Of a stretch of DNA of 64,000 bases, positions 1 to 64,000 are shown in pieces. Within the stretch, counting starts at the first letter, position 1, and the number at the start of each line of letters is the position of its first letter. A program made the translations under genes and the position numbers. The stretch comes from Chthoniobacterales bacterium (GTDB taxonomy: Bacteria > Verrucomicrobiota > Verrucomicrobiia > Chthoniobacterales > JACTMZ01), in assembly GCA_018402585.1 (NCBI GenBank), contig JAGYIO010000003.1:204386-268385 (forward strand), given 5' to 3'. The notes beneath the pieces were generated by a model. The model had not been told where the DNA came from, searched no databases, and saw only the letters and a list, made by a program, of their open reading frames with translations.

Positions 1-1
1 C

Positions 2-1165
2 TCCGCCCTCGCGGCCGAAGACCTCTCGCTCGCCCGCAATTCCTTTGAACTCCTCCGCGAAGGCGAACCCGGCAATCCCGACCTCGTCCGCTGGTCTTTC
101 CTCATCGCTGCGGCCGAAGCGCGCGGTGGGAAGATTGACGGACTCACCGCCCTGGCCCGGCGCGCCCCCGCCGTTGACTACACCTTCCAATCCAAACTTG
201 CTTTGGCCGAGTGGCGCATGGGCCGGGGCGAGGCTCCGGCCGCCGAGCGCATCCTGCGCACCGCGCAAGCCGAGGCCAACACCCCGCCACGCGCTGCTTC
301 CCTCGCCGCGGCGGAAATTTTCGCCGCGGACAATGCCGGTTCACGCCCCCGCGAGGAACTGGTCACCGCTGCGACCGAACTCCTCGCCGCCCACCCCGAC
401 GCGCCGGAAGCCCCCGACATTGCCTTCAAACTCGGAGAGCTTCACTCGCGTGCCGGTGACCACGCAGCGGCCGAATCGGTGCTCACCAAGCTGGCCCTGA
501 CCTTGCCCGACGCCGAGGCCGCCGCGCTGGCCAAATTCTTTGCCGCGCAATCCGCCTCCCGCAGCATGAGCACGGAGGGGGCCGGTCGCGCGCTCGCCGC
601 GTTTGACCAGATTGCCCAAAGCAACTTTCCCCTCCGCCACCGCGCCCGCTTTGAGCAGGCGTCCCTGCTCTTGCGCGACCGCCGTTTTGCCGACGCCCTC
701 ACCTTGTACGACCGCATCCTAGGCGGCGACCCGCCGTTGGAGGTTCGCCACGCCGCGCTGATGGAAAAAGCCGACACACTTTTTGCCTTGGGCAGTGACG
801 AATCCAAACGTTTTGCCGAAGCAGCCAGAGTCTATAACGGTCTGGCGGATGATCTCGCCGCCCCCGCGGACTGGCGCGACCAGGCCGCCTGCAAGCGCGC
901 CGCCGCTTTAGCCAAGGCCGGGCAAACCGAAGCTGCGCTTTCCGCTTACCGCGAGGTGCTCTCCCGTCCGCCGGGGACGGACGCGGATCCGTTCTGGTTT
1001 TACAAGGCCGGACTAGAGGCCGGACGCCTTCTGGAGGAACAAAAAGACTGGCCGGAGGCCATTGCGGTCTACGATAAAATGGCATCCGCAGATGGCCCGC
1101 AGCGCGAAGAGATAACGCAACGGGCACGCCGCCTCCGACTCGAGCATTTCATTTGGGAAAATTAA
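2..1165 (+). CDS. TPR-repeat protein, 5' end outside the window
   Basis: The reading frame is open from the first bases of the window to the stop at 1163-1165, so the N-terminus is missing. The visible 387 residues are Ala/Leu/Glu-rich helical repeats with TPR character, for example LGELHSRAGDHAAAESVLTK, ADALTLYDRIL and WPEAIAVYDKM, spaced about 35-40 residues apart. No catalytic motif is visible. Large secreted or periplasmic TPR proteins of this kind are common in Verrucomicrobiota and act as protein-protein scaffolds; the role of this one is unknown. The stop lies two bases upstream of the next gene's ATG, so the two are probably co-transcribed. Confidence 0.7.
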   Translation, partial: SALAAEDLSLARNSFELLREGEPGNPDLVRWSFLIAAAEARGGKIDGLTALARRAPAVDYTFQSKLALAEWRMGRGEAPAAERILRTAQAEANTPPRAASLAAAEIFAADNAGSRPREELVTAATELLAAHPDAPEAPDIAFKLGELHSRAGDHAAAESVLTKLALTLPDAEAAALAKFFAAQSASRSMSTEGAGRALAAFDQIAQSNFPLRHRARFEQASLLLRDRRFADALTLYDRILGGDPPLEVRHAALMEKADTLFALGSDESKRFAEAARVYNGLADDLAAPADWRDQAACKRAAALAKAGQTEAALSAYREVLSRPPGTDADPFWFYKAGLEAGRLLEEQKDWPEAIAVYDKMASADGPQREEITQRARRLRLEHFIWEN

Positions 1166-1167
1166 TC

Positions 1168-2268
1168 ATGTTGAATACGACCAATGCCACCTCGGACGGC
1201 CACACCAAACTTTTTATTCCCGGGCCTGTCGAGGTTTCGGAAAAGACCTTCCGGGCCTTTTCCCACCCGCAAATCGGCCACCGTGGCAGCGATTTTTCCT
1301 CGCTCTACGAATCCATGCACCCGCGGCTGCAAACCCTTTTCGGCACCACCGGCCCGGTTTATCTCGCCACGGCCTCGGCCTGGGGCGTGATGGAAGGGGC
1401 GCTGCGCAATCTTGTCCAAAAAAAAGTGCTCAATTGTATGTGCGGTGCTTTCTCCGACAAATGGTTCGACGTGAGCAAACGCTGCGGCAAAGCCGCCGAA
1501 GCCCTGCAGGTTGAATGGGGCGACCCTATTCTGCCCGAGTTGGTCGAGGCAAAATTGTCCCAAGGCGGCTTCGACGCCATCACCCTCATCCACAACGAAA
1601 CTTCGGCCGGCGTGCTCAATCCTTTGGCCGAGATTGCCGCGGTGGTGAAAAAATACCCTGAAGTGATGTTCATCGTGGACAGCGTATCGTCCTTTTCCAC
1701 CGTGCCGCTGGCCATGGATGATCTCGGAATTGACGTCCTCCTGACCGGGAGCCAGAAAGCCCTCGCCCTGCCGCCCGGCCTCGCTCTTTTCAGCGCAAGC
1801 AAACGCGCCCGGGCCCGGGCCGCGACCACGCCGGACCGCGGATACTACTTCGACTTCATCGAATTCCAGAAAAACTGGGAAAAATTCATGACGCCGAGCA
1901 CGCCCTCCACCGGACATATCTGGGCCCTGCAATCAAAACTTGACGACATTTTCGAGGAAGGAGTGGCAAACCGCTACGCCCGTCACGCCAAGCTGAACCG
2001 CATGATTTCCGATTGGGTCTCCGCGCACGGCTTCGAACACTTTGCCCGCGAGGGTTACCGCTCCAAGGCGCTGGTTTGCGTGAAAAACAACAAGGAGATT
2101 GACGTGGCGGCATTCTGCTCCGCGCTGAAAAAAAAGCATAACGTGGCGATCAACGGCGGCTACGGAAAAATTAAAGGCACTACGTTCCGCGTTTCCAACA
2201 TGGGCGACGAAACCGAGGCGACCATCGGCGAACTCCTCGGCTGGATGACAGACTGCCTGCCAGGCTAA
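1168..2268 (+). CDS. Class V aminotransferase (serine/alanine-glyoxylate type)
   Basis: A 366-residue PLP enzyme of the serine-pyruvate / alanine-glyoxylate aminotransferase group. It opens with the typical FIPGPVEVSEKTF and GHRGSDFSSLY segments. The conserved SVSSF after the PLP-binding Asp and the Schiff-base lysine in GSQKALALPPGL are visible, followed by TPSTGHIWALQ, equivalent to the family's TPPT substrate loop. The family transfers an amino group between serine or alanine and glyoxylate or pyruvate, or acts in phosphoserine-type reactions; the exact substrate cannot be read from sequence. I chose the ATG at 1168; an in-frame TTG at 1153 would overlap the upstream gene by 13 nt. The protein should be cytoplasmic. 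Confidence 0.9.
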   Translation: MLNTTNATSDGHTKLFIPGPVEVSEKTFRAFSHPQIGHRGSDFSSLYESMHPRLQTLFGTTGPVYLATASAWGVMEGALRNLVQKKVLNCMCGAFSDKWFDVSKRCGKAAEALQVEWGDPILPELVEAKLSQGGFDAITLIHNETSAGVLNPLAEIAAVVKKYPEVMFIVDSVSSFSTVPLAMDDLGIDVLLTGSQKALALPPGLALFSASKRARARAATTPDRGYYFDFIEFQKNWEKFMTPSTPSTGHIWALQSKLDDIFEEGVANRYARHAKLNRMISDWVSAHGFEHFAREGYRSKALVCVKNNKEIDVAAFCSALKKKHNVAINGGYGKIKGTTFRVSNMGDETEATIGELLGWMTDCLPG

Positions 2269-2419
2269 TCGAATGGTCCGCTCGCCACGCAGTGGCCCCA
2301 GCTGCACTTCTATCACCACCTCCGCCCCGCAAACCGGCCTCATTCTGCAGCTTGCAGTCCGCGGCACTCTCTGCTAACTATTCTTTTCTCGCTTCATTCC
2401 CAGCAGCCACCCTACCCGC

Positions 2420-3547
2420 ATGCAAGTCCCACTCCTCGCCCGCATCCCTTGGGATCGCGTCAATTGGACGACCAGTATTTTTCTGGTTTTCATCAACACC
2501 CTGGCCCTCACCGCCGTGCCGCTCTACATCTGGCACTATGGAGTCGACTGGTTCCAAGCTGGCCTCTTTTTCTTTTTCTACATGGCCACCGGTTTTAGCA
2601 TTACCTTGGGCTACCATCGTCTTTTTTCCCACCTCTCCTTCAAAGCGAAGTCCCCGGTCAAATTGGCTACCCTGCTCTTCGGGGCCTGCGCTTTTGAAAA
2701 TTCCGCCCTCGACTGGTGCTCGGACCATCGCAAGCACCACAAGCATGTCGACCATGATGATGACCCCTACGATATCAGCAAGGGCTTCATTTGGGCGCAC
2801 ATAGGCTGGCTGCTCTTCAAACTCGGGCCCGAGGAGCCCATGGACAATGTCAACGACCTGCGCCGCGATCCGCTCGTCATGTGGCAACATCGCTGGTGCA
2901 TTCCGCTCGCCATCTTCCTCGGTTTCGGCCTTCCTCTGCTCCTCGGCTTCCTATGGGCTGGTGCGGTCGGTGCACTGGGCGCCTTCCTCCTGGCTGGCGT
3001 GTTCCGGGTCTTCGCCGTGCAGCACAGCACCTTCTTCATCAACTCAATGTGTCACAGCGTGGGAAATCGCCCTTACTCCACGCGCTGCAGTGCCCGCGAC
3101 AGCGCGGTCATGGCGCTCTTCACCTTTGGCGAAGGCTACCACAATTACCACCACGAGTTCCAACACGACTACCGCAATGGCGTGAAACGCTCGAACTTCG
3201 ACCCGACCAAGTGGTCGATTTGGACTTTGGAAAAGCTCGGTTTGGTCAGCGACCTCCGCCGTGTGCCGGACGAAAAAATTCTCCTCGCGGAAATGCAAGA
3301 GACAAAACGCCGCGCGGCCCTCAACAGAGAACAGCACAACGAAATCGCCCCGGTCTTCGGCCAACAAATGCACGAGGTGTTTCAGCAGTTGAGCGAGCGC
3401 CTCGCGACCAACTACGCCGCGATCGAAAAAGCACTGGCCGAGAAAGTCGAGGTCTCCCGGCACGTGATGGAAAATTGCCGCCGCGAAACACGCGAGTTCG
3501 GCGCGCTCCTCACCGACCTCGAGCGCCGCCTGCCTGCGACCGCTTAA
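2420..3547 (+). CDS. Membrane fatty-acid desaturase (acyl-CoA delta-9 desaturase-like)
   Basis: A 375-residue integral membrane di-iron desaturase. The three histidine boxes are present: HRLFSH (about residues 66-71), HRKHHKH (103-109) and HNYHH (241-245), with hydrophobic pairs at about 17-36, 45-62 and 162-200. The fold introduces a cis double bond into a saturated acyl chain, usually at C9, and so adjusts membrane fluidity. After the third box an unusually long tail of about 100 residues is rich in Glu, Gln, Lys and Arg and looks helical or coiled-coil (EKALAEKVEVSRHVMENCRRE). It is separated from the aminotransferase by 151 bp with no clear promoter and followed by a strong hairpin. Confidence 0.93.
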   Translation: MQVPLLARIPWDRVNWTTSIFLVFINTLALTAVPLYIWHYGVDWFQAGLFFFFYMATGFSITLGYHRLFSHLSFKAKSPVKLATLLFGACAFENSALDWCSDHRKHHKHVDHDDDPYDISKGFIWAHIGWLLFKLGPEEPMDNVNDLRRDPLVMWQHRWCIPLAIFLGFGLPLLLGFLWAGAVGALGAFLLAGVFRVFAVQHSTFFINSMCHSVGNRPYSTRCSARDSAVMALFTFGEGYHNYHHEFQHDYRNGVKRSNFDPTKWSIWTLEKLGLVSDLRRVPDEKILLAEMQETKRRAALNREQHNEIAPVFGQQMHEVFQQLSERLATNYAAIEKALAEKVEVSRHVMENCRRETREFGALLTDLERRLPATA

Positions 3548-3552
3548 CAAGC

Positions 3553-3581
3553 CCAGCCCGGGAATTCGAGCCCGGTGCTGG
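3553..3581 (+). terminator. Strong hairpin after the desaturase gene
   Basis: Arms CCAGC-CCGGG (3553-3562) and CCCGG-T-GCTGG (3571-3581) form a 10-bp stem with one bulged T and an 8-nt loop, starting 6 bases after the desaturase stop. There is no T-run behind it, so it may be a Rho-dependent or bidirectional end signal or an mRNA-stabilising structure rather than a classical intrinsic terminator. Confidence 0.4.
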
Positions 3582-3894
3582 CGCAAGACCGTTCGGGTTT
3601 ACCGGGCAGGGTAAGATTGGCTTCCGAGATCGCCGTGAAAAAACGCTTTCGGGCAAGCAAGAACCTTCTTCCCCGGCGGGCACCTCAACCCCCCCCTCGG
3701 CGCGTTTTCGCGACGTGTCTTTAGGTTCTTTTGTTTGATTTCTCGGGGAGTGCCCACCCGGCATCCCCATCCTGCTGTGCATTTCAGGGCAGGACGGGCC
3801 AGAGGCCCGTGCCACTTTTCGACCCAACCCCAAGTGCGGCGGTCAAGAACTTCGCCGAAAACGCGCGAAACTCGCCGCCAACTCCGGGCCGGGC
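3582..3894. other. Intergenic stretch with one palindromic repeat-like motif
   Basis: No convincing gene is seen between the convergent desaturase and beta-CASP hydrolase genes. The only structure is the palindrome GGGCC-AGA-GGCCC at 3796-3808, followed by CGTGCCACTTTTC. From memory, similar short 'gggcc..ggcccgtgccactt' pieces occur as dispersed intergenic repeats in related genomes, but only one copy is visible here. Confidence 0.4.
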
Positions 3895-5253
3895 TCACAA
3901 CTCGACTGCAACCCCGGGGACCGGAATGACCACCTCGGTTTGCGGGCTCACCTTCGGTACCTCCCGGGCAAACCACGCCACGGCCGGTGGATCCCCGTGG
4001 ACCAAAACCAACTTTTTCGGCTGTACGCGTTGCACGTACGCGAGCAAGCCCTCCCGGGTACTGTGCGCACTGAGCGTGAACTCGTCGAGTTTGCACCTCC
4101 GGCGGACCGGTTGTTCCCGACGATCGAGGAGAACTTCACCCCCTTGCCGACCCGCCCGGAGGCGGCCAGCCGGGGACCTTGGATCAGAATAACCGACAAA
4201 CATGCAGTGAGCGCGCGGATTCTCCAGAATGCGCGGAGCCAAAATATTCGACAACGTATTTTCAGTCATCATGCCGCTCGATATGGCGTAGATCGTGCGC
4301 GGGCGCACCTCCAAATTGGCGATGTCGCGGCCACCCACCACCTCCATAGGCAAACACTCGGCCAGCTTGAGGTCTCCGTGCTGCCGCGGGGCGCGCCCGC
4401 GCAAACCGTCGGTGACGCCCGTGACTTTGGCGCTCAAGCCGCCGACAAATAAACCGAAACCGCCCCGCAACGACCCTCCTTTCTTCGCCCCGTAGAGCAA
4501 AGCGAGCAACTCCTGCGTTTTGCCCAAAGCAAAAACCGGCAAAAGCACCGGACTGCCCGCTTCGAGGGCCGCTTGCAAAGTGGTGAGAAGGCGGTCCTCC
4601 TCGCTGCGGCGCGTCATGCCCTCCGGCGTGGGGCTGTCTCCCCGGGTTGTTTCCATGATGAGCACCTCAATATTTTTTTCCGGAAACTTCGCCCCGCGCA
4701 TCAGGGTTTGATCCTCAAAATTGACGTCACCCGTGTAGAAAACCCGCTTTCCCTCCGCCTCGAAGAGCACCCCGACAGAACCAAGAATATGTCCCGCGTC
4801 GAAAAACTCCGCAGTGACACCATGGCCCCCGAGGTCAAGCCGCTCCCCCAAACCGATGATTTCCCAGTCCGACGACATCTTCTCCACTTCACGGTGGGTG
4901 AAAAGCGGCAGGTCCCGGGCGGCCAATTCCTCCCGCTGCCGCGTCATGACGTTGACCGAATTGTGCAGCATCACGTCGGACAAGCCCGCCGTGGCCTCGG
5001 TCATGAAAACCGGCGCACCAGGCGCCTCCCGCATGGCCAAGGGCAGGCAGCCCACATGATCCTGATGGGCATGGGTCAGCACCATCGCAGCGAAGCCCCG
5101 GCCCTCGAGGAGCGAAAAGTCGGGCGAGGCCAGCGCCCCGGCCGCACGCGGGTGCATGCCCGCATCAAGGAGGACACGAACCCCGCCGGCCTCGAGCAAG
5201 TAGCAATTTGCCCCGATCTCCTCGGCTCGTGTCAGGTTGGTGAATTTCATCAA
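3895..5253 (-). CDS. Metallo-beta-lactamase / beta-CASP hydrolase (CPSF-like)
   Basis: A 452-residue protein. The metal-binding HAHQDH lies at residues 61-66, further MBL elements are DAGHILGS and YTGDVNFED, and a beta-CASP region follows (PVLLPVFALGKTQELL; later MTENTLSN and SAHSTREGLLAYV). This architecture is that of RNA-processing nucleases of the CPSF73/RNase J superfamily and related cytoplasmic hydrolases, which cut RNA with two zinc ions. HAHQDH has Gln where HxHxDH enzymes often have Ala, Leu or Thr. It is the last gene of the leftward group recN - glycosyltransferase - CHASE2-like protein - this gene, with a 1-nt gap to the gene before it. RNA as substrate is inferred from the fold only. 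Confidence 0.88.
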   Translation of the reverse strand: MMKFTNLTRAEEIGANCYLLEAGGVRVLLDAGMHPRAAGALASPDFSLLEGRGFAAMVLTHAHQDHVGCLPLAMREAPGAPVFMTEATAGLSDVMLHNSVNVMTRQREELAARDLPLFTHREVEKMSSDWEIIGLGERLDLGGHGVTAEFFDAGHILGSVGVLFEAEGKRVFYTGDVNFEDQTLMRGAKFPEKNIEVLIMETTRGDSPTPEGMTRRSEEDRLLTTLQAALEAGSPVLLPVFALGKTQELLALLYGAKKGGSLRGGFGLFVGGLSAKVTGVTDGLRGRAPRQHGDLKLAECLPMEVVGGRDIANLEVRPRTIYAISSGMMTENTLSNILAPRILENPRAHCMFVGYSDPRSPAGRLRAGRQGGEVLLDRREQPVRRRCKLDEFTLSAHSTREGLLAYVQRVQPKKLVLVHGDPPAVAWFAREVPKVSPQTEVVIPVPGVAVEL

Positions 5254-5254
5254 G

Positions 5255-6397
5255 TCAAGGTCTGAACCATCCGCTTTGCTCTCCCTTCCTCCCTATGATA
5301 AGACCTGCCGCCAAGGTCAGCAAGGTCAGTGCCGCCGGCAAGGCCACTCGCCCGGAAGCAAATAGAGCCAAACCGATCAGGGCAAAAACCAGCAGGGCAA
5401 AAAAACCGGCAAGCAAGGCACCTCCATTCGAGCGCCGGGCCGGACCCAGCCCCAGGAGGCCCGCCACCACCGCCACGACCAGCGGATACCACCAACCGGG
5501 CGAGTGAAACAGCCGGTTAGTCCGCACGGCCTCCCAAGCCGAAGCCCATTGCTCCACCGGGGTGACCGGCTCGAATCCCTCTTCCACCACGCGAGTTACC
5601 TCCGAGGTGGCCTGCGCCAGAACAACCAGATGACCGCGCAAAGGTGCCACGCCACCCTCGCGTTCAAATTTTTCCGCGAGGACAAACAATTCGGTCATGG
5701 TTGTGACCGTCGTCGCTGACGCGGCAGGCAGGAATTGCGCGGCACCCGTCTGATCCAACATGAGCTGACCCGAGGGCCCGCGCAATCCGGAGGAATCGGC
5801 AGTGACTTCGGACCACCGCCAGCCCTGTGCCGCGGCCCAGGCCAGAGCGAGGAAGGAAGGGACGGCACGGTCGGCATTGCGAGCGGCTACCTGAATGCTT
5901 TTGGCGCCGCCCCCAACGCCCACGGGGGCGGTCAAAAAACCCCGGGCTAATCGGGCTGGTCGCCCGACCAACCCCATCATCTCCGGCCAGCCCGGGCCAG
6001 GCACTCCAGGCAACGGAGTCCATCCGGACCCGGGCGCCGCGGAAACCTCGTACCCGCCGAAGAGCGGCATCCGGCCTGCCGCCTCGACCATACGAGTAGG
6101 GTCGCCGGTCAACCCTTCAACTCCCGCCCCCAAGGCACCAAGCCGCCAGACCGCCCGGGCAAACAAGGCCCCGTCGAGCATCGCCATCCGTCCGGTTCCC
6201 GCCAACTCGGATGCCTCCTCGTCGTAGAGCACGAGGGTGAGAGGTGGTAAAACTTTGGTCGCGGACGTATTGGCCGCCAACCAGCAGAGGAATCCACGCT
6301 GGATCAGATCGAAGGTTCCCCGCGCGCTTTCCCGTTGGAGCCAAAACGCCAAAACGGCCAGTCCGGCCAAAAGAAAAAGAACCGGCGGGCGCTTCAC
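5255..6397 (-). CDS. CHASE2-like sensor protein without an output domain
   Basis: A 380-residue membrane protein. One N-terminal transmembrane helix (about residues 5-19) is followed by an extracytoplasmic region of about 270 residues and three closely spaced C-terminal helices (about 302-320, 329-350 and 353-370). That layout, with phrases such as LTLVLYDEEA and FARAVWRLGALGAGVEGL near the start, matches CHASE2 sensor domains. CHASE2 proteins normally carry a kinase, cyclase or other output domain after the last helix; here the protein ends about 10 residues later. I infer a sensor-only or divergent relative. It overlaps the upstream glycosyltransferase gene by 4 nt and abuts the hydrolase gene downstream. 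The assignment rests on topology more than on strong motifs. Confidence 0.6.
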   Translation of the reverse strand: MKRPPVLFLLAGLAVLAFWLQRESARGTFDLIQRGFLCWLAANTSATKVLPPLTLVLYDEEASELAGTGRMAMLDGALFARAVWRLGALGAGVEGLTGDPTRMVEAAGRMPLFGGYEVSAAPGSGWTPLPGVPGPGWPEMMGLVGRPARLARGFLTAPVGVGGGAKSIQVAARNADRAVPSFLALAWAAAQGWRWSEVTADSSGLRGPSGQLMLDQTGAAQFLPAASATTVTTMTELFVLAEKFEREGGVAPLRGHLVVLAQATSEVTRVVEEGFEPVTPVEQWASAWEAVRTNRLFHSPGWWYPLVVAVVAGLLGLGPARRSNGGALLAGFFALLVFALIGLALFASGRVALPAALTLLTLAAGLIIGRKGEQSGWFRP

Positions 6398-7578
6398 CCC
6401 GCCTCCTTGCTTAATTTTTCGTAGTGGGTCAACAAAGCAGCCATGTGCTGCTCGGGCCGGAATTTTTCCCGCCAGACCTCGCGCGCCCGGGCACCCATGG
6501 AACGCAGCCTCCCCGGATCATCGAGCAAAGATTTCACCGCATCACGGAATCCGCGCCGCTCCGCAAAGGGCACGAGCAGCCCGGTCTCCCCGTGAGAGAG
6601 CCAGGCACGGATACCCTCCGTCTCGAAAGCCACCACCGGCTTGCCGTGGGCCATCGCGCCGAGACCCTCCAGGCCGAGCGGTTCGTTCCAGCGCACGGGC
6701 ATGACCACCAAATTGGCTTCACGATAAAGCAAAGACCATTGCTCGGGCGTCGGCTCACCGACAATGCGCACCCGACTGCTCAACCCGCGGCGCCGCACAT
6801 GCGCCTCCAGCATTTCGCGATCCCGCCCGCCGCCAGCCAGAACCAATTGCACGTCACGGGGCAGCTCCCGGACCATCCGTACCACCATCCAAACGCCCTT
6901 CTGTCCGAGCAGGCCCCCGACATGGAGAATGGTGCGGAGGGAAGACATCGCGGGCTGCCGAAATTCCGGAGGGGGCGGGGCGTAGGGCGGCAGCGCGACC
7001 AGCTTTTCCCCGGGCACTCCGTTGGCCAAGAGCTGACGGTGAACCGTGGCACTTACGGTTTGCAGAGCATGGAGCGACCCCAGCGCGGCGAGGCTGCGGG
7101 TGACCGCGCGGTAGCGCATAGAATTCAACGCGGGATTCCAGGATCCGCAACCGCGGAACACATGGGCCCCGCAGCACCCCCGGCCGTGCGCGCGCGAGCA
7201 GGGCGCACTCGGACCTTCGAGGGTCAAGCGCCGGCCCGAGCAATAGAAATCATGGTTGTGGACGCAACGCACCGTCGGCTTGCGCGCGGCCAGCCAACCA
7301 TCAAGCAAGGTATTGCCCACCCCATGCAACTGGATGACGTCGGGAGCAAAATCCTCGAGGATCGCTTCGAGCCGCAGCGCACTGCTGTCGCGCGGCATCA
7401 GGCGTTGATCCAGGTCGTCGTAGATGTAACCCGTGCCCTCGAGCTGTCCGGCTCCGCGGTCATGAACCAAAGCCACCTCGTGGCCGGCCAAACGCAACCG
7501 GTGGATGGTGTCGATGACCATGCGGTTCATGCCTCCGCCCATGGGCAGGGCCGAGCGGTTGAAAAAAAGAAGACGCAT
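6394..7578 (-). CDS. Group 1 (GT4) glycosyltransferase
   Basis: A 394-residue GT-B enzyme. The N-terminal Rossmann half starts MRLLFFNRSALPMGGGMNR; the C-terminal half contains LHVGGLLGQKG, LVLAGGGRDREML, and the nucleotide-sugar motif region MPVRWNEPLGLEGLGAMAHGKP with its EPLGLEGLGA core. GT4 enzymes transfer sugars from nucleotide-sugar donors onto lipids, polysaccharides or proteins at the cytoplasmic membrane; donor and acceptor are unknown. A Cys-rich segment (about residues 121-148: CVHNHDFYC, CSRAHGRGCCG, RGCG) sits between the halves and resembles the insertion in some cell-surface GT4 proteins. I chose the ATG at 7578; a TTG at 7587 would overlap the recN stop. It is not in an obvious polysaccharide cluster. 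Confidence 0.88.
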   Translation of the reverse strand: MRLLFFNRSALPMGGGMNRMVIDTIHRLRLAGHEVALVHDRGAGQLEGTGYIYDDLDQRLMPRDSSALRLEAILEDFAPDVIQLHGVGNTLLDGWLAARKPTVRCVHNHDFYCSGRRLTLEGPSAPCSRAHGRGCCGAHVFRGCGSWNPALNSMRYRAVTRSLAALGSLHALQTVSATVHRQLLANGVPGEKLVALPPYAPPPPEFRQPAMSSLRTILHVGGLLGQKGVWMVVRMVRELPRDVQLVLAGGGRDREMLEAHVRRRGLSSRVRIVGEPTPEQWSLLYREANLVVMPVRWNEPLGLEGLGAMAHGKPVVAFETEGIRAWLSHGETGLLVPFAERRGFRDAVKSLLDDPGRLRSMGARAREVWREKFRPEQHMAALLTHYEKLSKEAG

Positions 7579-7583
7579 GCCGC

Positions 7584-9260
7584 TCAATGGTGGGAGGCAA
7601 GAAGGGTGCGCGCGTGGGCTCGCGCTGAATCCGTATCTTGTCCACCCAGCATGCGCGCCAACTCGGCCACCCGTTCCGGACCGCCCAACTCTCCGACTGC
7701 CGTGACCGTGCGTTGGCCGTTGTACTCTTTGGTGACCGCAAATTGCCGGTGGGCCGCAGCCGCCACCTGCGGCAAATGGGTAATGCAGATCACCTGGTGG
7801 GCCGCGGAAAGGCCGCGCATTTTTTGTCCGACCTTTACCGCCACCTCCCCCCCGACATTGGCATCAATTTCGTCAAAAACGAGGAGAGGCACCCCGTCCT
7901 GCCCGGCCAACACGGACTTGAGGGCGAGCATGACGCGCGAAATCTCGCCGCTTGAAGCAATGGCCCGCAGCGGCTTCACCGGCTCACCGGGGTTGGGCGC
8001 AAATTCGAACTCGGCCCACTCCGCACCCAGCGTGCGGACCTCGCCCAAAGCTTCCAACCGGACCCCGAATCCGGCCCGGAGAAAGCCCAACTCCCGCAAC
8101 TCGGCGGTCACGGCCTGGGCCAAAGCCGGCGCCGCCTTGACCCGGGCGGCCGAAAGATTCTGGGCCAGCTCGGCCGCTCGGCCGGCCGCGGCGGACGCTT
8201 CCTTTTCCAGGACGGCGATTTTTTCCCCGCGCGTCTCGATCTCCTCGAGACCCTGGGCGGCCTCTTCGCCGCGGAGTACAATCTGCTCGATCGTCCCCCC
8301 GTATTTGCGTTTCAAGGACTGCAGAAGGTCGGCCCGCGCCTCCAACTCGCGCAAGGTGCCCGGGTCGGAGTCGATCTTCTCCGCGTAACTCCGCACGTCG
8401 TGCTCCAGATCGGCCAAGCAGGTCGCCACCGCTCCGAGGGCCTCACCCAGTCCGGCAGAGCACGGGTCCAACCTGGCCAACTCACGGGCCGCGCGGACCG
8501 CCTCGGCCAAGGCTTGGCGAACACCTCCCTCCCCTTCGGCTCCGAGGGCCGCCTCCAGCTGGCTGCTCAACTCGAGGAGACGCTGGCTGTTCCCCGCGGC
8601 GCGCAGTCGCGAGAGAACTTCCTCCTCTTCATCCGGTCGCAATTTGGCCTCCGCGATTTCTCCGGCCGCGTGGGTTAACATCTCGCGCCGCAGGGCGGCG
8701 TCCTGCTCGAGGGCGCGCAATGACGCCATCTCACCGGCCAAGCGGTTTGTCTCGCGGTGCGCTGCGGCAAAGGCCGCGGCCACCGCCGCCGCGCCGGCGT
8801 AAGCATCAAGAACCCGCGTCTGGGCTTCGCGCGAGAAAAGTGATTGGTGATCGTGCGGGCCGTGCAAGTCGACCAACCGGTCGCCCAGCGCCTTGAGCAC
8901 GGAGAGCCTGCAGGGTGAACCATTGACAAACTGCCGGCCGGACCCCGTAGCGGAGAGCGTGCGTTTCAACAAGAGCTGGCCCTCGGCGCACGGCTCCGTC
9001 CCCTGCTCCTCCAGCCAGACGTCGAGCGCGCCCGAGTCGGCCGTTTCAAAGGCGGCCTCCACGGTGCAAGCGTCGGCCCCGGCACGGATGAGCGATTTGT
9101 CGGCCCGCTCTCCCAGCAACAATTGCAGCGCCCCGATGAGCAGCGACTTACCCGCGCCAGTCTCGCCTGTGATGGCAACCAGCCCGGGACCCGGCTGCCA
9201 GGCCAAGTCCTCGACCAAGGCAAAGTTTTTGATTCGGAGGGATGCAAGCGTTGCGAGCAC
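7584..9260 (-). CDS. recN: DNA repair protein RecN
   Basis: A 558-residue SMC-like ATPase. It opens LRIKNFALVEDL, with the Walker A GETGAGKSLL at residues 32-41. The middle is long alpha-helical coiled coil. The C-terminal half carries the ABC signature region ASSGEISRVMLALK and the Walker B VFDEIDANVGG. RecN binds DNA ends and supports RecA-dependent repair of double-strand breaks. The start is GTG at 9260, the only start that keeps the conserved N-terminal strand. It is the first gene of a four-gene leftward group, starting 34 bp from the divergent PhnP-like gene. Confidence 0.96.
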   Translation of the reverse strand: MLATLASLRIKNFALVEDLAWQPGPGLVAITGETGAGKSLLIGALQLLLGERADKSLIRAGADACTVEAAFETADSGALDVWLEEQGTEPCAEGQLLLKRTLSATGSGRQFVNGSPCRLSVLKALGDRLVDLHGPHDHQSLFSREAQTRVLDAYAGAAAVAAAFAAAHRETNRLAGEMASLRALEQDAALRREMLTHAAGEIAEAKLRPDEEEEVLSRLRAAGNSQRLLELSSQLEAALGAEGEGGVRQALAEAVRAARELARLDPCSAGLGEALGAVATCLADLEHDVRSYAEKIDSDPGTLRELEARADLLQSLKRKYGGTIEQIVLRGEEAAQGLEEIETRGEKIAVLEKEASAAAGRAAELAQNLSAARVKAAPALAQAVTAELRELGFLRAGFGVRLEALGEVRTLGAEWAEFEFAPNPGEPVKPLRAIASSGEISRVMLALKSVLAGQDGVPLLVFDEIDANVGGEVAVKVGQKMRGLSAAHQVICITHLPQVAAAAHRQFAVTKEYNGQRTVTAVGELGGPERVAELARMLGGQDTDSARAHARTLLASHH

Positions 9261-9294
9261 GGGCCGGATTATGCAAGTCTAACCGGTTCAAGTC

Positions 9295-10077
9295 ATGGCC
9301 GAACTTTCGATTACCTTTCTCGGCACCGGCACCTCCCAAGGGGTGCCTTTTGTGGCCTGCGACTGCGCCGTCTGCCGTTCGACCGATAAGCGCGACAAAC
9401 GCCTGCGCTCGTCCATCCTCATCGAGGCCGAAGACGTCACTTTTCTGGTCGACACTACCCCCGATCTCCGGGCCCAGGCTCTGCGGCACGACCTCCGCCG
9501 GATCGACGCCGCCATCTTCACCCATTCCCATACCGACCATGTCGCGGGGTTCGACGACCTGCGCCGCTTTTGCGAATTGGCCGACCGTCCCATGCCCATC
9601 TACGCCTCGCCGCAGACCATGGCCGACTTGCGACGCGTCTTTTACTACGCGTTCGACGGACAACATGCTTTCCGCAATTACGTCCGGCCCGAACCCCACG
9701 AGGTCACCGGCCCTTTCGCAATCGGCAGCGTGGAAATCATCCCGGCCGAAGTTCCCCACGGCAAAATGCTGGTCTACGGCTACATCTTTGCCCGGGCCGG
9801 ACGCAAACTCGCGGCCTATTTCAGCGATTGCCATCACGTTCCTCCCGCCGTCATCGCACAAATCCTCGACATCCCTGTCCTGATCATCGATGCCCTGCGC
9901 CACAAGCCTCATCCGAGCCACCTCTCGCTGAGCGAAGCCCTCGAGGTGGCCACCATCACATCCGCCGGTCGCGCTTATTTCACCCACCTCGGACATGACC
10001 TCGGGCACGAGGAAACGGAAAAACTCCTACCTCCCCACGTCCGCCTCGCCCATGACGGCCTGCGTATTGAAATTTAG
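9295..10077 (+). CDS. PhnP-like metallo-beta-lactamase-fold hydrolase
   Basis: A 260-residue MBL-fold protein. The metal site HSHTDH is at about residues 77-82. The N-terminal FLGTGTSQGVP and the cysteine cluster CDCAVC (Cys22, Cys24, Cys27) match the structural zinc site of PhnP, the phosphoribosyl 1,2-cyclic phosphate phosphodiesterase. Late motifs SDCHH, IIDALRHKPHPSHLSLSEAL and FTHLGHDLGHE complete the active site. No phosphonate (phn) genes are nearby, so the substrate may differ and a general phosphodiesterase role is as likely. The end overlaps the next gene's start by 26 nt. Confidence 0.88.
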   Translation: MAELSITFLGTGTSQGVPFVACDCAVCRSTDKRDKRLRSSILIEAEDVTFLVDTTPDLRAQALRHDLRRIDAAIFTHSHTDHVAGFDDLRRFCELADRPMPIYASPQTMADLRRVFYYAFDGQHAFRNYVRPEPHEVTGPFAIGSVEIIPAEVPHGKMLVYGYIFARAGRKLAAYFSDCHHVPPAVIAQILDIPVLIIDALRHKPHPSHLSLSEALEVATITSAGRAYFTHLGHDLGHEETEKLLPPHVRLAHDGLRIEI

Positions 10078-11677
10078 CACTGCCCTCGTCGCCCTCGCGG
10101 CCGTCCTGGCCGCCGCGCGGGCCGACGACAACTTGGTTCGGCAAACCCGTGAAGCCGAGGCCACGCTTGTCGTCTTCAACATCCGCGATCCGGAATCACG
10201 CGGGTTGGCCGAATATTACGCGGAGCGGCGCCGCATACCCGCGGATCAGGTCGTCGGCCTCGACACTCCGCTGGAGGAAGAGATCACCCGCCGGCAATTC
10301 AGCGAGACCATAGAAAAACCCCTGCGCAGCTTGTTTGAGCGCAAAAAATGGTGGTCCGTGCGGAAAACTCCCGGAGGCAAGCTCGAAGTTACGGGCGGAA
10401 GGATCCGCTTCATCGCCCTCATGCGCGGCATCCCCTTGAAGATCGTCACGACAATCCCGCCACCTCTTCCCGACACCACTCCGCCCCCCCGCCCCTATGG
10501 CGGGGATCCGGTCCGCAGCCACGATGAAGCCGCGGTGGATTCCGAACTCGCCGTGCTCGGGGCATTCGACAACGAGCATTTCGGTATCCTCCAGAACCCT
10601 TACTTCCGGCGCTTTTCGCCCATCCTCGATTCCTCGATCAACCACGGACTCCTTCTTGTCGCACGGCTCGATGCCCCGACCGCCGACACCGTGCGTCGGA
10701 TGATTGACGACACCCTCCTGGCCGAACGGGCCGGTCTCTACGGTTGGGCCTATATCGACCGGCGGAGCATTGCCGAAAGCCCCTACCGTGAAGGCGACGA
10801 GTGGCTGCGCACGGCCGCCGCTGAATGTTGGAACCATGGGATTCCGGTCAATCTGGACAATACTCCCGCCATTTTTCCTGCCGGCTTCCCCTTGACCGAT
10901 GCAGCGCTTTATTATGGCTGGTATGCTTGGACCGCCGGTGGAGCCATGAGCGCCCCGCAGTTCGTCCCGGGTGCGGTCGCGGTGCATATTCATTCCTTCA
11001 GTGCCGGCACCCTTCGCGATCCCAACGCGAACTGGGCCGCCCCGCTCATCACCCGCGGGGCCGTCGCCACCCTGGGCAATGTTTACGAACCCTACCTTGA
11101 TTTCACCCCGCACCTTGACGTCTTCAACGAGAGACTCCTCCAAGGATTCACCCTGGCCGAAAGCGCCTACATGTCGTTCAAGGTTTTATCCTGGATGACC
11201 ACCGTGATCGGGGATCCCCTTTACCGCCCCTTCGCCGAGGCACAGTCCAGCGGCTGGCAGCGTGAACCGGACCCAACCACGGCACCATGGCTCTCCCTAG
11301 GCAAGCAACTGCGCCGAGGCACCCGCTCGGGGCCCATGCAGGCCCTTTATCTTGAGGGCCTCGCGCGGGAGAACCCGAGCGGATTAAATTACGAAGCCCT
11401 CGCTATGCTCCAGAGTTTCCACAATGAGCCGCGCGCTGCGCTCAAATCACTCGAGCTGGCCGGCACACTCTACAAAAATCCGGCCGAATCGTTCCGTACC
11501 CTCGTCGAGCGTCTGCGCATCATGCAAGCGCTGGCCGATAAAAATGCCGCGCTCAAACTCATCGACCGCTCCTTGCGGCGAATCCAGCCCCCCGACCGCG
11601 CGAAGCTTCTGAGCGACATTCGGAACGAAATTGCGCCTCCTCCACCGCCCCCGTCCCCCACTCCCAAAAAACCATGA
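10052..11677 (+). CDS. TIGR03790 family protein, exported
   Basis: A 541-residue protein whose N-terminus MTACVLKFSTALVALAAVLAAARA is a good signal peptide with an AxA cleavage site. It then shows features of the TIGR03790 family: LVVFNIRDPESRGLAEYYAERRRIP, RFIALMRGIPLKI, YGWAYIDRRSI and GAVATLGNVYEPYL. The family is of unknown function and found mainly in Verrucomicrobia, Planctomycetes and Acidobacteria. The C-terminal ~120 residues look TPR-like (AALKSLELAGTLYKNP) and end in a Pro-rich tail. I chose ATG 10052, which gives the signal peptide; an upstream in-frame start at 9995 would bury it. It overlaps the genes on both sides, so translation is probably coupled. Confidence 0.82.
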   Translation: MTACVLKFSTALVALAAVLAAARADDNLVRQTREAEATLVVFNIRDPESRGLAEYYAERRRIPADQVVGLDTPLEEEITRRQFSETIEKPLRSLFERKKWWSVRKTPGGKLEVTGGRIRFIALMRGIPLKIVTTIPPPLPDTTPPPRPYGGDPVRSHDEAAVDSELAVLGAFDNEHFGILQNPYFRRFSPILDSSINHGLLLVARLDAPTADTVRRMIDDTLLAERAGLYGWAYIDRRSIAESPYREGDEWLRTAAAECWNHGIPVNLDNTPAIFPAGFPLTDAALYYGWYAWTAGGAMSAPQFVPGAVAVHIHSFSAGTLRDPNANWAAPLITRGAVATLGNVYEPYLDFTPHLDVFNERLLQGFTLAESAYMSFKVLSWMTTVIGDPLYRPFAEAQSSGWQREPDPTTAPWLSLGKQLRRGTRSGPMQALYLEGLARENPSGLNYEALAMLQSFHNEPRAALKSLELAGTLYKNPAESFRTLVERLRIMQALADKNAALKLIDRSLRRIQPPDRAKLLSDIRNEIAPPPPPPSPTPKKP

Positions 11678-13125
11678 CGAAGGAGACCAAGGGCACCGGT
11701 CTGCGCCTGCCGGCGGGACCAGTCGCGCCCGGGCGGGGCTCAATTTTTCCAGTCAGGACCCGACCACCGGGCAAAGCCGTAAACCCCCTTCTGCGCTGCG
11801 CCTACGAACAAGCCTGCGAAGCCGGCGCGGCCCGGGTGGCCGAGGGCCCGCCGTCCGCCGGGAACGAACTTGCCTGGCAAGCCCGCTGGTTTTCCGGAGC
11901 CTGCGGACGCGCCTTTACCACGACCTCCGGGGCACAGGCCATCATCATCGATTTCGGGGAATGGAACCGCGAAGCCGGTCCGGATTTTGTCCGCGCCACC
12001 GTGCAGCTCGATGGACGCGAACACCGTGGCGCGATCGAGGTAGATCTCGCTGCATCCGGTTGGGAGCAGCACCACCACGCGATCAACCCCGATTACGCGG
12101 ACGTGGTTCTCCACGTTGTCGTGGACCGCCCGTCCAAACGCCACTTTTCGCGCACCCTCCACCACCGGGAGGTCGCACAAATCTGCCTGGCCGATCATCA
12201 TGAAACAGCACCCGAGTGGGGTTCGATCGCCGCAGCCCGCCCCGGACGCTGCGCGGCGCCACTCCGCGCCCTCTCCCTCGACCAGTTGTCCGATCTTCTC
12301 GCCGTCGCCTCACGTCGGCGATTGGCGCGCAAAGGGGCTCTCCTCGCAGCCATGACGGAGGCCCGCGGGGTGGACGCCGCACTTTTTGAAGCTCTGGCCA
12401 TCACCCTTGGTTACAAGAACAACAAGCTGCCCTTCCAACTTCTCGCCCAGCGCGTGCCGCTCAAAGTGGCCGCTTCCGCCTGCGGCGAAGCGTGGCTCTT
12501 CGGGGTGGCCGGCTTTCTTGAAAAGCCGGAACCTCCACCGGGGGGCGGGCGCCAAGAAATCGCTGCCCTTTGGTCCGTCTGGTGGAAGCTTCGGGCCGCA
12601 CACACCCAGGCCATCTTCCCACGGACCACTTGGAAACTCGGCGGGATCCGCCCGGCCAATCATCCCCTGCGACGCCTTGCCGCGCTCGCGGCCAGCGCCC
12701 GGCGGTGGAAAAGCGTGCGTGCCGCTCTCGAATCAGGTGACCTCGCACACCTGCAAGCAACCCTGGGCTCGCTCCAACACCAGTTTTGGTCCTTCCACAC
12801 CTCCTGGACCAGCCCACGGCGCCAAACCCCGCTCGCCTTGCTCGGCCCGGATCGCGTCCGTGAGATTTATGCCAATATTGTTCTGCCCCTCTCCCTCTCC
12901 CGCGGCCAGGAACCACCTTGGCGCGATCTCCCTTCCGGACCGTGCAACGCCACCTTGAAGGTTGTTGCCGCCCGTCTCTTCGGCGGCCCGCTGCCCCGCA
13001 GCCTTCCCAAACGCCTTTTTATCCACCAGGGCTTGCTCCAGATTTATGCTGACTTCTGCTTGCGCGATCACGGCGAGTGTGGCCAGTGTCGCTTCCCGAC
13101 TTTGGTGGCCGACTTGCCCGCTTGA
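11674..13125 (+). CDS. DUF2851 family protein
   Basis: A 483-residue cytoplasmic protein matching DUF2851. Typical segments are EWNREAGPDFVRATVQLDG, GAIEVDLAASGWEQHHH, ADVVLHVVV and, near the C-terminus, IHQGLLQIYADFCLRDHGECGQCRFP, where two Cys may bind a metal. The family is unassigned, common in Bacteroidetes, Chlorobi and Verrucomicrobia; the GNVEIH-like motif has been compared to nuclease-type folds, but no activity is established. The first ~35 residues are Gly/Pro/Arg-rich and unconserved, so the true start may be internal. It overlaps the previous stop by 4 nt. Confidence 0.82.
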   Translation: MTKETKGTGLRLPAGPVAPGRGSIFPVRTRPPGKAVNPLLRCAYEQACEAGAARVAEGPPSAGNELAWQARWFSGACGRAFTTTSGAQAIIIDFGEWNREAGPDFVRATVQLDGREHRGAIEVDLAASGWEQHHHAINPDYADVVLHVVVDRPSKRHFSRTLHHREVAQICLADHHETAPEWGSIAAARPGRCAAPLRALSLDQLSDLLAVASRRRLARKGALLAAMTEARGVDAALFEALAITLGYKNNKLPFQLLAQRVPLKVAASACGEAWLFGVAGFLEKPEPPPGGGRQEIAALWSVWWKLRAAHTQAIFPRTTWKLGGIRPANHPLRRLAALAASARRWKSVRAALESGDLAHLQATLGSLQHQFWSFHTSWTSPRRQTPLALLGPDRVREIYANIVLPLSLSRGQEPPWRDLPSGPCNATLKVVAARLFGGPLPRSLPKRLFIHQGLLQIYADFCLRDHGECGQCRFPTLVADLPA

Positions 13126-13164
13126 CCGCACGGCGCGGCAAAATAAGCTTGAGGGACCAGCGGC

Positions 13165-13611
13165 ATGACCTCTCCAACCGACCTGACCAAACGCCCGCCC
13201 CGCGGTGCGCGCTGCCGCCTCGGCGGTTTTGCCATCTTGCCCCGTATCATCGACAAAGGTCGTGCCGTGGCTGCCGGTACCAATGGCGAATTCAACTACG
13301 CTTGCCCTCTCGACATGGAATTTTTCGATTTCGCGTCCGTCGACCCGCAAGACTTTCAGAAACAAATTGCGGCGGGCCTCGGTGACGGCGACCTGCTCAC
13401 TTGGATCGGCCAGAACTCCGGCCCCAAGCGACGCGCCCACGAAATCGCCCTTTGGTCGCGTTTTATGGAAGACCGCGTGCCGAGCGATCCGGAAAGTCGT
13501 GAATTCTTCCACGGGGCCCACAAAGCGACGGCCGGAGCACGGTCCGACATCGGAACCTGGTTCGACCTCCTCGACCTCGACGACTACGCATCCTTTGGCG
13601 GCAAAGTCTGA
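13165..13611 (+). CDS. DUF5069 domain protein
   Basis: A 148-residue protein of the DUF5069 family, recognised by DLTKRPPRGARCRLGGFAILPRIIDKGRA at the start and SRFMEDRVPSDPESREFF later. No catalytic motif or membrane segment is visible. The family is frequent and almost restricted to Verrucomicrobia and neighbouring phyla; function is unknown. It ends 2 nt before pdxJ and is probably co-transcribed with it. Confidence 0.85.
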   Translation: MTSPTDLTKRPPRGARCRLGGFAILPRIIDKGRAVAAGTNGEFNYACPLDMEFFDFASVDPQDFQKQIAAGLGDGDLLTWIGQNSGPKRRAHEIALWSRFMEDRVPSDPESREFFHGAHKATAGARSDIGTWFDLLDLDDYASFGGKV

Positions 13612-13613
13612 CC

Positions 13614-14360
13614 ATGCCCCTCCGCCTTGGCGTCAATCTCGATCACGCCGCCACCTTGCGGCAAGCTCGCTACGCGCGTGATGCGCAGAGCAGCCTGGCC
13701 GAACCCGATCCGGTCGAGGCCGCCCTCATCGCGGAAAAAGCCGGCGCTGACGGCATCACCGCGCACTTGCGCGAAGACCGGCGGCACATGCAAGACCGCG
13801 ACATCTACCGGCTCAAGGAGTCGCTCCAAACCAAGCTCAACCTGGAGATGGGCAACGCGCCGGAAATCGTGGCCATTGCGCTGCAAGTCAAAGCCCACGA
13901 CGCCTGCTTGGTCCCGGAAAATCGCCGCGAAATCACCACGGAGGGCGGCCTCGATTGCCTTACCCACCGCGCCGCTCTGGAGTCGACCATCGGCAAACTA
14001 CATGCGGTCGGAACGGTGGTTAGTCTCTTTATCGACCCCGACCCCGAGCAAATCTGCGCCGCGGCCGACCTCAAGGCCGCATACATCGAACTCCACACCG
14101 GCGCCTTCGCCAACGCGACGGGCCGCGCCCGGCAGCACGAACTGCAACGGTTGATCACCGGGGCCCAGCAGGCCCACGACCTCGGCCTCCGGATCAATGC
14201 CGGTCACGGCCTCAACTACGAAAACGTGTCCGAACTTTTCACCGTCCCGCACCTGGTCGAACTCAACATCGGCCACGCCATCATCTCCCGCGCCCTCTTT
14301 ACCGGCCTGGCTTCCGCCGTAAAAGAGATGAAGACCCTCTGCCAAGGGTATCCCCTTTAG
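13614..14360 (+). CDS. pdxJ: Pyridoxine 5'-phosphate synthase
   Basis: A 248-residue TIM-barrel enzyme that condenses 1-deoxy-D-xylulose 5-phosphate with 3-amino-2-oxopropyl phosphate to form pyridoxine 5'-phosphate, the last ring-forming step of DXP-dependent vitamin B6 synthesis. The family start LGVNLDHAATLRQAR is intact, as are ADGITAHLREDRRHM, LNLEMGNAPEI, LVPENRREITTEGGLD, and the late GHGLNYENV and ELNIGHAIISRALF. Length is normal. It is the last gene of the rightward group before convergent ribF. Confidence 0.97.
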   Translation: MPLRLGVNLDHAATLRQARYARDAQSSLAEPDPVEAALIAEKAGADGITAHLREDRRHMQDRDIYRLKESLQTKLNLEMGNAPEIVAIALQVKAHDACLVPENRREITTEGGLDCLTHRAALESTIGKLHAVGTVVSLFIDPDPEQICAAADLKAAYIELHTGAFANATGRARQHELQRLITGAQQAHDLGLRINAGHGLNYENVSELFTVPHLVELNIGHAIISRALFTGLASAVKEMKTLCQGYPL

Positions 14361-14483
14361 CCGTCCCTCTTCCGCTTGTCGCGGCGGTCTCTGACTGCCG
14401 GAACCCGGGGGTCGAACCGAGCGGGCCGCTCGTCCGCCCGACACACCACGGGCCGGCCAGCCGCGGGGCCCCTTACCTTCAAA

Positions 14484-14507
14484 CCTCTGCGTTCTCTGCG
14501 GTTTTCT
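14484..14507. repeat. Short dispersed CTCTGCG-type repeat, copy 1
   Basis: In the 153-bp gap between the pdxJ and ribF stops, the heptamer CTCTGCG occurs twice 2 nt apart, followed by GTTTTCT. A similar block with the same heptamer phasing lies at 40405-40440. Nothing else is recognised in the gap. Confidence 0.5.
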
Positions 14508-14513
14508 CTCCCC

Positions 14514-15416
14514 CTAGGGCACTGCCGCCACGTCCCGCCCGATTTGCGCCCGCAACTCCTCGACCGACCCGAACTTCCTCTCCCCCCGCACAAAGCGCAA
14601 AAACTCCACCTCGATCTCCCGCCCGTAAAGATCCCCCTCGAAAGCCAAAAGGTGCACTTCAAGCATCCGCTTTTCATCCCACGAGACGGTCGGGCGCAGG
14701 CCCAAGTTGGCCAGCCCGGAAAAAGTCTGCTCCCCTATCCGAACCCGCACCGCATACACCCCATCCGGGGGCAGTTGGAAACCGTCCGTCTCAAGATTAG
14801 CGGTGGGAAAACCCATCTCCCGCCCGAGCTTGCGACCGGCCACCACCTGGCCGAACACGGCATAGGGACGTCCCAACGCCTCCGCGACGAATGACAGGTC
14901 CCCCCGACCCACGGCCAGCCGGATCGCCGTACTCGAAATTGGCTTTCCCCCGATGGTCACAGCGGGAATCCCATCCACTTCAAATCCTCCCATCCGCTGG
15001 AGCAGGCCCACATTACCCGCGCGTCCTTTCCCAAATTTCCAGTCGGCCCCGACCACCACGCCACCGAGCGGACGGCAGGCCGCCCGCAAGTCCTCGACAA
15101 ATTCCTCGGCGGTCTGGCTGGCGCGGCCCGCCTCGAAGGGCAACACGGCAAGGTGGGTCACGCCCTGACGTGCAAGCAGTAATTCCTTGTGTCGTGGACT
15201 GGATAACCTCAACGGTGGCTCGGCACGCTGGAAGAACATCATCGGATGCGGTTCGAAGGTCATGACCACCGCCGTGCCCCCACTCTTCTTGGCGTCGGCC
15301 CGCGCTTCCTCGATCAGGGCCCGGTGTCCCCGATGCACCCCGTCAAAAATCCCGATGGCCAGATAGACCGGCCCGGGCAAGGACCGCAACGACTCCAAAT
15401 CGTGGAGGATCTCCAT
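14514..15416 (-). CDS. ribF: Bifunctional riboflavin kinase / FAD synthetase
   Basis: A 300-residue enzyme that phosphorylates riboflavin to FMN and adenylates FMN to FAD. The N-terminal nucleotidyltransferase domain has GIFDGVHRGH (about residues 22-31), FEPHPM and the late ISSTAIR. The C-terminal riboflavin kinase domain has GRKLGREMGFPTANL and ANLGLRPTV. I chose the ATG at 15416, directly before the conserved N-terminus; the frame runs on upstream for 54 codons over truB, which I regard as unreal. It starts 5 nt after the truB stop and closes the nusA operon. Confidence 0.96.
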   Translation of the reverse strand: MEILHDLESLRSLPGPVYLAIGIFDGVHRGHRALIEEARADAKKSGGTAVVMTFEPHPMMFFQRAEPPLRLSSPRHKELLLARQGVTHLAVLPFEAGRASQTAEEFVEDLRAACRPLGGVVVGADWKFGKGRAGNVGLLQRMGGFEVDGIPAVTIGGKPISSTAIRLAVGRGDLSFVAEALGRPYAVFGQVVAGRKLGREMGFPTANLETDGFQLPPDGVYAVRVRIGEQTFSGLANLGLRPTVSWDEKRMLEVHLLAFEGDLYGREIEVEFLRFVRGERKFGSVEELRAQIGRDVAAVP

Positions 15417-15421
15417 GCGGC

Positions 15422-16144
15422 TCAGACCCCGCGTGAGCGGGACACTTCGGGCAGACTCATGATGCGTGCTTTGACCTGCTCGGGCGGCCAGGTGCGCAGT
15501 TCCTCCACCGTGATGACCCCGTCTGCGCGAAACTTTCCCGAGGCCGTGCGGCGCAGGGCTTTCAGATGACCGCCGCAACCCAGCAGTTCCCCGATATCAT
15601 GCGCATAGGTGCGCACGTAAAAGCCCTTGCTGCAGACCACGCGGAATTCCACCTCGGGCAGGGCAACGTGGAGAATCTCGTGGCCGTAGATGTGCACCAA
15701 GCGGGGTTCACGCTCGATCGTCTTGCCCTGGCGCGCCAGCTTGTAGAGCGGGACGCCGTCCTTTTTGATCGCCGAAACCATGGGCGGGGTTTGGTAGAAG
15801 TCACCCTGGAAACCGGCGAAAACCTCCTCCAATTTCTCCGGCGTCACGTCCGGCACCAGTCTTTCCTCCAGCACCGTGCCGTCGGCATCCTGGCTCGTGG
15901 TGGTCTGCCCGAGGCGGATTGTGCCGACGTATTCCTTGTCCTCGCTCATGAGAAGGTCCTGGATTTTCGTGCCCCGGCCGATCGTGATGATGAGCAAACC
16001 CGTGGCCAGCGGATCAAGGGTGCCGCAGTGACCGACCTTGCGCGTGTTGAGCACGCGGCGGGTGATCGCCACCACGTCGTGCGACGTCATGCCGGGGGCC
16101 TTGTCCACGAGGAGGACCCCGTCAATCATTGAGTCGGATTTCAT
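15422..16144 (-). CDS. truB: tRNA pseudouridine-55 synthase
   Basis: A 240-residue TruB. The N-terminus is GVLLVDKAPGMTSHDVV; the catalytic Asp is in HCGTLDPLATGLL (about Asp44); KEYVGTIRLGQTT, PPMVSAIKKDGVPLYKLARQG and CSKGFYVRTYAHDIGELLG follow. It makes pseudouridine 55 in the tRNA T-loop. That position is of local interest because the T-loop is the breakpoint of the tRNA-linked repeats elsewhere in this window. Start ATG 16144; an internal ATG at 16129 is also possible. It overlaps the nrnA end. Confidence 0.97.
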   Translation of the reverse strand: MKSDSMIDGVLLVDKAPGMTSHDVVAITRRVLNTRKVGHCGTLDPLATGLLIITIGRGTKIQDLLMSEDKEYVGTIRLGQTTTSQDADGTVLEERLVPDVTPEKLEEVFAGFQGDFYQTPPMVSAIKKDGVPLYKLARQGKTIEREPRLVHIYGHEILHVALPEVEFRVVCSKGFYVRTYAHDIGELLGCGGHLKALRRTASGKFRADGVITVEELRTWPPEQVKARIMSLPEVSRSRGV

Positions 16145-17114
16145 GACAAATGGCCTCCAATACTTTTTCCTCCGCGTCGCCCAGGGTTCCGGACAATCGC
16201 GCCCCCGCAGCCTGCGGGTGGCCCCCTCCGCCGAAAAGAGCGCAGATTTTGCAAACGTCGAATCGTGGTTCCTTGGAGCGCATGCTCAGCCGCACTTTAT
16301 GCTCCGGCAATTCCTCGAAAAAAACCGCGACCTGCACGCCTTCCACCGCACGAAGATGATCGATCAACCCCTCATTGTCCTCCGGCAGCACGGCGAGGCT
16401 CTTCGCGGTCTCCCGCGACAGACTGAAACTGGCCACCCGGCCATCGCAGCCGAAGCGGGCCGAATTGAGCAGCGCTTTGAGTAACTCGAGGCGGCGACGC
16501 GGATAGCTCTCATACATCTTACGCGATAACTCCGGAACATTGACCCCCTTGTCGACCAAGTCCGCGGCCAGCCGGAAAGTATGCGGCGAGGTTTTGCCGT
16601 ATTGGAAGGACCCCGTATCGGTGGAAATCGCCGCGTAAAGGTTTTCCGCCATGGCCGGGGTGATCGTGGCCCCCACTTCAACCAGATAGTCGTAAATAAT
16701 CTGTCCGGTGGCCGGCGCCGAGTCATCGATGAAGTTCAGGTCCGCGTAACGGTGATTGCTCACGTGATGGTCGATATTGATCCAGGTGGTCACTTCTCCC
16801 GTGGCCTTGAGCACGCGGCCAAGACGTTCCTTGGTCGAGGTGTCGAGCGCGAGAAAGACATCGAAATCGCGCTTCCCTTGCTCCGGAGGGGCCTGGACGA
16901 GGCCGCTCTCCGGAAGGTAGCGGAACTTTTCCGTCATTCCCTCCTCGTTCCAGAGCGTCACCTCTTTGCCCTCCGCCTTGAGATGGAGGGCCAGGGCGAT
17001 AGCCGATCCATAGGCATCGGCGTCCGGGCGCACGTGGCAGGACACAAGAATGCGGGTGGCCGCATCGAGCGTGTGCCGGATCCGCCCGAGGGTGGCCTCG
17101 ATTCCCTGGCTCAT
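16122..17114 (-). CDS. nrnA: DHH/DHHA1 phosphoesterase (NrnA-type oligoribonuclease / pAp phosphatase)
   Basis: A 330-residue DHH-family enzyme. Motif I is SCHVRPDADAYGSAIAL, motif II LALDTS, the DHH motif is INIDHHVSN, and the DHHA1 domain ends in the Gly-rich GGGGHPQAAGARL. NrnA degrades nano-RNA and dephosphorylates pAp. In many non-proteobacterial genomes it lies between rbfA and truB, as here. It overlaps rbfA by 4 nt and truB by 23 nt, indicating a tight operon. Confidence 0.93.
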   Translation of the reverse strand: MSQGIEATLGRIRHTLDAATRILVSCHVRPDADAYGSAIALALHLKAEGKEVTLWNEEGMTEKFRYLPESGLVQAPPEQGKRDFDVFLALDTSTKERLGRVLKATGEVTTWINIDHHVSNHRYADLNFIDDSAPATGQIIYDYLVEVGATITPAMAENLYAAISTDTGSFQYGKTSPHTFRLAADLVDKGVNVPELSRKMYESYPRRRLELLKALLNSARFGCDGRVASFSLSRETAKSLAVLPEDNEGLIDHLRAVEGVQVAVFFEELPEHKVRLSMRSKEPRFDVCKICALFGGGGHPQAAGARLSGTLGDAEEKVLEAICHEIRLND

Positions 17115-17464
17115 TCGCTGGGCTCCTCCTCGACACCCAACTCCTCGAGAATATCGAGCACGCGGGACCCGCGTTCAATCGAGGCATCCAATTTGAAGTG
17201 CAGATGCGGGGTGAACTTGAGCACGACGCGCTTGGCCACATCGGCTTGGAGGTCACGCCGGCTGTTGGCCAGCCGCTCGAGCGCCTGCCGCTGCTCTGCG
17301 GCGTTACCCAACACGCCGACGAAGACGATGGCATTGCGCAGGTCGGGCGAGACGTCCACCGAATTCACCGTAATCAAGGCGCGGCCAGTCGGCACCTCCC
17401 GCAGGACGGCCATGCTCAGCTCCCGCTTGAGAATTTCAGCGACGCGGACCATGCGATTTTTCAT
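17111..17464 (-). CDS. rbfA: 30S ribosome-binding factor A
   Basis: A 117-residue single KH-like domain protein needed for late 16S rRNA processing and 30S maturation. The family pattern is visible: RMVRVAEILKRELSMAVLRE at the start, ITVNSVDVSPDLRNAIVFVGVLG in the middle and LHFKLDASIERGSRVLDILEEL at the end. Start ATG 17464 (a second Met lies 4 codons on). It lies 52 nt downstream of infB, the usual place. Confidence 0.95.
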   Translation of the reverse strand: MKNRMVRVAEILKRELSMAVLREVPTGRALITVNSVDVSPDLRNAIVFVGVLGNAAEQRQALERLANSRRDLQADVAKRVVLKFTPHLHFKLDASIERGSRVLDILEELGVEEEPSE

Positions 17465-17516
17465 CTCAGGAGTTGAGGGTGGCGCGATCCGGGAGGCGGG
17501 ACGTCCCGGTTCGGGG

Positions 17517-19556
17517 TCACTCGAGTTTTTGGGCTACTTTTTCGAGAGTGTAGGCCTCGATGAGGTCGCCGGCTTCGTATTCCTCGTAATCGCCCAGCTT
17601 GATGCCGCACTCGAAACCGTTGCGTACTTCCTTCACGTCATCCTTGAAACGCCGCAAAGTGGAAATACCTCCGTCGTAAATCGGCTGCTTGCGGCGCAAC
17701 ACACGGGCCCGCGCGGTCCGCAGGATGCGTCCGTCGGTCACCATGCACCCGGCGACGATGCCTTTGGTCAGATCGAAGACCTGACGCACTTCGGCGTGGC
17801 CGATCACGTTCTCGCGAAGTTCCGGCTCGAGGAGGCCGGCCATGGCTTCCTTCAACTGGTCGATCAACTCGTAAATGATCGAGTAAAGTTTGATCTGCAC
17901 GCCTTCGCGCTTGGCGGCGGTCGCCGCGCTGTTCTCCGTCTTGACCCCGAAACCGACCGTTATGGCGTCGGAGGCGGTGGCGAGAAGGATGTCGGACTCG
18001 CTGATCGGCCCGACCGCGGCATGGATAAGATCAAGGTCGATCTGCTTGGCCTTGATCTCGCCGAGTGCCTGGACCAGCGCCTCGAGCGAACCTTGCACGT
18101 CGGCCTTGAGCACGACCCGCAGCGACTTGCGCTGGTCGGCCGCGAGGTCGTCAAAAAGACTTTCCAGGGTGGCGCGCTGCGGGGCGGCCAGCTTCTCTTT
18201 GCGCTCCTCCTCCTGCCGCTCCTCGCTCAAGGTGCGCGCGGCGCGATCGGAATCCATGACCATGAGTTCGTCGCCCGCCCGCGGCAGGCCGTCGAAGCCA
18301 AGAATTTTCACCGGCATACCCGGACCGACCTGTTTGACCGGCTTGCCGAAATCGTCGATCAGGGATTTGATTTTACCCCACTGCACGCCGCAAAGGAAGG
18401 CCTGGCCGACCTTGAGCGTGCCCATCTTGACAATGACCGTGGCCGTCGGGCCGCGCCCCGGCTCCATTTCGGCTTCGATGATCGTGGCGCGGGCCGGCAC
18501 TTTCGGGCTCGCCTTGAGTTCAAGGACCTCGGCCTGCAAATTCATCATTTCGAGCAGGTGCTCGATCCCGAGGCCTTTGGTGGCCGAGACCGGGCAAACG
18601 ATGGTCGTGCCGCCCCAGTCCTCCGGAGCAAGGCCAAACTCCTGCAGTTGTTGCTTCACGCGATCGACATTGGCGGAAGGCAAATCGGTTTTGTTCACCG
18701 CGACAATGATGGTCACCCCGGCGGCCTTGGCGTGGCTGATTGCCTCCTCGGTCTGGGGCATGATGCCGTCATCGGCCGCGACAACCAGCACCACGATATC
18801 GGTCACATTCGCCCCCCGGGCCCGCATCGCGGTGAAAGCCGCATGGCCGGGTGTGTCCAGAAAAGTGATCTTGTGGCCGCCGTGGTCCACGGCGTAAGCC
18901 CCGATGTGCTGCGTGATGCCGCCCGCCTCGCCCGCCGCGACGCGCGCCTTCCGGATGAAGTCCATGAGCGACGTTTTGCCGTGGTCGACGTGGCCCATGA
19001 AAGTGATGACCGGCGGGCGCGGTTCGAGTTCGTCTTGGGCCACCACAACCGTGGGCTCGGCTGGCGGGGCGACCACCGGCTCGGCTTTGTGCACGCCAGC
19101 ACCGGTTTGGCGCTTTTCCTTCTCGAAAACAAAACCGTGCTTCTCGCAGACCTGCCCGGCGACACCCGGCTCGATCGTCTGGTTCAGATTGGCGAAGATG
19201 TTCAACTCCATCAGCTCTTTGATCACCACGAAGGGCTTGATGCCGAGGGCTGCGGCGAGATCTTTGACCACGATCGGCGGCTTGATGTTGATGATTGGCT
19301 TGCCGTCCTCGGTCAACTCGACTTCATCCGCGACCGCGGGCTCCACCGGCAGGACGGCCACGGGCAGAACCGGAGTCTCCACCGGTTTCTTCTTCGGCTT
19401 CTCGTCAATGAGCGAGACAACTTCGACCGGCGCCTTGGGAGCCGCCTTCGGCTTGGCCGCCTTGGCTTCGGCGGCAGGTTTGGCCGCGGGGGGTATCGGC
19501 CTCGCGGGGGATTTACGCGTGGCGGGCTTTCTCGTGGCGGGCGCTTTGGCAGGCAT
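17517..19556 (-). CDS. infB: Translation initiation factor IF-2
   Basis: A 679-residue GTPase that places initiator tRNA on the 30S subunit and promotes subunit joining. The first ~60 residues are Ala/Lys/Pro-rich linker, then an N2-like helical domain ([33 protein letters not shown]). The G domain shows G1 GHVDHGKT (about residue 188), G3 DTPGHAAF, G4 NKTDLP and G5 SATKGLG. It is shorter at the N-terminus than E. coli IF-2. I chose ATG 19556; an in-frame TTG at 19571, two bases after the nusA stop, is an alternative. Confidence 0.97.
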
Positions 19557-19573
19557 GCGGTTGGTGGACAAAA

Positions 19574-20872
19574 TTATTCTGCGGCAGCCACTTCAGCCGG
19601 GGCGGCGGGTTCGGATTTCCTGGCCTCCAGGCCTTTGGCCCGTTCGACGATTTCCACCGCCTTGCCTTCGTCGATGCCGAGCATGCCGACCAGATCGGCC
19701 GCTTCGACCCCGCCGGCCACCAGATCCTGCGGACTGGGAATACCGTTCTGCACGAGTTTGACTGCGGTTTCCTCGTCGAGTCCGAGTTGGGTTTTGAAAG
19801 CTTCGGTCGCACTGGAGACCTGGTTTTCGAAGGCCTGTTCTTTCGAGGCGTCTCTCTCAATATCCACTTCCCAGCCGGTCAACTTGGCGGTGAGCCGGGC
19901 GTTTTGCCCTTTCTTACCGATGGCAATGGAAAGCTGGTCCTCGTCGACACAGACCTTGACCCGCTTGTCGGTTTCGTTGATTTCGATTGACTTGATCTTG
20001 GCCGGCTTGAGTGCCTCGACCACAAATTCTTTCGGATCGTCACTCCACTTGATGATGTCGACTTTCTCATTGTTTAATTCACGCACGATATTTTTCACCC
20101 GCGCCCCGCGCATGCCGACACACGCGCCGACCGGATCGACCTTGCTGTCCACGCTGGCCACCGCAACTTTGGTGCGCACACCGGCTTCCCGCGCGATGCC
20201 TTTGAGTTGCACCGTGCCATCGGCAATCTCGCTCACTTCCAACTGGAACAATTTGCGCACGAAATTCGGGTGACTGCGCGATAGAATGATCTGCGGACCC
20301 TCCTTCCCGTTCTCCACCGCGACGACATAGGCCCGGAGACGGTCTCCCACACTGTATTCCTCGGTCACCACCCGTTCACGCGAGGGCATCACGGCCTCGA
20401 ACTTGCCCAGATCGAAAATCACATCGCTCTTCATAAAGCGGCGCACCGTGCCGCTCACGATATCCCCCGCGCGATCCTTGAACTCCTCGTAGATCCGCTC
20501 CTTCTCAACCCGGCGGATACTCGACATGATGGCATTGCGCGCCACGCCGGCCGCAATACGGCCGAAAGCGGCCGGTTCGACTTCCACCTCCAGTGCGTCA
20601 CCGATCTGGACGCCGGGTTTGAGCACTTGGGCGCGGGCAAGCAGCACTTCCTCCTGTGGATTGTTCACCTTGTCAACCACCAGGACGTTGGCCACTCCTC
20701 GGATCTTGCCGGTCTTCGGGCTGATCTCGACGCGGAGTTCGCGGGTGTATCCGCCGAAACCCTTCCCTGCCGCTTTGATAATGGCCTCCTGCATGGCTTG
20801 CAACAAGGTGTCGCGCGAAATCCCGCGTTCGCGCTCCAGATATTCCAGCATGGTCAGCAGCTCGTTGCTCAT
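19574..20872 (-). CDS. nusA: Transcription termination/antitermination factor NusA
   Basis: A 432-residue NusA. It has the N-terminal RNA polymerase-binding domain (MSNELLTMLEYLERERGISRD), an S1 domain around VSGTVRRFMKSDVIFDLG, KH domains with GMRGARVKNIVRELNNEKVDI and AIGKKGQNARLTAKLTGWEV, and one C-terminal helical repeat (VEAADLVGMLGIDEGKAVEIV). I chose ATG 20872, the conserved start; the longer frame would run into a terminator hairpin. The usual upstream partner rimP is absent; instead tRNA-Val and an intrinsic terminator lie directly upstream. Confidence 0.96.
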   Translation of the reverse strand: MSNELLTMLEYLERERGISRDTLLQAMQEAIIKAAGKGFGGYTRELRVEISPKTGKIRGVANVLVVDKVNNPQEEVLLARAQVLKPGVQIGDALEVEVEPAAFGRIAAGVARNAIMSSIRRVEKERIYEEFKDRAGDIVSGTVRRFMKSDVIFDLGKFEAVMPSRERVVTEEYSVGDRLRAYVVAVENGKEGPQIILSRSHPNFVRKLFQLEVSEIADGTVQLKGIAREAGVRTKVAVASVDSKVDPVGACVGMRGARVKNIVRELNNEKVDIIKWSDDPKEFVVEALKPAKIKSIEINETDKRVKVCVDEDQLSIAIGKKGQNARLTAKLTGWEVDIERDASKEQAFENQVSSATEAFKTQLGLDEETAVKLVQNGIPSPQDLVAGGVEAADLVGMLGIDEGKAVEIVERAKGLEARKSEPAAPAEVAAAE

Positions 20873-20892
20873 CGTCGTGTGTGTTTTGAGGA

Positions 20893-20921
20893 TAAAAAAA
20901 AGTGGGCCGAAACCCACTTTT
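20893..20921 (-). terminator. Intrinsic terminator between tRNA-Val and nusA
   Basis: On the minus strand the sequence AAAAGTGGG-TTTCGG-CCCACTTTT forms a 9-bp stem (6 GC-rich, 3 A-T) with a 6-nt loop and runs into eight T's. The T-run ends about 20 nt before the nusA ATG. It can end the tRNA-Val transcript, or act as an attenuator in a nusA leader if transcription starts just upstream, where TTGACA (20966-20971) and an extended -10-like TGGTACAAC (20933-20941) are seen. Confidence 0.8.
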
Positions 20922-20975
20922 CGTCAGAAAAGGTTGTACCAGACAATGAATCGCCCGGGCAGAGGTGTCAAGGCA

Positions 20976-21047
20976 TGCGCGATGCAGGGTTCGAACCTGC
21001 GACATCTTGCGTGTGAAGCAAGCGCTCTACCACTGAGCTAATCGCGC
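20976..21047 (-). tRNA. tRNA-Val(CAC)
   Basis: A 72-nt cloverleaf. Acceptor GCGCGAT pairs with ATCGCGC; the D-arm is GCTC..GAGC; anticodon stem CTTGC/GCAAG closes the loop TTCACAC, giving anticodon CAC (valine, GUG codons). The T-arm GCAGG-TTCGAAC-CCTGC is perfect. The discriminator is A and no CCA is encoded. Unlike the other three tRNA loci here, no 3'-end repeats follow it. Confidence 0.95.
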
Positions 21048-21061
21048 CAAAGTAGGCCCTT

Positions 21062-21090
21062 TATTTGCCACGCGCGCCGCGTCGCGTCAA
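21062..21090 (-). promoter_or_regulatory. Promoter of tRNA-Val
   Basis: On the minus strand TTGACG (21085-21090) and CAAATA (21062-21067) are separated by 17 nt and end 15 nt before the tRNA 5' end. This fits a sigma-70-type promoter for a tRNA with a very short leader. Confidence 0.6.
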
Positions 21091-21095
21091 TCCCC

Positions 21096-22136
21096 CTACC
21101 GCACGAGGAGCCGGTCACCAGTCGCCAGTCCCTCCAGCACCGGATAAAAGCCCTCGACCTCCTCCCCCACCCGGATGCGCACACTTTCGGGACCGCCTTC
21201 GCCTCCGCGCATGCGCAGGACAGAAGCGCCCGCCCCTTCGAGTCGCACGCACGCGGTGGGGATGAATAACTGGTCGGTGTAGAGCGCGACCATCGCCGTA
21301 GCCTCCCCGGTCAACCCGCCCCGCAGAGCGAGATCCGCATTGGCCAATTCGCCCTCGACGCGAAAAAGCCGCGTGGCTTCGTCCGATGCACGTGCCACAT
21401 GGACCACGGGGACCTCATAGACTTGGCCGGGGGCGACCGGCAGGCGGAGACGCACCGCAGCGCCGGCCGGGAAGGAGGCCACGTCACGCTCGTTGACATA
21501 AAAGATCACGCGCAGGCGGCTGGTGTCAACCAGACGGACCACCGGTTGGTTCAGGTTGACTGCTTCGCCGACCTGCACGAGGCGCTCGGCTACCGACCCG
21601 CCAAAGGGCGCGCTAATCGTGTGATCTTCGAGGCGGGCCCGGGTCGCATCTTCCTCGGCATCGGCTTGCCGCGTCTCGGCCCGCACCGATTCAACCTGCG
21701 TTCGTGAAATGACTTTGCTTTTGCCCAGGATCTCCGCTTCAGCAAGCAGACGCTGCAACTCTCCGAGCTTCGCCGCGGCCCGCCGGTATTCACTGGCTGC
21801 GATCTCGTTGTCGAGGAGGACCAGCGGATCACCCAACCGGACCAACGAACCAGGCTCGACCTTGACCTCCGAGACACGCCCCGCCACCTCTGCAGGAACA
21901 TTGGCCACCAGCCAAGGATCGACCGCCGCCGGAAAACGCCGCTCCCGCTCCACCGTGCGGCGCTCGACCGTGAAGAAGAAATCCTCACGCTGCCGCCAGT
22001 TGGCTTTTTCCTCGTCGAGACGGCGCTTTTGTTCGACGTTTTGAAAATAACGCCCGGTCACGGCGAGCAGCACCGCGACGAGCAAAAAGAGCCCGGCGAA
22101 GGTCAGGATGGCGCGTTTGGATCGGCGGGCGAGCAT
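21096..22136 (-). CDS. Efflux periplasmic adaptor (HlyD/RND membrane-fusion protein)
   Basis: A 346-residue membrane-fusion protein. An N-terminal anchor (ILTFAGLFLLVAVLLAVTGRYF) is followed by a biotinyl-lipoyl-like half (ANVPAEVAGRVSEVKVEPGSLVRLGDPLVLLD), a helical hairpin (about residues 105-160) and the second half (TISAPFGGSVAERLVQVGEAVNLNQPVVRLVD), then a beta-barrel domain. Such proteins bridge an inner-membrane pump and an outer-membrane channel, but neither partner gene is adjacent. Start ATG 22136; a TTG at 22142 is weaker. It is followed by tRNA-Val. Confidence 0.88.
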   Translation of the reverse strand: MLARRSKRAILTFAGLFLLVAVLLAVTGRYFQNVEQKRRLDEEKANWRQREDFFFTVERRTVERERRFPAAVDPWLVANVPAEVAGRVSEVKVEPGSLVRLGDPLVLLDNEIAASEYRRAAAKLGELQRLLAEAEILGKSKVISRTQVESVRAETRQADAEEDATRARLEDHTISAPFGGSVAERLVQVGEAVNLNQPVVRLVDTSRLRVIFYVNERDVASFPAGAAVRLRLPVAPGQVYEVPVVHVARASDEATRLFRVEGELANADLALRGGLTGEATAMVALYTDQLFIPTACVRLEGAGASVLRMRGGEGGPESVRIRVGEEVEGFYPVLEGLATGDRLLVR

Positions 22137-22173
22137 AGTCAACGGTATCGCGCGGAACCACCCGCGTCACGCC

Positions 22174-22563
22174 TCAGGCACCAAGCCGCACAACACACTC
22201 AATCTCGACCTGCATATTCATGAGTTGTGCCCCGACCGTCGTGCGGGCCGGATAATCGCCGGTAAAAACTTCTTGGTAGACCGCATTCATTTCGGCAAAA
22301 TTTTTCTCGGTCAGCTGGGCGAGAAAAACCCGGCAGCTGACCACCTCGGAAAGCCTGCCCCCGGCCCCCTCGATGACCTTGCGCATGTTCCTGAGCACCA
22401 GGCGGGTCTGCTCGCCGACCGGGCCGTCGCACATCTTGCCGGTGGCCGGATCCATCGGCGTCATGCCAGAAACGAAAAGAAATTTTCCTTCGGCCGCAAC
22501 GGCGAGGGAGTAAGGACCGATGGCCGACGGACCCTCGGGGACGGAAGTGATGCTTTGGCGCAT
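22174..22563 (-). CDS. RidA family enamine/imine deaminase
   Basis: A 129-residue RidA/YjgF/YER057c protein. The motifs IGPYSLAVAAEGKFLFVSGMTPMDPATGK, a central CRVFLAQLTEKNFAEMNAVYQEVF, and the active-site arginine region YPARTTVGAQLM are present. RidA hydrolyses reactive 2-aminoacrylate-type intermediates released by PLP enzymes, protecting other PLP enzymes. Normal length, cytoplasmic trimer expected. It lies 37 nt upstream of the efflux adaptor. Confidence 0.93.
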   Translation of the reverse strand: MRQSITSVPEGPSAIGPYSLAVAAEGKFLFVSGMTPMDPATGKMCDGPVGEQTRLVLRNMRKVIEGAGGRLSEVVSCRVFLAQLTEKNFAEMNAVYQEVFTGDYPARTTVGAQLMNMQVEIECVVRLGA

Positions 22564-22644
22564 GCGGACTTTTTATCCTGCGGCGCCGCGAAAGCAACGC
22601 TGCGCTGCCGTGGCACCGGGGGTGGACCGCGAAAGCGTCGCCGG

Positions 22645-23346
22645 TTAGCGCCCCGCCACCGCCTTGCGCAGGGCATCGATCTCCCGCCCGGTCAACTCCC
22701 GCCACGACCCGCGCGGCAAACGCCCCAGACGCAACGGGCCAAGTCGGGTCCGGGTGAGCCGCTTCACCTTGTAGCCCAGCGCGGCGAACATACGGCGGAT
22801 TTGACGGTTAATCCCTTGGGTCAGCACGACCCGCACCTTGTTCGCGCCCTCCACGTGGACATGCGCTGCTTTGGCCCGCCCCTCTTCCAGGTAAATCCCT
22901 TTGATCAGCTTCGGAATGAGACTCGGGTCGAAGGAGCGGTTGAGCACCACATCGTATTCTTTTTCCACGTGCCGAGAAGGGTGGGTCAAGGCTTGGGCCA
23001 GGTCGCCGTCATTGGTCAAAAGCAGAAGCCCCTCGCTTTCCGCGTCAAGTCGTCCGGCATAGGGCAAGGTCGCCAACTCGCGGGGGAGCAATTCATAAAG
23101 CGCCGGCTTGCCTCCTTGCCCAGCGCGTGAAGTCAAACAGCCCGCCGGCTTGTGCACCGCCATGTAACGCGTCTCGGCGGTCCGCACCACCCGCCCGCGA
23201 GCCACCACCGTATCGCCAACTTCGACCGCGGTGGCTAGTTCGCGCACCGCCCGCCCGTTGATCCGTACCCCGCCGGCCAGGATGATCTCCTCGCAGGCCC
23301 GGCGCGACCCGAGTCCGCAGAGGGCAAGGTAACGGTTTAAACGCAT
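22645..23346 (-). CDS. RsuA/RluB-family 23S/16S rRNA pseudouridine synthase
   Basis: A 233-residue enzyme with an N-terminal S4 RNA-binding domain (MRLNRYLALCGLGSRRACEEIILAGGVRINGR) and a pseudouridine synthase domain. The catalytic Asp lies in PYAGRLDAESEGLLLLTND, and the late motif TQGINRQIRRMFAALGYKVKRLTRTRLGPL is typical. RsuA acts on 16S rRNA and RluB/E/F on 23S rRNA; the target cannot be decided from sequence alone. Confidence 0.93.
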   Translation of the reverse strand: MRLNRYLALCGLGSRRACEEIILAGGVRINGRAVRELATAVEVGDTVVARGRVVRTAETRYMAVHKPAGCLTSRAGQGGKPALYELLPRELATLPYAGRLDAESEGLLLLTNDGDLAQALTHPSRHVEKEYDVVLNRSFDPSLIPKLIKGIYLEEGRAKAAHVHVEGANKVRVVLTQGINRQIRRMFAALGYKVKRLTRTRLGPLRLGRLPRGSWRELTGREIDALRKAVAGR

Positions 23347-23386
23347 CGTCCGGCTCCGGTGGCGGCGGGAAAACCCGCCGCGACGA

Positions 23387-23542
23387 TCACTCGTCCGGCT
23401 TGGTCTTTTTCAGGCCGACTACGCTCTGGCCCTCTTTGAACTGTCCGCGCTTTTTCAGCACATCGACGCGCTCGAAACGCTTGAGAACATTGCGCTTCGC
23501 TTTGATCGCGCCTTGGCCGCGGAGACTTCTGTGCTGGCTCAT
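23387..23542 (-). CDS. Small basic ribosome-associated protein (TIGR04137-like, Chlamydiae/Verrucomicrobia)
   Basis: A 51-residue, very basic protein beginning MSQHRSLRGQGAIKAKRN, with ERVDVLKKRGQF in the centre and a Lys-rich end. This matches the TIGR04137 small basic protein, which is confined to Chlamydiae and Verrucomicrobia and was linked to rRNA or ribosomes by its composition and context. The start is ATG 23542; a longer frame to 23581 is not conserved. It sits just upstream of an rRNA pseudouridine synthase gene, in keeping with a ribosomal role. It is the best lineage marker in the window. Confidence 0.88.
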   Translation of the reverse strand: MSQHRSLRGQGAIKAKRNVLKRFERVDVLKKRGQFKEGQSVVGLKKTKPDE

Positions 23543-23622
23543 ATGGACAGAATCTATAACCGCTCGACCACCACCTGCCAATCAAAAGCTGGGGGGAGGA
23601 GAACGGGCGGCCGATCCCGCGC

Positions 23623-24180
23623 TCAGACCAACCCCAATTTCATCCGCCCCGCCTCGGTGATCATGCCCTGGTTCCAAGGTGGTGACCAAACCAGATCCAC
23701 TTCGGCCGACTCCACCCCGGGCACGGTGAGGACACGGCTGCGCGCGTCGGCCGCAATGGTCGGCCCCATGCCGCAACCGGGCGCGGTGAGGGTCATTTTG
23801 ACCTTCACCGTGGTGCCGCCCGCTTCGCTCTGGCCGAGGATCAAATCGTAGACCAATCCGAGGTCCACGATATTAACCGGAATTTCCGGGTCGTAGACAT
23901 TTTTCAATTGCGTCCAGACATCTTCGTCCTTCACCTCGCCGCTCGCCGCGACAGCGCCCTCCGGCTTCGTCCCGGCCTCCTTTTTCTCCGGCACGATCCC
24001 CAAGGCATCGGCATCCGCTTCGGCGATACGGGCCAGACCCGTCTGCGTTGCCACGGTGTAGGTGCCACCGAGCGACTGCGTGATGATGACCGGACTGCCG
24101 GCCGTCAGCGTGGCTTCCTCGCCGCTGGGAATAAGGACCACTTTGCAGTCCCGGGTCAGGGTTATTTCACGTTGTTCCAT
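23623..24180 (-). CDS. sufT: SufT-type Fe-S assembly factor (DUF59/MIP18)
   Basis: A 185-residue protein. Its N-terminal ~70 residues (ITLTRDCKVVLIPSGEEATLTAGSPVIITQSLGGTYTV) are the SufT-specific extension, and the C-terminal DUF59 domain shows VYDPEIPVNIVDLGLVYDL and the conserved Cys in TLTAPGCGMG. SufT proteins help mature Fe-S proteins. No other suf genes are in the window. Start ATG 24180; an in-frame extension to 24216 is possible but unconserved. Divergent from psd with an 84-bp gap. Confidence 0.9.
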   Translation of the reverse strand: MEQREITLTRDCKVVLIPSGEEATLTAGSPVIITQSLGGTYTVATQTGLARIAEADADALGIVPEKKEAGTKPEGAVAASGEVKDEDVWTQLKNVYDPEIPVNIVDLGLVYDLILGQSEAGGTTVKVKMTLTAPGCGMGPTIAADARSRVLTVPGVESAEVDLVWSPPWNQGMITEAGRMKLGLV

Positions 24181-24264
24181 GGGGGACAAGCTAACCGCCG
24201 GCGCCGGGCAATCCAATCAAATGGTTTCGCGCCTTGCCGGTTGGTGTGTAAACTGCCTGCCTCT

Positions 24265-24945
24265 ATGAGCTGGCCTACTCTCTGGCAGGGCAAATGGTTC
24301 CTGCTCGCTCTCGTCGTGGCGACTGCCGCGGCGTGGTCCTTTACCCCGTGGTTGGCGGTCCTCCCCGGTGGCCTGCTCGCTTTCACCCTCTGGTTTTTTC
24401 GCGATCCGGCCCGGTCCATTCCCGGCGGATCGGGCCTCATTGTTTCGCCGGCCGACGGACGCGTCACCGACATCGTGGAGCTGGAGGAAGCGGAGCTGAT
24501 CAAACGGCGGGTCCGCCGGGTCGGCATTTTCCTCTCGGTTTTCGACGTGCACGTCAACCGCGCCCCGGCTGATTGCCGGGTGGTCTACACCGCCGAGTTC
24601 GAGGGCACGTACCATGATGCCCGCAGCCCGGCCGCTTCGACCCACAACACCGCACGCACTTGGGGTTTCGAGTGTCCTGACGGAGTCCTCCTCGTCGTCC
24701 GCCAGATCACCGGAGCGATCGCCCGCCGCATCGTCCCTTGGGCCCGGCCCGACCAGCAACTGGCAAGGGGCGAACGCTTCGGAATGATCCGCTTTGGATC
24801 GCGCACCGAGATATGCCTTCCGCTTGAGGCGGAAGTTCTGGTCCAGGTCGGCGACCAGGTCAAAGCAGGCAGCACCATTGTCGCCCGCTTGGCCCTCGCT
24901 GCCCGGACCGCGCGACCCGTCGGCGACCCATCCGCCGCCCGATGA
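24265..24945 (+). CDS. psd: Phosphatidylserine decarboxylase, short (archaeal/rhizobial) form
   Basis: A 226-residue proenzyme that decarboxylates phosphatidylserine to phosphatidylethanolamine at the inner membrane. Two hydrophobic helices start the protein (about residues 11-45), then FFRDPAR, SPADGRVTDI, IFLSVFDVHVNRAP and the self-cleavage site in IRFGSRTEI (Gly178-Ser179), where Ser becomes the pyruvoyl group. This FGS form is typical of the short type. It overlaps pssA by 4 nt, so the two steps PS synthesis and decarboxylation are made together. Confidence 0.95.
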   Translation: MSWPTLWQGKWFLLALVVATAAAWSFTPWLAVLPGGLLAFTLWFFRDPARSIPGGSGLIVSPADGRVTDIVELEEAELIKRRVRRVGIFLSVFDVHVNRAPADCRVVYTAEFEGTYHDARSPAASTHNTARTWGFECPDGVLLVVRQITGAIARRIVPWARPDQQLARGERFGMIRFGSRTEICLPLEAEVLVQVGDQVKAGSTIVARLALAARTARPVGDPSAAR

Positions 24946-25778
24946 GCCCCGAGCCAGACAACCAAACGGCGAGGATTTATCTTCTGCCCAATCTGATGAC
25001 CGCGGGCAACCTGTTCTGCGGATTCGCCGCCGTGCTCAACATTCTCGACGCGGTCATCCAGATGAATGCCGGACTCAATCCCGCGGGAGAGATCCATGCC
25101 GCAATCTGGTTCATCCTCGGGGCCTGCGTTTTCGATTTGCTCGACGGGCGGCTCGCCCGGCTCGGGGGAAACGAAAGCGCCTTCGGGCGTGAGTTTGATT
25201 CGCTGGCCGACATTGTCTCTTTCGGCGTGGCCCCGGCCCTGCTTACCTTTCACATTGTGCTCCGCGATTTCGACCGCTACGGCATGCTCATCGCCTTTGT
25301 TTACCTCGCCTGCGGCGCCCTCCGCCTCGCGCGGTTCAATTGCCTGGCCGCGCAGCGCGGGGAGGATGCGGCGAACAAAGATTTCGAAGGCTTCCCCATT
25401 CCGGCCGCCGCCGGCCTCATTGCCTCGCTTACCTTATTAATGCTCTCGCTCGACGCCGGAGAGAAAACGATCGGACCGTGGAAATTCGCCCTCCCCCCGC
25501 TCATGCTTTTTCTTTCCTTCATGATGTTCAGCAAGATGCGCTACCCAAGTTTCAAGGCGGTCAACTGGCGCACCCGGCGTTCCATTCCGAAATTCATCGG
25601 CATCATCGTCGTGCTCATCTTTACCGTGATGAACTACGAGTGGATGCCGGCTCTGATCTTCATCGCCTACCTGCTCTACGGGCTGGCCCGCCCGCTCATC
25701 TCGCAGGCTTGGCGGCGGGAAATCGAAACCGAACTTGGCGAGGACGAAGGGAACCCCACGGAAAACCGTGGGGCTTGA
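24942..25778 (+). CDS. pssA: CDP-diacylglycerol-serine O-phosphatidyltransferase
   Basis: A 278-residue CDP-alcohol phosphatidyltransferase making phosphatidylserine from CDP-diacylglycerol and serine. The signature DG-x2-AR-x8-G-x3-D-x3-D is seen at DLLDGRLARLGGNESAFGREFDSLAD. Membrane segments surround it, including LPNLMTAGNLFCGFAAVLNIL, a helix around residues 160-175, and a late pair between 215 and 255. Preceded by psd in an overlapping pair; convergent with ssb. Confidence 0.95.
   Translation: MSPEPDNQTARIYLLPNLMTAGNLFCGFAAVLNILDAVIQMNAGLNPAGEIHAAIWFILGACVFDLLDGRLARLGGNESAFGREFDSLADIVSFGVAPALLTFHIVLRDFDRYGMLIAFVYLACGALRLARFNCLAAQRGEDAANKDFEGFPIPAAAGLIASLTLLMLSLDAGEKTIGPWKFALPPLMLFLSFMMFSKMRYPSFKAVNWRTRRSIPKFIGIIVVLIFTVMNYEWMPALIFIAYLLYGLARPLISQAWRREIETELGEDEGNPTENRGA
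25754..25773. terminator. Perfect hairpin spanning the end of pssA
   Basis: CCCCACGG-AAAA-CCGTGGGG (25754-25773) is an 8-bp perfect stem with an AAAA loop inside the last codons of pssA, 32 bp from the end of convergent ssb. Being symmetric, it could block read-through from both sides, but it lacks T-runs. Confidence 0.4.
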
Positions 25779-25804
25779 ATGGAGCGCGGGTCAACCGGTG
25801 CCGC

Positions 25805-26251
25805 TTAAAACGGAATGTCGTCATCGGAAGGCTCTTCGGAACTTGGCGCCGCCTTGGCCGGCTTGCTTGCGGCCACGCCGGAGCGGCTGCCCCCACCTCC
25901 GCCGCCTTCCCCCGCCTCGCGGCCGCCGAGGAGTTGCAGGTTTTCCCCGATAACTTTCAGTTTGGAGCGCTTTTGCCCGGTCTGTTTGTCGTCCCAGGTG
26001 TCAAGCTGCAAGCGGCCTTCGATCATGACCGGGCGGCCTTTTTTGATGTACTCTCCGGCGATCTCAGCCGGGCGACCCCAGAGGGTCACGTCGACAAAGG
26101 TGGTTTCCTCGCGCTTTTCGCCGCCGTCCGTCGAGTAGTAGCGGTTGACAGCAAGACCGAGTTCAGTCACCGCAGTACCCTTGGGCGTGTATTTTACCTC
26201 GGGATCGCGGGTGCAATTGCCGAGGAGGACGACTCGGTTGTAAGAAGCCAT
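25805..26251 (-). CDS. ssb: Single-stranded DNA-binding protein
   Basis: A 148-residue SSB. The OB fold starts MASYNRVVLLGNCTRDPEVKY and includes FVDVTLWGRPAEIAGEYIKKGRPVMIEGRL. A Gly-rich linker (GGGGGGSRSG) leads to the acidic tip DDDIPF, the conserved peptide that recruits repair and replication proteins. Start ATG 26251; upstream in-frame codons to 26332 overlap rpsF. In many bacteria rpsR and rplI follow; here they do not. Confidence 0.96.
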   Translation of the reverse strand: MASYNRVVLLGNCTRDPEVKYTPKGTAVTELGLAVNRYYSTDGGEKREETTFVDVTLWGRPAEIAGEYIKKGRPVMIEGRLQLDTWDDKQTGQKRSKLKVIGENLQLLGGREAGEGGGGGGSRSGVAASKPAKAAPSSEEPSDDDIPF

Positions 26252-26262
26252 GGTGGTCGGAT

Positions 26263-26571
26263 TCAGGCCGCTTGCGCGAGGGGTTTCAGTTTCTGGTAAT
26301 GTTGCAGATGGATCACTGCATCGAGTTTCCACTTGGATTGCAAAGCATCGATCTGGGCCGGTTCGGCCTGGATGATGAAGTTCACGTAGTAGCCGGATGT
26401 TTGCTTGCGGCTCACGTAGGCAAAGTGGCGCTTCTCAAGACGCTGGGTCTGCTCGAGCTCGATCTGGTCGGCTTTGATCTGTTTTTCCGCGGTCTCGATC
26501 AAGTCATTGATCGATTCTTCTTTGCCTTTGGTGTTGAGCACCACCAGCACTTCGTAACGTCGTTTGGTCAT
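26263..26571 (-). CDS. rpsF: 30S ribosomal protein S6
   Basis: A 102-residue S6. The N-terminus TKRRYEVLVVLNTKG, the central KRHFAYVSRKQTSGYYVNFIIQ and the late KLDAVIHLQHYQ fit the family ferredoxin-like fold that binds 16S rRNA with S18. It overlaps pth by 4 nt and is 11 nt before ssb. Confidence 0.95.
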   Translation of the reverse strand: MTKRRYEVLVVLNTKGKEESINDLIETAEKQIKADQIELEQTQRLEKRHFAYVSRKQTSGYYVNFIIQAEPAQIDALQSKWKLDAVIHLQHYQKLKPLAQAA

Positions 26572-27137
26572 GAACCTTCTTTATTGAACTCATTCATCGC
26601 CGCGGCAAGCCCGTTTTTCAAAATAACGCGAATCGATTCGGCCGCGCGGTCGGTGAACGCCCCCAGCGCCGCCTCCTCCTCCGGGGTGAAAGGCGCAAGC
26701 ACGTAGTCGGGTAAAGCCATGGGAGGCGGCGGGTTGCCGATCCCGAGGCGGAGGCGCGGCAGATTCTCGGTGGCAAAATGGACCAGGACGGACTCGAGGC
26801 CATGGTGGCTCCCAGCACTACCCGCGGAACGGATCCGCAACCGCCCGAAAGCGAGGGCCGCATCGTCAAGCACGACCAAAGTACGCTCGGGAGGGATTTT
26901 GTAAAAATCGGCCATGGCCCGTACGGCGACCCCGCTGAGATTCATGAAGGTCGACGGCTTGAGGAGCCAAGCTTCTTTGAAACGCGAAACCTCGCCCCCG
27001 AAACGCTTTTCCCCCTGAAAGCGCTCCGTGGCCAGCGCGTCAAGCGCAAGCCAGCCAATGTTGTGCCGCGTGCGGACGTAGCGGGCCCCGGGATTGCCCA
27101 GACCGGCGACCAGCCATGGCGGGGGGCCGGTTTCCAT
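26568..27137 (-). CDS. pth: Peptidyl-tRNA hydrolase
   Basis: A 189-residue Pth that releases tRNA from peptidyl-tRNAs dropped by the ribosome. The N-terminus WLVAGLGNPGARYVRTRHNIGW holds the catalytic His (about His25). KPSTFMNLSG, VVLDDAALAFGRLRIRSAGSAGSHHGLES and the late RLGIG-P-LPDYVLAPFTPEE follow. The usual GGHNGL is GSHHGL here. Between rplY and rpsF in a co-directional operon. Confidence 0.95.
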   Translation of the reverse strand: METGPPPWLVAGLGNPGARYVRTRHNIGWLALDALATERFQGEKRFGGEVSRFKEAWLLKPSTFMNLSGVAVRAMADFYKIPPERTLVVLDDAALAFGRLRIRSAGSAGSHHGLESVLVHFATENLPRLRLGIGNPPPPMALPDYVLAPFTPEEEAALGAFTDRAAESIRVILKNGLAAAMNEFNKEGS

Positions 27138-27149
27138 CGGGGTAAGGGC

Positions 27150-27821
27150 TTACTTCGACCCTTCCTTCGCCTCGCCATCCTTCGGCTTCTTCTCGTTGAT
27201 CACTTCGGGTTCGGACGGGCTGCTTTCGATCGCCGCTGCGTCGTCGGCAACTTTCGGTTCGGAAACCAGGAAAACGGTGACCTCGCCCTCGGCCAGATAC
27301 TTCACGCCGGGCAGAACGGGGAGATCACTGACGTGCAAAGCGCTACCCAGACCAAGGCCGCTCACGTCGACGCGGATCAAATCCGGCAGGTCCTTGGGCA
27401 GACACTCGACCTCGACCGTGCGCAGACTTTGTTCCAGGAGACCACCGCCGGTCCGCACCCCGGCCGCTTCGCCGACATGTTCGATCACCACCTCGGCGAT
27501 CAAGGTTTTGTTCGTGGAAACAGCTTGGAAGTCGATGTGCAAAATGAGGCGGGTCACCGGGTGGTGCTGCACCTCGTTGATCAGGGCGAGACGGGCCACG
27601 GGCTTGCCGCCGTCCTCGATCTCGAGATTGACCAGAATGTTTTCGCCCACCGCGCGGGACAACAGCGTATCGATGGCGCGGCGCTCGACTTGCAAGGGCT
27701 GGGCTTCCATCCCGTGGCCGTAAAAAATGGCGGGCACCGCTTTGGCGGCTTTGACTTTTTTCACCGCGTTGCGCCCGAGGGCTGTGCGGCTGGTGGCCTT
27801 CAGACTGACTTGATTCGACAT
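27150..27821 (-). CDS. rplY: 50S ribosomal protein L25 (CTC/TL5 form)
   Basis: A 223-residue protein with the 5S rRNA-binding L25 domain (SLKATSRTALGRNAVKKVKAAKAVPAIFYG; later HIDFQAV) and the extra C-terminal beta domain of CTC/TL5 proteins, ending in an acidic, Lys/Glu-rich tail. Start ATG 27821; extension to 27860 is not conserved. The order prs-rplY-pth is widespread. Confidence 0.95.
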   Translation of the reverse strand: MSNQVSLKATSRTALGRNAVKKVKAAKAVPAIFYGHGMEAQPLQVERRAIDTLLSRAVGENILVNLEIEDGGKPVARLALINEVQHHPVTRLILHIDFQAVSTNKTLIAEVVIEHVGEAAGVRTGGGLLEQSLRTVEVECLPKDLPDLIRVDVSGLGLGSALHVSDLPVLPGVKYLAEGEVTVFLVSEPKVADDAAAIESSPSEPEVINEKKPKDGEAKEGSK

Positions 27822-27834
27822 AAGGGGCGGAAAC

Positions 27835-28776
27835 CTACACAGATTGCCCGTTGATTTCAAACAAAGAAGTCACCGACTCGTCCTCATGGATCCGCTTGAT
27901 CCCCTCGCCCAGCAGGCTGGCCACCGAACAAATAGTCAGCGGGCAACCCTCGAACTTCGGCAAGGGAACACTGTCGGTCGCGACCAGTTCCTTGATCTCC
28001 GACTCCCGCAGGCGCTGGGCCGCCACGTCGACTAGGACGGCGTGGGAAACCATGGCATAAATATCCTTCGCCCCCGCGGACCGCAGGATGCGCGCCGCCC
28101 CGGCCAAGGTACCGGCCGTCTCGGTCAAGTCGTCGACCAAGAGAACATTTTTCCCCTCCACCTCGCCGATGACGTGCTGAGCCTCGGTTTCCGTCGCGCT
28201 GACCCGGCGTTTGACCACGATGGCCAGGCCGGCATGGAGCACCTGCGCGTAAGCCGAGGCCATTTTCACCCCGCCCACGTCGGGCGAAACCACTACGAGA
28301 TCGGGGATCTTCTTTTTCTGCAGGTACTTGATCAGCACGGGCAGCGCATAAAGGTGGTCGACCGGAATATCGAAAAAGCCCTGCAATTGCTGGGCATGCA
28401 GGTCCATGGTCAGTAAGCGGTTCACCCCGGCGGCCACGATGAGGTTCGCGACCAACTTTGCCGTGATCGGGACCCGCGGCTGGTCTTTGCGGTCCTGCCG
28501 CGCGTAGCCGAAAAAGGGAATCACCGCGGTGATGCGCGCCGCACTTGCCCGCCTCGCCGCGTCGACCAAAATAAGCAATTCCATCAGGTTCTGGTTGGTG
28601 GGCGGACAGGTCGGCTGAATGATGAAGACATCTCGCCCGCGCACGTTCTCATTGATCTTCACGAAAGTCTCGCCGTCGGGAAACGAACTCACCGTGGCGT
28701 CGCCCAGCGGCACACCGAGGTAGTCGGCGATGTCCCGGGCCAATTGCGGGTGCGCCGTGCCGGTGAGGAGTCTCAT
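27835..28776 (-). CDS. prs: Ribose-phosphate pyrophosphokinase
   Basis: A 313-residue PRPP synthetase, making the ribose donor for purines, pyrimidines, histidine and NAD. SSFPDGETFVKINENVRG, PFFGYARQDRKDQPR, MDLHAQQLQGFFDIPVDHL, and the PRPP loop NVLLVDDLTETAGTL are all visible. The start is uncertain: ATG 28776 gives MRLLTGTAHPQLA, while ATG 28797 adds MFRGKAD; I prefer the shorter form by length. First gene of a five-gene leftward operon. Confidence 0.95.
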   Translation of the reverse strand: MRLLTGTAHPQLARDIADYLGVPLGDATVSSFPDGETFVKINENVRGRDVFIIQPTCPPTNQNLMELLILVDAARRASAARITAVIPFFGYARQDRKDQPRVPITAKLVANLIVAAGVNRLLTMDLHAQQLQGFFDIPVDHLYALPVLIKYLQKKKIPDLVVVSPDVGGVKMASAYAQVLHAGLAIVVKRRVSATETEAQHVIGEVEGKNVLLVDDLTETAGTLAGAARILRSAGAKDIYAMVSHAVLVDVAAQRLRESEIKELVATDSVPLPKFEGCPLTICSVASLLGEGIKRIHEDESVTSLFEINGQSV

Positions 28777-28812
28777 ATCTGCTTTGCCGCGAAACATGGG
28801 AGAACCTTCCCC

Positions 28813-28858
28813 GACCGGAGGCCGGTCTTGCAATTGCAAAAAAGGCGAACGCGGTAAA
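28813..28858. promoter_or_regulatory. Divergent prs/thiH control region with two palindromes
   Basis: The 95-bp gap between prs and thiH holds two adjoining perfect palindromes, GACCGG-AGG-CCGGTC (28813-28827) and TTGCAATTGCAA (28828-28839), followed by a plausible -10 TAAAGT (28853-28858) for thiH. They may be operator sites; no regulator gene is nearby. Confidence 0.4.
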
Positions 28859-28871
28859 GTATTGACTCCTG

Positions 28872-30014
28872 ATGCACGCACCACTCATCCGCCCGCCTGA
28901 TCCCGCCGAGATTCTCGCCCCGCTTGGCCTGCCCCTCTCCCCGGCGGTGGCAGCCTTGGCTCGCGATTTGGCCCCGGCCGACGACGAACGCTTGGAGGAA
29001 ATGGCGCGCCGCTCGCGGGCCATGACCCGCCGCCACTTCGGCCGCACGGTCCGCCTTTTTGCCCCGCTCTACCTTTCCAACGAGTGCATCAACAGCTGCT
29101 CCTATTGCGGCTTTTCGCGCGAAAATGCCATCCTCCGCGTCACCCTCGAGGCCGAACAGGTCCGGGCCGAAGCCCGGCACCTCGCCGCCCAAGGCTTCCG
29201 TAACGTCCTCCTCGTCGCGGGCGAACACCCCAAATTCGTCTCCAACGGTTACCTCGAAAACATCCTCCGTACCCTCGCGCCGAAGATCCCCGCCCTCTCC
29301 ATCGAGGTCGCACCAATGGAGACGCCCGACTACCTCCCGCTCGTCGCGTCTGGGGCCGAAGGTCTCATCGTGTACCAAGAGACGTACCACCGCCCGACTT
29401 ATGCGCGCATGCACCTTGCCGGACCGAAAAAGGACTACGATTGGCGGCTGGCCTGCCCGGAGCGCGGACACGCCGCCGGCTTCCGCCGCATCGGCATCGG
29501 CGTGCTTTTCGGATTGTGGGATTGGCGCGAGGAGGCCATCGCCCTTGCCGCCCACCTCGATCACCTCTTGCGCACCTGCTGGAAAGCCCACTTCACGGTC
29601 AGCTTCCCCCGTCTGCGCCCCGCGGCCGGCGATTTCCAACCCGCGCACCCGATCAATGACCGTGATTTTGTCCAAATGCTCTGCGCTTTCCGCCTCCACT
29701 TCCCGCGCACCGGCATCGTCTTGAGCACCCGTGAACCTGCCAACCTCCGCGATGCGGTCGCGCCACTCGGGGTCACCATGATGAGCGCGGGCAGCCAGAC
29801 TGAACCGGGCGGTTACACCGGACTGGGGCACGACGACCTGCACCTCACGGTGCGGGGACGAGCCATGGCCTGCGAAACACCCGCCGGCGCTCTGGCCACC
29901 GAACAATTCGCCATCTCCGACCAACGCACCCCGCAGGAAGTTGCGGCGCGCCTGCGCCAGCTCGGACTCGAACCGGTTTGGAAAGACTGGGACCAAGCCA
30001 TCCTCGCCAGATGA
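28872..30014 (+). CDS. thiH: 2-iminoacetate synthase ThiH (tyrosine lyase)
   Basis: A 380-residue radical SAM enzyme that cleaves tyrosine to dehydroglycine for the thiazole ring of thiamine. The cluster motif C-x3-C-x2-C is at CINSCSYCGF (Cys72, Cys76, Cys79). LYLSNECINSC, VYQETYHRPTYARMH, GIGVLFGLWDWR and FPRLRPAAGDF are typical ThiH segments. It overlaps thiS by 4 nt. No thiG, thiE or thiF lie beside it, so the pathway genes are scattered. No TPP riboswitch is evident in the short upstream region. Confidence 0.93.
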   Translation: MHAPLIRPPDPAEILAPLGLPLSPAVAALARDLAPADDERLEEMARRSRAMTRRHFGRTVRLFAPLYLSNECINSCSYCGFSRENAILRVTLEAEQVRAEARHLAAQGFRNVLLVAGEHPKFVSNGYLENILRTLAPKIPALSIEVAPMETPDYLPLVASGAEGLIVYQETYHRPTYARMHLAGPKKDYDWRLACPERGHAAGFRRIGIGVLFGLWDWREEAIALAAHLDHLLRTCWKAHFTVSFPRLRPAAGDFQPAHPINDRDFVQMLCAFRLHFPRTGIVLSTREPANLRDAVAPLGVTMMSAGSQTEPGGYTGLGHDDLHLTVRGRAMACETPAGALATEQFAISDQRTPQEVAARLRQLGLEPVWKDWDQAILAR

Positions 30015-30208
30015 AGCTTCTCCTCAACGGCGATGAACGCACCGTGGAGGCAACGACCGTCGAGGCCCTGATCGCCGAACTCGGCCTTCCCCTCTCCGCC
30101 GCCTTGGTCGAACACAACGGCACCGCCCTTCTCCGCTCCGAGTGGGCCAAAACAAATCTCCGAGACGGCGATCGCCTGGAAATCATCCGCATGGTGGCCG
30201 GCGGATGA
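30011..30208 (+). CDS. thiS: Sulfur carrier protein ThiS
   Basis: A 65-residue ubiquitin-like protein, MKLLLNGDERTVEATTVEALIAE at the start and IIRMVAGG at the end. The C-terminal Gly-Gly is adenylated and thiocarboxylated to carry sulfur for thiazole formation. Its position overlapping thiH supports the assignment. The ATG at 30011 overlaps the thiH stop (ATGA). Confidence 0.92.
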   Translation: MKLLLNGDERTVEATTVEALIAELGLPLSAALVEHNGTALLRSEWAKTNLRDGDRLEIIRMVAGG

Positions 30209-30222
30209 CACCGCGGGAACGA

Positions 30223-31347
30223 TCAGGCCCTCATGCGCAGCCCGAGGCCTAGTCCGCCGGCCCCGAGCAAGAGCAGGGCCAAGGAGGAAGGCTCGGGAAT
30301 GGTCGCGACACAGGGCTGCTCGCCACCCGCGTCGGGAGCGATGAAAATTCCCATGGCGTAGTTGCCGTAAACGGTGTTGGCCGCGGTCGAATCACTGCCG
30401 GGATAAAACAGCGAAGTCCACTCCACATTCGTGGCGAAACCGGCGCCGTTTGTGGCGATAAATCCGAACCATTCGCCGGTGCTTGGCCCATTGGTCAGCG
30501 CCGCCGTCATGCCGACGACGTTGAATCCCCCGTCTGCCGCCGTCACGCCCTCGAAATGCGAAACAACCGCACCGGGAGCGATGACATACTCGGTCAGATT
30601 GGTGAAGCTTGCAGCCACGGAGTCGTAGTTCACGATGAGGGCCTTGGTCAGGCCGAGCGGCTCGGCCGTCCCGCCGATCAGCGTGTAGGAAGAACTGCCG
30701 ATCCCGTTTTGCCACACGCCGTAAAGCGAGGTGGTGCGGCCGCCCGGAAGGTTGATCGTGGCGAAGTTCGAACTCACCATATTTTAGATGAAACCGCTAC
30801 CAGGACTGGCGTTGGAACCGCCCATGTTGAAATTGCCGACCACCAGATCACCCATCACGCTATGCGGTATAGTGTCATGAACAGTGCCGCCGGCTACGGC
30901 ATCCGGCACCTGGATATTCATCCATGTGCCCCCGCCCGCCGCCGCTCCGGTCTAGAGCGCTCCGAATAGCTGGTTGCCGGTATTGGTCTGGTTATAGGTC
31001 CCCACCGCGCGGATGTTGCCCGTACCGATCGACGGGTTGAATGCCGGCGTGTCTGGACCGTAAAGAAGCGTGTTCGTCGTGCTGACGCCTTCAAATGCAT
31101 TGAGGACATTGGTTGTGCCGCCGCCGAAAAGGTTGCCAACGTAAAGCAGGCCCTGTTTCCCCGGTCCATTGCCGGTGAAGACCACGTCCTGACCGGACGG
31201 ACTGGTTGTGGTTCCGCGCACTCCGGTCACCGAGTAATCGAGGCCGAGAATGGGCTGGTAGGAAACCTGTGCGTGGCTGGCGGAGACCAGCAGGGTGAAG
31301 GCGGCAAACAACGCAGCCAAGATTGTGGGACTGGAGAGCGCATGCAT
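30223..31347 (-). pseudogene. PEP-CTERM exported protein interrupted by two in-frame stops
   Basis: One continuous frame of 375 codons reads as a secreted PEP-CTERM protein but has stops TAG at 30952-30954 and TAA at 30784-30786, with no frameshift. N-terminal part: signal peptide MHALSSPTILAALFAAFTLLVSASHA, then repetitive beta-rich Gly/Asn/Thr sequence to QLFGAL-stop. Middle part (55 codons): TGAAAGGGTWMNIQVPDA to SGFI-stop. C-terminal part: ATNVEWTSLFYPGSD and the sorting signal PEPSSLALLLLGAGGLGLGL followed by Arg. Family context suggests tyrosine at both stops (LY-TG and FIY-N). I infer an inactivated gene; no exosortase gene is in the window. Confidence 0.85.
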
Positions 31348-31617
31348 GGAACAACCCAACCTCCCCTCCCGCGCGCGCGTCCAGCCCCAAAAAGAGGCAG
31401 CGTAATCGACGATCTTCTCCTCGGCACAAAGAGCCCGTCCCTGTGGGCCGGGAACCGGCCTGGCGCAAGCAGGAGAATGTGGGCGACGTCAGGAATGCTC
31501 TCCAACGACCGTTTCGCACATTTTTGTCGCGGCCGCGACACGCAAAACCCCCCAAAGGCGCCCGCAACTCTCGACCACACTTCCCCGGTAACGGCCGCCC
31601 GCGCGCATCGCGGCCGC

Positions 31618-32349
31618 TCACCCGAACAACAACTTCGCCCCCGCAATCACCAACACGACCGCTAACAACACCGCAATCCCCCGCACCGGCAGATGCCGGC
31701 TGCCGAGGCGCGAGCCGATGAAGCCGCCAACGGCAACCACCACGGCCAAGGGCCACGCGAAATCGGGCAACTCGCGTCCGCTCCGCACATAGCCGGCCAG
31801 TCCGGACGACGAATTGAGCAAAATAAAAAGCGACGAGACGGCGGCAGCCTCTTTCACCTTGGCCCAGCGGCAAAAGAGCAGGAGCGGCGTGAGAAAAATT
31901 CCGCCGCCGGTGCCGGTCAGGCCGGACAAAAACCCGATGCCCGCGCCGGAGGCCACGGCCGTCGGTCGCGCCGGACGCACCATGTCCGGCGGGTCCGCCT
32001 TGCGGTAGAGCAAACGCCACGCGGAAAACCAAAGCACGAGGCCGATCAAGATCTTCAGGTAATACGCCGGCACCTCGAGCCATCCGCCGAGGAAGGCCGC
32101 AGGCACGGACAACAACGCGAACGGCCAGAACAGCGACCAAACGAAATGTCCACCGCGCCACCATTGGATGAAGCCGATCGCGGCAACGAGAATGTTGAGC
32201 GTCAGAGCCGTCGGACGGATCACTTCCACCCCGAAACCGAAAAGTGTCAGCACCGCGATGTAACCCGAAGCCCCCGCATGGCCGACGGACGAGTAAAGCA
32301 ACGCAACGATAAAGATCGCGGCGGCGAGAGCGACGAACTCGCCGGACAC
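31618..32349 (-). CDS. TauE/SafE family membrane transporter
   Basis: A 243-residue membrane protein with about eight hydrophobic helices. The N-terminal half has YSSVGHAGASGYIAVLTLFGF and PTALTLNILVAAIGF; the second half begins GIGFLSGLTGTGGGIFLTPLLL, the duplicated family motif. TauE/SafE proteins are proposed to export sulfite, sulfoacetate or related organic anions. The start is a GTG at 32349, one base after the upstream stop. The substrate is not predictable. The 270 bp between this gene and the pseudogene start shows nothing recognisable. Confidence 0.9.
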   Translation of the reverse strand: MSGEFVALAAAIFIVALLYSSVGHAGASGYIAVLTLFGFGVEVIRPTALTLNILVAAIGFIQWWRGGHFVWSLFWPFALLSVPAAFLGGWLEVPAYYLKILIGLVLWFSAWRLLYRKADPPDMVRPARPTAVASGAGIGFLSGLTGTGGGIFLTPLLLFCRWAKVKEAAAVSSLFILLNSSSGLAGYVRSGRELPDFAWPLAVVVAVGGFIGSRLGSRHLPVRGIAVLLAVVLVIAGAKLLFG

Positions 32350-32350
32350 C

Positions 32351-33784
32351 TCAGGTCCTTTCGACCACGACCTCGCTGCCTTCGACCCGCAAGGCCACCA
32401 CATCCGCCCCGGGCGGAATGAAGTCACCCTCGCTGCGCGCGTCGAAACTTTCCCCGCCGAATTCCGCACGTCCGACCGGACGCAGCATGGAGAGTGCTTT
32501 GCCGCGGTCGCCCGCGCGCACGGGCAAGCGGCCCGCGCCCGGTTCGTCCATGGTCAGAGATCCCCCGGCCGGTTCGCTTGTGGTCAGCACGAGGCGCCGC
32601 AACACCGGTATTTTCGGAAAAAATTGCGCGAGCAAAAAGATCGCCACTCCGGCCAACCCGATGGCCACCCCGAGGTTGGCCAGCGGGAGAAGGAACAGAT
32701 CGAAGGACGGCCATTCCGGCGCGGTCGGGTAGTAATCAACCATGGCCCAGAGCAAGGATCCCAGCATGAGCAAGGTCCCGGCCAAAGCCACTACCACGAT
32801 GCCGGGAATAAAAATCAGCTCGAGCAAAACAAGGACCATCCCCAGCACAAAAAATGCCGCGACCTCCATCCCGGTCAGCCCGGCAACATAGTGCCCGGCG
32901 AAGAAGAGGAGAAAACTAATTCCGGCCAGAATGCCCGGCACGCCAAAGCCGGGTGATTTGAATTCGATGTAAGTGCCGACGATTCCGCCGATCAGAAACA
33001 AGGGCGCGAGCATGGTAATGACCAGGGCCGCCCGCTCAAAACCGCTCGGCTCGGCTTCAACCACCGGGCCTTTCAAGCCCGCAGCGCGCACCAGCTCGGG
33101 CACCGAGGCCGCGATACCTTCGGCCAGCAAAGGTTTACCCCCGATCTTTTGCACTGCCTCCTGCGCGCTCAAGGTGAGCAATTCGCCTTCTTCCGAGATC
33201 ACCTTGCCTCCGACCTTCACGCCTTTTTCCCCGTTGATGAACGCCTCCGCGAGTTCCGGGTTGTGCCCGCTGTTCTCCGCCGTGCTCCGGAAGTAACCGG
33301 AATAATAAGAGACAATCTTGGCGTTGAGCGTTTCGGGGATTTCCTGTCCCCCGCCCATGACCGGAGCCGCCGCACCGATAGCGCTGACCGGGGCCATCCA
33401 AATATGTTTTGTCCCCAAAGCGATGAGGGCGCCGGCCGATCCGGCATTGGGATCAACGTAGGTGTAAGTCGGGGCCTTCACCTTCATCAAGGCCTTTAGA
33501 ATATCCACCGCCGCGCCCAACTCCCCGCCCGGGGTATCCATGTCGAGAATGTAGGCCGAAGCATTGGCCGCTTCACCCATTTTGATGACCCGCCGCAGAA
33601 AAAGGAATTGCGCTTTTGAGACCTCGCCCTTGAGCGGAATAACCACCACCGCACCTTCCGGCACCTCCCCGTCGAGCTTCTGCACCTCGGGCAGCGCATC
33701 GGCCGGCGCTTTGGCCGCCCCCGTGACTTCCGCCCCCGCGAGCGAAGCCATCATCAAGAAAAGCAAAGGCGAAAAGAATTGCAT
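32351..33784 (-). CDS. NfeD family ClpP-like membrane serine protease
   Basis: A 477-residue protein. It has a signal peptide (about residues 1-18), a ClpP-like protease domain with DTPGGELGAAVDIL and the probable catalytic Ser116 in NAGSAGALIA, four or five transmembrane helices (about 235-400), and a C-terminal soluble OB-fold NfeD domain (RPVGRAEFGGESFDARSEGDFIPPGADVVAL). Long-form NfeD proteins cleave stomatin partners near the C-terminus and act in membrane quality control. No stomatin gene is adjacent; the downstream partner is the TauE transporter, 1 nt away. Confidence 0.92.
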   Translation of the reverse strand: MQFFSPLLFLMMASLAGAEVTGAAKAPADALPEVQKLDGEVPEGAVVVIPLKGEVSKAQFLFLRRVIKMGEAANASAYILDMDTPGGELGAAVDILKALMKVKAPTYTYVDPNAGSAGALIALGTKHIWMAPVSAIGAAAPVMGGGQEIPETLNAKIVSYYSGYFRSTAENSGHNPELAEAFINGEKGVKVGGKVISEEGELLTLSAQEAVQKIGGKPLLAEGIAASVPELVRAAGLKGPVVEAEPSGFERAALVITMLAPLFLIGGIVGTYIEFKSPGFGVPGILAGISFLLFFAGHYVAGLTGMEVAAFFVLGMVLVLLELIFIPGIVVVALAGTLLMLGSLLWAMVDYYPTAPEWPSFDLFLLPLANLGVAIGLAGVAIFLLAQFFPKIPVLRRLVLTTSEPAGGSLTMDEPGAGRLPVRAGDRGKALSMLRPVGRAEFGGESFDARSEGDFIPPGADVVALRVEGSEVVVERT

Positions 33785-33874
33785 GCCCCGATCATCACCG
33801 AGGCGGGGCTACCCTCAAGCCCAATCGGGCGAATTCGCGCGCCCCGGCTCGCCCCATCCGCTAAGCTCCTCGCC

Positions 33875-35656
33875 ATGCCCCGCATTGCCGAGGAAAGTAT
33901 CGAGCGCGTCGCCGCCGCCAGCGACATCGTCGAAATCATCGGCGGTTACTTCCCGCTCAAAAGGGCCGGCTCAAGTTGGCGGGCCCTCTGCCCCTTTCAC
34001 CGCGAGAAATCTCCCTCGTTCCACGTCAGCCCGCAAAAGCAGGCCTATTACTGCTTCGGCTGCGGCGCCGGAGGCAGCGTCTTCAAGTTCGTCATGGAAT
34101 ACGAACGCATCGACTTCGCCACCGCGGTCCGCCGCCTCGCGCAGAAAGCCGGCCTGACCATTCTGGAGGACGAATCCGCCCCCGGTGACGACCAACGCCG
34201 CGAATTGCGCCAACGGCTCCTCGCCCTGCATAAAGTGGCCGCTGACTGGTTCCAGGCCAACCTCCTCCGTTCCCCCGGAGGCGCCACTGCCCGCGATTAC
34301 CTCAAATCCCGCGAGATCAGCTCCGACATGGCAAAAAATTGGCAAATCGGCTACGCGCCGGAAGGCCGCAACGCCTTGCTCCAGCACGCGCGCGCCGCCG
34401 GCTTCAAAGACCAGGAGCTGCGGGCCAGCGGACTCTTCCACGGCGGCGAGGACAAGCCGCTCGCCGACCGTTTCCGCCAGCGCCTCATTTTTCCCATCCG
34501 GAACGACTACGGCGAAGTCATTGCCTTCAGCGGACGCGTCCTCCCGCCTTCCGAGGATCCGGCCAAATACGTCAACTCGCCCGAGACCCCGCTTTTCAGC
34601 AAAGGCCGCGCCCTCTTCGGCCTCGATAAAGCACGCCGTCCGCTGGCCGACGCGGGCCTGGCCATTGTCTGCGAGGGACAACTTGACCTCATCCGCGTCT
34701 TCGAGAGCGGTCTGGAAAATGTCGTCGCCCCGCAGGGTACGGCCTTCACCCCCGCCCAAGCCCGCCTGCTCAAACGCTACACCGACACCGCGGTTCTCTG
34801 CTTTGACTCGGATCGCGCCGGCCGCACCGCGGTCGAACGCTCCCTGCCCATTCTGCTCGCCGCCGGCTTCGGTGTCCGCGTGGCCCCCTTGCCGGCCGGC
34901 GAGGATCCCGACTCGCTCATCCGCAAAAACGGATCCGACGCCTTCCGCGCCCTCATTGAGTCCGCCCCGGACTATTTCGAGTTTGCCCTCGACGAAGCCT
35001 CCTCCGGGGGAAAACTCGACAACCCAACAAGCAAGGCCGCCCTGATCAGAAAACTCGCCGGCTTCGCCGCCCATCTGCCCGACGCCGTGGCCCGCGAATC
35101 TCTGGCCTCGCGACTCGGACCGCAGCTTGCCGTCTCGACGCAAGCCTTTCTCGCCGCCGTACCGGCCAAGGCCACGCCAACGAACGAGGAAGACAGCGCC
35201 GCTGAAGAGGGAGACAGCCGCCGGGAAGTGGAACCGGACCATACGATCCGCCTGCTCCTACACGTGGCCCTTGGCAGCCTCGAAACACGGCAATGGTTGG
35301 CGGCCCAAGATACCCGGATTCTTTCCGACCGCCCCGGCGCGGGCCTCCTCGCACAATGCCTCTCCGCCACCTTCGATCCGGCCGACACCGCCGCGGCCCA
35401 AGCCTTCTTGGCCACCCTGCCGACCGAAGCCCAGTCGGTACTCGCCGCACTGCTCATGGGCCGACCGGCCACGGATCCCGGGACCATCGCCCGCGATACC
35501 CTCCGCAGCTTGCAGCGACAGCAACTTGAAGCACGCCGCGCCGCCCTCACCGCCCAGCTCCGCCAGTCCGGCCTCCCCCCCTCCGAAGTCGCCTCTTTGC
35601 AGGCCGAAGTAGTTGACATCATCCAGCAGATGAGGCAGTTTTCCTCGCTGCACTGA
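33875..35656 (+). CDS. dnaG: DNA primase
   Basis: A 593-residue DnaG making RNA primers for replication. The CHC2 zinc finger has Cys39, His42, Cys60 and Cys63 (CPFH and YYCFGCG). The core shows IAFSGRVL and [14 protein letters not shown]. The TOPRIM fold has VCEGQLDLI (about residue 266) and CFDSDRAGR (about 311). The C-terminal helicase-binding region is Gln/Glu-rich and less conserved. Start ATG 33875. It lies 68 nt before rpoD, the classical dnaG-rpoD pair. Confidence 0.97.
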
Positions 35657-35724
35657 CCTGTTCTTTGCACCGGGCACACCACGAGTCATCCTCTGGTCCC
35701 TCACCCCGACCGACCAACTGTTCT

Positions 35725-37659
35725 ATGGCCACCAAATCGAAGAAGAAGCCAGCCAAAGTCAAATTCGCAAAGCCCAAAAAGCCTCTACGCAAACCCGTGG
35801 CGAAGCAAAAGACCCCGGCGGCAAAGTCCGCGCCCAAGGCAATTAAACCCGGAGGAGAGAAACCAGCACCGCAGCCTGCGGCCAAAACCAAAGCCGCCCC
35901 GGTCCCGACATCCAAAAAGCCCGAAGCCGCCACCCCCCAGCTTAAAAGCAGCGCGAAGAAATCCGCCGCCAAGCCCCCCGGCGGCAAGCATCGCGCCTTG
36001 GAAGCGGCTCCCGTCGATGTTGACAAATTCATCGCGGACAAAACCCGCGAGCTGGTCAAGCTGAGCAAGGATCAGGGCTACCTGACCTTTGACGACCTCG
36101 AAGAAAACCTGCCTTCCGCGGTTAACGATCCGGACGTCATCGACAAGATCATTACCCGTCTCCGCGAGGTCGAAATCGAACTGATCGAACAAAGCGACAT
36201 CGATACGGACAAAGCGCCGCGCAAAGAAGAGGAAAAAGAAGAAAAACCCGAGAAGGACGAAAAGTCTGACGGCCGCCTCGACATCCTTGACGATCCGGTC
36301 CGGATGTATCTCAAACAAATGGGCCAAGTCCCCCTTTTGACCCGCGAGCAGGAAGTCGAAATTTCCAAACGGATTGAAGATGCCGAAATCCGGGTCCAGG
36401 ACATCGTCTACCGCATGGGCTTCGTGGCCCGCGCCCATCTCGACCTGGCCCAGAAACTTCTCGACCAGCGTGAGCGTTTCGACCGCGTCATCATGGACAA
36501 GAAAATCGAAAGCCGTGAGCGCTACATGAAGGCCCTGCCGCGGCTCTGCGCCACGATCAAGTCGGCCGCGCAACGCATCGACCTCCAGTTTGTGGTCATT
36601 GTCAAAAGCAAGAAGCCCACGGCTCCCGTCCTGAAGACCTTCGAAAAAGCCATCGCCGGTCTCCGCGCCCACTACCCCAAATTTTTCTACAAGCAAAAGA
36701 TCACCGACGACTTCGTGCAGGCCGCTGAAGACACCCACCGCACCTTGCTTCACCTAGGCGGCGAGCACTCCCAGCACGCCGCGCGCGCCAAACGGAGCGC
36801 CGAAGCCAAGCGGAAAGCCCAGGAACTGGCCAAGCGGATCCACGAGCTTTCCCTCCGCGCTTGGATGGTGCCGGACGTCTTCAAGCAGTCCTACGGCGAC
36901 CTCCGCAAGTGGCACCGCGCCGCCCACCAAGCCAAGACCGAAATGGTCGAGGCCAACCTCCGCCTAGTCATCTCGATCGCCAAGAAATATACCAACCGCG
37001 GCCTCTCCTTCCTCGACCTCATCCAGGAAGGGAACATGGGTCTCATGAAGGCGGTGGAAAAATTTGAATACCGCCGGGGTTACAAATTCTCGACCTACGC
37101 CACCTGGTGGATCCGCCAAGCCATCACCCGCTCGATCGCCGACCAAGCCCGCACCATCCGCATCCCCGTGCACATGATCGAGACGATCAACAAACTCATC
37201 CGCGTACAAAAACAGCTCGTGCAGGAATACGGACGCGAACCGTCCTCCGACGAGATCGCCGACGAAATCCAGCTCCCGGTGGAGCGCGTCCGCGCCGTGC
37301 TCAAAATGGCGCAGACCCCCATCTCCCTGCAAATGCCGGTTGGCGACAGCGACGACACAAGCTTTGGAGACTTCATCGAGGACAAATCGGCCGAAAACCC
37401 CGCCGACAGCGCCGCAATCATCCTGCTCAAGGACAAAATCAAAGATGTTCTCGAGAGCTTGACCGACCGCGAACGCAGCGTGCTGGAACAACGTTTTGGC
37501 CTGGTTGACGGCTACCCGCGCACCCTGGAAGAGGTCGGCCGCCAATTCAAAGTTACCCGCGAACGCATCCGCCAGATCGAAGCCAAAGCACTGCGCAAAA
37601 TGCGCCACCCCACCCGCCTGCGTCAGCTCGAAGGTTACCTTGAGCCCCGCGATATCTAA
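35725..37659 (+). CDS. rpoD: Primary sigma factor RpoD (sigma-70)
   Basis: A 644-residue housekeeping sigma factor. Residues ~1-95 are a Lys/Pro/Ala-rich tail not found in E. coli. Then region 1.1-like ([20 protein letters not shown]), region 1.2 ([21 protein letters not shown]), a non-conserved insert, region 2 ([39 protein letters not shown], then [15 protein letters not shown]), region 3, and region 4 ([32 protein letters not shown]). All regions contacting -10 and -35 elements are intact. Start ATG 35725. Confidence 0.98.
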
Positions 37660-37699
37660 GGCCCCGCAACTCCCCGCCCGCCCCGGGGTTAGACCCTGC

Positions 37700-38026
37700 A
37701 TGAGTAACGACCAGCTCTGGATTCTCCTCGGCCGCAGTCCCCGCCCCACCGCGCCCCCTTTCTTCGCCGCCAAAGTGGCGCGGCGAATCGCCCACCCACC
37801 AAAGCGTCGCCGCTCTTTCGGCTGGCCCCTCTTTCGCTGGCTCGCCCCCGCCGCGCTGGCGGCCTTGGTCCTCCTCGCCCTGCTCCCCCGTCCCACCACC
37901 GAGACGCCCGCTCCCGACCTCACCACCCTTGACCTGCTCGAAATGCTCAGCCCGGAAGACCACGAAATCCTGACCCAAGCTGGCTGGCCCTACAACGACA
38001 GCGGCGCGCTCACGGCCGGCTGGTAG
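37700..38026 (+). CDS. Small single-span membrane protein, unknown function
   Basis: A 108-residue protein starting MSNDQLWILLGRSPRPTAPP. A basic stretch (KVARRIAHPPKRRRSFGW) precedes one hydrophobic helix (about residues 48-63), and the acidic outer part ends LLEMLSPEDHEILTQAGWPYND. The shape resembles small anti-sigma-like or signalling membrane proteins, but no zinc motif is seen. It follows rpoD by 40 nt. I cannot name a family. Confidence 0.6.
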   Translation: MSNDQLWILLGRSPRPTAPPFFAAKVARRIAHPPKRRRSFGWPLFRWLAPAALAALVLLALLPRPTTETPAPDLTTLDLLEMLSPEDHEILTQAGWPYNDSGALTAGW

Positions 38027-38199
38027 GACAAGACACCGGGCAACTACCCCCGAGGTGGGCCCCCGCATTCTCAGCCATGACCGGCAGAGCGGAGGACAGG
38101 ACGGCAAGGGCGAGGACTAGAGCTTTGATAGTTTGCCGGAAGATGCCCACTCGGCTAGAAATCCCCCTCTGTGGTCAATCAAGTTTGCCGGCGGCATTC

Positions 38200-38670
38200 G
38201 GTCGCCTGCGGCGACCTGTCTCCGGCTCGAACTGCGCTCTCATCCCACCGGCAGGTTTCAAGCCGCCTGCGGCGGGCTGGCGGAAGGGGTGGGATTGGTC
38301 GCCTGCGGCGACCTGTCTCCGGCTCGAACTGCGTTCTTCATCCCACCGGCAGGTTTCAAGCCGCCTGCGGCGGGCTGGCGGAAGGGGTGGGATTGGTCGC
38401 CTGCGGCGACCTGTCTCCGGCTCGAACTGCGTTCTTCATCCCACCGGCAGGTTTCAAGCGCGCCTGCGGCGGGCTGGCGGAAGGGGTGGGATTGGTCGCC
38501 TGCGGCGACCTGTCTCCGGCTCGAACTGCGTTCTTCATCCCACCGGCATGTTTCAAGCCGCCTGCGGCGGGCTGGCGGAAGGGGTGGGATTGGTCGCCTG
38601 CGGCGACCTGTCTCCGGCTCGAACTGCGTTCTTCATCCCACCGGCATGTTTCAAGCCGCCTGCGGCGGGC
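38200..38670 (-). repeat. Tandem array of ~98-bp units carrying the 3' end of tRNA-Ser(CGA)
   Basis: Immediately 3' of tRNA-Ser(CGA), four near-identical units follow. Each ends in AATCCCACCCCTTCCGCCA, the last 19 nt of the tRNA including CCA; on the plus strand these 19-mers start at 38278, 38376, 38475 and 38573, with the tRNA's own at 38671. The ~79 nt between them contains the hairpins GCCCGCCGCAGGCGGC and GGTCGCCGCAGGCGACC (the second abutting the 19-mer) and GGTGGGAT, which can pair with ATCCCACC of the 19-mer to rebuild a T-stem. The two units next to the tRNA share CATG where the distal two have CAGG. The 38027-38199 stretch shows nothing. Confidence 0.9.
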
Positions 38671-38762
38671 TGGCGGAAGGGGTGGGATTCGAACCCACGG
38701 TGGGCTTAACCCCACGCTCGATTTCGAGTCGAGTGCCTTAAACCGGACTCAGCCACCCTTCC
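38671..38762 (-). tRNA. tRNA-Ser(CGA)
   Basis: A class II tRNA of 92 nt including an encoded CCA. Acceptor GGAAGGG/CCCTTCC, anticodon stem CTCGA/TCGAG with loop CTCGAAA (anticodon CGA, UCG codons), a long variable arm, T-arm GTGGG-TTCGAAT-CCCAC, discriminator G and CCA at 38671-38673. Its 19-nt 3' end is copied in the adjoining array. Confidence 0.95.
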
Positions 38763-38773
38763 TCGCAGTCCTC

Positions 38774-38795
38774 TTTATACTTCATCCGCCCCGGT
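38774..38795 (-). promoter_or_regulatory. Promoter -10 of tRNA-Ser(CGA)
   Basis: On the minus strand TATAAA (38774-38779) ends 11 nt before the tRNA 5' end. A weak -35 candidate TTCCAG lies 16 nt further upstream. Confidence 0.45.
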
Positions 38796-38880
38796 CTGGA
38801 ATCTCCAATTTCAAATTCTTCGCCCTCACCCCCCCCTCCCTGCACTCAAGTTTCACCCTCAAGCTTCCGCCCTCTCCCTC

Positions 38881-40368
38881 TCACGTCCCACAAAACGTTC
38901 GGTACGGCTCTCCGCCGGCCATCGGCCCCACCCGATACGCCTCATTCTCCGGCCCCGCCTCAAACGGCCGCGCCAGCACTGCGAGCAAGCGGTGCATCGC
39001 CGTAAAATCCCCCTCGCCCGCCGCGGCCAAAGCTTCCTCCACACGATGATTGCGCGGAATAACCACCGGGTTGGCCGACCGCATCAGGGCCATGACTTCC
39101 GCTTTCTCCGCTGGCTCACGCCCCAAACGCACCCTCCACTTGGCCTGCCACGGCTGAACCGCAGACCCTCCCTGCACTGAAAGATCCAGCAGTTCCCCGG
39201 ATTCCACCGAGCGGGTCAAGTCGGCGAATGTATTGGTGAAATCCGCACCGGACGAATGCATCGACCCCAAAAGCTCCTGGGCCAAGGCAACATCGCCTTC
39301 CTCCGCGCGGCGCAAACCAAGCTTGGAGCGCAACCGGCCGGCGTAAAAAAACTCATAACGTTCCGGAAAACGGGCCAGCGCTCTTTCCGCCATTTCGACC
39401 GCCTTGGCCTGATCTGTATGCAGCAACGGAACCAGCGCCTCGGCCAGGCGGGTAAGATTCCAATGGGCTATAGCCGGCTGATTTCCGAAAGCATAACGTC
39501 CACCACGGTCAATTGAACTGAAGACCGTGGCCGGATCATAGGCGTCCAAGAAAGCACACGGACCATAGTCGATCGTCTCTCCGCTCACAGCCATGTTGTC
39601 GGTATTCATCACGCCATGCACGAATCCCACCCCCGCCCACTGCGCAACCAATTTGGCCTGCCGCTCGAGCACCCCTTCGAGCAGGGCCAGTGCGCGGTTC
39701 TCCGCGTCCAGCGAGTCCGCATAATGCCGCCCCAAGGTGTAATCAACCAACGACCCGAGCAGTGCGCGATCACCCAACGCGGCGGCATATTCGAACGTCC
39801 CCACCCGGATATGGCTCGAGGCAATCCGGGTCAAGACCGCCCCGGGCAGTAACTCCTCCCGCGCAACCTCCTCGCCCGTGGTGGCCACGGCCAGACTGCG
39901 CGTGGTCGGAATCCCCAAAGCATGCAGCGCCTCGCTCAGCACATATTCGCGGAGCATCGGACCGAGCGCGGCCCGGCCGTCACCCCGCCGCGAATACGGC
40001 GTCCGTCCCGCGCCCTTCAACTGCAGATCAAATCGTGAGCCGTCTGGCGCGACCTGCTCGCCAAGCAGCAGGGCGCGTCCATCGCCCAAATTGGTAAAGT
40101 GCCCGAATTGGTGCCCGGCATAAGCCTGCGCGATGGGCTCCGCGCCTTCCGGCAGACGGTTCCCCGCAAAAATCTCCGCACCCGACTCTCCGGCCAGCGC
40201 CACCGGATCCAAGCCCAATTCCAAGGCCAGTTGCTCATTGAAAACGGCCAAACCCGGACGCGCGACCGGCACCGGTACGGCTCGCGTATGCAGCGCCTCC
40301 GGCAAACCTGCGTAGGAATGCTCCAACTGCCAGCCCGCTGCACTTTTTCTGTCAGACTGGGGTTTCAC
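38881..40368 (-). CDS. selO: SelO/YdiU family protein AMPylator
   Basis: A 495-residue pseudokinase-fold enzyme. The family transfers AMP from ATP to Ser/Thr/Tyr of target proteins in redox homeostasis. Segments QAYAGHQFGHFTNLGDGRALLLGE, LQLKGAGRTPYSRRGDGRAAL, REYVLSEALHALGIPTTRSLA, HGVMNTDNMAVSGETIDYGPCAFLD and the C-terminal YRTFCGT are all present. The final Cys is in the place where eukaryotic SelO has selenocysteine. The start is GTG 40368. It is divergent from tenA. Confidence 0.95.
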   Translation of the reverse strand: MKPQSDRKSAAGWQLEHSYAGLPEALHTRAVPVPVARPGLAVFNEQLALELGLDPVALAGESGAEIFAGNRLPEGAEPIAQAYAGHQFGHFTNLGDGRALLLGEQVAPDGSRFDLQLKGAGRTPYSRRGDGRAALGPMLREYVLSEALHALGIPTTRSLAVATTGEEVAREELLPGAVLTRIASSHIRVGTFEYAAALGDRALLGSLVDYTLGRHYADSLDAENRALALLEGVLERQAKLVAQWAGVGFVHGVMNTDNMAVSGETIDYGPCAFLDAYDPATVFSSIDRGGRYAFGNQPAIAHWNLTRLAEALVPLLHTDQAKAVEMAERALARFPERYEFFYAGRLRSKLGLRRAEEGDVALAQELLGSMHSSGADFTNTFADLTRSVESGELLDLSVQGGSAVQPWQAKWRVRLGREPAEKAEVMALMRSANPVVIPRNHRVEEALAAAGEGDFTAMHRLLAVLARPFEAGPENEAYRVGPMAGGEPYRTFCGT

Positions 40369-40404
40369 CCGCTTAAATTGCTTGTTCGAGCGAATCTTTC
40401 AACC

Positions 40405-40440
40405 CCTCTCTGCGTCCTCTGCGTTCTCGGTGGTTATTTT
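40405..40440. repeat. Short dispersed CTCTGCG-type repeat, copy 2
   Basis: In the 76-bp gap between selO and tenA, CTCTGCG-TC-CTCTGCG-TTCTCGG is followed by TGGTTATTTT. The heptamer and its 2-nt spacing match 14484-14507. Confidence 0.5.
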
Positions 40441-40444
40441 TCTC

Positions 40445-41110
40445 ATGCCAAACTTCAGCACCTCCGCCTGGCAAAACAACCTGCCTCTTTACCACGCCAT
40501 CCTCGCCCTGCCCTTCAACGTGGAGCTTGCTGCCGGCACCCTGCGCGAGGATCGCTTCCGCCACTATATGGTGCAAGACGCCCACTACCTCGAGGGATTC
40601 GCCCGCGCCCTCGCCCTCGCCGCCGCCAAGGCCGACTCCAGCGATCACCTCGTCCAATTCGCCGCGGCGGCCCAAACCGCTATCCTCGTCGAGCGCGCCC
40701 TCCACACCGACCACTTGGCAAAGTTCGGCCTCAGCGCTGCCGACTTCGCCGCGGCCTGCCCGACGCCGGTTTGCCATCATTACGTCAGCTACCTCCTCCG
40801 CGTGGCCGCCCTCGAACCCTTCCCCGTGGTCCTGGCCGCCGTCCTACCTTGCTTTTGGATTTACCGCGAAGTGGGAAAAAATGTCCACGCCCGGGCCACC
40901 CGACCGAATCCTTACCAGGCCTGGATCGAGACCTACGCGGGCGAGGAATTTTCCGCTGCGGTGCAGGCCGTTGTCAGCACGACAGACGAAGTCGCGGCAG
41001 GCTGCTCCGCCGACACGCTGGCCGCCATGCACCTGGCCTTCACCTGCGCGACCCAGCTCGAATGGATGTTCTGGGCGAGCGCCTACCAACTCGAGAGCTG
41101 GCCGGTTTAA
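40445..41110 (+). CDS. tenA: TenA family aminopyrimidine aminohydrolase / thiaminase II
   Basis: A 221-residue helical protein that hydrolyses amino-HMP for salvage of thiamine fragments. RFRHYMVQDAHYLEGFARAL is the conserved N-terminal block. The catalytic Cys is Cys136 in VLPCFWIYREVG and the partner Glu is Glu206 in TQLEWMFWASAY, both at the expected places. It complements thiH-thiS about 10 kb away. Start ATG 40445. Confidence 0.93.
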   Translation: MPNFSTSAWQNNLPLYHAILALPFNVELAAGTLREDRFRHYMVQDAHYLEGFARALALAAAKADSSDHLVQFAAAAQTAILVERALHTDHLAKFGLSAADFAAACPTPVCHHYVSYLLRVAALEPFPVVLAAVLPCFWIYREVGKNVHARATRPNPYQAWIETYAGEEFSAAVQAVVSTTDEVAAGCSADTLAAMHLAFTCATQLEWMFWASAYQLESWPV

Positions 41111-41158
41111 TTGCTTTTCCAGCCTCGGAACAACGGTCTACGGTGGGAAGGTTCTCTT

Positions 41159-42556
41159 ATGTTTTCTCCTCTTTTCTCTCGCCCACCCGCAACCCCGCGC
41201 TCCTCGCGGCAGGTTCTCCTGCTGGCAGCCTGCGCCGCCCTCTCCGGCTGCATCATGTTTCCCAAGGCGCCGACCATCACACCGCAGGCCCGCACCCAAG
41301 CCGCCCGCGTCGACACGGGCGATTTCGCCTGGGGATTTTCCTCATCAAGCTGGCAATACGAGAACCGCAAAACCGGCCCGGACGGCAAACTGCCCTTCCG
41401 CACCGACTGGGATATCCTCACGGAGCAGGGCAAAGCAGTGCCGCGCGGCAACACCGTGGTCATGTCCTGGAGTGAGTTCGATCGCGACCTGGCCGCGCTG
41501 AAAAAAGTTGGCGCCACCCATTACCGCCTCAGCCTCGAGTGGGCCCGCATCGAGCCGAAACCCGGCCAATACGACGAGGCGGCCATCGCCCGCTACGTCG
41601 AAATGACCCGTCGCCTCAAGGCAGCCGGGATCGAACCGGTGGTCTGTCTTTGGCACTTCACCTTCCCCGATTGGCTCTACGACGAGAAAAATCCCAAACG
41701 CTCGAACTGGCTGCACCCCGATTCCGATGCCCGCTGGCAAGCCTACGTAAACAAGGTCGTCCCCCGGCTCAAACCGCACGTCCGTTATTTCGCCCCGCAA
41801 AACGAACCCAACGGCCAGATCGCCACCGCTTACCTCAACGGACAATGGCCGCCGGCCATGACCGGCGCGCTCGGCACCTATGCCGCCGCCGTGCGGGCCA
41901 GCGCCCGCCAGTTCCGTCAGGCCGCCGCTATCATCAAACGCGAACGCCCCGACGCCGTTGTCATGTCCGTGCAAGCCCTCCCCTGGTGGAGGAAAAGTTG
42001 GCTCGATCCCACGCGCGCGGCTTACCACGGCATGCTGCGGATGAATTTCGACCACCTCGATAAAATTTGGGACGTCTGCGACGTCATCGGGATCAACTAC
42101 TACTATAGCCAGAAAGCCGGCCCGATCGCCGCGCTCGGTCTCGGCTCCCACCGCGGACCCAATTTCACCGAGATGGGTTGGGACATCGATCCGGCTGGGC
42201 TTTACAAACAGATCCGCCTCGTCGACAAGCGCTACGGCAAGCCGATGATGATCACCGAAAACGGCATTGCCACGAAAGACGAAGCCCAACGCAAGCGTTA
42301 CCTTGAGGAGCACGTTGCTGCCGTGCAGCAAGCCCGGGAAGACGGACACGACGTGCGCGGCTACTTTGTCTGGTCGCTGCTCGACAACTACGAATGGCAC
42401 TACGGCTACGACGCCACCTTCGGCCTCGCCCGCATGAACCCACGGACCTTTGCCCGGGAACTCAAACCCGCCGCCTTGACCTACCGCGACATCATCCGCC
42501 GCGGCGGCGTCCAACAAATCCCCGCCGCCGTCCTCAAGGCCTCCGAGAGCAAATAG
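41159..42556 (+). CDS. Glycoside hydrolase family 1, predicted lipoprotein beta-glucosidase
   Basis: A 465-residue GH1 enzyme with a lipobox LSGC (Cys31) after a hydrophobic signal. GH1 (beta/alpha)8 motifs are FAWGFSSSSWQYEN, YRLSLEWARIEP, the acid/base Glu216 in QNEPNG and the nucleophile Glu367 in MITENGIA, with GYFVWSLLDNYEW at the end. It should release glucose or similar sugars from beta-glycosides on the periplasmic side of a membrane. Lipoprotein GH1 enzymes are unusual, as most are cytoplasmic. Start ATG 41159; it is 48 nt after tenA. Confidence 0.93.
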   Translation: MFSPLFSRPPATPRSSRQVLLLAACAALSGCIMFPKAPTITPQARTQAARVDTGDFAWGFSSSSWQYENRKTGPDGKLPFRTDWDILTEQGKAVPRGNTVVMSWSEFDRDLAALKKVGATHYRLSLEWARIEPKPGQYDEAAIARYVEMTRRLKAAGIEPVVCLWHFTFPDWLYDEKNPKRSNWLHPDSDARWQAYVNKVVPRLKPHVRYFAPQNEPNGQIATAYLNGQWPPAMTGALGTYAAAVRASARQFRQAAAIIKRERPDAVVMSVQALPWWRKSWLDPTRAAYHGMLRMNFDHLDKIWDVCDVIGINYYYSQKAGPIAALGLGSHRGPNFTEMGWDIDPAGLYKQIRLVDKRYGKPMMITENGIATKDEAQRKRYLEEHVAAVQQAREDGHDVRGYFVWSLLDNYEWHYGYDATFGLARMNPRTFARELKPAALTYRDIIRRGGVQQIPAAVLKASESK

Positions 42557-42701
42557 GCAGCCACTGCCTTATTGCGTCGCATTCTTCCTTTCGCCTCTGG
42601 CGGCCCCCACCTTTGTCCACCGGGGAGGGCGCAACGCCAATTTCTTGTGCAACCGGCATCGACGCCGCCTGCCGACGATGGCAGTTTTCTCCTTCACTTC
42701 T

Positions 42702-42774
42702 GGTGAGGTGGCTGAGTGGTCGAAAGCAGAGCTTTGCTAAAACTCCGTAGTCCAAAAGGCTACCGAGGGTTCGA
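42702..42774 (+). pseudogene. Truncated tRNA-Ser(GCT) copy split at the T-loop
   Basis: The first 73 nt match the intact tRNA-Ser(GCT) at 42945 with one change: in the anticodon stem AGCTC became AACTC, giving a C-A mismatch. The match stops exactly after TTCGA of the T-loop. A 62-nt insert (42775-42836) follows and then AATCCC (42837-42842), the next bases of a T-loop and T-stem, but no acceptor 3' strand. The insert opens GCCGAGCGCAGCGAACC and ends AGGCGAAGCC. It cannot make a functional tRNA. The region 42557-42701 holds no gene and 42843-42944 is partly a duplicate of it. Confidence 0.85.
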
Positions 42775-42904
42775 GCCGAGCGCAGCGAACCGGAGGTCGC
42801 AAGACCGGAGATAGCCCCCGGCAAACAGGCGAAGCCAATCCCCTTCGAATTTTTCCACCCGCAGCGTTTCACCCCCGGAAAGGTGGCCGCTGCAGCACGC
42901 GGCA

Positions 42905-42933
42905 TTGACGCGCCCGCACGCAAATGGCAATTT
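42905..42933 (+). promoter_or_regulatory. Candidate promoter of tRNA-Ser(GCT)
   Basis: TTGACG (42905-42910) and the weak CAATTT (42928-42933) are 17 nt apart and end 11 nt before the tRNA. The corresponding place before the truncated copy reads ATCGACG and has decayed. Confidence 0.4.
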
Positions 42934-42944
42934 CCTCGTCGACT

Positions 42945-43032
42945 GGTGAGGTGGCTGAGTGGTCGAAAGCAGAGCTTTGCTAAAGCTCCGTAGTCCAAAA
43001 GGCTACCGAGGGTTCGAATCCCTCCCTCACCG
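42945..43032 (+). tRNA. tRNA-Ser(GCT)
   Basis: An 88-nt class II tRNA. Acceptor GGTGAGG/CCTCACC, anticodon stem GAGCT/AGCTC with loop TTGCTAA (anticodon GCT, AGC/AGU codons), long variable arm, T-arm GAGGG-TTCGAAT-CCCTC, discriminator G at 43032. No CCA follows; instead TTTTT, which may aid termination. Confidence 0.95.
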
Positions 43033-43110
43033 TTTTTCTCGGGATGAAAACGCTCGGGTTTTGAGCCGAGCGCAGCAAGACAGGCGAAGCCAATCCCTCC
43101 CTCACCGCCA
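43033..43110 (+). repeat. Single unit carrying the 3' end of tRNA-Ser(GCT) with CCA
   Basis: After the intact tRNA comes a 59-nt insert (43033-43091) and then AATCCCTCCCTCACCGCCA (43092-43110), a copy of the tRNA's 3' end that, unlike the tRNA itself, includes CCA. The insert has GGGATGAAAACGC, TTTTGAGCCGAGCGCAGC and GACAGGCGAAGCC. The first two resemble the Ser-CGA array unit, and the last two resemble the insert in the truncated copy at 42775-42836. Confidence 0.85.
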
Positions 43111-43119
43111 TTTCCATTG

Positions 43120-43575
43120 ATGAAACGCGCAGCCATTCTTGCCTTGCGTTGCTTGCTCGGGCTTTTTTTCCTTGCGGCCGGACTCTCCAAAGTCGGCGCG
43201 CCGCTGCAGACTCTCGCCGCGGTTTATTCCTACCAGATTGTGCTGCCCGATGGACTGGCTCTGGCTATTGCTTATGCTCTGCCATGGGTCGAAATCATCC
43301 TCGGCCTCGCTCTTTTCTCCGGGTTCTTCCTGCCCCTCACCCTCGCCGCCACCGCCGGTATGCTCCTCGCCTTCACGGTGCTCACCGCACAGGCTTGGTG
43401 GCGGGAACTTCCCATCGACTGCGGTTGTCTCGATTTAAGCGGGTTGCATCCGTCACTCGCCGTGCTGGCCACGCCGGGTGGCGCGACCCTGCGCAACATC
43501 TTTCTCCTCGCACTCACTGCGCTGATCGGTTGGCTGATCCTCCCCCCGCAGGCCGAGACTACGCAGCAACGCTGA
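43120..43575 (+). CDS. MauE/DoxX family membrane protein
   Basis: A 151-residue protein with four transmembrane helices. The first is RCLLGLFFLAAGLSKVG, and a CGC motif in IDCGCLDLSG lies between helices 3 and 4, as in MauE-like proteins linked to thiol-disulfide or respiratory functions. Start ATG 43120 (a TTG lies one codon earlier). The ATG is only 9 nt after the last tRNA 3'-end copy, so its promoter and ribosome site lie inside the repeat unit. Confidence 0.8.
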   Translation: MKRAAILALRCLLGLFFLAAGLSKVGAPLQTLAAVYSYQIVLPDGLALAIAYALPWVEIILGLALFSGFFLPLTLAATAGMLLAFTVLTAQAWWRELPIDCGCLDLSGLHPSLAVLATPGGATLRNIFLLALTALIGWLILPPQAETTQQR

Positions 43576-43581
43576 CCCCGC

Positions 43582-44505
43582 TCAGACTCCGATCGCCACA
43601 GCACGCAAAATCTGGTGGCCTCGCAGGAACTCCGCCTGCCCCATGCGCTTGCCTCCGGAAAGTTGCACCTCGAGCAATTGCAAAACCCCGCCGCCACCAC
43701 AGGGCAGATGCAATTGCGCGGGATCGGCGGGGCAGGAGCTGACCGCAGCCCGGTGAACCTTGATCTCCAGGCGCCGACCCGCCACCGTTTCGAGCAGGGC
43801 GGTGCACCCCGGCCAGGGATGCAACCCCCGCACCATGCGCTCGAGTTCCACCGCACTCTTGCTCCAATCGAGACGGCCGCTGGCGCGGCTCAGTTTCGGT
43901 GCATAGCTTGCGGCGCTCTCCTCCTGCGGGACGCGCGGAGCACAACCTGCGCGGAGCAAAAGCAAGGCCTCCTCGAGAGCCTCGGGGGCAAGAGCTGCCA
44001 ATCGGTCATGCAAAGTCCCGGCCGTTTCCCCGGATTCAAGGGCACACGCCTTGCGCAGCAAAATGTCCCCCGTATCGAGGCCCGCATCCATCCACATCAC
44101 CGTGATCCCGCTCTTCCCGTCACCGGCCAAGACAGCAGCATGGACCGGAGCCGCGCCACGGTGACGCGGGAGCAGGGAAGCATGGAGATTCAAAGCGCCG
44201 AGCGGGGGAACATCGAGCAGCGTCTGGGGCAGAATCTGGCCGTAGGCCATGACCACAAAAAGATCGGGCGCCCAACTCTTGATTTCTTCCACTGCCTGGT
44301 CCGAGCGGACGCGCGCAGGCTGCAGCGGGGTAAGACCATGGGAAAGGGCCAACTCCTTGATCGCGCAGGGCGTGAGTGGCAAACCGCGGCCGGCCGGCCG
44401 GTCCGGCTGGGTCACCACGCCGACCACTTCGAGGCCGGGCCTCGCCAACAAAAGACGCAGGGCGGGAAGGCCGATGTCCCCGCTGCCGAGAAAAACCGTC
44501 CTCAT
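43582..44505 (-). CDS. fmt: Methionyl-tRNA formyltransferase
   Basis: A 307-residue Fmt that formylates initiator Met-tRNA. N-terminal MRTVFLGSGDIGLPAL, VVTQPDRPAGRG, the active-site LNLHASLLPRHRGAAPVHAAVLAGD and MDAGLDTGD are conserved, and a C-terminal OB-like domain (RLDWSKSAVELERMVRGLHPWPG) follows. The start is ATG 44505 or ATG 44520, the latter overlapping the zinc-ribbon gene stop by 4 nt. Confidence 0.95.
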   Translation of the reverse strand: MRTVFLGSGDIGLPALRLLLARPGLEVVGVVTQPDRPAGRGLPLTPCAIKELALSHGLTPLQPARVRSDQAVEEIKSWAPDLFVVMAYGQILPQTLLDVPPLGALNLHASLLPRHRGAAPVHAAVLAGDGKSGITVMWMDAGLDTGDILLRKACALESGETAGTLHDRLAALAPEALEEALLLLRAGCAPRVPQEESAASYAPKLSRASGRLDWSKSAVELERMVRGLHPWPGCTALLETVAGRRLEIKVHRAAVSSCPADPAQLHLPCGGGGVLQLLEVQLSGGKRMGQAEFLRGHQILRAVAIGV

Positions 44506-44516
44506 CGCCCCGGTTG

Positions 44517-44735
44517 TCATGCTCCCCGCCGCGGGGCCAGAACGGTCCGCGCGCGGAGCAACTCGCCGGCGGTGACCTCTCGCCCTCCCAGCGAGTCGGC
44601 GCATCCCGTGCAGCGGTAGTCGTAGATTTCCTTGTCCGGCAAAACGAGGAGCAATCGTTCCCGCACCGGCATGGCTTGGCCGCAACGGCGGCAGTAAAGG
44701 CTGCTGGCCCGCAGATTCTCGAAGCGTCCGTTCAT
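44517..44735 (-). CDS. 72-residue zinc-ribbon-like protein
   Basis: A small protein with two CxxC knuckles, CRRC (Cys15, Cys18) and CTGC (Cys42, Cys45), a classical zinc ribbon spacing, and an Arg-rich C-terminus. Translationally coupled on both sides by 4-nt overlaps: with the adenylate kinase-like gene upstream and, if ATG 44520 is used, fmt downstream. No family recognised; zinc binding is predicted. Confidence 0.7.
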   Translation of the reverse strand: MNGRFENLRASSLYCRRCGQAMPVRERLLLVLPDKEIYDYRCTGCADSLGGREVTAGELLRARTVLAPRRGA

Positions 44736-45358
44736 GTCACCGCACTGAATCCTTCCTCACCGAAGTGATTGCGCCGGTCCTGCGCGAGCACACCGACAAG
44801 GTTACCGAGCACGTCGACCGGCGAAAGCATGGCATCTATGTGCATGATCATCTCCTCGCCATAATAGGATAATAAAGGCCGGGACTCCTCGTCGTATGTC
44901 TCGAGCCGGTGCCTGATCACCTCCTCGTTGGCGTCATCAAAGCGGTTGTCGCGCAAGGCGCGCCGCTTGAGGCGCTCAACCAACTTGGCCCGATCGGGAC
45001 AAGTCAGATGGAAAATTTTTCTCACCCGGACGATGTCCTCGAGCATTTTTGCCTGGTGGATGTTGCGCGGGATGCCGTCGAGCACGAGAAAGTCGTGGTC
45101 CGGATGGAAAGCGTGTGACTCGACGCTCTGGTCGATGCGGATCTTCCAGAGTTTGACCGTGATTTCGTCCGGTACCAGTTCGCCGCGGCTCGAATACTCG
45201 AGGAACTGCTTGCCCAACGGCGTGCGTAAATCGAGGGCGCGGAACACGTCTCCACAGGCACAATGGTAGTAGCCGGGAACTTTGCCCAGCACGCGGCCCT
45301 GCGTTCCTTTGCCGCTGCCGGGGGCACCGAAGATGAGATAAGTTTGGTATTTGCTCAT
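44732..45358 (-). CDS. Adenylate kinase family nucleoside monophosphate kinase
   Basis: A 208-residue P-loop kinase. Walker A GAPGSGKGTQ (about residues 11-20), an NMP-binding DVFRALDLRTPLGKQFLEYSSRGELVPDEI, LVLDGIPRNIHQAKML, and the LID region LKRRALRDNRFDDANEEVIRHRLETY. Adenylate kinases convert AMP and ATP to two ADP. It lacks a zinc LID and differs somewhat from standard Adk, so another NMP specificity is possible. Start ATG 45358. Confidence 0.85.
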   Translation of the reverse strand: MSKYQTYLIFGAPGSGKGTQGRVLGKVPGYYHCACGDVFRALDLRTPLGKQFLEYSSRGELVPDEITVKLWKIRIDQSVESHAFHPDHDFLVLDGIPRNIHQAKMLEDIVRVRKIFHLTCPDRAKLVERLKRRALRDNRFDDANEEVIRHRLETYDEESRPLLSYYGEEMIMHIDAMLSPVDVLGNLVGVLAQDRRNHFGEEGFSAVT

Positions 45359-45381
45359 AGTTTGCGGACGAACCGGAGCGC

Positions 45382-45409
45382 AGTGTATGCCGCACTCCGG
45401 GAAAAACAA
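45382..45409 (-). promoter_or_regulatory. Candidate promoter of the adenylate kinase/fmt operon
   Basis: On the minus strand TTGTTT (45404-45409) and TACACT (45382-45387) are 16 nt apart, 24 nt from the ATG. Confidence 0.5.
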
Positions 45410-45432
45410 CGCAGCACTGCAAGCCCCGCTCC

Positions 45433-45461
45433 TTGACACCGTATCTTCACAGTCGTAAACA
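45433..45461 (+). promoter_or_regulatory. Candidate promoter of the tandem ATPase operon
   Basis: TTGACA (45433-45438), 17 nt, TAAACA (45456-45461). The predicted start of transcription would be about a dozen bases before the GTG start codon, so the leader is very short. Confidence 0.6.
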
Positions 45462-45479
45462 AATCCTTTCCCTCCTTCC

Positions 45480-47171
45480 GTGCACACCGACGAACAAGTT
45501 CTCGAAGTCCTCCTTGACCAGTTTCAGGTCACCCAAGAGCAGGTCAGCGAGGCCCACGAAAGACACCCGGGCGCTCCCGTGGTCAATGCGCTGCTCGAGA
45601 CCGGGGCGGTACAACCGCGCGACGTGCACGGAGCCATCGCCCACTTCCACGGCCTGAGTTTCGCGGACCTCGACGAAGCACATACCACTGAGCGCGCCCG
45701 TGAGTTGCACGAGCTGATCCCCGGCGAAGTAGCCCGCCGCCACCGCATCCTGCCGCTCCAGCAAACTGACCACGGCTTGCAAGTCGCCATCGGTGACCCG
45801 ATGAATTTCGAGGCCTTTGACACTGTGCCTTTCCTGCTCAAAGCCGAAGTCGAGTTTCTTTATGCCGATCCGGAACGGATCGACACTTTGCTCGCCGACA
45901 TCTACCCGCGCCAAGCCGGTCTCGTGGCTGCCGGGACGGAGGAGGAGGAGGCCGGGGGCGCGTCGACCGAAGACGATGCCGGCATCATCAAACTGGTACA
46001 GGACTTCCTCGAAAAAGCCCAAGAAATGCGGGCCAGCGACATTCATTTGGAACCGCTGGAGGCGGGATTTCGTGTCCGCTTCCGCATCGATGGTGAGCTG
46101 GAACAATACAAACTCCTCCCCCACGCCCTCCAAGGCTCGATCATCAGCCGTCTCAAAATCATGACCGAGACGATGAGCATCGACGAAAAGCGCGTCCCGC
46201 AGGACGGCCGTATCCAATGCCAGGTCCGGGGCAAAGCGCTTGACCTCCGCGTCTCCACCATACCGACCTCGCAGGGAGAATCCATCGTCATGCGTCTGCT
46301 CGACCAGTCGACGCTCTCCATCACCCTGCCGGACATCGGTTTCATGAGCGACGACCAGGAGTATTTTCGCGGCCTGATCAAAATGGCCGACGGCATCATT
46401 CTCGTGACCGGCCCGACCGGTTCGGGCAAGACCACCACGCTTTACGCCTGCCTCTCGGAGATCAACAACGAGAGCCGCAAGATCATCACGGTGGAGGACC
46501 CGATCGAATACGTCATGCCTGGGGTCAACCAGGTCCACGTCAAATCCGACATTGGCATGACCTTCGCCCGCGCCCTGCGCTCCATCCTGCGTCAGGCCCC
46601 GAACGTGATCATGATCGGCGAAATTCGGGACATGGAGACGGCAGGCATCGCGATCAATGCATCCCTCACCGGCCACTTGGTCCTTTCCACCCTGCACACC
46701 AACGATGCCCCGAGCGCCATCGCCCGCCTGATCGATATCGGGGTCAAACCCTTCCTCGTCTCCAGCGCAGTGCGCGCCGTCATGGCCCAGCGCCTTTGCC
46801 GCAAACTTTGCACCTGCAAGGAAGCCGGCATCCTGAGCGAGGACGAAATGGTCGCCCTACACCTCGATCCCTCGCAACTTCCCGACGCCACCATCTACCG
46901 GCCGAAGGGCTGCGAGCGCTGCCGCTTCACCGGCTACCGGGGACGCCTCGGAATTTTCGAAATTTTCAAAATCGACGACGACATGCGTCAAATGATCAAC
47001 CGCATGGGCGACGACAAGGACCGTTCCGAGCAAGTCAGCACGGTGCAGCTCCGCAATCGGGCGCGCGAGCAGGGAATGCGCACCCTGCGGGAGGACGGGT
47101 TCCAGAAAGTTTTTGCCGGGCTGACCACTTTTGATGAGGTGCTCGCGGTGACCATGGGAGACACCGAATAG
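45480..47171 (+). CDS. GspE/PilB-type assembly ATPase, first copy
   Basis: A 563-residue secretion/pilus ATPase. The N-terminal GSPII_E domain covers about residues 1-140. The motor has Walker A GPTGSGKTTT, Asp box HVKSDIGMTFARALRSILRQAP, Walker B IMIGEIRDMETA, His box TLHTNDAPSAIARL, and a zinc-binding CxxC pair near the C-terminus (CTCKEAG, CERCRFTGYRGRLGIFEI). It powers type IV pilus extension or type II secretion. The start is GTG 45480. A second, different copy follows 4 nt later. Confidence 0.93.
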   Translation: MHTDEQVLEVLLDQFQVTQEQVSEAHERHPGAPVVNALLETGAVQPRDVHGAIAHFHGLSFADLDEAHTTERARELHELIPGEVARRHRILPLQQTDHGLQVAIGDPMNFEAFDTVPFLLKAEVEFLYADPERIDTLLADIYPRQAGLVAAGTEEEEAGGASTEDDAGIIKLVQDFLEKAQEMRASDIHLEPLEAGFRVRFRIDGELEQYKLLPHALQGSIISRLKIMTETMSIDEKRVPQDGRIQCQVRGKALDLRVSTIPTSQGESIVMRLLDQSTLSITLPDIGFMSDDQEYFRGLIKMADGIILVTGPTGSGKTTTLYACLSEINNESRKIITVEDPIEYVMPGVNQVHVKSDIGMTFARALRSILRQAPNVIMIGEIRDMETAGIAINASLTGHLVLSTLHTNDAPSAIARLIDIGVKPFLVSSAVRAVMAQRLCRKLCTCKEAGILSEDEMVALHLDPSQLPDATIYRPKGCERCRFTGYRGRLGIFEIFKIDDDMRQMINRMGDDKDRSEQVSTVQLRNRAREQGMRTLREDGFQKVFAGLTTFDEVLAVTMGDTE

Positions 47172-47175
47172 CCAC

Positions 47176-48894
47176 ATGGACCCGCACCTCGTTATTACCA
47201 CTCTGGCCGATCAAGGCGTCATTCCGGCCGAGCAATCGGACGCCCTGCTCCAAGCGATTCTGGAGAGCGGTCGCGCCCCCCAAGACTTCCTCATTGAAGA
47301 GGGGCAGATTGACGAGCACACCTTTTACCAAGCCATCGCCCATTCCATCGGTGCGAACCACATCGACCTGACCGACTTTGAACTGGAGAACAGCCTGCGG
47401 GACAAAATTCCCGTCGGCCTGGCCCGTCTCCACCGGGCCCTGCCGGTCGCCAATCTGGACGGCACGCTTTATGTCGCGATGAGCGACCCGCTTGACGCGC
47501 AACGCATCGAAGAGCTCCGCTTCGCCCTCAACGAAAACATCCAAGTGAGCGTAGCCCCGGTCGGGCGCATCGAGGAGCTCATCGCCCAGTATTACGAGTC
47601 CGTCGACTACGCCACTGAAGGCTTTGCCGCCCTGACCCAAAAAGAGCTGCGCGAAAAACTGAGCCAGGCCGGTGCCGCGGTGTCGGCCGGCAACCTCTCC
47701 GACGATGAGCGCGCGCAGTACGTCACCACCATCATCGACAACCTGATCGACATCGGAATCAAGGCCAAAGCCAGTGACATCCACTTTGAACCATTCGAGG
47801 AATTTATGGATGTGCGCATGCGCGTCGATGGGACCCTGCGCTCGCTCCTGACCCGCTCCGACCGCAAGGCCTACAGCTCGATCGGCCGCGAATTGGTCTC
47901 GCGCGTCAAAATTATCGCGAACCTCAACATTGCCGAGAGCCGCCTGCCCCAGGACGGACGCATCCAGCGCAGCGTCACGCGCGAGGGCAAACCCTTCTCG
48001 ATCGACCTGCGGGTCAGCACCCTGCCCACCCAGTTCGGCGAAAGTGTCGTGCTCCGCATTCTCGACCGCTCGGCTGTGCAACTCGACCTGGACAAGCTCG
48101 GAGTGCCGGAGAACGTGAAGAAAACCCTGCGGGACATGATCAAGCTGCCCAACGGCATCATCATCGTCACCGGGCCCACCGGCTCGGGCAAGACCACCAC
48201 GCTTTACGCCTGCTTGCGCGAAATCAACGAACCCAATTCGAAACTGCTCACGGCCGAGGATCCGGTCGAATACGACATCGACGGCATCATCCAGGTTCCG
48301 GTCAACGAAGGGATCGGTCTCGACTTTGCCCGCTGCCTGCGCGCCTTCCTCCGGCAGGATCCCGACCGCATCCTCGTGGGCGAGACACGCGACCTCGAGA
48401 CGGCCCAGATTGCGATCCAAGCCTCGCTCACCGGCCACCTGGTTTTCACCTCGCTCCACACCAACGATTCAACCGGGGCGATCACCCGTCTGATTGACAT
48501 GGGGGTCGAACCGTTCCTTATTTCCGCCTCCCTCGAGCTGGTCGTGGCCCAGCGTCTCGTCCGCCGCACCTGCGCGAAATGCATCGTGCCCTACGAGCCT
48601 TCGGAGGAGGAACTTCTCCTCCTTGGTCTCTCCGCCCACGAGGTGGGCGACAAAAAATTCTTCAAAGGCAACGGCTGCGAGGAGTGCAACGACACCGGTT
48701 ACAAGGGCCGGCGGGCCATCTATGAAACCCTCCGCCTCAACGACACCCTGCGCGAAATGATCAACCAGCGGGCCCCGGGCGTCGTGCTCCGCCAGAAGGC
48801 GATCGAACTCGGCATGCGCACCCTGCGCGAAGAGGGTCTCCAAGCCATCTTCGACGGCGAGACCACGGTGGAGGAAATCCTCAAATACACCTGA
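47176..48894 (+). CDS. GspE/PilB-type assembly ATPase, second copy
   Basis: A 572-residue homologue of the previous gene, clearly diverged. It has Walker A GPTGSGKTTT, Asp box with GLDFARCLRAFLRQDP, Walker B ILVGETRDLETA (Thr in place of the usual Ile), HTNDSTGAITRL, and CxxC pairs at CAKC and CEECNDTGYKG. An N-terminal MshEN-like region (about residues 1-140) could bind a nucleotide such as c-di-GMP; this is inference. No pilC, pilT or pilin genes are in the window. Confidence 0.93.
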   Translation: MDPHLVITTLADQGVIPAEQSDALLQAILESGRAPQDFLIEEGQIDEHTFYQAIAHSIGANHIDLTDFELENSLRDKIPVGLARLHRALPVANLDGTLYVAMSDPLDAQRIEELRFALNENIQVSVAPVGRIEELIAQYYESVDYATEGFAALTQKELREKLSQAGAAVSAGNLSDDERAQYVTTIIDNLIDIGIKAKASDIHFEPFEEFMDVRMRVDGTLRSLLTRSDRKAYSSIGRELVSRVKIIANLNIAESRLPQDGRIQRSVTREGKPFSIDLRVSTLPTQFGESVVLRILDRSAVQLDLDKLGVPENVKKTLRDMIKLPNGIIIVTGPTGSGKTTTLYACLREINEPNSKLLTAEDPVEYDIDGIIQVPVNEGIGLDFARCLRAFLRQDPDRILVGETRDLETAQIAIQASLTGHLVFTSLHTNDSTGAITRLIDMGVEPFLISASLELVVAQRLVRRTCAKCIVPYEPSEEELLLLGLSAHEVGDKKFFKGNGCEECNDTGYKGRRAIYETLRLNDTLREMINQRAPGVVLRQKAIELGMRTLREEGLQAIFDGETTVEEILKYT

Positions 48895-48920
48895 AGCCTG
48901 CTTTTTCCCGACCGAACAGA

Positions 48921-48942
48921 ACGGCGCGGAGCGCGTCTTTTT
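48921..48942 (+). terminator. Terminator after the tandem ATPases
   Basis: A GC-rich hairpin ACGGCGC-GGA-GCGCGT with one bulged G, followed by CTTTTT, 26 nt after the stop codon. Confidence 0.6.
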
Positions 48943-49016
48943 GACCCTGCCGGCGCACTGCTTACGCCCTGTGCGCACCAATGGTTCCCCGCAGGTCCGG
49001 CTTTATTTCCTCCGAA

Positions 49017-49667
49017 TCAGGGCTTCCCCAGCCAGCGCGACAGTCCCCCGCGGGCCACGACCCAGCGCCAGACAAGCCACCCGGTGAGTATCCCGAGCAG
49101 AGCCCCCGCGGCCACATCGGAGACATGGTGGGCGTTGAGTTGGACCCGCGACCAAGCGATCGCGGCCGCCACGAGCAAGCCGGCCGCACCGGCCCAGCGC
49201 CGGGAAAGAAAAAGCGGAAAGAAAAAGCCGAAGGCACAGGAGGCGTGCGAGGAGGGGAAACTTTGGAAATTATGCTGGAGGGAAACCCAGCGGTCCTCGT
49301 GCTTCGGACCATACCATCCGTGTTCGACCTGCTCGACCCGCGGACGCACCCGTCCGGCGCCCAATTTCAGGAGGTTCGAGGCCAACCCGGCCATGATTCC
49401 GGCCAGGATCATGGCCGTGAGGATCCGCGACGAGGAGACGGTCCGCAAGCGCAGGCTGAGCGCCAGTGCGACGACACCCGCCGCGAGCAAGAAAGGAAAA
49501 TCCCCGTAACGCGAAATAAACCGCGCCACCTCGGTCCACCCCGAGGCGATACCGGTTTTCACCACCTCCAGCACCGGTTGGTCCCAAACCAATAAACCCG
49601 CCACGGTCAAAATAATGGCCGCGACGGAGAGCGAAACGGTCCACAACACCCCGAAGGATTCCTTCAT
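49017..49667 (-). CDS. PAP2 family phosphatase
   Basis: A 216-residue membrane protein with about six helices. The phosphatase motifs are KLGAGRVRPR, PSSHASCAFGF and SRVQLNAHHVSDVAAGALLG. PAP2 enzymes dephosphorylate lipid phosphates such as undecaprenyl pyrophosphate or phosphatidic acid. Start ATG 49667; last gene of a leftward group after the GH13 glycosidase. Confidence 0.9.
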   Translation of the reverse strand: MKESFGVLWTVSLSVAAIILTVAGLLVWDQPVLEVVKTGIASGWTEVARFISRYGDFPFLLAAGVVALALSLRLRTVSSSRILTAMILAGIMAGLASNLLKLGAGRVRPRVEQVEHGWYGPKHEDRWVSLQHNFQSFPSSHASCAFGFFFPLFLSRRWAGAAGLLVAAAIAWSRVQLNAHHVSDVAAGALLGILTGWLVWRWVVARGGLSRWLGKP

Positions 49668-49698
49668 GGCGACAAGTCTCGCAGGACACTTCGCGAAC

Positions 49699-51549
49699 TC
49701 ACGGCAAAAAGACCGCAGCAGATAACGGCGCCATTTCCACGCGTAACTCACCGCCCATGCGCCGCAGCATCGCGGACCCGCCATCGGAAACAAAGCGGGC
49801 CGGCACCACCGCATCCGGCCATTCCTCAGGTGCGGCCAGACGCACGGCTTGCCGGTCCTCGCTGCGATTAAAGACGACAACCGCAGACGCCTTTCCTCCA
49901 CCACGCTCGAAGGCCAGGGTGCCGGCCGCGTCGTCCGCACCCAACCAGCGGAACGCGCCCGTATTAAGCACTGGTATCTCGCGCCGCAGCGCAATGGCCG
50001 CCTGGTAAAACGCGTGCAAATTCCGGTCGAACCTCACCTCCTGTGGCTCGACCCTCTGGCCGTCCGGCCCGAGGCACTCCGGATCGTAAACGAGATCATC
50101 CCAGAGCATGGGCTTGCGGCAATCCGGGTCGTTCGCCCCCCACATTCCGGCCTCGCCGCCGTAATAGAGAAATGGAGTGCCCACGTAAGTCATCTGCAAG
50201 AGCACGGCCATGCGCACCAACTTCCGGGCCCGCTCGTCGGGTTTCCGCCATGGGTAGTGCGGATTGTGCTTCGGAGAAACTCTTCCACTCACCGCCAGAT
50301 CAAACTCCTGCCGCTTCTGGTATTTCTTGCCCGCAGCTCCGTCGAAGGCGGCCGAGGCTGCCCGCGGCGTATCATGGGAATCGAGCAGGTTCTGCAGACG
50401 GAATGCGGTCCGCTCCGGCCAGGCGGCCCGTGTCCGGTCAAGCCACGCGGCGAATTCGGTCGGGGTGATCGCCGTGTCGAAAAGCCAACCCTTGACCGGC
50501 ATGGCGAATCCCTCGTAGTTCATCGTCGCATCAAAACCGCCCGCCAGGGTCACGTCGTGCGCGTCCCGCCATATTTCCGTCACGGTGTAGGCAGACGGAT
50601 TGAGCCCGTGGACCAGGATGTTCCATTCGCGCCAAAAAGCGTTCGGCACCATCCAGGCCACATCCAGACGCCAGCCATCGACTCCGCGTGAGACATCACC
50701 GTCCGGCGCCATCCAGCGGCGCGTCACGGCCAGCAGGTAAGCCTTCACGCCGGGCACAAGGTCACCCGTACCGTCCGGCGCCGTTTGGGCAAACTCCGGC
50801 AACTCGGCAATCCCCTGCCACCCGCTCCAACGAAACTCGTTCTCCGGCGTATCCGGGTTGTCCCAGGACTGCACCTCGAACCAGTCCTTGAAAGGCGAGG
50901 CCGGGCCGTTTTTCTGCACGTCCTGAAAAGCAAAGAATCCGAGGCCGGCATGGTTGAAGACGCCGTCAATCACCACCCGGATGCCGCGCTGGCGCGCCTG
51001 CTTGATCATTTCGAGGAACAATTTGTCCGCCGCGGTCCATTGCCACGTGGCGGGGTCCTCGGTTTCCCGGGCTATAATGGCCAGATCGCCGGGGGGATCC
51101 GGCCCGAACCATGGATCAACGTGGTGAAAGCTGAAGGTGTCGTATTTATGGTGCGAACCGGACCAGAAGACGGGATTGAGGTAAATCGCGTTGACTCCGA
51201 GGTCCCGCAAATAATCGAGCTTGTCGATGATTCCCTGCATATCCCCCCCGTAACGCCGGTCAGTCACCGCCCCAAAAAAGTGGTCTGCCTTGGCCTGCTC
51301 CCAGGCATCGCGCGCATACCAGTCCGAGGTCCAGGCACTGATCTGCCAGGAATGCGGGACCCACTCCTTGCTGCCGAGGCTGTCGCGGACCGGATCGTTG
51401 GCCCGGTCGCCGTTGCGGAAACGTTCGGGGAAAATCTGATACCAAACCGCGGAGTCCTGCCACGCCTTGGGGTCTGGCCGCGGGGCCAGCGCGGGGGCGT
51501 CATGGGCGGCAGACAGATAGCCTGCGGCCAGCCAGCAAAGCCATCTCAC
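49699..51549 (-). CDS. GH13 alpha-glycosidase, exported
   Basis: A 616-residue alpha-amylase family enzyme with a short signal peptide (about residues 1-16). The barrel motifs are VIDGVFNHAG, the nucleophile Asp296 in GWRLDVAW, acid/base Glu325 in VTEIW and Asp393 in LLDSHDTPR. An Asn-rich substrate region with GGDMQGIIDKLDYLRDLGVNAIYLNPVF precedes these, and a C-terminal beta domain (EVRFDRNLHAFYQAAIALRRE) closes the protein. It resembles neopullulanase/maltogenic types. The start is GTG 51549, overlapping the EVE gene stop by 4 nt. Confidence 0.92.
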   Translation of the reverse strand: MRWLCWLAAGYLSAAHDAPALAPRPDPKAWQDSAVWYQIFPERFRNGDRANDPVRDSLGSKEWVPHSWQISAWTSDWYARDAWEQAKADHFFGAVTDRRYGGDMQGIIDKLDYLRDLGVNAIYLNPVFWSGSHHKYDTFSFHHVDPWFGPDPPGDLAIIARETEDPATWQWTAADKLFLEMIKQARQRGIRVVIDGVFNHAGLGFFAFQDVQKNGPASPFKDWFEVQSWDNPDTPENEFRWSGWQGIAELPEFAQTAPDGTGDLVPGVKAYLLAVTRRWMAPDGDVSRGVDGWRLDVAWMVPNAFWREWNILVHGLNPSAYTVTEIWRDAHDVTLAGGFDATMNYEGFAMPVKGWLFDTAITPTEFAAWLDRTRAAWPERTAFRLQNLLDSHDTPRAASAAFDGAAGKKYQKRQEFDLAVSGRVSPKHNPHYPWRKPDERARKLVRMAVLLQMTYVGTPFLYYGGEAGMWGANDPDCRKPMLWDDLVYDPECLGPDGQRVEPQEVRFDRNLHAFYQAAIALRREIPVLNTGAFRWLGADDAAGTLAFERGGGKASAVVVFNRSEDRQAVRLAAPEEWPDAVVPARFVSDGGSAMLRRMGGELRVEMAPLSAAVFLP

Positions 51550-51956
51550 GCGATTCTCCCCATCGCACGCAGCATATCGGCCTCCGCCGGAGCGAGCGGT
51601 ATGACGCTGAGCCGCGATTGACGGAGCAGGGCGATGTCACGCAGGGCCGGTTCAGCCTTGATCTCCTCGAGGGTGACCGGTTTGGCAAAGGCGTGTTGCG
51701 GAATGAGATCGACGCACGACCACTTCCCGTCCTCTGCCGTCGGGTCGGCGTAAGCTTCACGGGCCACGCGCGCGGTTCCGACCACCGATTTGCCGGTCAC
51801 GCTGTGGTAGTAAAAAACCTCCTCGCCTTTCTTCATGGCGCGAAGATTGTTGCGGGCCTGGAAATTTCGCACCCCCGTCCAAGACGTGCCTTGGTCGCGC
51901 ACAAACTGAGTCCAGGAATAAGCCTCGGGCTCCTGCTTGACCAGCCAGTGGTTCAT
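51546..51956 (-). CDS. EVE domain protein
   Basis: A 136-residue EVE (PUA/YTH-related) protein: NHWLVKQEPEAYSWTQFV at the start, the family core WTGVRNFQARNNLRAMKKGEEVFYYHS and VVGTARV, then DLIPQHAFAKPVTLEEIK. EVE domains bind modified bases in nucleic acids. Overlaps the genes on both sides by 4 nt. Confidence 0.93.
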   Translation of the reverse strand: MNHWLVKQEPEAYSWTQFVRDQGTSWTGVRNFQARNNLRAMKKGEEVFYYHSVTGKSVVGTARVAREAYADPTAEDGKWSCVDLIPQHAFAKPVTLEEIKAEPALRDIALLRQSRLSVIPLAPAEADMLRAMGRIA

Positions 51957-53005
51957 AGTGCCACCACCGCCGCGGGACGCAGGCGTCCGGCCAAAAAATC
52001 CCGGATGTTCTGCACCGTCCCGAAATTGATCCGCTCGATTGCCTCAATGCTGTTGAAGCCGACATGCGGGGTGAAAAAAACATTCTGGTGGGCGAGCAAC
52101 TGCCGGTTGCGCATGATCCCCTCCAGCTCCCGCAGCCTTTTCTCCCGGCGCAAGGGATCGCCGCCCGGGGTGGAAATGGCGTGGATCTTCTGCACGATCT
52201 GCGCCCCGATGATCCGCGAAGCATCCTGGCGGAAGACAGTATCATCCTCGAGCACATCCAAACCGACCCCGCCTATCTGCCCGCTCTTCAACCCGGTCAG
52301 CAAGGCATCGATATCGACCAAGGCTCCGCGCGCCGTGTTGATCAGGATGAATCCGGGTTTGCCCCGGGCCAACCGCTTCGCGCTGAGCAGGTGGCGCGTC
52401 CGCGGGTTGAGCGGAACATGGAGAGTGACGACGTCGGAGCAGCGGAGCAGCTTGTCGAGGGAGACGTAGCGAAACCCGATCGTCCCGGCCAGTTCGGCCT
52501 CCGTTTTCCGGTCGAAAGCGAGGCAATCCATCCCGAAGGCCTTGCCAATGGCCAGCACCATGCGGCCGACCCGTCCCGTTCCGACCACCCCGAGGGTTTT
52601 TCCCCGTAATTCGAGGCCGCGCAGCCGTGCGATCGCACCGCGACCGCGGTTCCTCGTCTCGAGACATTGCCGTAGGCGCCGGGTCACCCCGAGGATGAGG
52701 GCAAACGTATGCTCTGCCACGGTGGCCGCCCCGTAGTCCGGCACCCGGGCCAGGATGACACCGCGGCGGGCCGCCGCCTTGAGGTCGAGGTGGTCGCTGG
52801 CCGAAGAGCGCGAAGCCACCAGCTTCACCTTGGGATGACGACGGAAAAACTCCGCCCCGACTCGTGAATGGATGAAAACCGAGACAATTTCCGCGTCCCG
52901 CGGCACGCCGGTGATGTCCTCGACGAAAACAACGTCATGGTCGGCCAAACCCTCGGCGAAAAAGGGCTGCTCATCGTCCTCGGTTTCGACAAAAACAATT
53001 TTCAT
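51953..53005 (-). CDS. D-isomer 2-hydroxyacid dehydrogenase
   Basis: A 350-residue NAD-dependent dehydrogenase. The Rossmann motif is GVVGTGRVGRMV, the catalytic Arg lies in LINTARGALVD, the Glu in VGLDVLEDD and the His in FTPHVGFNS. Length and the DYGAATVAEHTFALIL segment suit D-lactate dehydrogenase-type members; the substrate is not certain. Start ATG 53005, 62 nt from divergent tmk. Confidence 0.9.
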   Translation of the reverse strand: MKIVFVETEDDEQPFFAEGLADHDVVFVEDITGVPRDAEIVSVFIHSRVGAEFFRRHPKVKLVASRSSASDHLDLKAAARRGVILARVPDYGAATVAEHTFALILGVTRRLRQCLETRNRGRGAIARLRGLELRGKTLGVVGTGRVGRMVLAIGKAFGMDCLAFDRKTEAELAGTIGFRYVSLDKLLRCSDVVTLHVPLNPRTRHLLSAKRLARGKPGFILINTARGALVDIDALLTGLKSGQIGGVGLDVLEDDTVFRQDASRIIGAQIVQKIHAISTPGGDPLRREKRLRELEGIMRNRQLLAHQNVFFTPHVGFNSIEAIERINFGTVQNIRDFLAGRLRPAAVVAL

Positions 53006-53067
53006 CCGTGGGTGCTGCGGAATGCTTTTGCTCCCGCTAGCCGGAAAGAGTTTAATCCCCAAGCGTC

Positions 53068-53712
53068 ATGAGACGAGGCCTATTTGTTACTTTCGAGGGG
53101 TCCGAGGGCTGCGGCAAGTCGACCCAGATCGGGCGCCTTTCCGCGTGGCTGCAGGAGGCCTCGCGGCCCTGCCTGACCACCCGCGAACCGGGGGGCACCG
53201 CGGCCGGGGACCGCCTGCGCGACCTGCTCCAACATGCGCCGGAAGGCCACGCCCTGGTCCCCGAGGCCGAGCTTTTTCTTTTTGCGGCCAGCCGCGCCCA
53301 GCACGTGCGCGAAGTGATTCGCCCCGCGCTCGAACGCGGCGAGGTCGTGATCAGCGACCGTTTCCACGACTCGACCGCTGTCTACCAAGGCGTGGCCCGC
53401 CAGCTCGACCCGCAGATGATCCGCACGGTCAATCGATTCGCCACCGGGGAGACCGTGCCCGACGTGACCTTCCTTCTCGATATGGACGCCGGGGAAGCGC
53501 ACCGCCGTATCGCCCGACGCGACCAACCGGCCGACCGCATGGAGGGCGAGCCGCTTGCTTTTTACCAAGCCGTGCGCCGGGGCTACCTTCTGGCCGCAGA
53601 AGGCGAGCCGTCACGCTTTGTCGTACTCGACGCGACCCGACCCGAGAAAGAACTCGCCGCGCAAATACGCGGTGCTCTCAGCGAAAAATTCCATGGCTTT
53701 TTTACCCGCTGA
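53068..53712 (+). CDS. tmk: Thymidylate kinase
   Basis: A 214-residue dTMP kinase. P-loop FEGSEGCGKSTQ (residues 9-20), REPGGTAAGDRLRDLL, the DRF motif VISDRFHDSTAVYQG and a LID with RRDQPADRMEG. It makes dTDP for DNA synthesis. It overlaps the following delta-prime gene by 20 nt, a common pairing. Confidence 0.96.
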   Translation: MRRGLFVTFEGSEGCGKSTQIGRLSAWLQEASRPCLTTREPGGTAAGDRLRDLLQHAPEGHALVPEAELFLFAASRAQHVREVIRPALERGEVVISDRFHDSTAVYQGVARQLDPQMIRTVNRFATGETVPDVTFLLDMDAGEAHRRIARRDQPADRMEGEPLAFYQAVRRGYLLAAEGEPSRFVVLDATRPEKELAAQIRGALSEKFHGFFTR

Positions 53713-54664
53713 CATCCTCGAACGCCTGCGCCGCGCCCATCAACTCGGGCGTCTCCCCCATGCCATGCTCATTACCGGTTCACCGGGCAGCGGACGGGCC
53801 CGTTTGGCCTTGCAGATCGCAGCCATGGTCAACGACACCACCAGGGAAAAAGCGGCAGTGCACCCGGACATCCACCGCCTCGAGCCCGGTTCCAAATCGC
53901 GCCGCATCCTGGTCGAACCATTCAAGGAATTTTGCCTTCCTTTCTTCGCAACGAGCTTCCAAGCCGGAGCAGTCAAAACCGGTATCGTCCTCGACGCCGA
54001 CCGCCTCCACCCCAATGCAGCCAACGCCTTCCTCAAAACCTTGGAGGAACCGCCGGGGAACACCCTTTTCATTTTGGTCACTTCAAATCCCGGGCTTCTC
54101 CCCATTACCATCGTCTCCCGCTGCGCCCATTTCCCCCTCCGCACCGCGGCTTTGCCTGCTCTGGACGGAGCAGCCGCCGTGGTGGCCGAAGCTACCGGGC
54201 AACTTCTCGCCGCGCCGCCCCGGGCCCGGCTCGGAGCGGGGCTCCTCCTCGCCCGGCGCTTGCAATCCCTCCTGCGCGAAGCGCGCGAAGTGGTCGAAGA
54301 CGAGATTTCCACCGCCTTCAAGGCGGAGAAGAAGCGTCTCGGCGACACGGCCGACGATGAATGGATCAAGACCGAAGAAGGGCGGCTCAAAGCTCTCACC
54401 GAGGCCCGCGTACTCGCCACCCGCCAACACCTGGCCGGCATCGTGGCCGAGCGCGCCGCCGATGTGCTCCGTGCGCGGCACGGTGTCGCAGCCCTGCAAT
54501 TTCCGGCGCTGGCGGCCGAATCCGGACGCCTCGCCGCCCAACTCGACGATGCTTCCCTGCTGCGTATCCTTGACGGCGCGGCGCGATTACGTCTTTTTCT
54601 GGAACGCAACGTGAAAGAAGATATCGCCTTGGAGGCCGGCTGCCTCGCCCTCGCCCGCTCATGA
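53693..54664 (+). CDS. holB: DNA polymerase III delta-prime subunit-like clamp-loader ATPase
   Basis: A 323-residue AAA+ family protein. GRLPHAMLITGSPGSGRARLALQIA is the Walker A region with Lys replaced by Arg, as expected for the non-hydrolysing delta-prime. LDADRLHPNAANAFLKTLEEPPGNTLFILVTSNPGLLPITIVSRC is the conserved delta-prime segment. The C-terminal part is helical and little conserved. Directly after tmk, the usual place. Confidence 0.85.
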   Translation: MAFLPADILERLRRAHQLGRLPHAMLITGSPGSGRARLALQIAAMVNDTTREKAAVHPDIHRLEPGSKSRRILVEPFKEFCLPFFATSFQAGAVKTGIVLDADRLHPNAANAFLKTLEEPPGNTLFILVTSNPGLLPITIVSRCAHFPLRTAALPALDGAAAVVAEATGQLLAAPPRARLGAGLLLARRLQSLLREAREVVEDEISTAFKAEKKRLGDTADDEWIKTEEGRLKALTEARVLATRQHLAGIVAERAADVLRARHGVAALQFPALAAESGRLAAQLDDASLLRILDGAARLRLFLERNVKEDIALEAGCLALARS

Positions 54665-55419
54665 ACATGCACCTTGTCCTCAAATTCGGATCTGGGGTCC
54701 TCACCTCCGATGCCAGCGGGCTGGAACTCGATGCCGCACAATTCACGCGGCTGGCCGGGGAAATCGCCGCCCTGGTCAATGCCGGGCATTCGGTCGTGGT
54801 CATCTCCAGCGCGGCGGTCGCCGCCGGGGTCGCCGCGCTGGGTTTAGCCGCTCGCCCCGTAGCGTTGCCGGCCAAGCAAGCCTGCGCCGCGGTGGGCCAA
54901 ACACAACTCATGCGCACCTATGAGGAAGCCTTTGCACGGCACGGGCTCACCGCGGCCCAAATCCTCCTGACCCACGGTGACCTCGACAGCCGGCAACGCC
55001 GCCAAAACGCGGAAAGCACCCTGGGCGAACTGCGCGCTTTCCCGCGGGTTGTTCCAGTCATCAACGAAAACGACTCCGTTGCGGTGGAGGAACTTCGCTT
55101 CGGCGACAATGACCGCCTCGGGGCTGAGGTGGCCCAACTTTGCCGTGCCGACCTTTTCCTCATTCTGACCAGCTGCGATGGTCTTCAAGCTGCCGGTCAC
55201 CGTCTACCCGTGGTGACCGAACTGGCCGAAGCCCGCGGTCACGTCACTAGGGAAACAGGACGCCATGGCACCGGGGGGATGGCGAGCAAACTTGACGCCG
55301 TCGCAGCCGCCACGTCGGCCGGGATCGAAACCTGGATCCTTGACGGGCGGCTGCCGGATCAGTTGGCCGCCGCGACTTCCGGAAGAGACGTCGGAACACG
55401 TTTCCCCGCCAAGCCATGA
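54661..55419 (+). CDS. proB: Glutamate 5-kinase, without PUA domain
   Basis: A 252-residue amino-acid kinase that phosphorylates glutamate in the first step of proline synthesis. KFGSGVLTS, SSAAVAAGVAALG, AVGQTQLMRTYEEAF, ILLTHGDLDSRQRRQNAESTL, PVINENDSV and FGDNDRLGAEVA are the family core. It lacks the C-terminal PUA domain of longer ProB forms. proA is not adjacent. Start ATG 54661 (alternative 54667). Confidence 0.93.
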   Translation: MNMHLVLKFGSGVLTSDASGLELDAAQFTRLAGEIAALVNAGHSVVVISSAAVAAGVAALGLAARPVALPAKQACAAVGQTQLMRTYEEAFARHGLTAAQILLTHGDLDSRQRRQNAESTLGELRAFPRVVPVINENDSVAVEELRFGDNDRLGAEVAQLCRADLFLILTSCDGLQAAGHRLPVVTELAEARGHVTRETGRHGTGGMASKLDAVAAATSAGIETWILDGRLPDQLAAATSGRDVGTRFPAKP

Positions 55420-56276
55420 TTCGCCGCACCACCACCATCGCTGCCGTGACCTGGACCGAGCTGGTCCGGCTCAAGGTCTTTTATTTCCTCATCATTTTTG
55501 CCCTCCTGATCATCGGAAATGCTTTTTTCCTCGCCCGCTTCAGCTTCGAGGAAGAATTCCAAATGCTGAAGGACATCGCGCTCGGGGCGATGAGCATCTT
55601 CAGTTCGCTCCTCGCCATTCTGGCCACCGCCACCCTCCTGCCCAAAGATATCGAGGACCGGACCATCTACACCGTTCTGGCCAAACCCGTCTCGCGTACC
55701 GAATACCTTCTGGGGAAACTTATGGGAGTTTTTCTCCTCCTTGCTCTGGCCGTGCTCCTCATGGGAGCCGTCTTCGTGATCGTGCTCCTCCTCCGCACCC
55801 AAACCCTCCTCCACTCCGCCCAAATCGAAATGGCTGCGCTGCCCCCGGCCGAACTGCAGGCCGCGCTGGATAAAATCCGCGCTACCGGCTATGACCCCAA
55901 CCTCCTCGCGGGCGGGATCATCATTCTGCTCAAAGCATGGCTGCTTGCCGCCTTGACCATGTTTATCTCGACCTTCGCCACCTCGACCATTTTCACCACA
56001 ATCACGGCCTTCGCCGCCTACTTCATCGGACACCTCCAAGCCACCGCCCGTGAATACTGGCTCGCCGCGGATACCTCCGGCCTCTTCACCAAATCCGGTC
56101 TGGCCCTCGTCTCCCTCATCTTTCCCGACCTGCAGGCTTTTAACCTCGTCGACGACATTGTGACCGGCGCGGCCATCCCCGCGGCAATTTTCTGGCAAAC
56201 CGTCGCCCTCGGTGCCGGCTACATTGCGGTCTACACGGCGCTGGCCGCCGCCGTCTTCCACCAGAAGGAACTTTGA
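55416..56276 (+). CDS. ABC-2 type transport permease without adjacent ATPase
   Basis: A 286-residue membrane protein with about six helices and segments ALGAMSIFSSLLAILATATLLP, DIEDRTIYTVLAKPVSRTEYLLGK and VFLLLALAVLLMGAVFVIVL typical of ABC-2 permeases (NosY/YhaP group). No ATP-binding subunit is beside it. It overlaps proB by 4 nt and is followed 3 nt later by a TPR membrane protein. Confidence 0.85.
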   Translation: MIRRTTTIAAVTWTELVRLKVFYFLIIFALLIIGNAFFLARFSFEEEFQMLKDIALGAMSIFSSLLAILATATLLPKDIEDRTIYTVLAKPVSRTEYLLGKLMGVFLLLALAVLLMGAVFVIVLLLRTQTLLHSAQIEMAALPPAELQAALDKIRATGYDPNLLAGGIIILLKAWLLAALTMFISTFATSTIFTTITAFAAYFIGHLQATAREYWLAADTSGLFTKSGLALVSLIFPDLQAFNLVDDIVTGAAIPAAIFWQTVALGAGYIAVYTALAAAVFHQKEL

Positions 56277-56279
56277 GCC

Positions 56280-57050
56280 ATGCGGCCTGCCGTCCTCTGG
56301 ACCTCTGTCCTCGCCGTCCTCCTCCTCTTCGGTCTGGCCCGCCTGCCGCTCGAGAAGTCCCTTGACACCGCGCACCGCGCGGCTGGTCTGCGCACTACGG
56401 TGCTGAATATCGAGTTGCGCGAAGAGATCGGCCAACTTTCCTACGCGGCCGCCCTCAGCGGATTCCGCTCCCTCATTGCCGCCTTTCTCTGGATCGAGGC
56501 TCACACCGCGTGGGAGCAGACCGCGTGGGGCCGCATGGCCGGGCTTTTCCAGAGCGTGACCGCCCTGCAACCGCGCTCCCTCGTTTACTGGGACTTGGCC
56601 AGCTGGCACATGGCTTGGAACGCCTCCATCGCCGCGCGGGAAAATCCGAAGGAACCGAGCGAATTTCTGCGCCGACGCGCCGAACGGGAATACCACGAAC
56701 TCGGCCGCGACTTCCTCCTCCGTGGAATCGCCAACAATCCCGACCCCCACCTTCTCCACGAACGGCTCGGCATCATGTTGCGCGACAAATTCCACGACCG
56801 CTGCGCTGCGGCCGACGCCTTTGCCGCCGCGGCGGAAAAACCCGCCGCCCCGCCCTACGTGAAGCGCCTCGCCGCTTACGAATTGGCGGCCTGCCCGGGG
56901 CGCGAACGCGAGGCTTACCAAAAATTACGCGCCATCTACCTTCTGGGTCAAGAAGAGCGCATGCCCAGCGTTATCTCTCTGCTCAACCAACTCGAAGCGC
57001 AACTCGACATCCCCGCAGCCGAACGCCTGGCGCCCCCCGCAGCACCATGA
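56280..57050 (+). CDS. Membrane-anchored TPR-like protein
   Basis: A 256-residue protein with an N-terminal anchor (about residues 5-18) and mainly helical, TPR-like rest: SGFRSLIAAFLWIEAHTAWEQTAWGRMAGLFQSVTALQPRS, YWDLASWHMAWN and RDKFHDRCAAADAFAAAAEKP. The pairing with the ABC permease suggests a common complex, but this is inference. No named family is known to me. Confidence 0.7.
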   Translation: MRPAVLWTSVLAVLLLFGLARLPLEKSLDTAHRAAGLRTTVLNIELREEIGQLSYAAALSGFRSLIAAFLWIEAHTAWEQTAWGRMAGLFQSVTALQPRSLVYWDLASWHMAWNASIAARENPKEPSEFLRRRAEREYHELGRDFLLRGIANNPDPHLLHERLGIMLRDKFHDRCAAADAFAAAAEKPAAPPYVKRLAAYELAACPGREREAYQKLRAIYLLGQEERMPSVISLLNQLEAQLDIPAAERLAPPAAP

Positions 57051-57114
57051 GGCCCCGCCATCGGGATTGCCATGGGGTTCGGGTCAGCGGAGTCTGATCG
57101 CTCATCCGCAGCCC

Positions 57115-57837
57115 ATGCGCATCGCCCTCTTCGGTGACATCCACAGTAATCTCGAGGCCCTGCAATCGGTCCTGGCCGACGCGCAACTCCAAGGATGCAC
57201 CCACTACATCTGCCTGGGCGACCTCGTCGGCTACAGCGCCGACCCGGTGGCCTGCCTCGAACTGGTCCGATCGCTCGGATGTCCGGTCATTAAAGGCAAC
57301 CACGACGAGCAGGCTGCCATGTCGGGCTCGCTCGAAGGCTTCACCGACTTGGCCGCCGCGGCCATGGACTGGACCCGTCGCCAAATCGGCGAGCCGGACC
57401 AAGCCTGGTTGCGCTCGCTCCGCCTGCAGCGCGTTATCCGCGATTTCACCGTGGTCCACGCCACCCTCGACACCCCGCACAAATGGGGCTACGTCGCCAC
57501 CCCGGGCGATGCCGCAGCCAGCTTCACCTACCAGCACACTCCGGTCTGCTTTTTCGGTCACACCCACGAACCGTTCCTCTTCTCCACCGGCTTTCTCGTC
57601 AAGAAAAAGACCTTCGACCAAGTCCAGCTCAAGCCGGGCACTCAATACTTGATCAACATCGGCAGCGTCGGCCAACCCCGCGATCAAGACTGGCGCGCGG
57701 CTTATGTCATTTACCAGCCGGAGACCCTCGAGGTCGAACTGCGCCGCATTCCTTACGACATCGCAACCACCCAGCGGAAAATTCTTGCCGCCGGACTTCC
57801 CGCCGAACTGGCCGAACGTCTCGCCCTCGGGAAATGA
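57115..57837 (+). CDS. YfcE/MJ0936-type metallophosphoesterase
   Basis: A 240-residue calcineurin-like phosphoesterase. The five metal-site blocks are FGDIHSN, GDLVGYSADP, GNHDE, VHATLDTP and FGHTHEP. It cleaves a phosphodiester of unknown type with two metal ions. Start ATG 57115; it overlaps the GT9 gene by 4 nt. Confidence 0.92.
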   Translation: MRIALFGDIHSNLEALQSVLADAQLQGCTHYICLGDLVGYSADPVACLELVRSLGCPVIKGNHDEQAAMSGSLEGFTDLAAAAMDWTRRQIGEPDQAWLRSLRLQRVIRDFTVVHATLDTPHKWGYVATPGDAAASFTYQHTPVCFFGHTHEPFLFSTGFLVKKKTFDQVQLKPGTQYLINIGSVGQPRDQDWRAAYVIYQPETLEVELRRIPYDIATTQRKILAAGLPAELAERLALGK

Positions 57838-58805
57838 ATCCGGCGCGCCTCCTCGTGCTCAAGCCGAGTTCCCTCGGTGATATCGTGCACACTTTGCCCG
57901 CCGTCGCCGCCCTGCGGGCGAAATTTCCGGACGCGCACCTCACCTGGATGGTCAATCCCGAGTGGGCCCCGCTCCTCGAGGGCAACCCGCACCTCAATGA
58001 AACCCTCCTTTTCCCCCGCGCCGATTTCCGCGGACTGCAAGGCTGGCGGCGCTTCGGCCGCTGGCGGCGCGCCTTAAAGCGGCAAGCCCCGCCCGACCTC
58101 ATCCTCGACTTCCAAGGCCTCCTCCGCACCGCCCTCGTGGCCCGCGCCTTCCGCGGCGTGCCGGTCTACGGACTCTCCGACGCCCGCGAAGGCGCGCGCT
58201 TCGCCCAAAACAAAACCGTCCCCGTCGACCCCGCCGCCCACGCCGTGGAACGCTACCTTGCCCTCGCCGCGGCCACCGGTGCCACTCTGCCCGGACCACC
58301 CGAGTTCGCCCTGCCCGAGGGCGACCGCCCGTCGGAAGCCATCCCCGCCGAACCCTTCCTTGTCTTCCACCCCTTCTCCCGCGGCCGCGGCAAATCGCTT
58401 GCACCGCAATCCGTCACCGCCTTCTGCCGCGCCGTCGATTTCCCGGTTGTCCTCGTCGGCCGCACCGACCTCAAAGTCCCCGACCTCCCGCCCAAGGTGA
58501 CCAACCTCCTCAACCGCACCAGCCTGACCGAACTCCTCTGGCTCCTGCGCCATGCCGCATTCGTGGTCAGCGTTGACAGCGGTCCCCTCCACCTCGCGGC
58601 CGCCGTCACCGACAAACTTCTCGCCCTGCACACCTGGAGCGATCCCTGCCAAGTCGGCCCCTACCGCCCCGCCGCCCACGTTTGGAAAGCCCGCAATTTC
58701 TTCCCCGCTCTCGACCCCGTCAGCTCGTCCGCTCCCGAGGTCATCCCTTCCACCCAAGACGCCGAACAAATCGCCCGCTGGGTCCGCGAGCGTCTCCCCC
58801 GCTAA
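57834..58805 (+). CDS. GT9 family lipopolysaccharide heptosyltransferase
   Basis: A 323-residue glycosyltransferase, KPSSLGDIVHTLPAVAALRAKFPDAHLTWMVNPEWAPLL at the N-terminus, LDFQGLLRTALVAR and the late VSVDSGPLHLAAAVTDKLLALHTWSDPCQVGPYRP. This matches the ADP-heptose:LPS heptosyltransferase (WaaC-like) group and supports a Gram-negative outer membrane. Last gene of the seven-gene rightward operon. Confidence 0.9.
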   Translation: MNPARLLVLKPSSLGDIVHTLPAVAALRAKFPDAHLTWMVNPEWAPLLEGNPHLNETLLFPRADFRGLQGWRRFGRWRRALKRQAPPDLILDFQGLLRTALVARAFRGVPVYGLSDAREGARFAQNKTVPVDPAAHAVERYLALAAATGATLPGPPEFALPEGDRPSEAIPAEPFLVFHPFSRGRGKSLAPQSVTAFCRAVDFPVVLVGRTDLKVPDLPPKVTNLLNRTSLTELLWLLRHAAFVVSVDSGPLHLAAAVTDKLLALHTWSDPCQVGPYRPAAHVWKARNFFPALDPVSSSAPEVIPSTQDAEQIARWVRERLPR

Positions 58806-58849
58806 CGCCGCCAGCCTGTCCGCCGCGCGCGGAGCCCCGGCGATCTTCC

Positions 58850-60457
58850 TCACGCCCCCGGCGAAGCCATCCCCCGCCGCGAAATCTTCCGCCTGAGCAA
58901 AGCCAGCGCCTCCCGCGCTTCCTCCACGCACAGCAGGGCGCACAGCCCGAAGTAAACCGCGGCCGCCGCGCCGATGATCGCGAGCAACGACCACAAGCGG
59001 TCAACCAAGGACACCGAGGTCAGCCACGGCGCCAGCCACTCCCGCCCGACCAGCACCACCGCAACCAACCCCGCCGCGGCCACGACAATCCGGCCGAACG
59101 AGCCGAGCACCTTGAGCGTCTCCATCCCTCCCGCCGCCCGCCGCATCAGCACATAAAGGATGCAAAAATCGATCGTCGCCACCAGCCCGGTCGACAGCGC
59201 CAACCCTTTGTGCCCCATGCCCAGACGGAAGGTCAGCAGCCAGTTGAGCACGATATTCAGCCCGATCCCGAACAAGGTCACCAGCATCGGCGTCCACTTG
59301 CGGTCCAGCGCATAGAACGCCGGCGAGAGCACCTTGATGCACGCGTAGCCCATCAGTCCGACCGCGTAAAATTGCAGCGCCGCCCCCGTCTGCAAGGTGT
59401 CATTCGCGGTGAACTTTCCCCGCTCGTAAATCAACCCGATGATCTCGCCGCTCATCATCATCAATCCGATCGTCGCGGGCAGCGTGAGGAACAAGGCCAA
59501 CCGGATGGCCTTGGCCAGCGTCTCCCGGAAATGCGCCATGTCGCCGCCCGCCGCGATCTTCGCCACCGCCGGCAAGGTCACCGTCGCCACGGCCACGCCG
59601 AAAATCCCGAGCGGCAACTGCATCAGGCGGAAGGCATACGAGAGCCAACTCACCGCGCCGTCGCCCAGGAAGGAGGCGAAGACGCTATTGACCATCACAT
59701 TGATCTGCACCGCGCTGGCCGCAATGACCGCCGGTAGCATCAGCCACAACACGCGCTTCACCTGCTCGTCGCGCCAACCGAAGTCGAAGTGGAAGGTGAA
59801 CCCGACCTTCTTGAGGCTCGGGATCTGCACGGCCAGTTGCAAAAAACCGCCGATCAGCGTGCCGATGGCCATGCCGATCAGGGCCCGCGAACCGAAGGTC
59901 GGATCGATCCACCAGGCGAGACTCACCCCCCCGAAGATCGATCCGAGGTTGTAAAAACTCGAGGCCAGGGCCGGCACCCCGAAGATATTGCGCGAGTTGA
60001 GCATGCCCATGACGAGCGCCGCCAACGAGACCAGCAAAATGAAGGGGAACATGATGCGCGTCAGCTCCGTGGCGAAGGCCGCCTTCCCCGCGTCGAACCC
60101 CGGCGCCAGCACCCCGATCAAGAGCGGCGCGAAAATCATCCCGAGCAGCGTCACCCCGCTCATGAAAACCAGCGCCAGCGTGGCCATCTTGCGCGCCAGT
60201 TCCCACGAGGCCTCGTAGCTCTTTTCCACCCCGAGCTTGGAAAACACCGTGACGAACGCGATGGACAACGCCCCCTCGGCAAACAAATCGCGCAGCAAAT
60301 TCGGCGCCCGATACGCCGTGATGTATGCATCCATCCCGCGCCCCGCCCCGAACAACGCCGCGAAGATCAACTCGCGCGCCAACCCGAGCACACGGCTCAG
60401 CATGACGGCCAGCGCCACCACGCCCGCCGCCCGCGTGTTCAGTTTTTCCTTAACCAT
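58850..60457 (-). CDS. murJ: Lipid II flippase MurJ
   Basis: A 535-residue MOP-superfamily protein with about 14 transmembrane helices. N-terminal GVVALAVMLSRVLGLARELIFAALFGAGRGMDAYITAYRAPNLLRDLFAEGALS is the diagnostic MurJ/MviN block; LFLTLPATIGLMMMSGEIIGLIYERGKF and SPAFYALDRKWTPM follow. It moves peptidoglycan precursor across the inner membrane. Overlaps tsaC by 8 nt. Confidence 0.96.
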   Translation of the reverse strand: MVKEKLNTRAAGVVALAVMLSRVLGLARELIFAALFGAGRGMDAYITAYRAPNLLRDLFAEGALSIAFVTVFSKLGVEKSYEASWELARKMATLALVFMSGVTLLGMIFAPLLIGVLAPGFDAGKAAFATELTRIMFPFILLVSLAALVMGMLNSRNIFGVPALASSFYNLGSIFGGVSLAWWIDPTFGSRALIGMAIGTLIGGFLQLAVQIPSLKKVGFTFHFDFGWRDEQVKRVLWLMLPAVIAASAVQINVMVNSVFASFLGDGAVSWLSYAFRLMQLPLGIFGVAVATVTLPAVAKIAAGGDMAHFRETLAKAIRLALFLTLPATIGLMMMSGEIIGLIYERGKFTANDTLQTGAALQFYAVGLMGYACIKVLSPAFYALDRKWTPMLVTLFGIGLNIVLNWLLTFRLGMGHKGLALSTGLVATIDFCILYVLMRRAAGGMETLKVLGSFGRIVVAAAGLVAVVLVGREWLAPWLTSVSLVDRLWSLLAIIGAAAAVYFGLCALLCVEEAREALALLRRKISRRGMASPGA

Positions 60458-61475
60458 GCGCCGCCCTGCGTAGCCGATCCATGATGGCCATGCCCAGCCC
60501 CGATTCCGGAATCGCGCAGGCGTAGAGTCGGGTCAGGCCCGACGCGTCGAGCCGCCGCAAGGCCGCAAAAAAGAGCGGCGCCGCCTCCACCGGGTCCGAG
60601 GGCAACACTTCCACCACGGCAAAACCGGGACCGACCGCACCGAAAGCCAGCAACCCGCTCGTCGCCGCGTCGCTGGGCAATGCCGCCTCAGCCGGCCAGA
60701 AACACAGCGGCGTGCGCGGTGCATAATGACTCTCCAACATGCCCGGCGCCGACACGCCCCCCCCGCGCGCCGCCCGCACGACCGGTGCGAACTTGGCCAG
60801 TTCCTCCGCCGTGACCGGACCCGGACGCAACAAAATCAACCGCCCGTTCTCCACCGCCACGATCGTCGATTCCAATCCGTGCCGGCACGGTCCCCCATCG
60901 AGCACCAGCGGGATGCGTCCGCCCAATTCCTCGAGCACATCCTGCGCCGTGACCGGACTGATCCGCCCGAAACGATTCGCACTCGGCGCGGCCACCGGAC
61001 GTCCCAACTCCTCCACTACCGCGGCCATCACCGGATGCGCACTGCAACGCAGCGCCACGGTCGGCAAACCGGAACGCACCAGATCCGGCACCAGATCTTT
61101 GGCCGGCAAGACCATGGTGAACGGCCCCGGCCAGAATGCCGCGGCCAGTCTCGGCGCGAGCACTGCCGCAGCACCGGAGACGCTCGACAGCACCCCGATC
61201 CACGACGCATCGGCCACGTGCACGATCAAGGGATCAAAGGCCGGACGCTCCTTCGCCGCAAAAACTTTGGCCGCGGCTTCGGCCTGAAGCGCATCGCAGG
61301 CCAGACCGTAAACGGTTTCCGTGGGCAAGCCCGCCACCCCGCCTTGCCGCAACAAATCCGCCGCCTCCTCCGCCGCAGGCCTGATTTCGGCCAGGTCATG
61401 CGCCGGCCGCAAGCGGGTCTTCAAAACTTCTGCCCTCTCGACACTTTTTGTCTGAACCCCTTGCTGGAAAGACAC
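60450..61475 (-). CDS. L-threonylcarbamoyladenylate synthase (Sua5 type)
   Basis: A 341-residue enzyme making the precursor of tRNA t6A37. The YrdC domain has GGVAGLPTETVYGLACDAL, FAAKERPAFDPLIVHV, FWPGPFTMVL, RCSAHPVMAAVVEELGRPVAAPSANRFGRISPVTAQDV and LDGGPCRHGLESTIV. The C-terminal Sua5 domain opens with SAPGMLESHYAPRTPL. The start is GTG 61475. Confidence 0.95.
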   Translation of the reverse strand: MSFQQGVQTKSVERAEVLKTRLRPAHDLAEIRPAAEEAADLLRQGGVAGLPTETVYGLACDALQAEAAAKVFAAKERPAFDPLIVHVADASWIGVLSSVSGAAAVLAPRLAAAFWPGPFTMVLPAKDLVPDLVRSGLPTVALRCSAHPVMAAVVEELGRPVAAPSANRFGRISPVTAQDVLEELGGRIPLVLDGGPCRHGLESTIVAVENGRLILLRPGPVTAEELAKFAPVVRAARGGGVSAPGMLESHYAPRTPLCFWPAEAALPSDAATSGLLAFGAVGPGFAVVEVLPSDPVEAAPLFFAALRRLDASGLTRLYACAIPESGLGMAIMDRLRRAAHG

Positions 61476-61570
61476 TTGTAGTTTTTTTGCTCGACCATGA
61501 AAGCTGCCCCTTCAAGTTGCCCCGACGCCCGCTCACCATGACCCGGCCGGTTATCTTTTCCAATAAGCAA

Positions 61571-61599
61571 TTGACCATCGCCGCGCCGTCCACCATATA
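61571..61599 (+). promoter_or_regulatory. Candidate promoter of csp
   Basis: TTGACC (61571-61576) and CATATA (61594-61599) are 17 nt apart, about 45 nt from the csp ATG. Leader length is compatible with cold-shock mRNA control. Confidence 0.5.
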
Positions 61600-61644
61600 C
61601 CCCCGCGGGCGCAGAGTATCGCGTCAACAACCAGCCCCTTCTGC

Positions 61645-61851
61645 ATGCCCCAAGGAATAATCAAGTGGTTCAACAACAAAAAGGGTTTCGGTTTCATCGC
61701 CGACCCCAGTAGTGCCAGCGCCGATATCTTCGTTCATTACTCGGAGATTCGCGGTGATGGTTTTAAAACGCTGGAGGAAGGTGACACCGTGGAGTTCGAG
61801 CTCAGCCCGAGCGACCGCGGACCGAAGGCCTTGAATGTCGTGAAGATCTGA
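61645..61851 (+). CDS. Cold-shock domain protein
   Basis: A 68-residue CSD protein: [17 protein letters not shown] (RNP1 KGFGFI), then DIFVHYSEI (RNP2). A single OB-fold that binds single-stranded RNA. Start ATG 61645; ends 2 nt before aroK. Confidence 0.96.
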
Positions 61852-61853
61852 AC

Positions 61854-62375
61854 GTGTTTCGTAACTTGGCCCTCGTCGGATTCATGGGCTCCGGCAAATC
61901 CAGCGTCGGGAGACTCCTCTCGTCGCTCACCGGCTTCGCCCTCGTCGATACCGATACCCTTGTTGCGCAGGAAGCCGGACAATCCATCCCCGCGATCTTC
62001 GAGCAGCACGGCGAAGACCACTTCCGCACGCTCGAAACCAAAGTCCTGCAAAGTCTGGTCGGCCGCATCGGCCTGATCGTCGCCACCGGCGGCGGGGTTA
62101 TCGTCACGGAGGAAAACCGTAAACTTCTCCCGCAGATCGGCCCCGTGGTCTGGCTCGACGCCAGCCCGGAACAACTCTACCAGCGGGTCAAACAGAGCAA
62201 ACGCCCGCTCCTCCAGACCGCCGACCCCCGCCGCACCGTCGAGGAACTCTACCGCCAGCGCGAACCCTTCTATCGCGAGGCCGCCACCGTCCGTCTCGAT
62301 TCCGGCACCCTGACCCACCGCCAAACCGCCGAAGCCATCCTCAACGCCTTGCAACAAGAGCAGGCCCAGCAATAA
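61854..62375 (+). CDS. aroK: Shikimate kinase
   Basis: A 173-residue P-loop kinase, GFMGSGKSSVGRLL at the start, then VDTDTLVAQEAG, FRTLETKVL and VATGGGVIV of the shikimate-binding site, and the LID at KRPLLQTADPR. It phosphorylates shikimate in aromatic amino-acid synthesis. The start is GTG 61854. Confidence 0.95.
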   Translation: MFRNLALVGFMGSGKSSVGRLLSSLTGFALVDTDTLVAQEAGQSIPAIFEQHGEDHFRTLETKVLQSLVGRIGLIVATGGGVIVTEENRKLLPQIGPVVWLDASPEQLYQRVKQSKRPLLQTADPRRTVEELYRQREPFYREAATVRLDSGTLTHRQTAEAILNALQQEQAQQ

Positions 62376-62387
62376 AATGCTCCAAGC

Positions 62388-62415
62388 TTGAAAACCCCCG
62401 CCCCGCGCCTATAGT
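62388..62415 (+). promoter_or_regulatory. Promoter of tRNA-Gln
   Basis: TTGAAA (62388-62393), 16 nt, TATAGT (62410-62415), ending 14 nt before the tRNA 5' end. The best promoter match in the window. Confidence 0.75.
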
Positions 62416-62429
62416 CACATTTCAATTAT

Positions 62430-62503
62430 TGCCTCGTGGTGTAACGGTAGCACTGCAGATTCTGGATCTGTGTGTCATGGTTCGAATCCATGCGAGGCAG
62501 CCA
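62430..62503 (+). tRNA. tRNA-Gln(CTG)
   Basis: A 74-nt tRNA with encoded CCA. Acceptor TGCCTCG/CGAGGCA, anticodon stem GCAGA/TCTGT with loop TTCTGGA (anticodon CTG, CAG codons), T-arm CATGG-TTCGAAT-CCATG, discriminator G (62500), CCA 62501-62503. Its 3' end is copied seven times downstream. Confidence 0.95.
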
Positions 62504-63106
62504 TGCGAAGCATGGCGAACTCAAGTCCCCGCCACGCGCAGCAACCCTCGGAAAGGTCGCCCTCGCGACCAATCCATGCGAGGCAGCCATGCGAAGCATG
62601 GCGAACTCAAGTCCCCGCCACGCGCAGCAACCCTCGGAAAGGTCGCCCTCGCGACCAATCCATGCGAGGCAGCCATGCGAAGCATGGCGAACTCAAGTCC
62701 CCGCCACGCGCAGCAACCCTCGGAAAGGTCGCCCTCGCGACCAATCCATGCGAGGCAGCCATGCGAAGCATGGCGAACTCAAGTCCCCGCCACGCGCAGC
62801 CACCCTCGGAAAGGTCGCCCCGGCGACCAATCCATGCGAGGCAGCCATGCGAAGCATGGCGAACTCAAGTCCCCGCCACGCGCAGCCACCCTCGGAAAGG
62901 TCGCCCCGGCGACCAATCCATGCGAGGCAGCCATGCGAAGCATGGCGAACTCAAGTCCCCGCCACGCGCAGCCACCCTCGGAAAGGTCGCCCCGGCGACC
63001 AATCCATGCGAGGCAGCCATGCGAAGCATGGCGAACTCGTGTCTCCGATAAACGAAGTCATCCCCGCAAAGACCGCCACAGGCGATCAATCCATGCGGGG
63101 CAGCCA
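62504..63106 (+). repeat. Tandem array of 86-bp units carrying the 3' end of tRNA-Gln
   Basis: Copies of AATCCATGCGAGGCAGCCA, the 19-nt 3' end of tRNA-Gln with CCA, start at 62571, 62657, 62743, 62829, 62915 and 63001, exactly 86 bp apart, plus a degenerate one (one A to G change) at 63088. The 67-nt spacers are nearly identical, with hairpin GCCATGCGAAGCATGGC across the CCA and a second hairpin GGTCGC..GCGACC touching AATCC. GCATGG in the spacer can pair with CCATGC of the next copy. The three units next to the tRNA share CAGCAACC and GGTCGCCCTCGCGACC; the next three share CAGCCACC and GGTCGCCCCGGCGACC. The last unit has decayed. The spurious open frame across the array is not a gene. 63107-63208 shows nothing. 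Confidence 0.92.
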
Positions 63107-63208
63107 AACTTAAAGACCCCCTCCGCATGTGCGCTGACCGTGCGACTTTTGCCCTCATCATCATTGGTAGTGACCTTGCCAACCTGGCAGGCGTCGCACG
63201 AAAGAGCT

Positions 63209-64000
63209 CTACTTGAGGATAATCTTATCATTGTCCGCCAAAACATAATCGTTGCCGTCTGCAACCAGTCTAAATTCCGCATAAGCAAAAGTTGCTGCTG
63301 GAGACAAGCCACGGATCATATCACTTAACTCAATCACTTCCATGCCCGCACCGATCGTGGTTTGACCAGGTAATGATTGCAACTTTAATCCAAAGGTATC
63401 ATAAAGATTCACCTCATATAAGACTTCGAGGTCGACGTCGGTTGAGCCCGTCCGAAAAATCGCAATGTGGCTGCCGACCTTTTCGCTGCTGACCTCAACC
63501 AGTTCAAAAGTACTGTCCTTGGCGGCTTTAATGCGGACCGGATCAAGACCCAACATGTAGACATTCACGCCGTTGTACATGGAGAAGCTGGAAATATAGA
63601 AACTCCCATTGGTATCCCAGGAATCATAGCCAGTTATGAAGGCCTGTGAGCTCGCGACAGTATCCAGTTGGCTGAGCTTAGCCAGCTCGGTGGTGACACC
63701 CGATGCAATATCAAACTCCCAAATGGAATTGGGATAAGATACATCACTTACTCCGATATAAATTTTTTCGCCATCGGCCGACAATTGAAAAACCCAGGTT
63801 TTCGGCACGCCTTTACCAATGCCGCTAAAGTGGGGCCGTCCCACAAAACTCCACGAGGCAGTGGCATCGGTAAAGCGATAGACGTTGCCTTGGTCGTCAG
63901 CCGTATAGAGAATTTCGCCTGCTCGGTCCCACTGTCCAACTTCCATCGCGTTGGGGCCCTGCAGCGGGAAGTCTTGGAGTTCTCCAAAGCCAGTGGCGGG
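63209..64000 (-). CDS. Hypothetical beta-rich protein, N-terminus outside the window
   Basis: The frame is open from the right edge of the window to a TAG at 63209-63211, giving at least 263 residues. It is beta-strand-rich with repeated WEFDIASG and YRFTDATASWSFVG phrases that suggest a beta-propeller or cell-surface repeat protein; phrases such as LSADGEKIYIGVSD support propeller blades. Base composition is clearly lower in GC than the rest of the window, and codons end more often in A or T. No family can be named. It may be recently acquired. Confidence 0.65.
   Translation of the reverse strand, partial: PATGFGELQDFPLQGPNAMEVGQWDRAGEILYTADDQGNVYRFTDATASWSFVGRPHFSGIGKGVPKTWVFQLSADGEKIYIGVSDVSYPNSIWEFDIASGVTTELAKLSQLDTVASSQAFITGYDSWDTNGSFYISSFSMYNGVNVYMLGLDPVRIKAAKDSTFELVEVSSEKVGSHIAIFRTGSTDVDLEVLYEVNLYDTFGLKLQSLPGQTTIGAGMEVIELSDMIRGLSPAATFAYAEFRLVADGNDYVLADNDKIILK

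Follow-up and report, generated by a model that had tools for sequence, protein, structure and literature searches.

Tandem units inserted at the T loop of tRNA genes in a Chthoniobacterales genome: very probably a divergent form of the RtT repeats of E. coli

Introduction

What kind of element is a row of short units behind a tRNA gene, each ending in a copy of that gene's own 3' end, and how does such a row grow? The question is raised by the tRNA-Gln(CTG) locus of a Chthoniobacterales bacterium, which lies in a stretch of 64,000 nucleotides (GenBank assembly GCA_018402585.1, contig JAGYIO010000003.1, positions 204,386 to 268,385; hereafter the window) from a genome of 2.46 Mb in 35 contigs of up to 532 kb (G000 in comparisons). 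Repeats behind a tRNA gene have a precedent in the RtT repeats at tyrT of E. coli, which have been known for decades and for which we know of no accepted function.

Results

The array behind tRNA-Gln(CTG)

The locus is composed as follows (all on the + strand).
62430..62503, +: tRNA-Gln(CTG) with T loop TTCGAATCC and encoded 3' CCA (ARAGORN; Rfam RF00005, 58.9 bits)
62485..62570, +: unit 1, 86 bp, block 1 (CAAC), consisting of the tRNA from A58 to its end, hairpin 1, spacer and hairpin 2
62500-62516, +: hairpin 1 of unit 1
62555-62570, +: hairpin 2 of unit 1
62571..62656, +: unit 2, same sequence as unit 1
62657..62742, +: unit 3, same sequence as unit 1
62743..62828, +: unit 4, block 2 (CCAC; hairpin 2 loop CCCG)
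62829..62914, +: unit 5, same sequence as unit 4
62915..63000, +: unit 6, same sequence as unit 4
63001..63087, +: unit 7, 87 bp, of a divergent and older subtype (GAACTCGTGTCT...ACGAAGTC), most similar to a unit of sister genome G007
63088..63106, +: last copy of the 3' end of tRNA-Gln (AATCCATGCGGGGCAGCC)

A sequence-only reading of this locus had described two blocks of three units and a deviating outer one, which proves accurate: copies of the tRNA 3' end start at 62571, 62657, 62743, 62829, 62915 and 63001, each 86 bp apart, and at 63088 after 87 bp, giving six 86-bp units and one of 87 bp. The array reaches a TRF score of 1045 with 99% matches and is therefore not a product of chance. 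The spacers of the two blocks are 96% identical, and unit alignment bears out the linked changes by which the blocks had been told apart, i.e., CAAC versus CCAC and two loop bases of hairpin 2 (CCTC versus CCCG) above an unchanged 6-bp stem; unit 7 shares 73% to 76% identity with units 1 to 6. That stems are kept while loop bases change is also supported by covariation among nine distinct units from five species, in which hairpins 1 and 2 show 96.7% of cells paired and nine two-sided changes, with a covariation score that none of 500 shuffles reached. The same reading had proposed that GCATGG in the spacer pairs with CCATGC of the next tRNA-end copy and rebuilds a T stem with an enlarged loop. 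This holds weakly for the Gln array, where the pairing is possible but not conserved (sister genomes read GGATGG, one mismatch), and turns out to be the defining feature of the wider family described below. The degraded remains of a further tRNA-Gln 3' end, together with hairpin 1, lie 2.7 kb past the array and outside the window (locus L037, G000:C23:270250-270307).

Units occur at seven tRNA genes and always start at A58

Two further arrays in the window had been passed over, as had the link to the RtT repeats of E. coli.
38671..38762, -: tRNA-Ser(CGA), arranged like the Gln locus
38200..38689, -: array behind tRNA-Ser(CGA), 98/99-bp units with RtT-like core GGTGGGATGAAGAACGCAGTTCGAGCC
42944..43033, +: tRNA-Ser(GCT), intact
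43017..43107, +: one 75-bp unit behind tRNA-Ser(GCT) and a terminal 3'-end copy
42702..42844, +: disrupted copy of tRNA-Ser(GCT), its T loop directly interrupted by unit sequence (GGGTTCGA|GCCGAGCGC...GAAGCC|AATCCCC)

Across the tRNA genes of this genome, about 42 distinct tRNAs, a scan finds units at seven, namely all four tRNA-Ser, Tyr, Ala-TGC and Gln-CTG. Their numbers are 7 at Gln-CTG, 4 plus a partial one at Ser-CGA, 2 at Tyr, 1 each at Ser-GCT and Ala-TGC, 1 clean unit plus a second, longer one at Ser-TGA, and 1 plus a degenerate one at Ser-GGA. At all seven tRNAs the first base of every unit is A58 of the tRNA, in the T loop. Units bounded in this way are found in this genome at 7 of the 13 tRNAs that have TTCGAATCC as T loop compared to 0 of the 29 others, an association that remains significant even when a gene-bearing duplication at Pro-GGG is counted (Fisher p=4e-4). 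Gln-TTG of this genome, with T loop TTCGAGTCC, has no units. Similarly, tRNA-Asn carries units in G004, G005, and G007, where its T loop is TTCGAATCC, and none in G000 and G002, where it is TTCAAATCC; in sister genome G003, tRNA-Asn has the T loop TTCGAATCC yet no unit.

Other duplications of tRNA 3' ends are present in the same genome. Two are att-like and mark candidate integrated elements, one at tRNA-Arg(ACG) (45 nt, 3532 bp away; L239) and one at tRNA-Leu(GAG) (20 nt, 3147 bp away; L267). A third, a 34-nt copy of the tRNA-Pro(GGG) 3' end 918 bp downstream on the reverse strand of contig C12 (L251), encloses two small genes, one of them for a DUF6036 nucleotidyltransferase, and is immediately preceded by a GGTCGCCGCGGCGAC hairpin.

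We also considered GIY-YIG endonucleases as drivers of the units. Such a gene starts about 10 bases past the unit-free tRNA-Asn of G000 (L234 146-403), and another is enclosed by a 313-bp duplication of the 3' part of tRNA-Lys(TTT) in G007 (L186), but neither has a tie to RtT-type units and the candidate was rejected.

Unit anatomy and the inverted T arm

Units at Ser, Tyr, Asn, Ala-CGC, Pro, Thr, Gly, Arg and His tRNAs share one order of parts: the tRNA 3' half is followed by a hairpin (a terminator in some Akkermansiaceae), an inverted cognate T arm, GAACGNNGTTC, further hairpins, and finally an A with the next 3' half. Throughout the arrays, units follow one another in tandem between copies of the tRNA 3' end that start at A58, which is the mark of RtT-type repeats in the broad sense. 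Most related units contain a conserved GGATGAGAAC core, near-identical at nine tRNA isotypes across Verrucomicrobiota, and the Gln array units are without it. Most also hold an inverted copy of the T arm of their own tRNA (46 units; the observed sum was reached by 0 of 20,000 permutations). The cognate match averages 7.4 contiguous bases, with up to 15, versus 4.5 for non-cognate tRNAs, and it is this excess that constitutes the signal since the GAT portion of cognate matches was preselected by the core-finding motif. Cognate complementarity is seen in Ser, Tyr, Asn and Ala units. The inverted arm is 91% to 98% identical beside the loop and 0% identical exactly at A58 and G57, opposite which nearly all units read GA. 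The one mismatch therefore faces the site of insertion, which is what a three-way junction would show. In some Akkermansiaceae units (L106, L119, L120) the insert that separates core and tRNA end is internally duplicated and so contains the CCGGAGGAGG hairpin module a second time.

The Gln spacer reads GCATGGCGAACTC and not the GGATGAGAAC..GTTCGAG core. Its units have another end module, GGAAAGRTCGCC-loop-GGCGAYC-AATCC, in common with those of Ala-TGC, one Tyr and some Asn loci; the genus has 18 occurrences of the pattern GGAAAGRTYGCC..AATCC and 0 of a control pattern, and all inspected loci are tRNA arrays. Both unit types are found together in the Ser-TGA array of G007, with an Asn-type 3' end between them. 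The presence of both types in one array connects the Gln array with this kind of element, and the Asn-type end shows that sequence has been exchanged between tRNA arrays.

Relation to RtT and other known systems

The Gln array has no Rfam match and fails to match the Rfam RtT model (RF00391) even at E 10, below its cut-off of 45 bits; we therefore file it as a divergent variant of the RtT kind and not as a member of RF00391. Other units come closer to the same cut-off without reaching it: the Ser-GGA unit of this genome scores 37.0 bits over the full length (E 1.5e-5 per genome) and a Terrimicrobiaceae unit (L132) 37.9 bits over the full model, with 16.8 bits for the Ser-CGA locus in the window. 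In E. coli as here, tandem units stand behind a tRNA and each ends in the tRNA 3' end from A58. Shared features further include a GGATGAGAA..GGTTCGAG core, a helix complementary to the cognate tRNA (GGGGAAGGAT/ATCCTTCCCC in tRNA-Tyr), GNA hairpins and variable copy number. The E. coli units differ in measuring 178 bp at tRNA-Tyr, where ours are mostly 74 to 108 bp, and the repeats described here occupy seven tRNAs within a single genome and, across the phylum, nine isotypes. We consider it very probable that the Gln array is an RtT-type repeat.

Of 5426 complete E. coli genomes, 4712 have RtT repeats, at 1 to 14 places each (median 3). Members of the RtT RNA family have been described in Pasteurellaceae (PMC4986893), and the same paper cites E. 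coli RtT RNA as being released from tRNA transcripts. An RtT sRNA is expressed in Thioalkalivibrio and upregulated at 10 C (PMC8092127), and in Salmonella Paratyphi A rtT forms a 175-bp VNTR (PMC2658671).

Similar architecture may be hidden under another name. The model of "Proteobacterial sRNA sX4" (RF02223) covers tRNA-Ser and the following UUGGGGGGUGAGA, a sequence that resembles the opening of an RtT-like unit; the model scores 24 to 43 bits at the Ser loci here (cut-off 70) and differs in being filed as an sRNA and not as a repeat. Like REP/BIME elements, the units are short, intergenic and rich in hairpins, but they are restricted to tRNA 3' ends and not dispersed. A dispersed REP-like element was dismissed, with the core of this genome found at tRNAs only and the Gln end module, in the loci inspected, in tRNA arrays only. 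In integron arrays, the newest unit lies nearest the anchor, and the sites fold as a single strand with inverted halves paired and bulged bases. Our arrays would resemble attC sites in the position of the newest unit and in inverted halves that pair with bulged bases, which is a structural resemblance and not membership: here no integrase or attI was found, the units contain no genes and the anchor is a tRNA T loop.

Distribution, copy number and direction of growth

Most of the genus has the core, as do 9 of the 388 genomes sampled from the phylum, so that its distribution is patchy, and the named relatives with core are mostly Verrucomicrobiota MAGs. Matches outside the genus lie at Ala, His, Arg, Ser and Tyr tRNAs, save a few without tRNA context. 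Four matches to the core pattern in Mesorhizobium and a few others, all without tRNA context, look like chance coding matches and were discarded.

Comparison of sister species shows that copy number at Gln is variable, ranging from 0 to 7 units. Compared to the 7 units here, G002 has 2 and a partial one, G006 has 1 and a partial one, G007 has 2, G009 has 1, G004 has 1 degenerate unit and G001 a remnant, with none in G003, G008 and G010. The CAAC state of the proximal block is absent from all sister species compared, and the outermost unit is closest to a unit of G007 (80% identity). With the proximal block derived and the outermost subtype shared with G007, the comparison supports the suggestion of the sequence-only reading that the array grows at the tRNA side, while the outermost unit, which had been taken for decayed, is better read as an older subtype. 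In G003, a Ser-GGA-type unit stands without an intact tRNA ahead, and its flanks keep part of the T stem (L083 1470-1590, reoriented); no empty site for this unit was found.

Strand and molecule

Hairpin loops in the units are strikingly biased. GNA triloops account for 88 of 140 triloop hairpins, where shuffles give 2.0 and the remainder of the window gives 20 of 322, and their complement TNC occurs once in the units, which identifies the sense strand as the well-folding one. This strand is also the RNA strand, and folding programs do not separate the DNA from the RNA reading: the predicted RNA fold of the unit beats shuffles (z -2.2), and a DNA fold does so about equally well (z -2.4), with ViennaRNA energies being unable to tell GNA loops apart. 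DNA mini-hairpins closed by GNA loops are extraordinarily stable (PMC4686876). The GNRA and UUCG loops typical of RNA are nearly absent from the units (GNRA in 1 of 39 tetraloops), and mismatches in the cognate helix comprise 4 G-T versus 33 others. Of 49 representative arrays, five to six, all of them from Akkermansiaceae, have a terminator ahead of the core. A promoter-like site lies upstream of the Gln array, with no terminator. The GNA loops, the scarcity of G-T pairs and the terminators ahead of the core indirectly favour folded single-stranded DNA, and we suggest that the folded sense strand matters and does so more likely as DNA than as RNA. DNA as its working form is nevertheless a tentative assignment, somewhat short of an even chance.

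Discussion

The explanation that we favour overall, by a modest measure of confidence, is a divergent RtT-type repeat of the T loop that forms recombinational arrays and acts through its folded sense strand. Geneless, hairpin-rich units are inserted at A58 in the T loop of tRNA genes with TTCGAATCC, as the sequences show, and since every unit brings along its own tRNA 3' half the tRNA stays intact. Units would spread from one tRNA array to another, and recombination between 3'-end copies would alter their number, with the newest units adjoining the tRNA in line with the comparison of sister species; a recombinational origin of the array dynamics seems probable to us. Within the usual unit, as sequence and statistics show, the inverted cognate T arm pairs with the T-arm halves that flank the insert, and one strand forms a three-way junction at the T-loop position with the conserved unpaired GA and the GNA-loop hairpins; in the Gln subtype this arrangement is reduced or missing. 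The substrate of a recombination or replication step might be the folded sense strand, with single-stranded DNA more likely than RNA. Neither a recombinase nor a mobile vector came to light, with no match in IMG/VR or phages, and plasmid matches were to non-mobilizable records, several of them chromosome-sized; carriage by phages, viral contigs or plasmids was set aside as unconvincing.

The strongest competitor, though a doubtful one, is that the units are functional RNAs, with read-through of the tRNA and processing releasing RtT-like mimics of minihelices that would act as sRNAs in amino-acid stress. The E. coli precedent as cited in PMC4986893, the cold-induced RtT sRNA of Thioalkalivibrio (PMC8092127), the covarying stems and the promoter-like site without terminator at the window array all fit this idea. 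It is harder to reconcile with a strong intrinsic terminator between tRNA and core in the Thr and Pro arrays of Akkermansiaceae, with the dominance of GNA over the nearly absent GNRA and UUCG loops, and with the paucity of G-U in the cognate helix. Passive tandem duplication, i.e., slippage and unequal crossing over with quasipalindrome correction of the arms and neither function nor mobility, would readily produce blocks of identical units, variable copy number, concerted evolution and arms with perfect Watson-Crick pairing. We regard it as improbable because independent local duplications cannot yield the same core at nine isotypes and in E. coli, and the conserved GA at 57/58, the T-loop specificity and the GNA loops also speak against it.

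Number and order of identical units could further be an artefact of assembly, given that identical 86-bp units exceed short-read resolution and near-identical 86-mers are prone to mis-assembly, but this is very improbable for contigs reaching 532 kb when sister genomes independently have 1 to 2 units at the same tRNA and complete E. coli genomes behave alike. We give slightly less credence still to ordinary att remnants of tRNA-targeting integrases from phages or islands. Downstream repeats of a tRNA 3' end are the usual att signature, and att-like duplications do exist in this genome at Arg-ACG, Leu-GAG and Pro-GGG; yet the left boundaries of these differ and genes have space between the copies, whereas our units always start at A58, are tandem and geneless and mostly carry the RtT core, and no phage or viral contig holds them. 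No integrase gene lies between the 3'-end copies, and a length of 86 bp does not accommodate a gene. With boundaries and gene content this different, the att reading was dropped.

If the favoured reading of a divergent T-loop repeat holds, one might go further and place RtT, sX4 and the Verrucomicrobiota arrays in one ancient tRNA-T-loop family of geneless, integron-like cassettes that would multiply and travel as folded single-stranded DNA and be anchored at TTCGAATCC, a speculative step that we consider rather unlikely as it stands. The RtT kind itself is far more widespread than thought. Finding its architecture at many isotypes in another phylum turns a curiosity of one locus into a general phenomenon of tRNA genes with testable rules, namely a cognate-specific inverted T arm, a fixed boundary in the T loop and GNA loops, and it may explain part of the variable-number repeats at bacterial tRNA genes.
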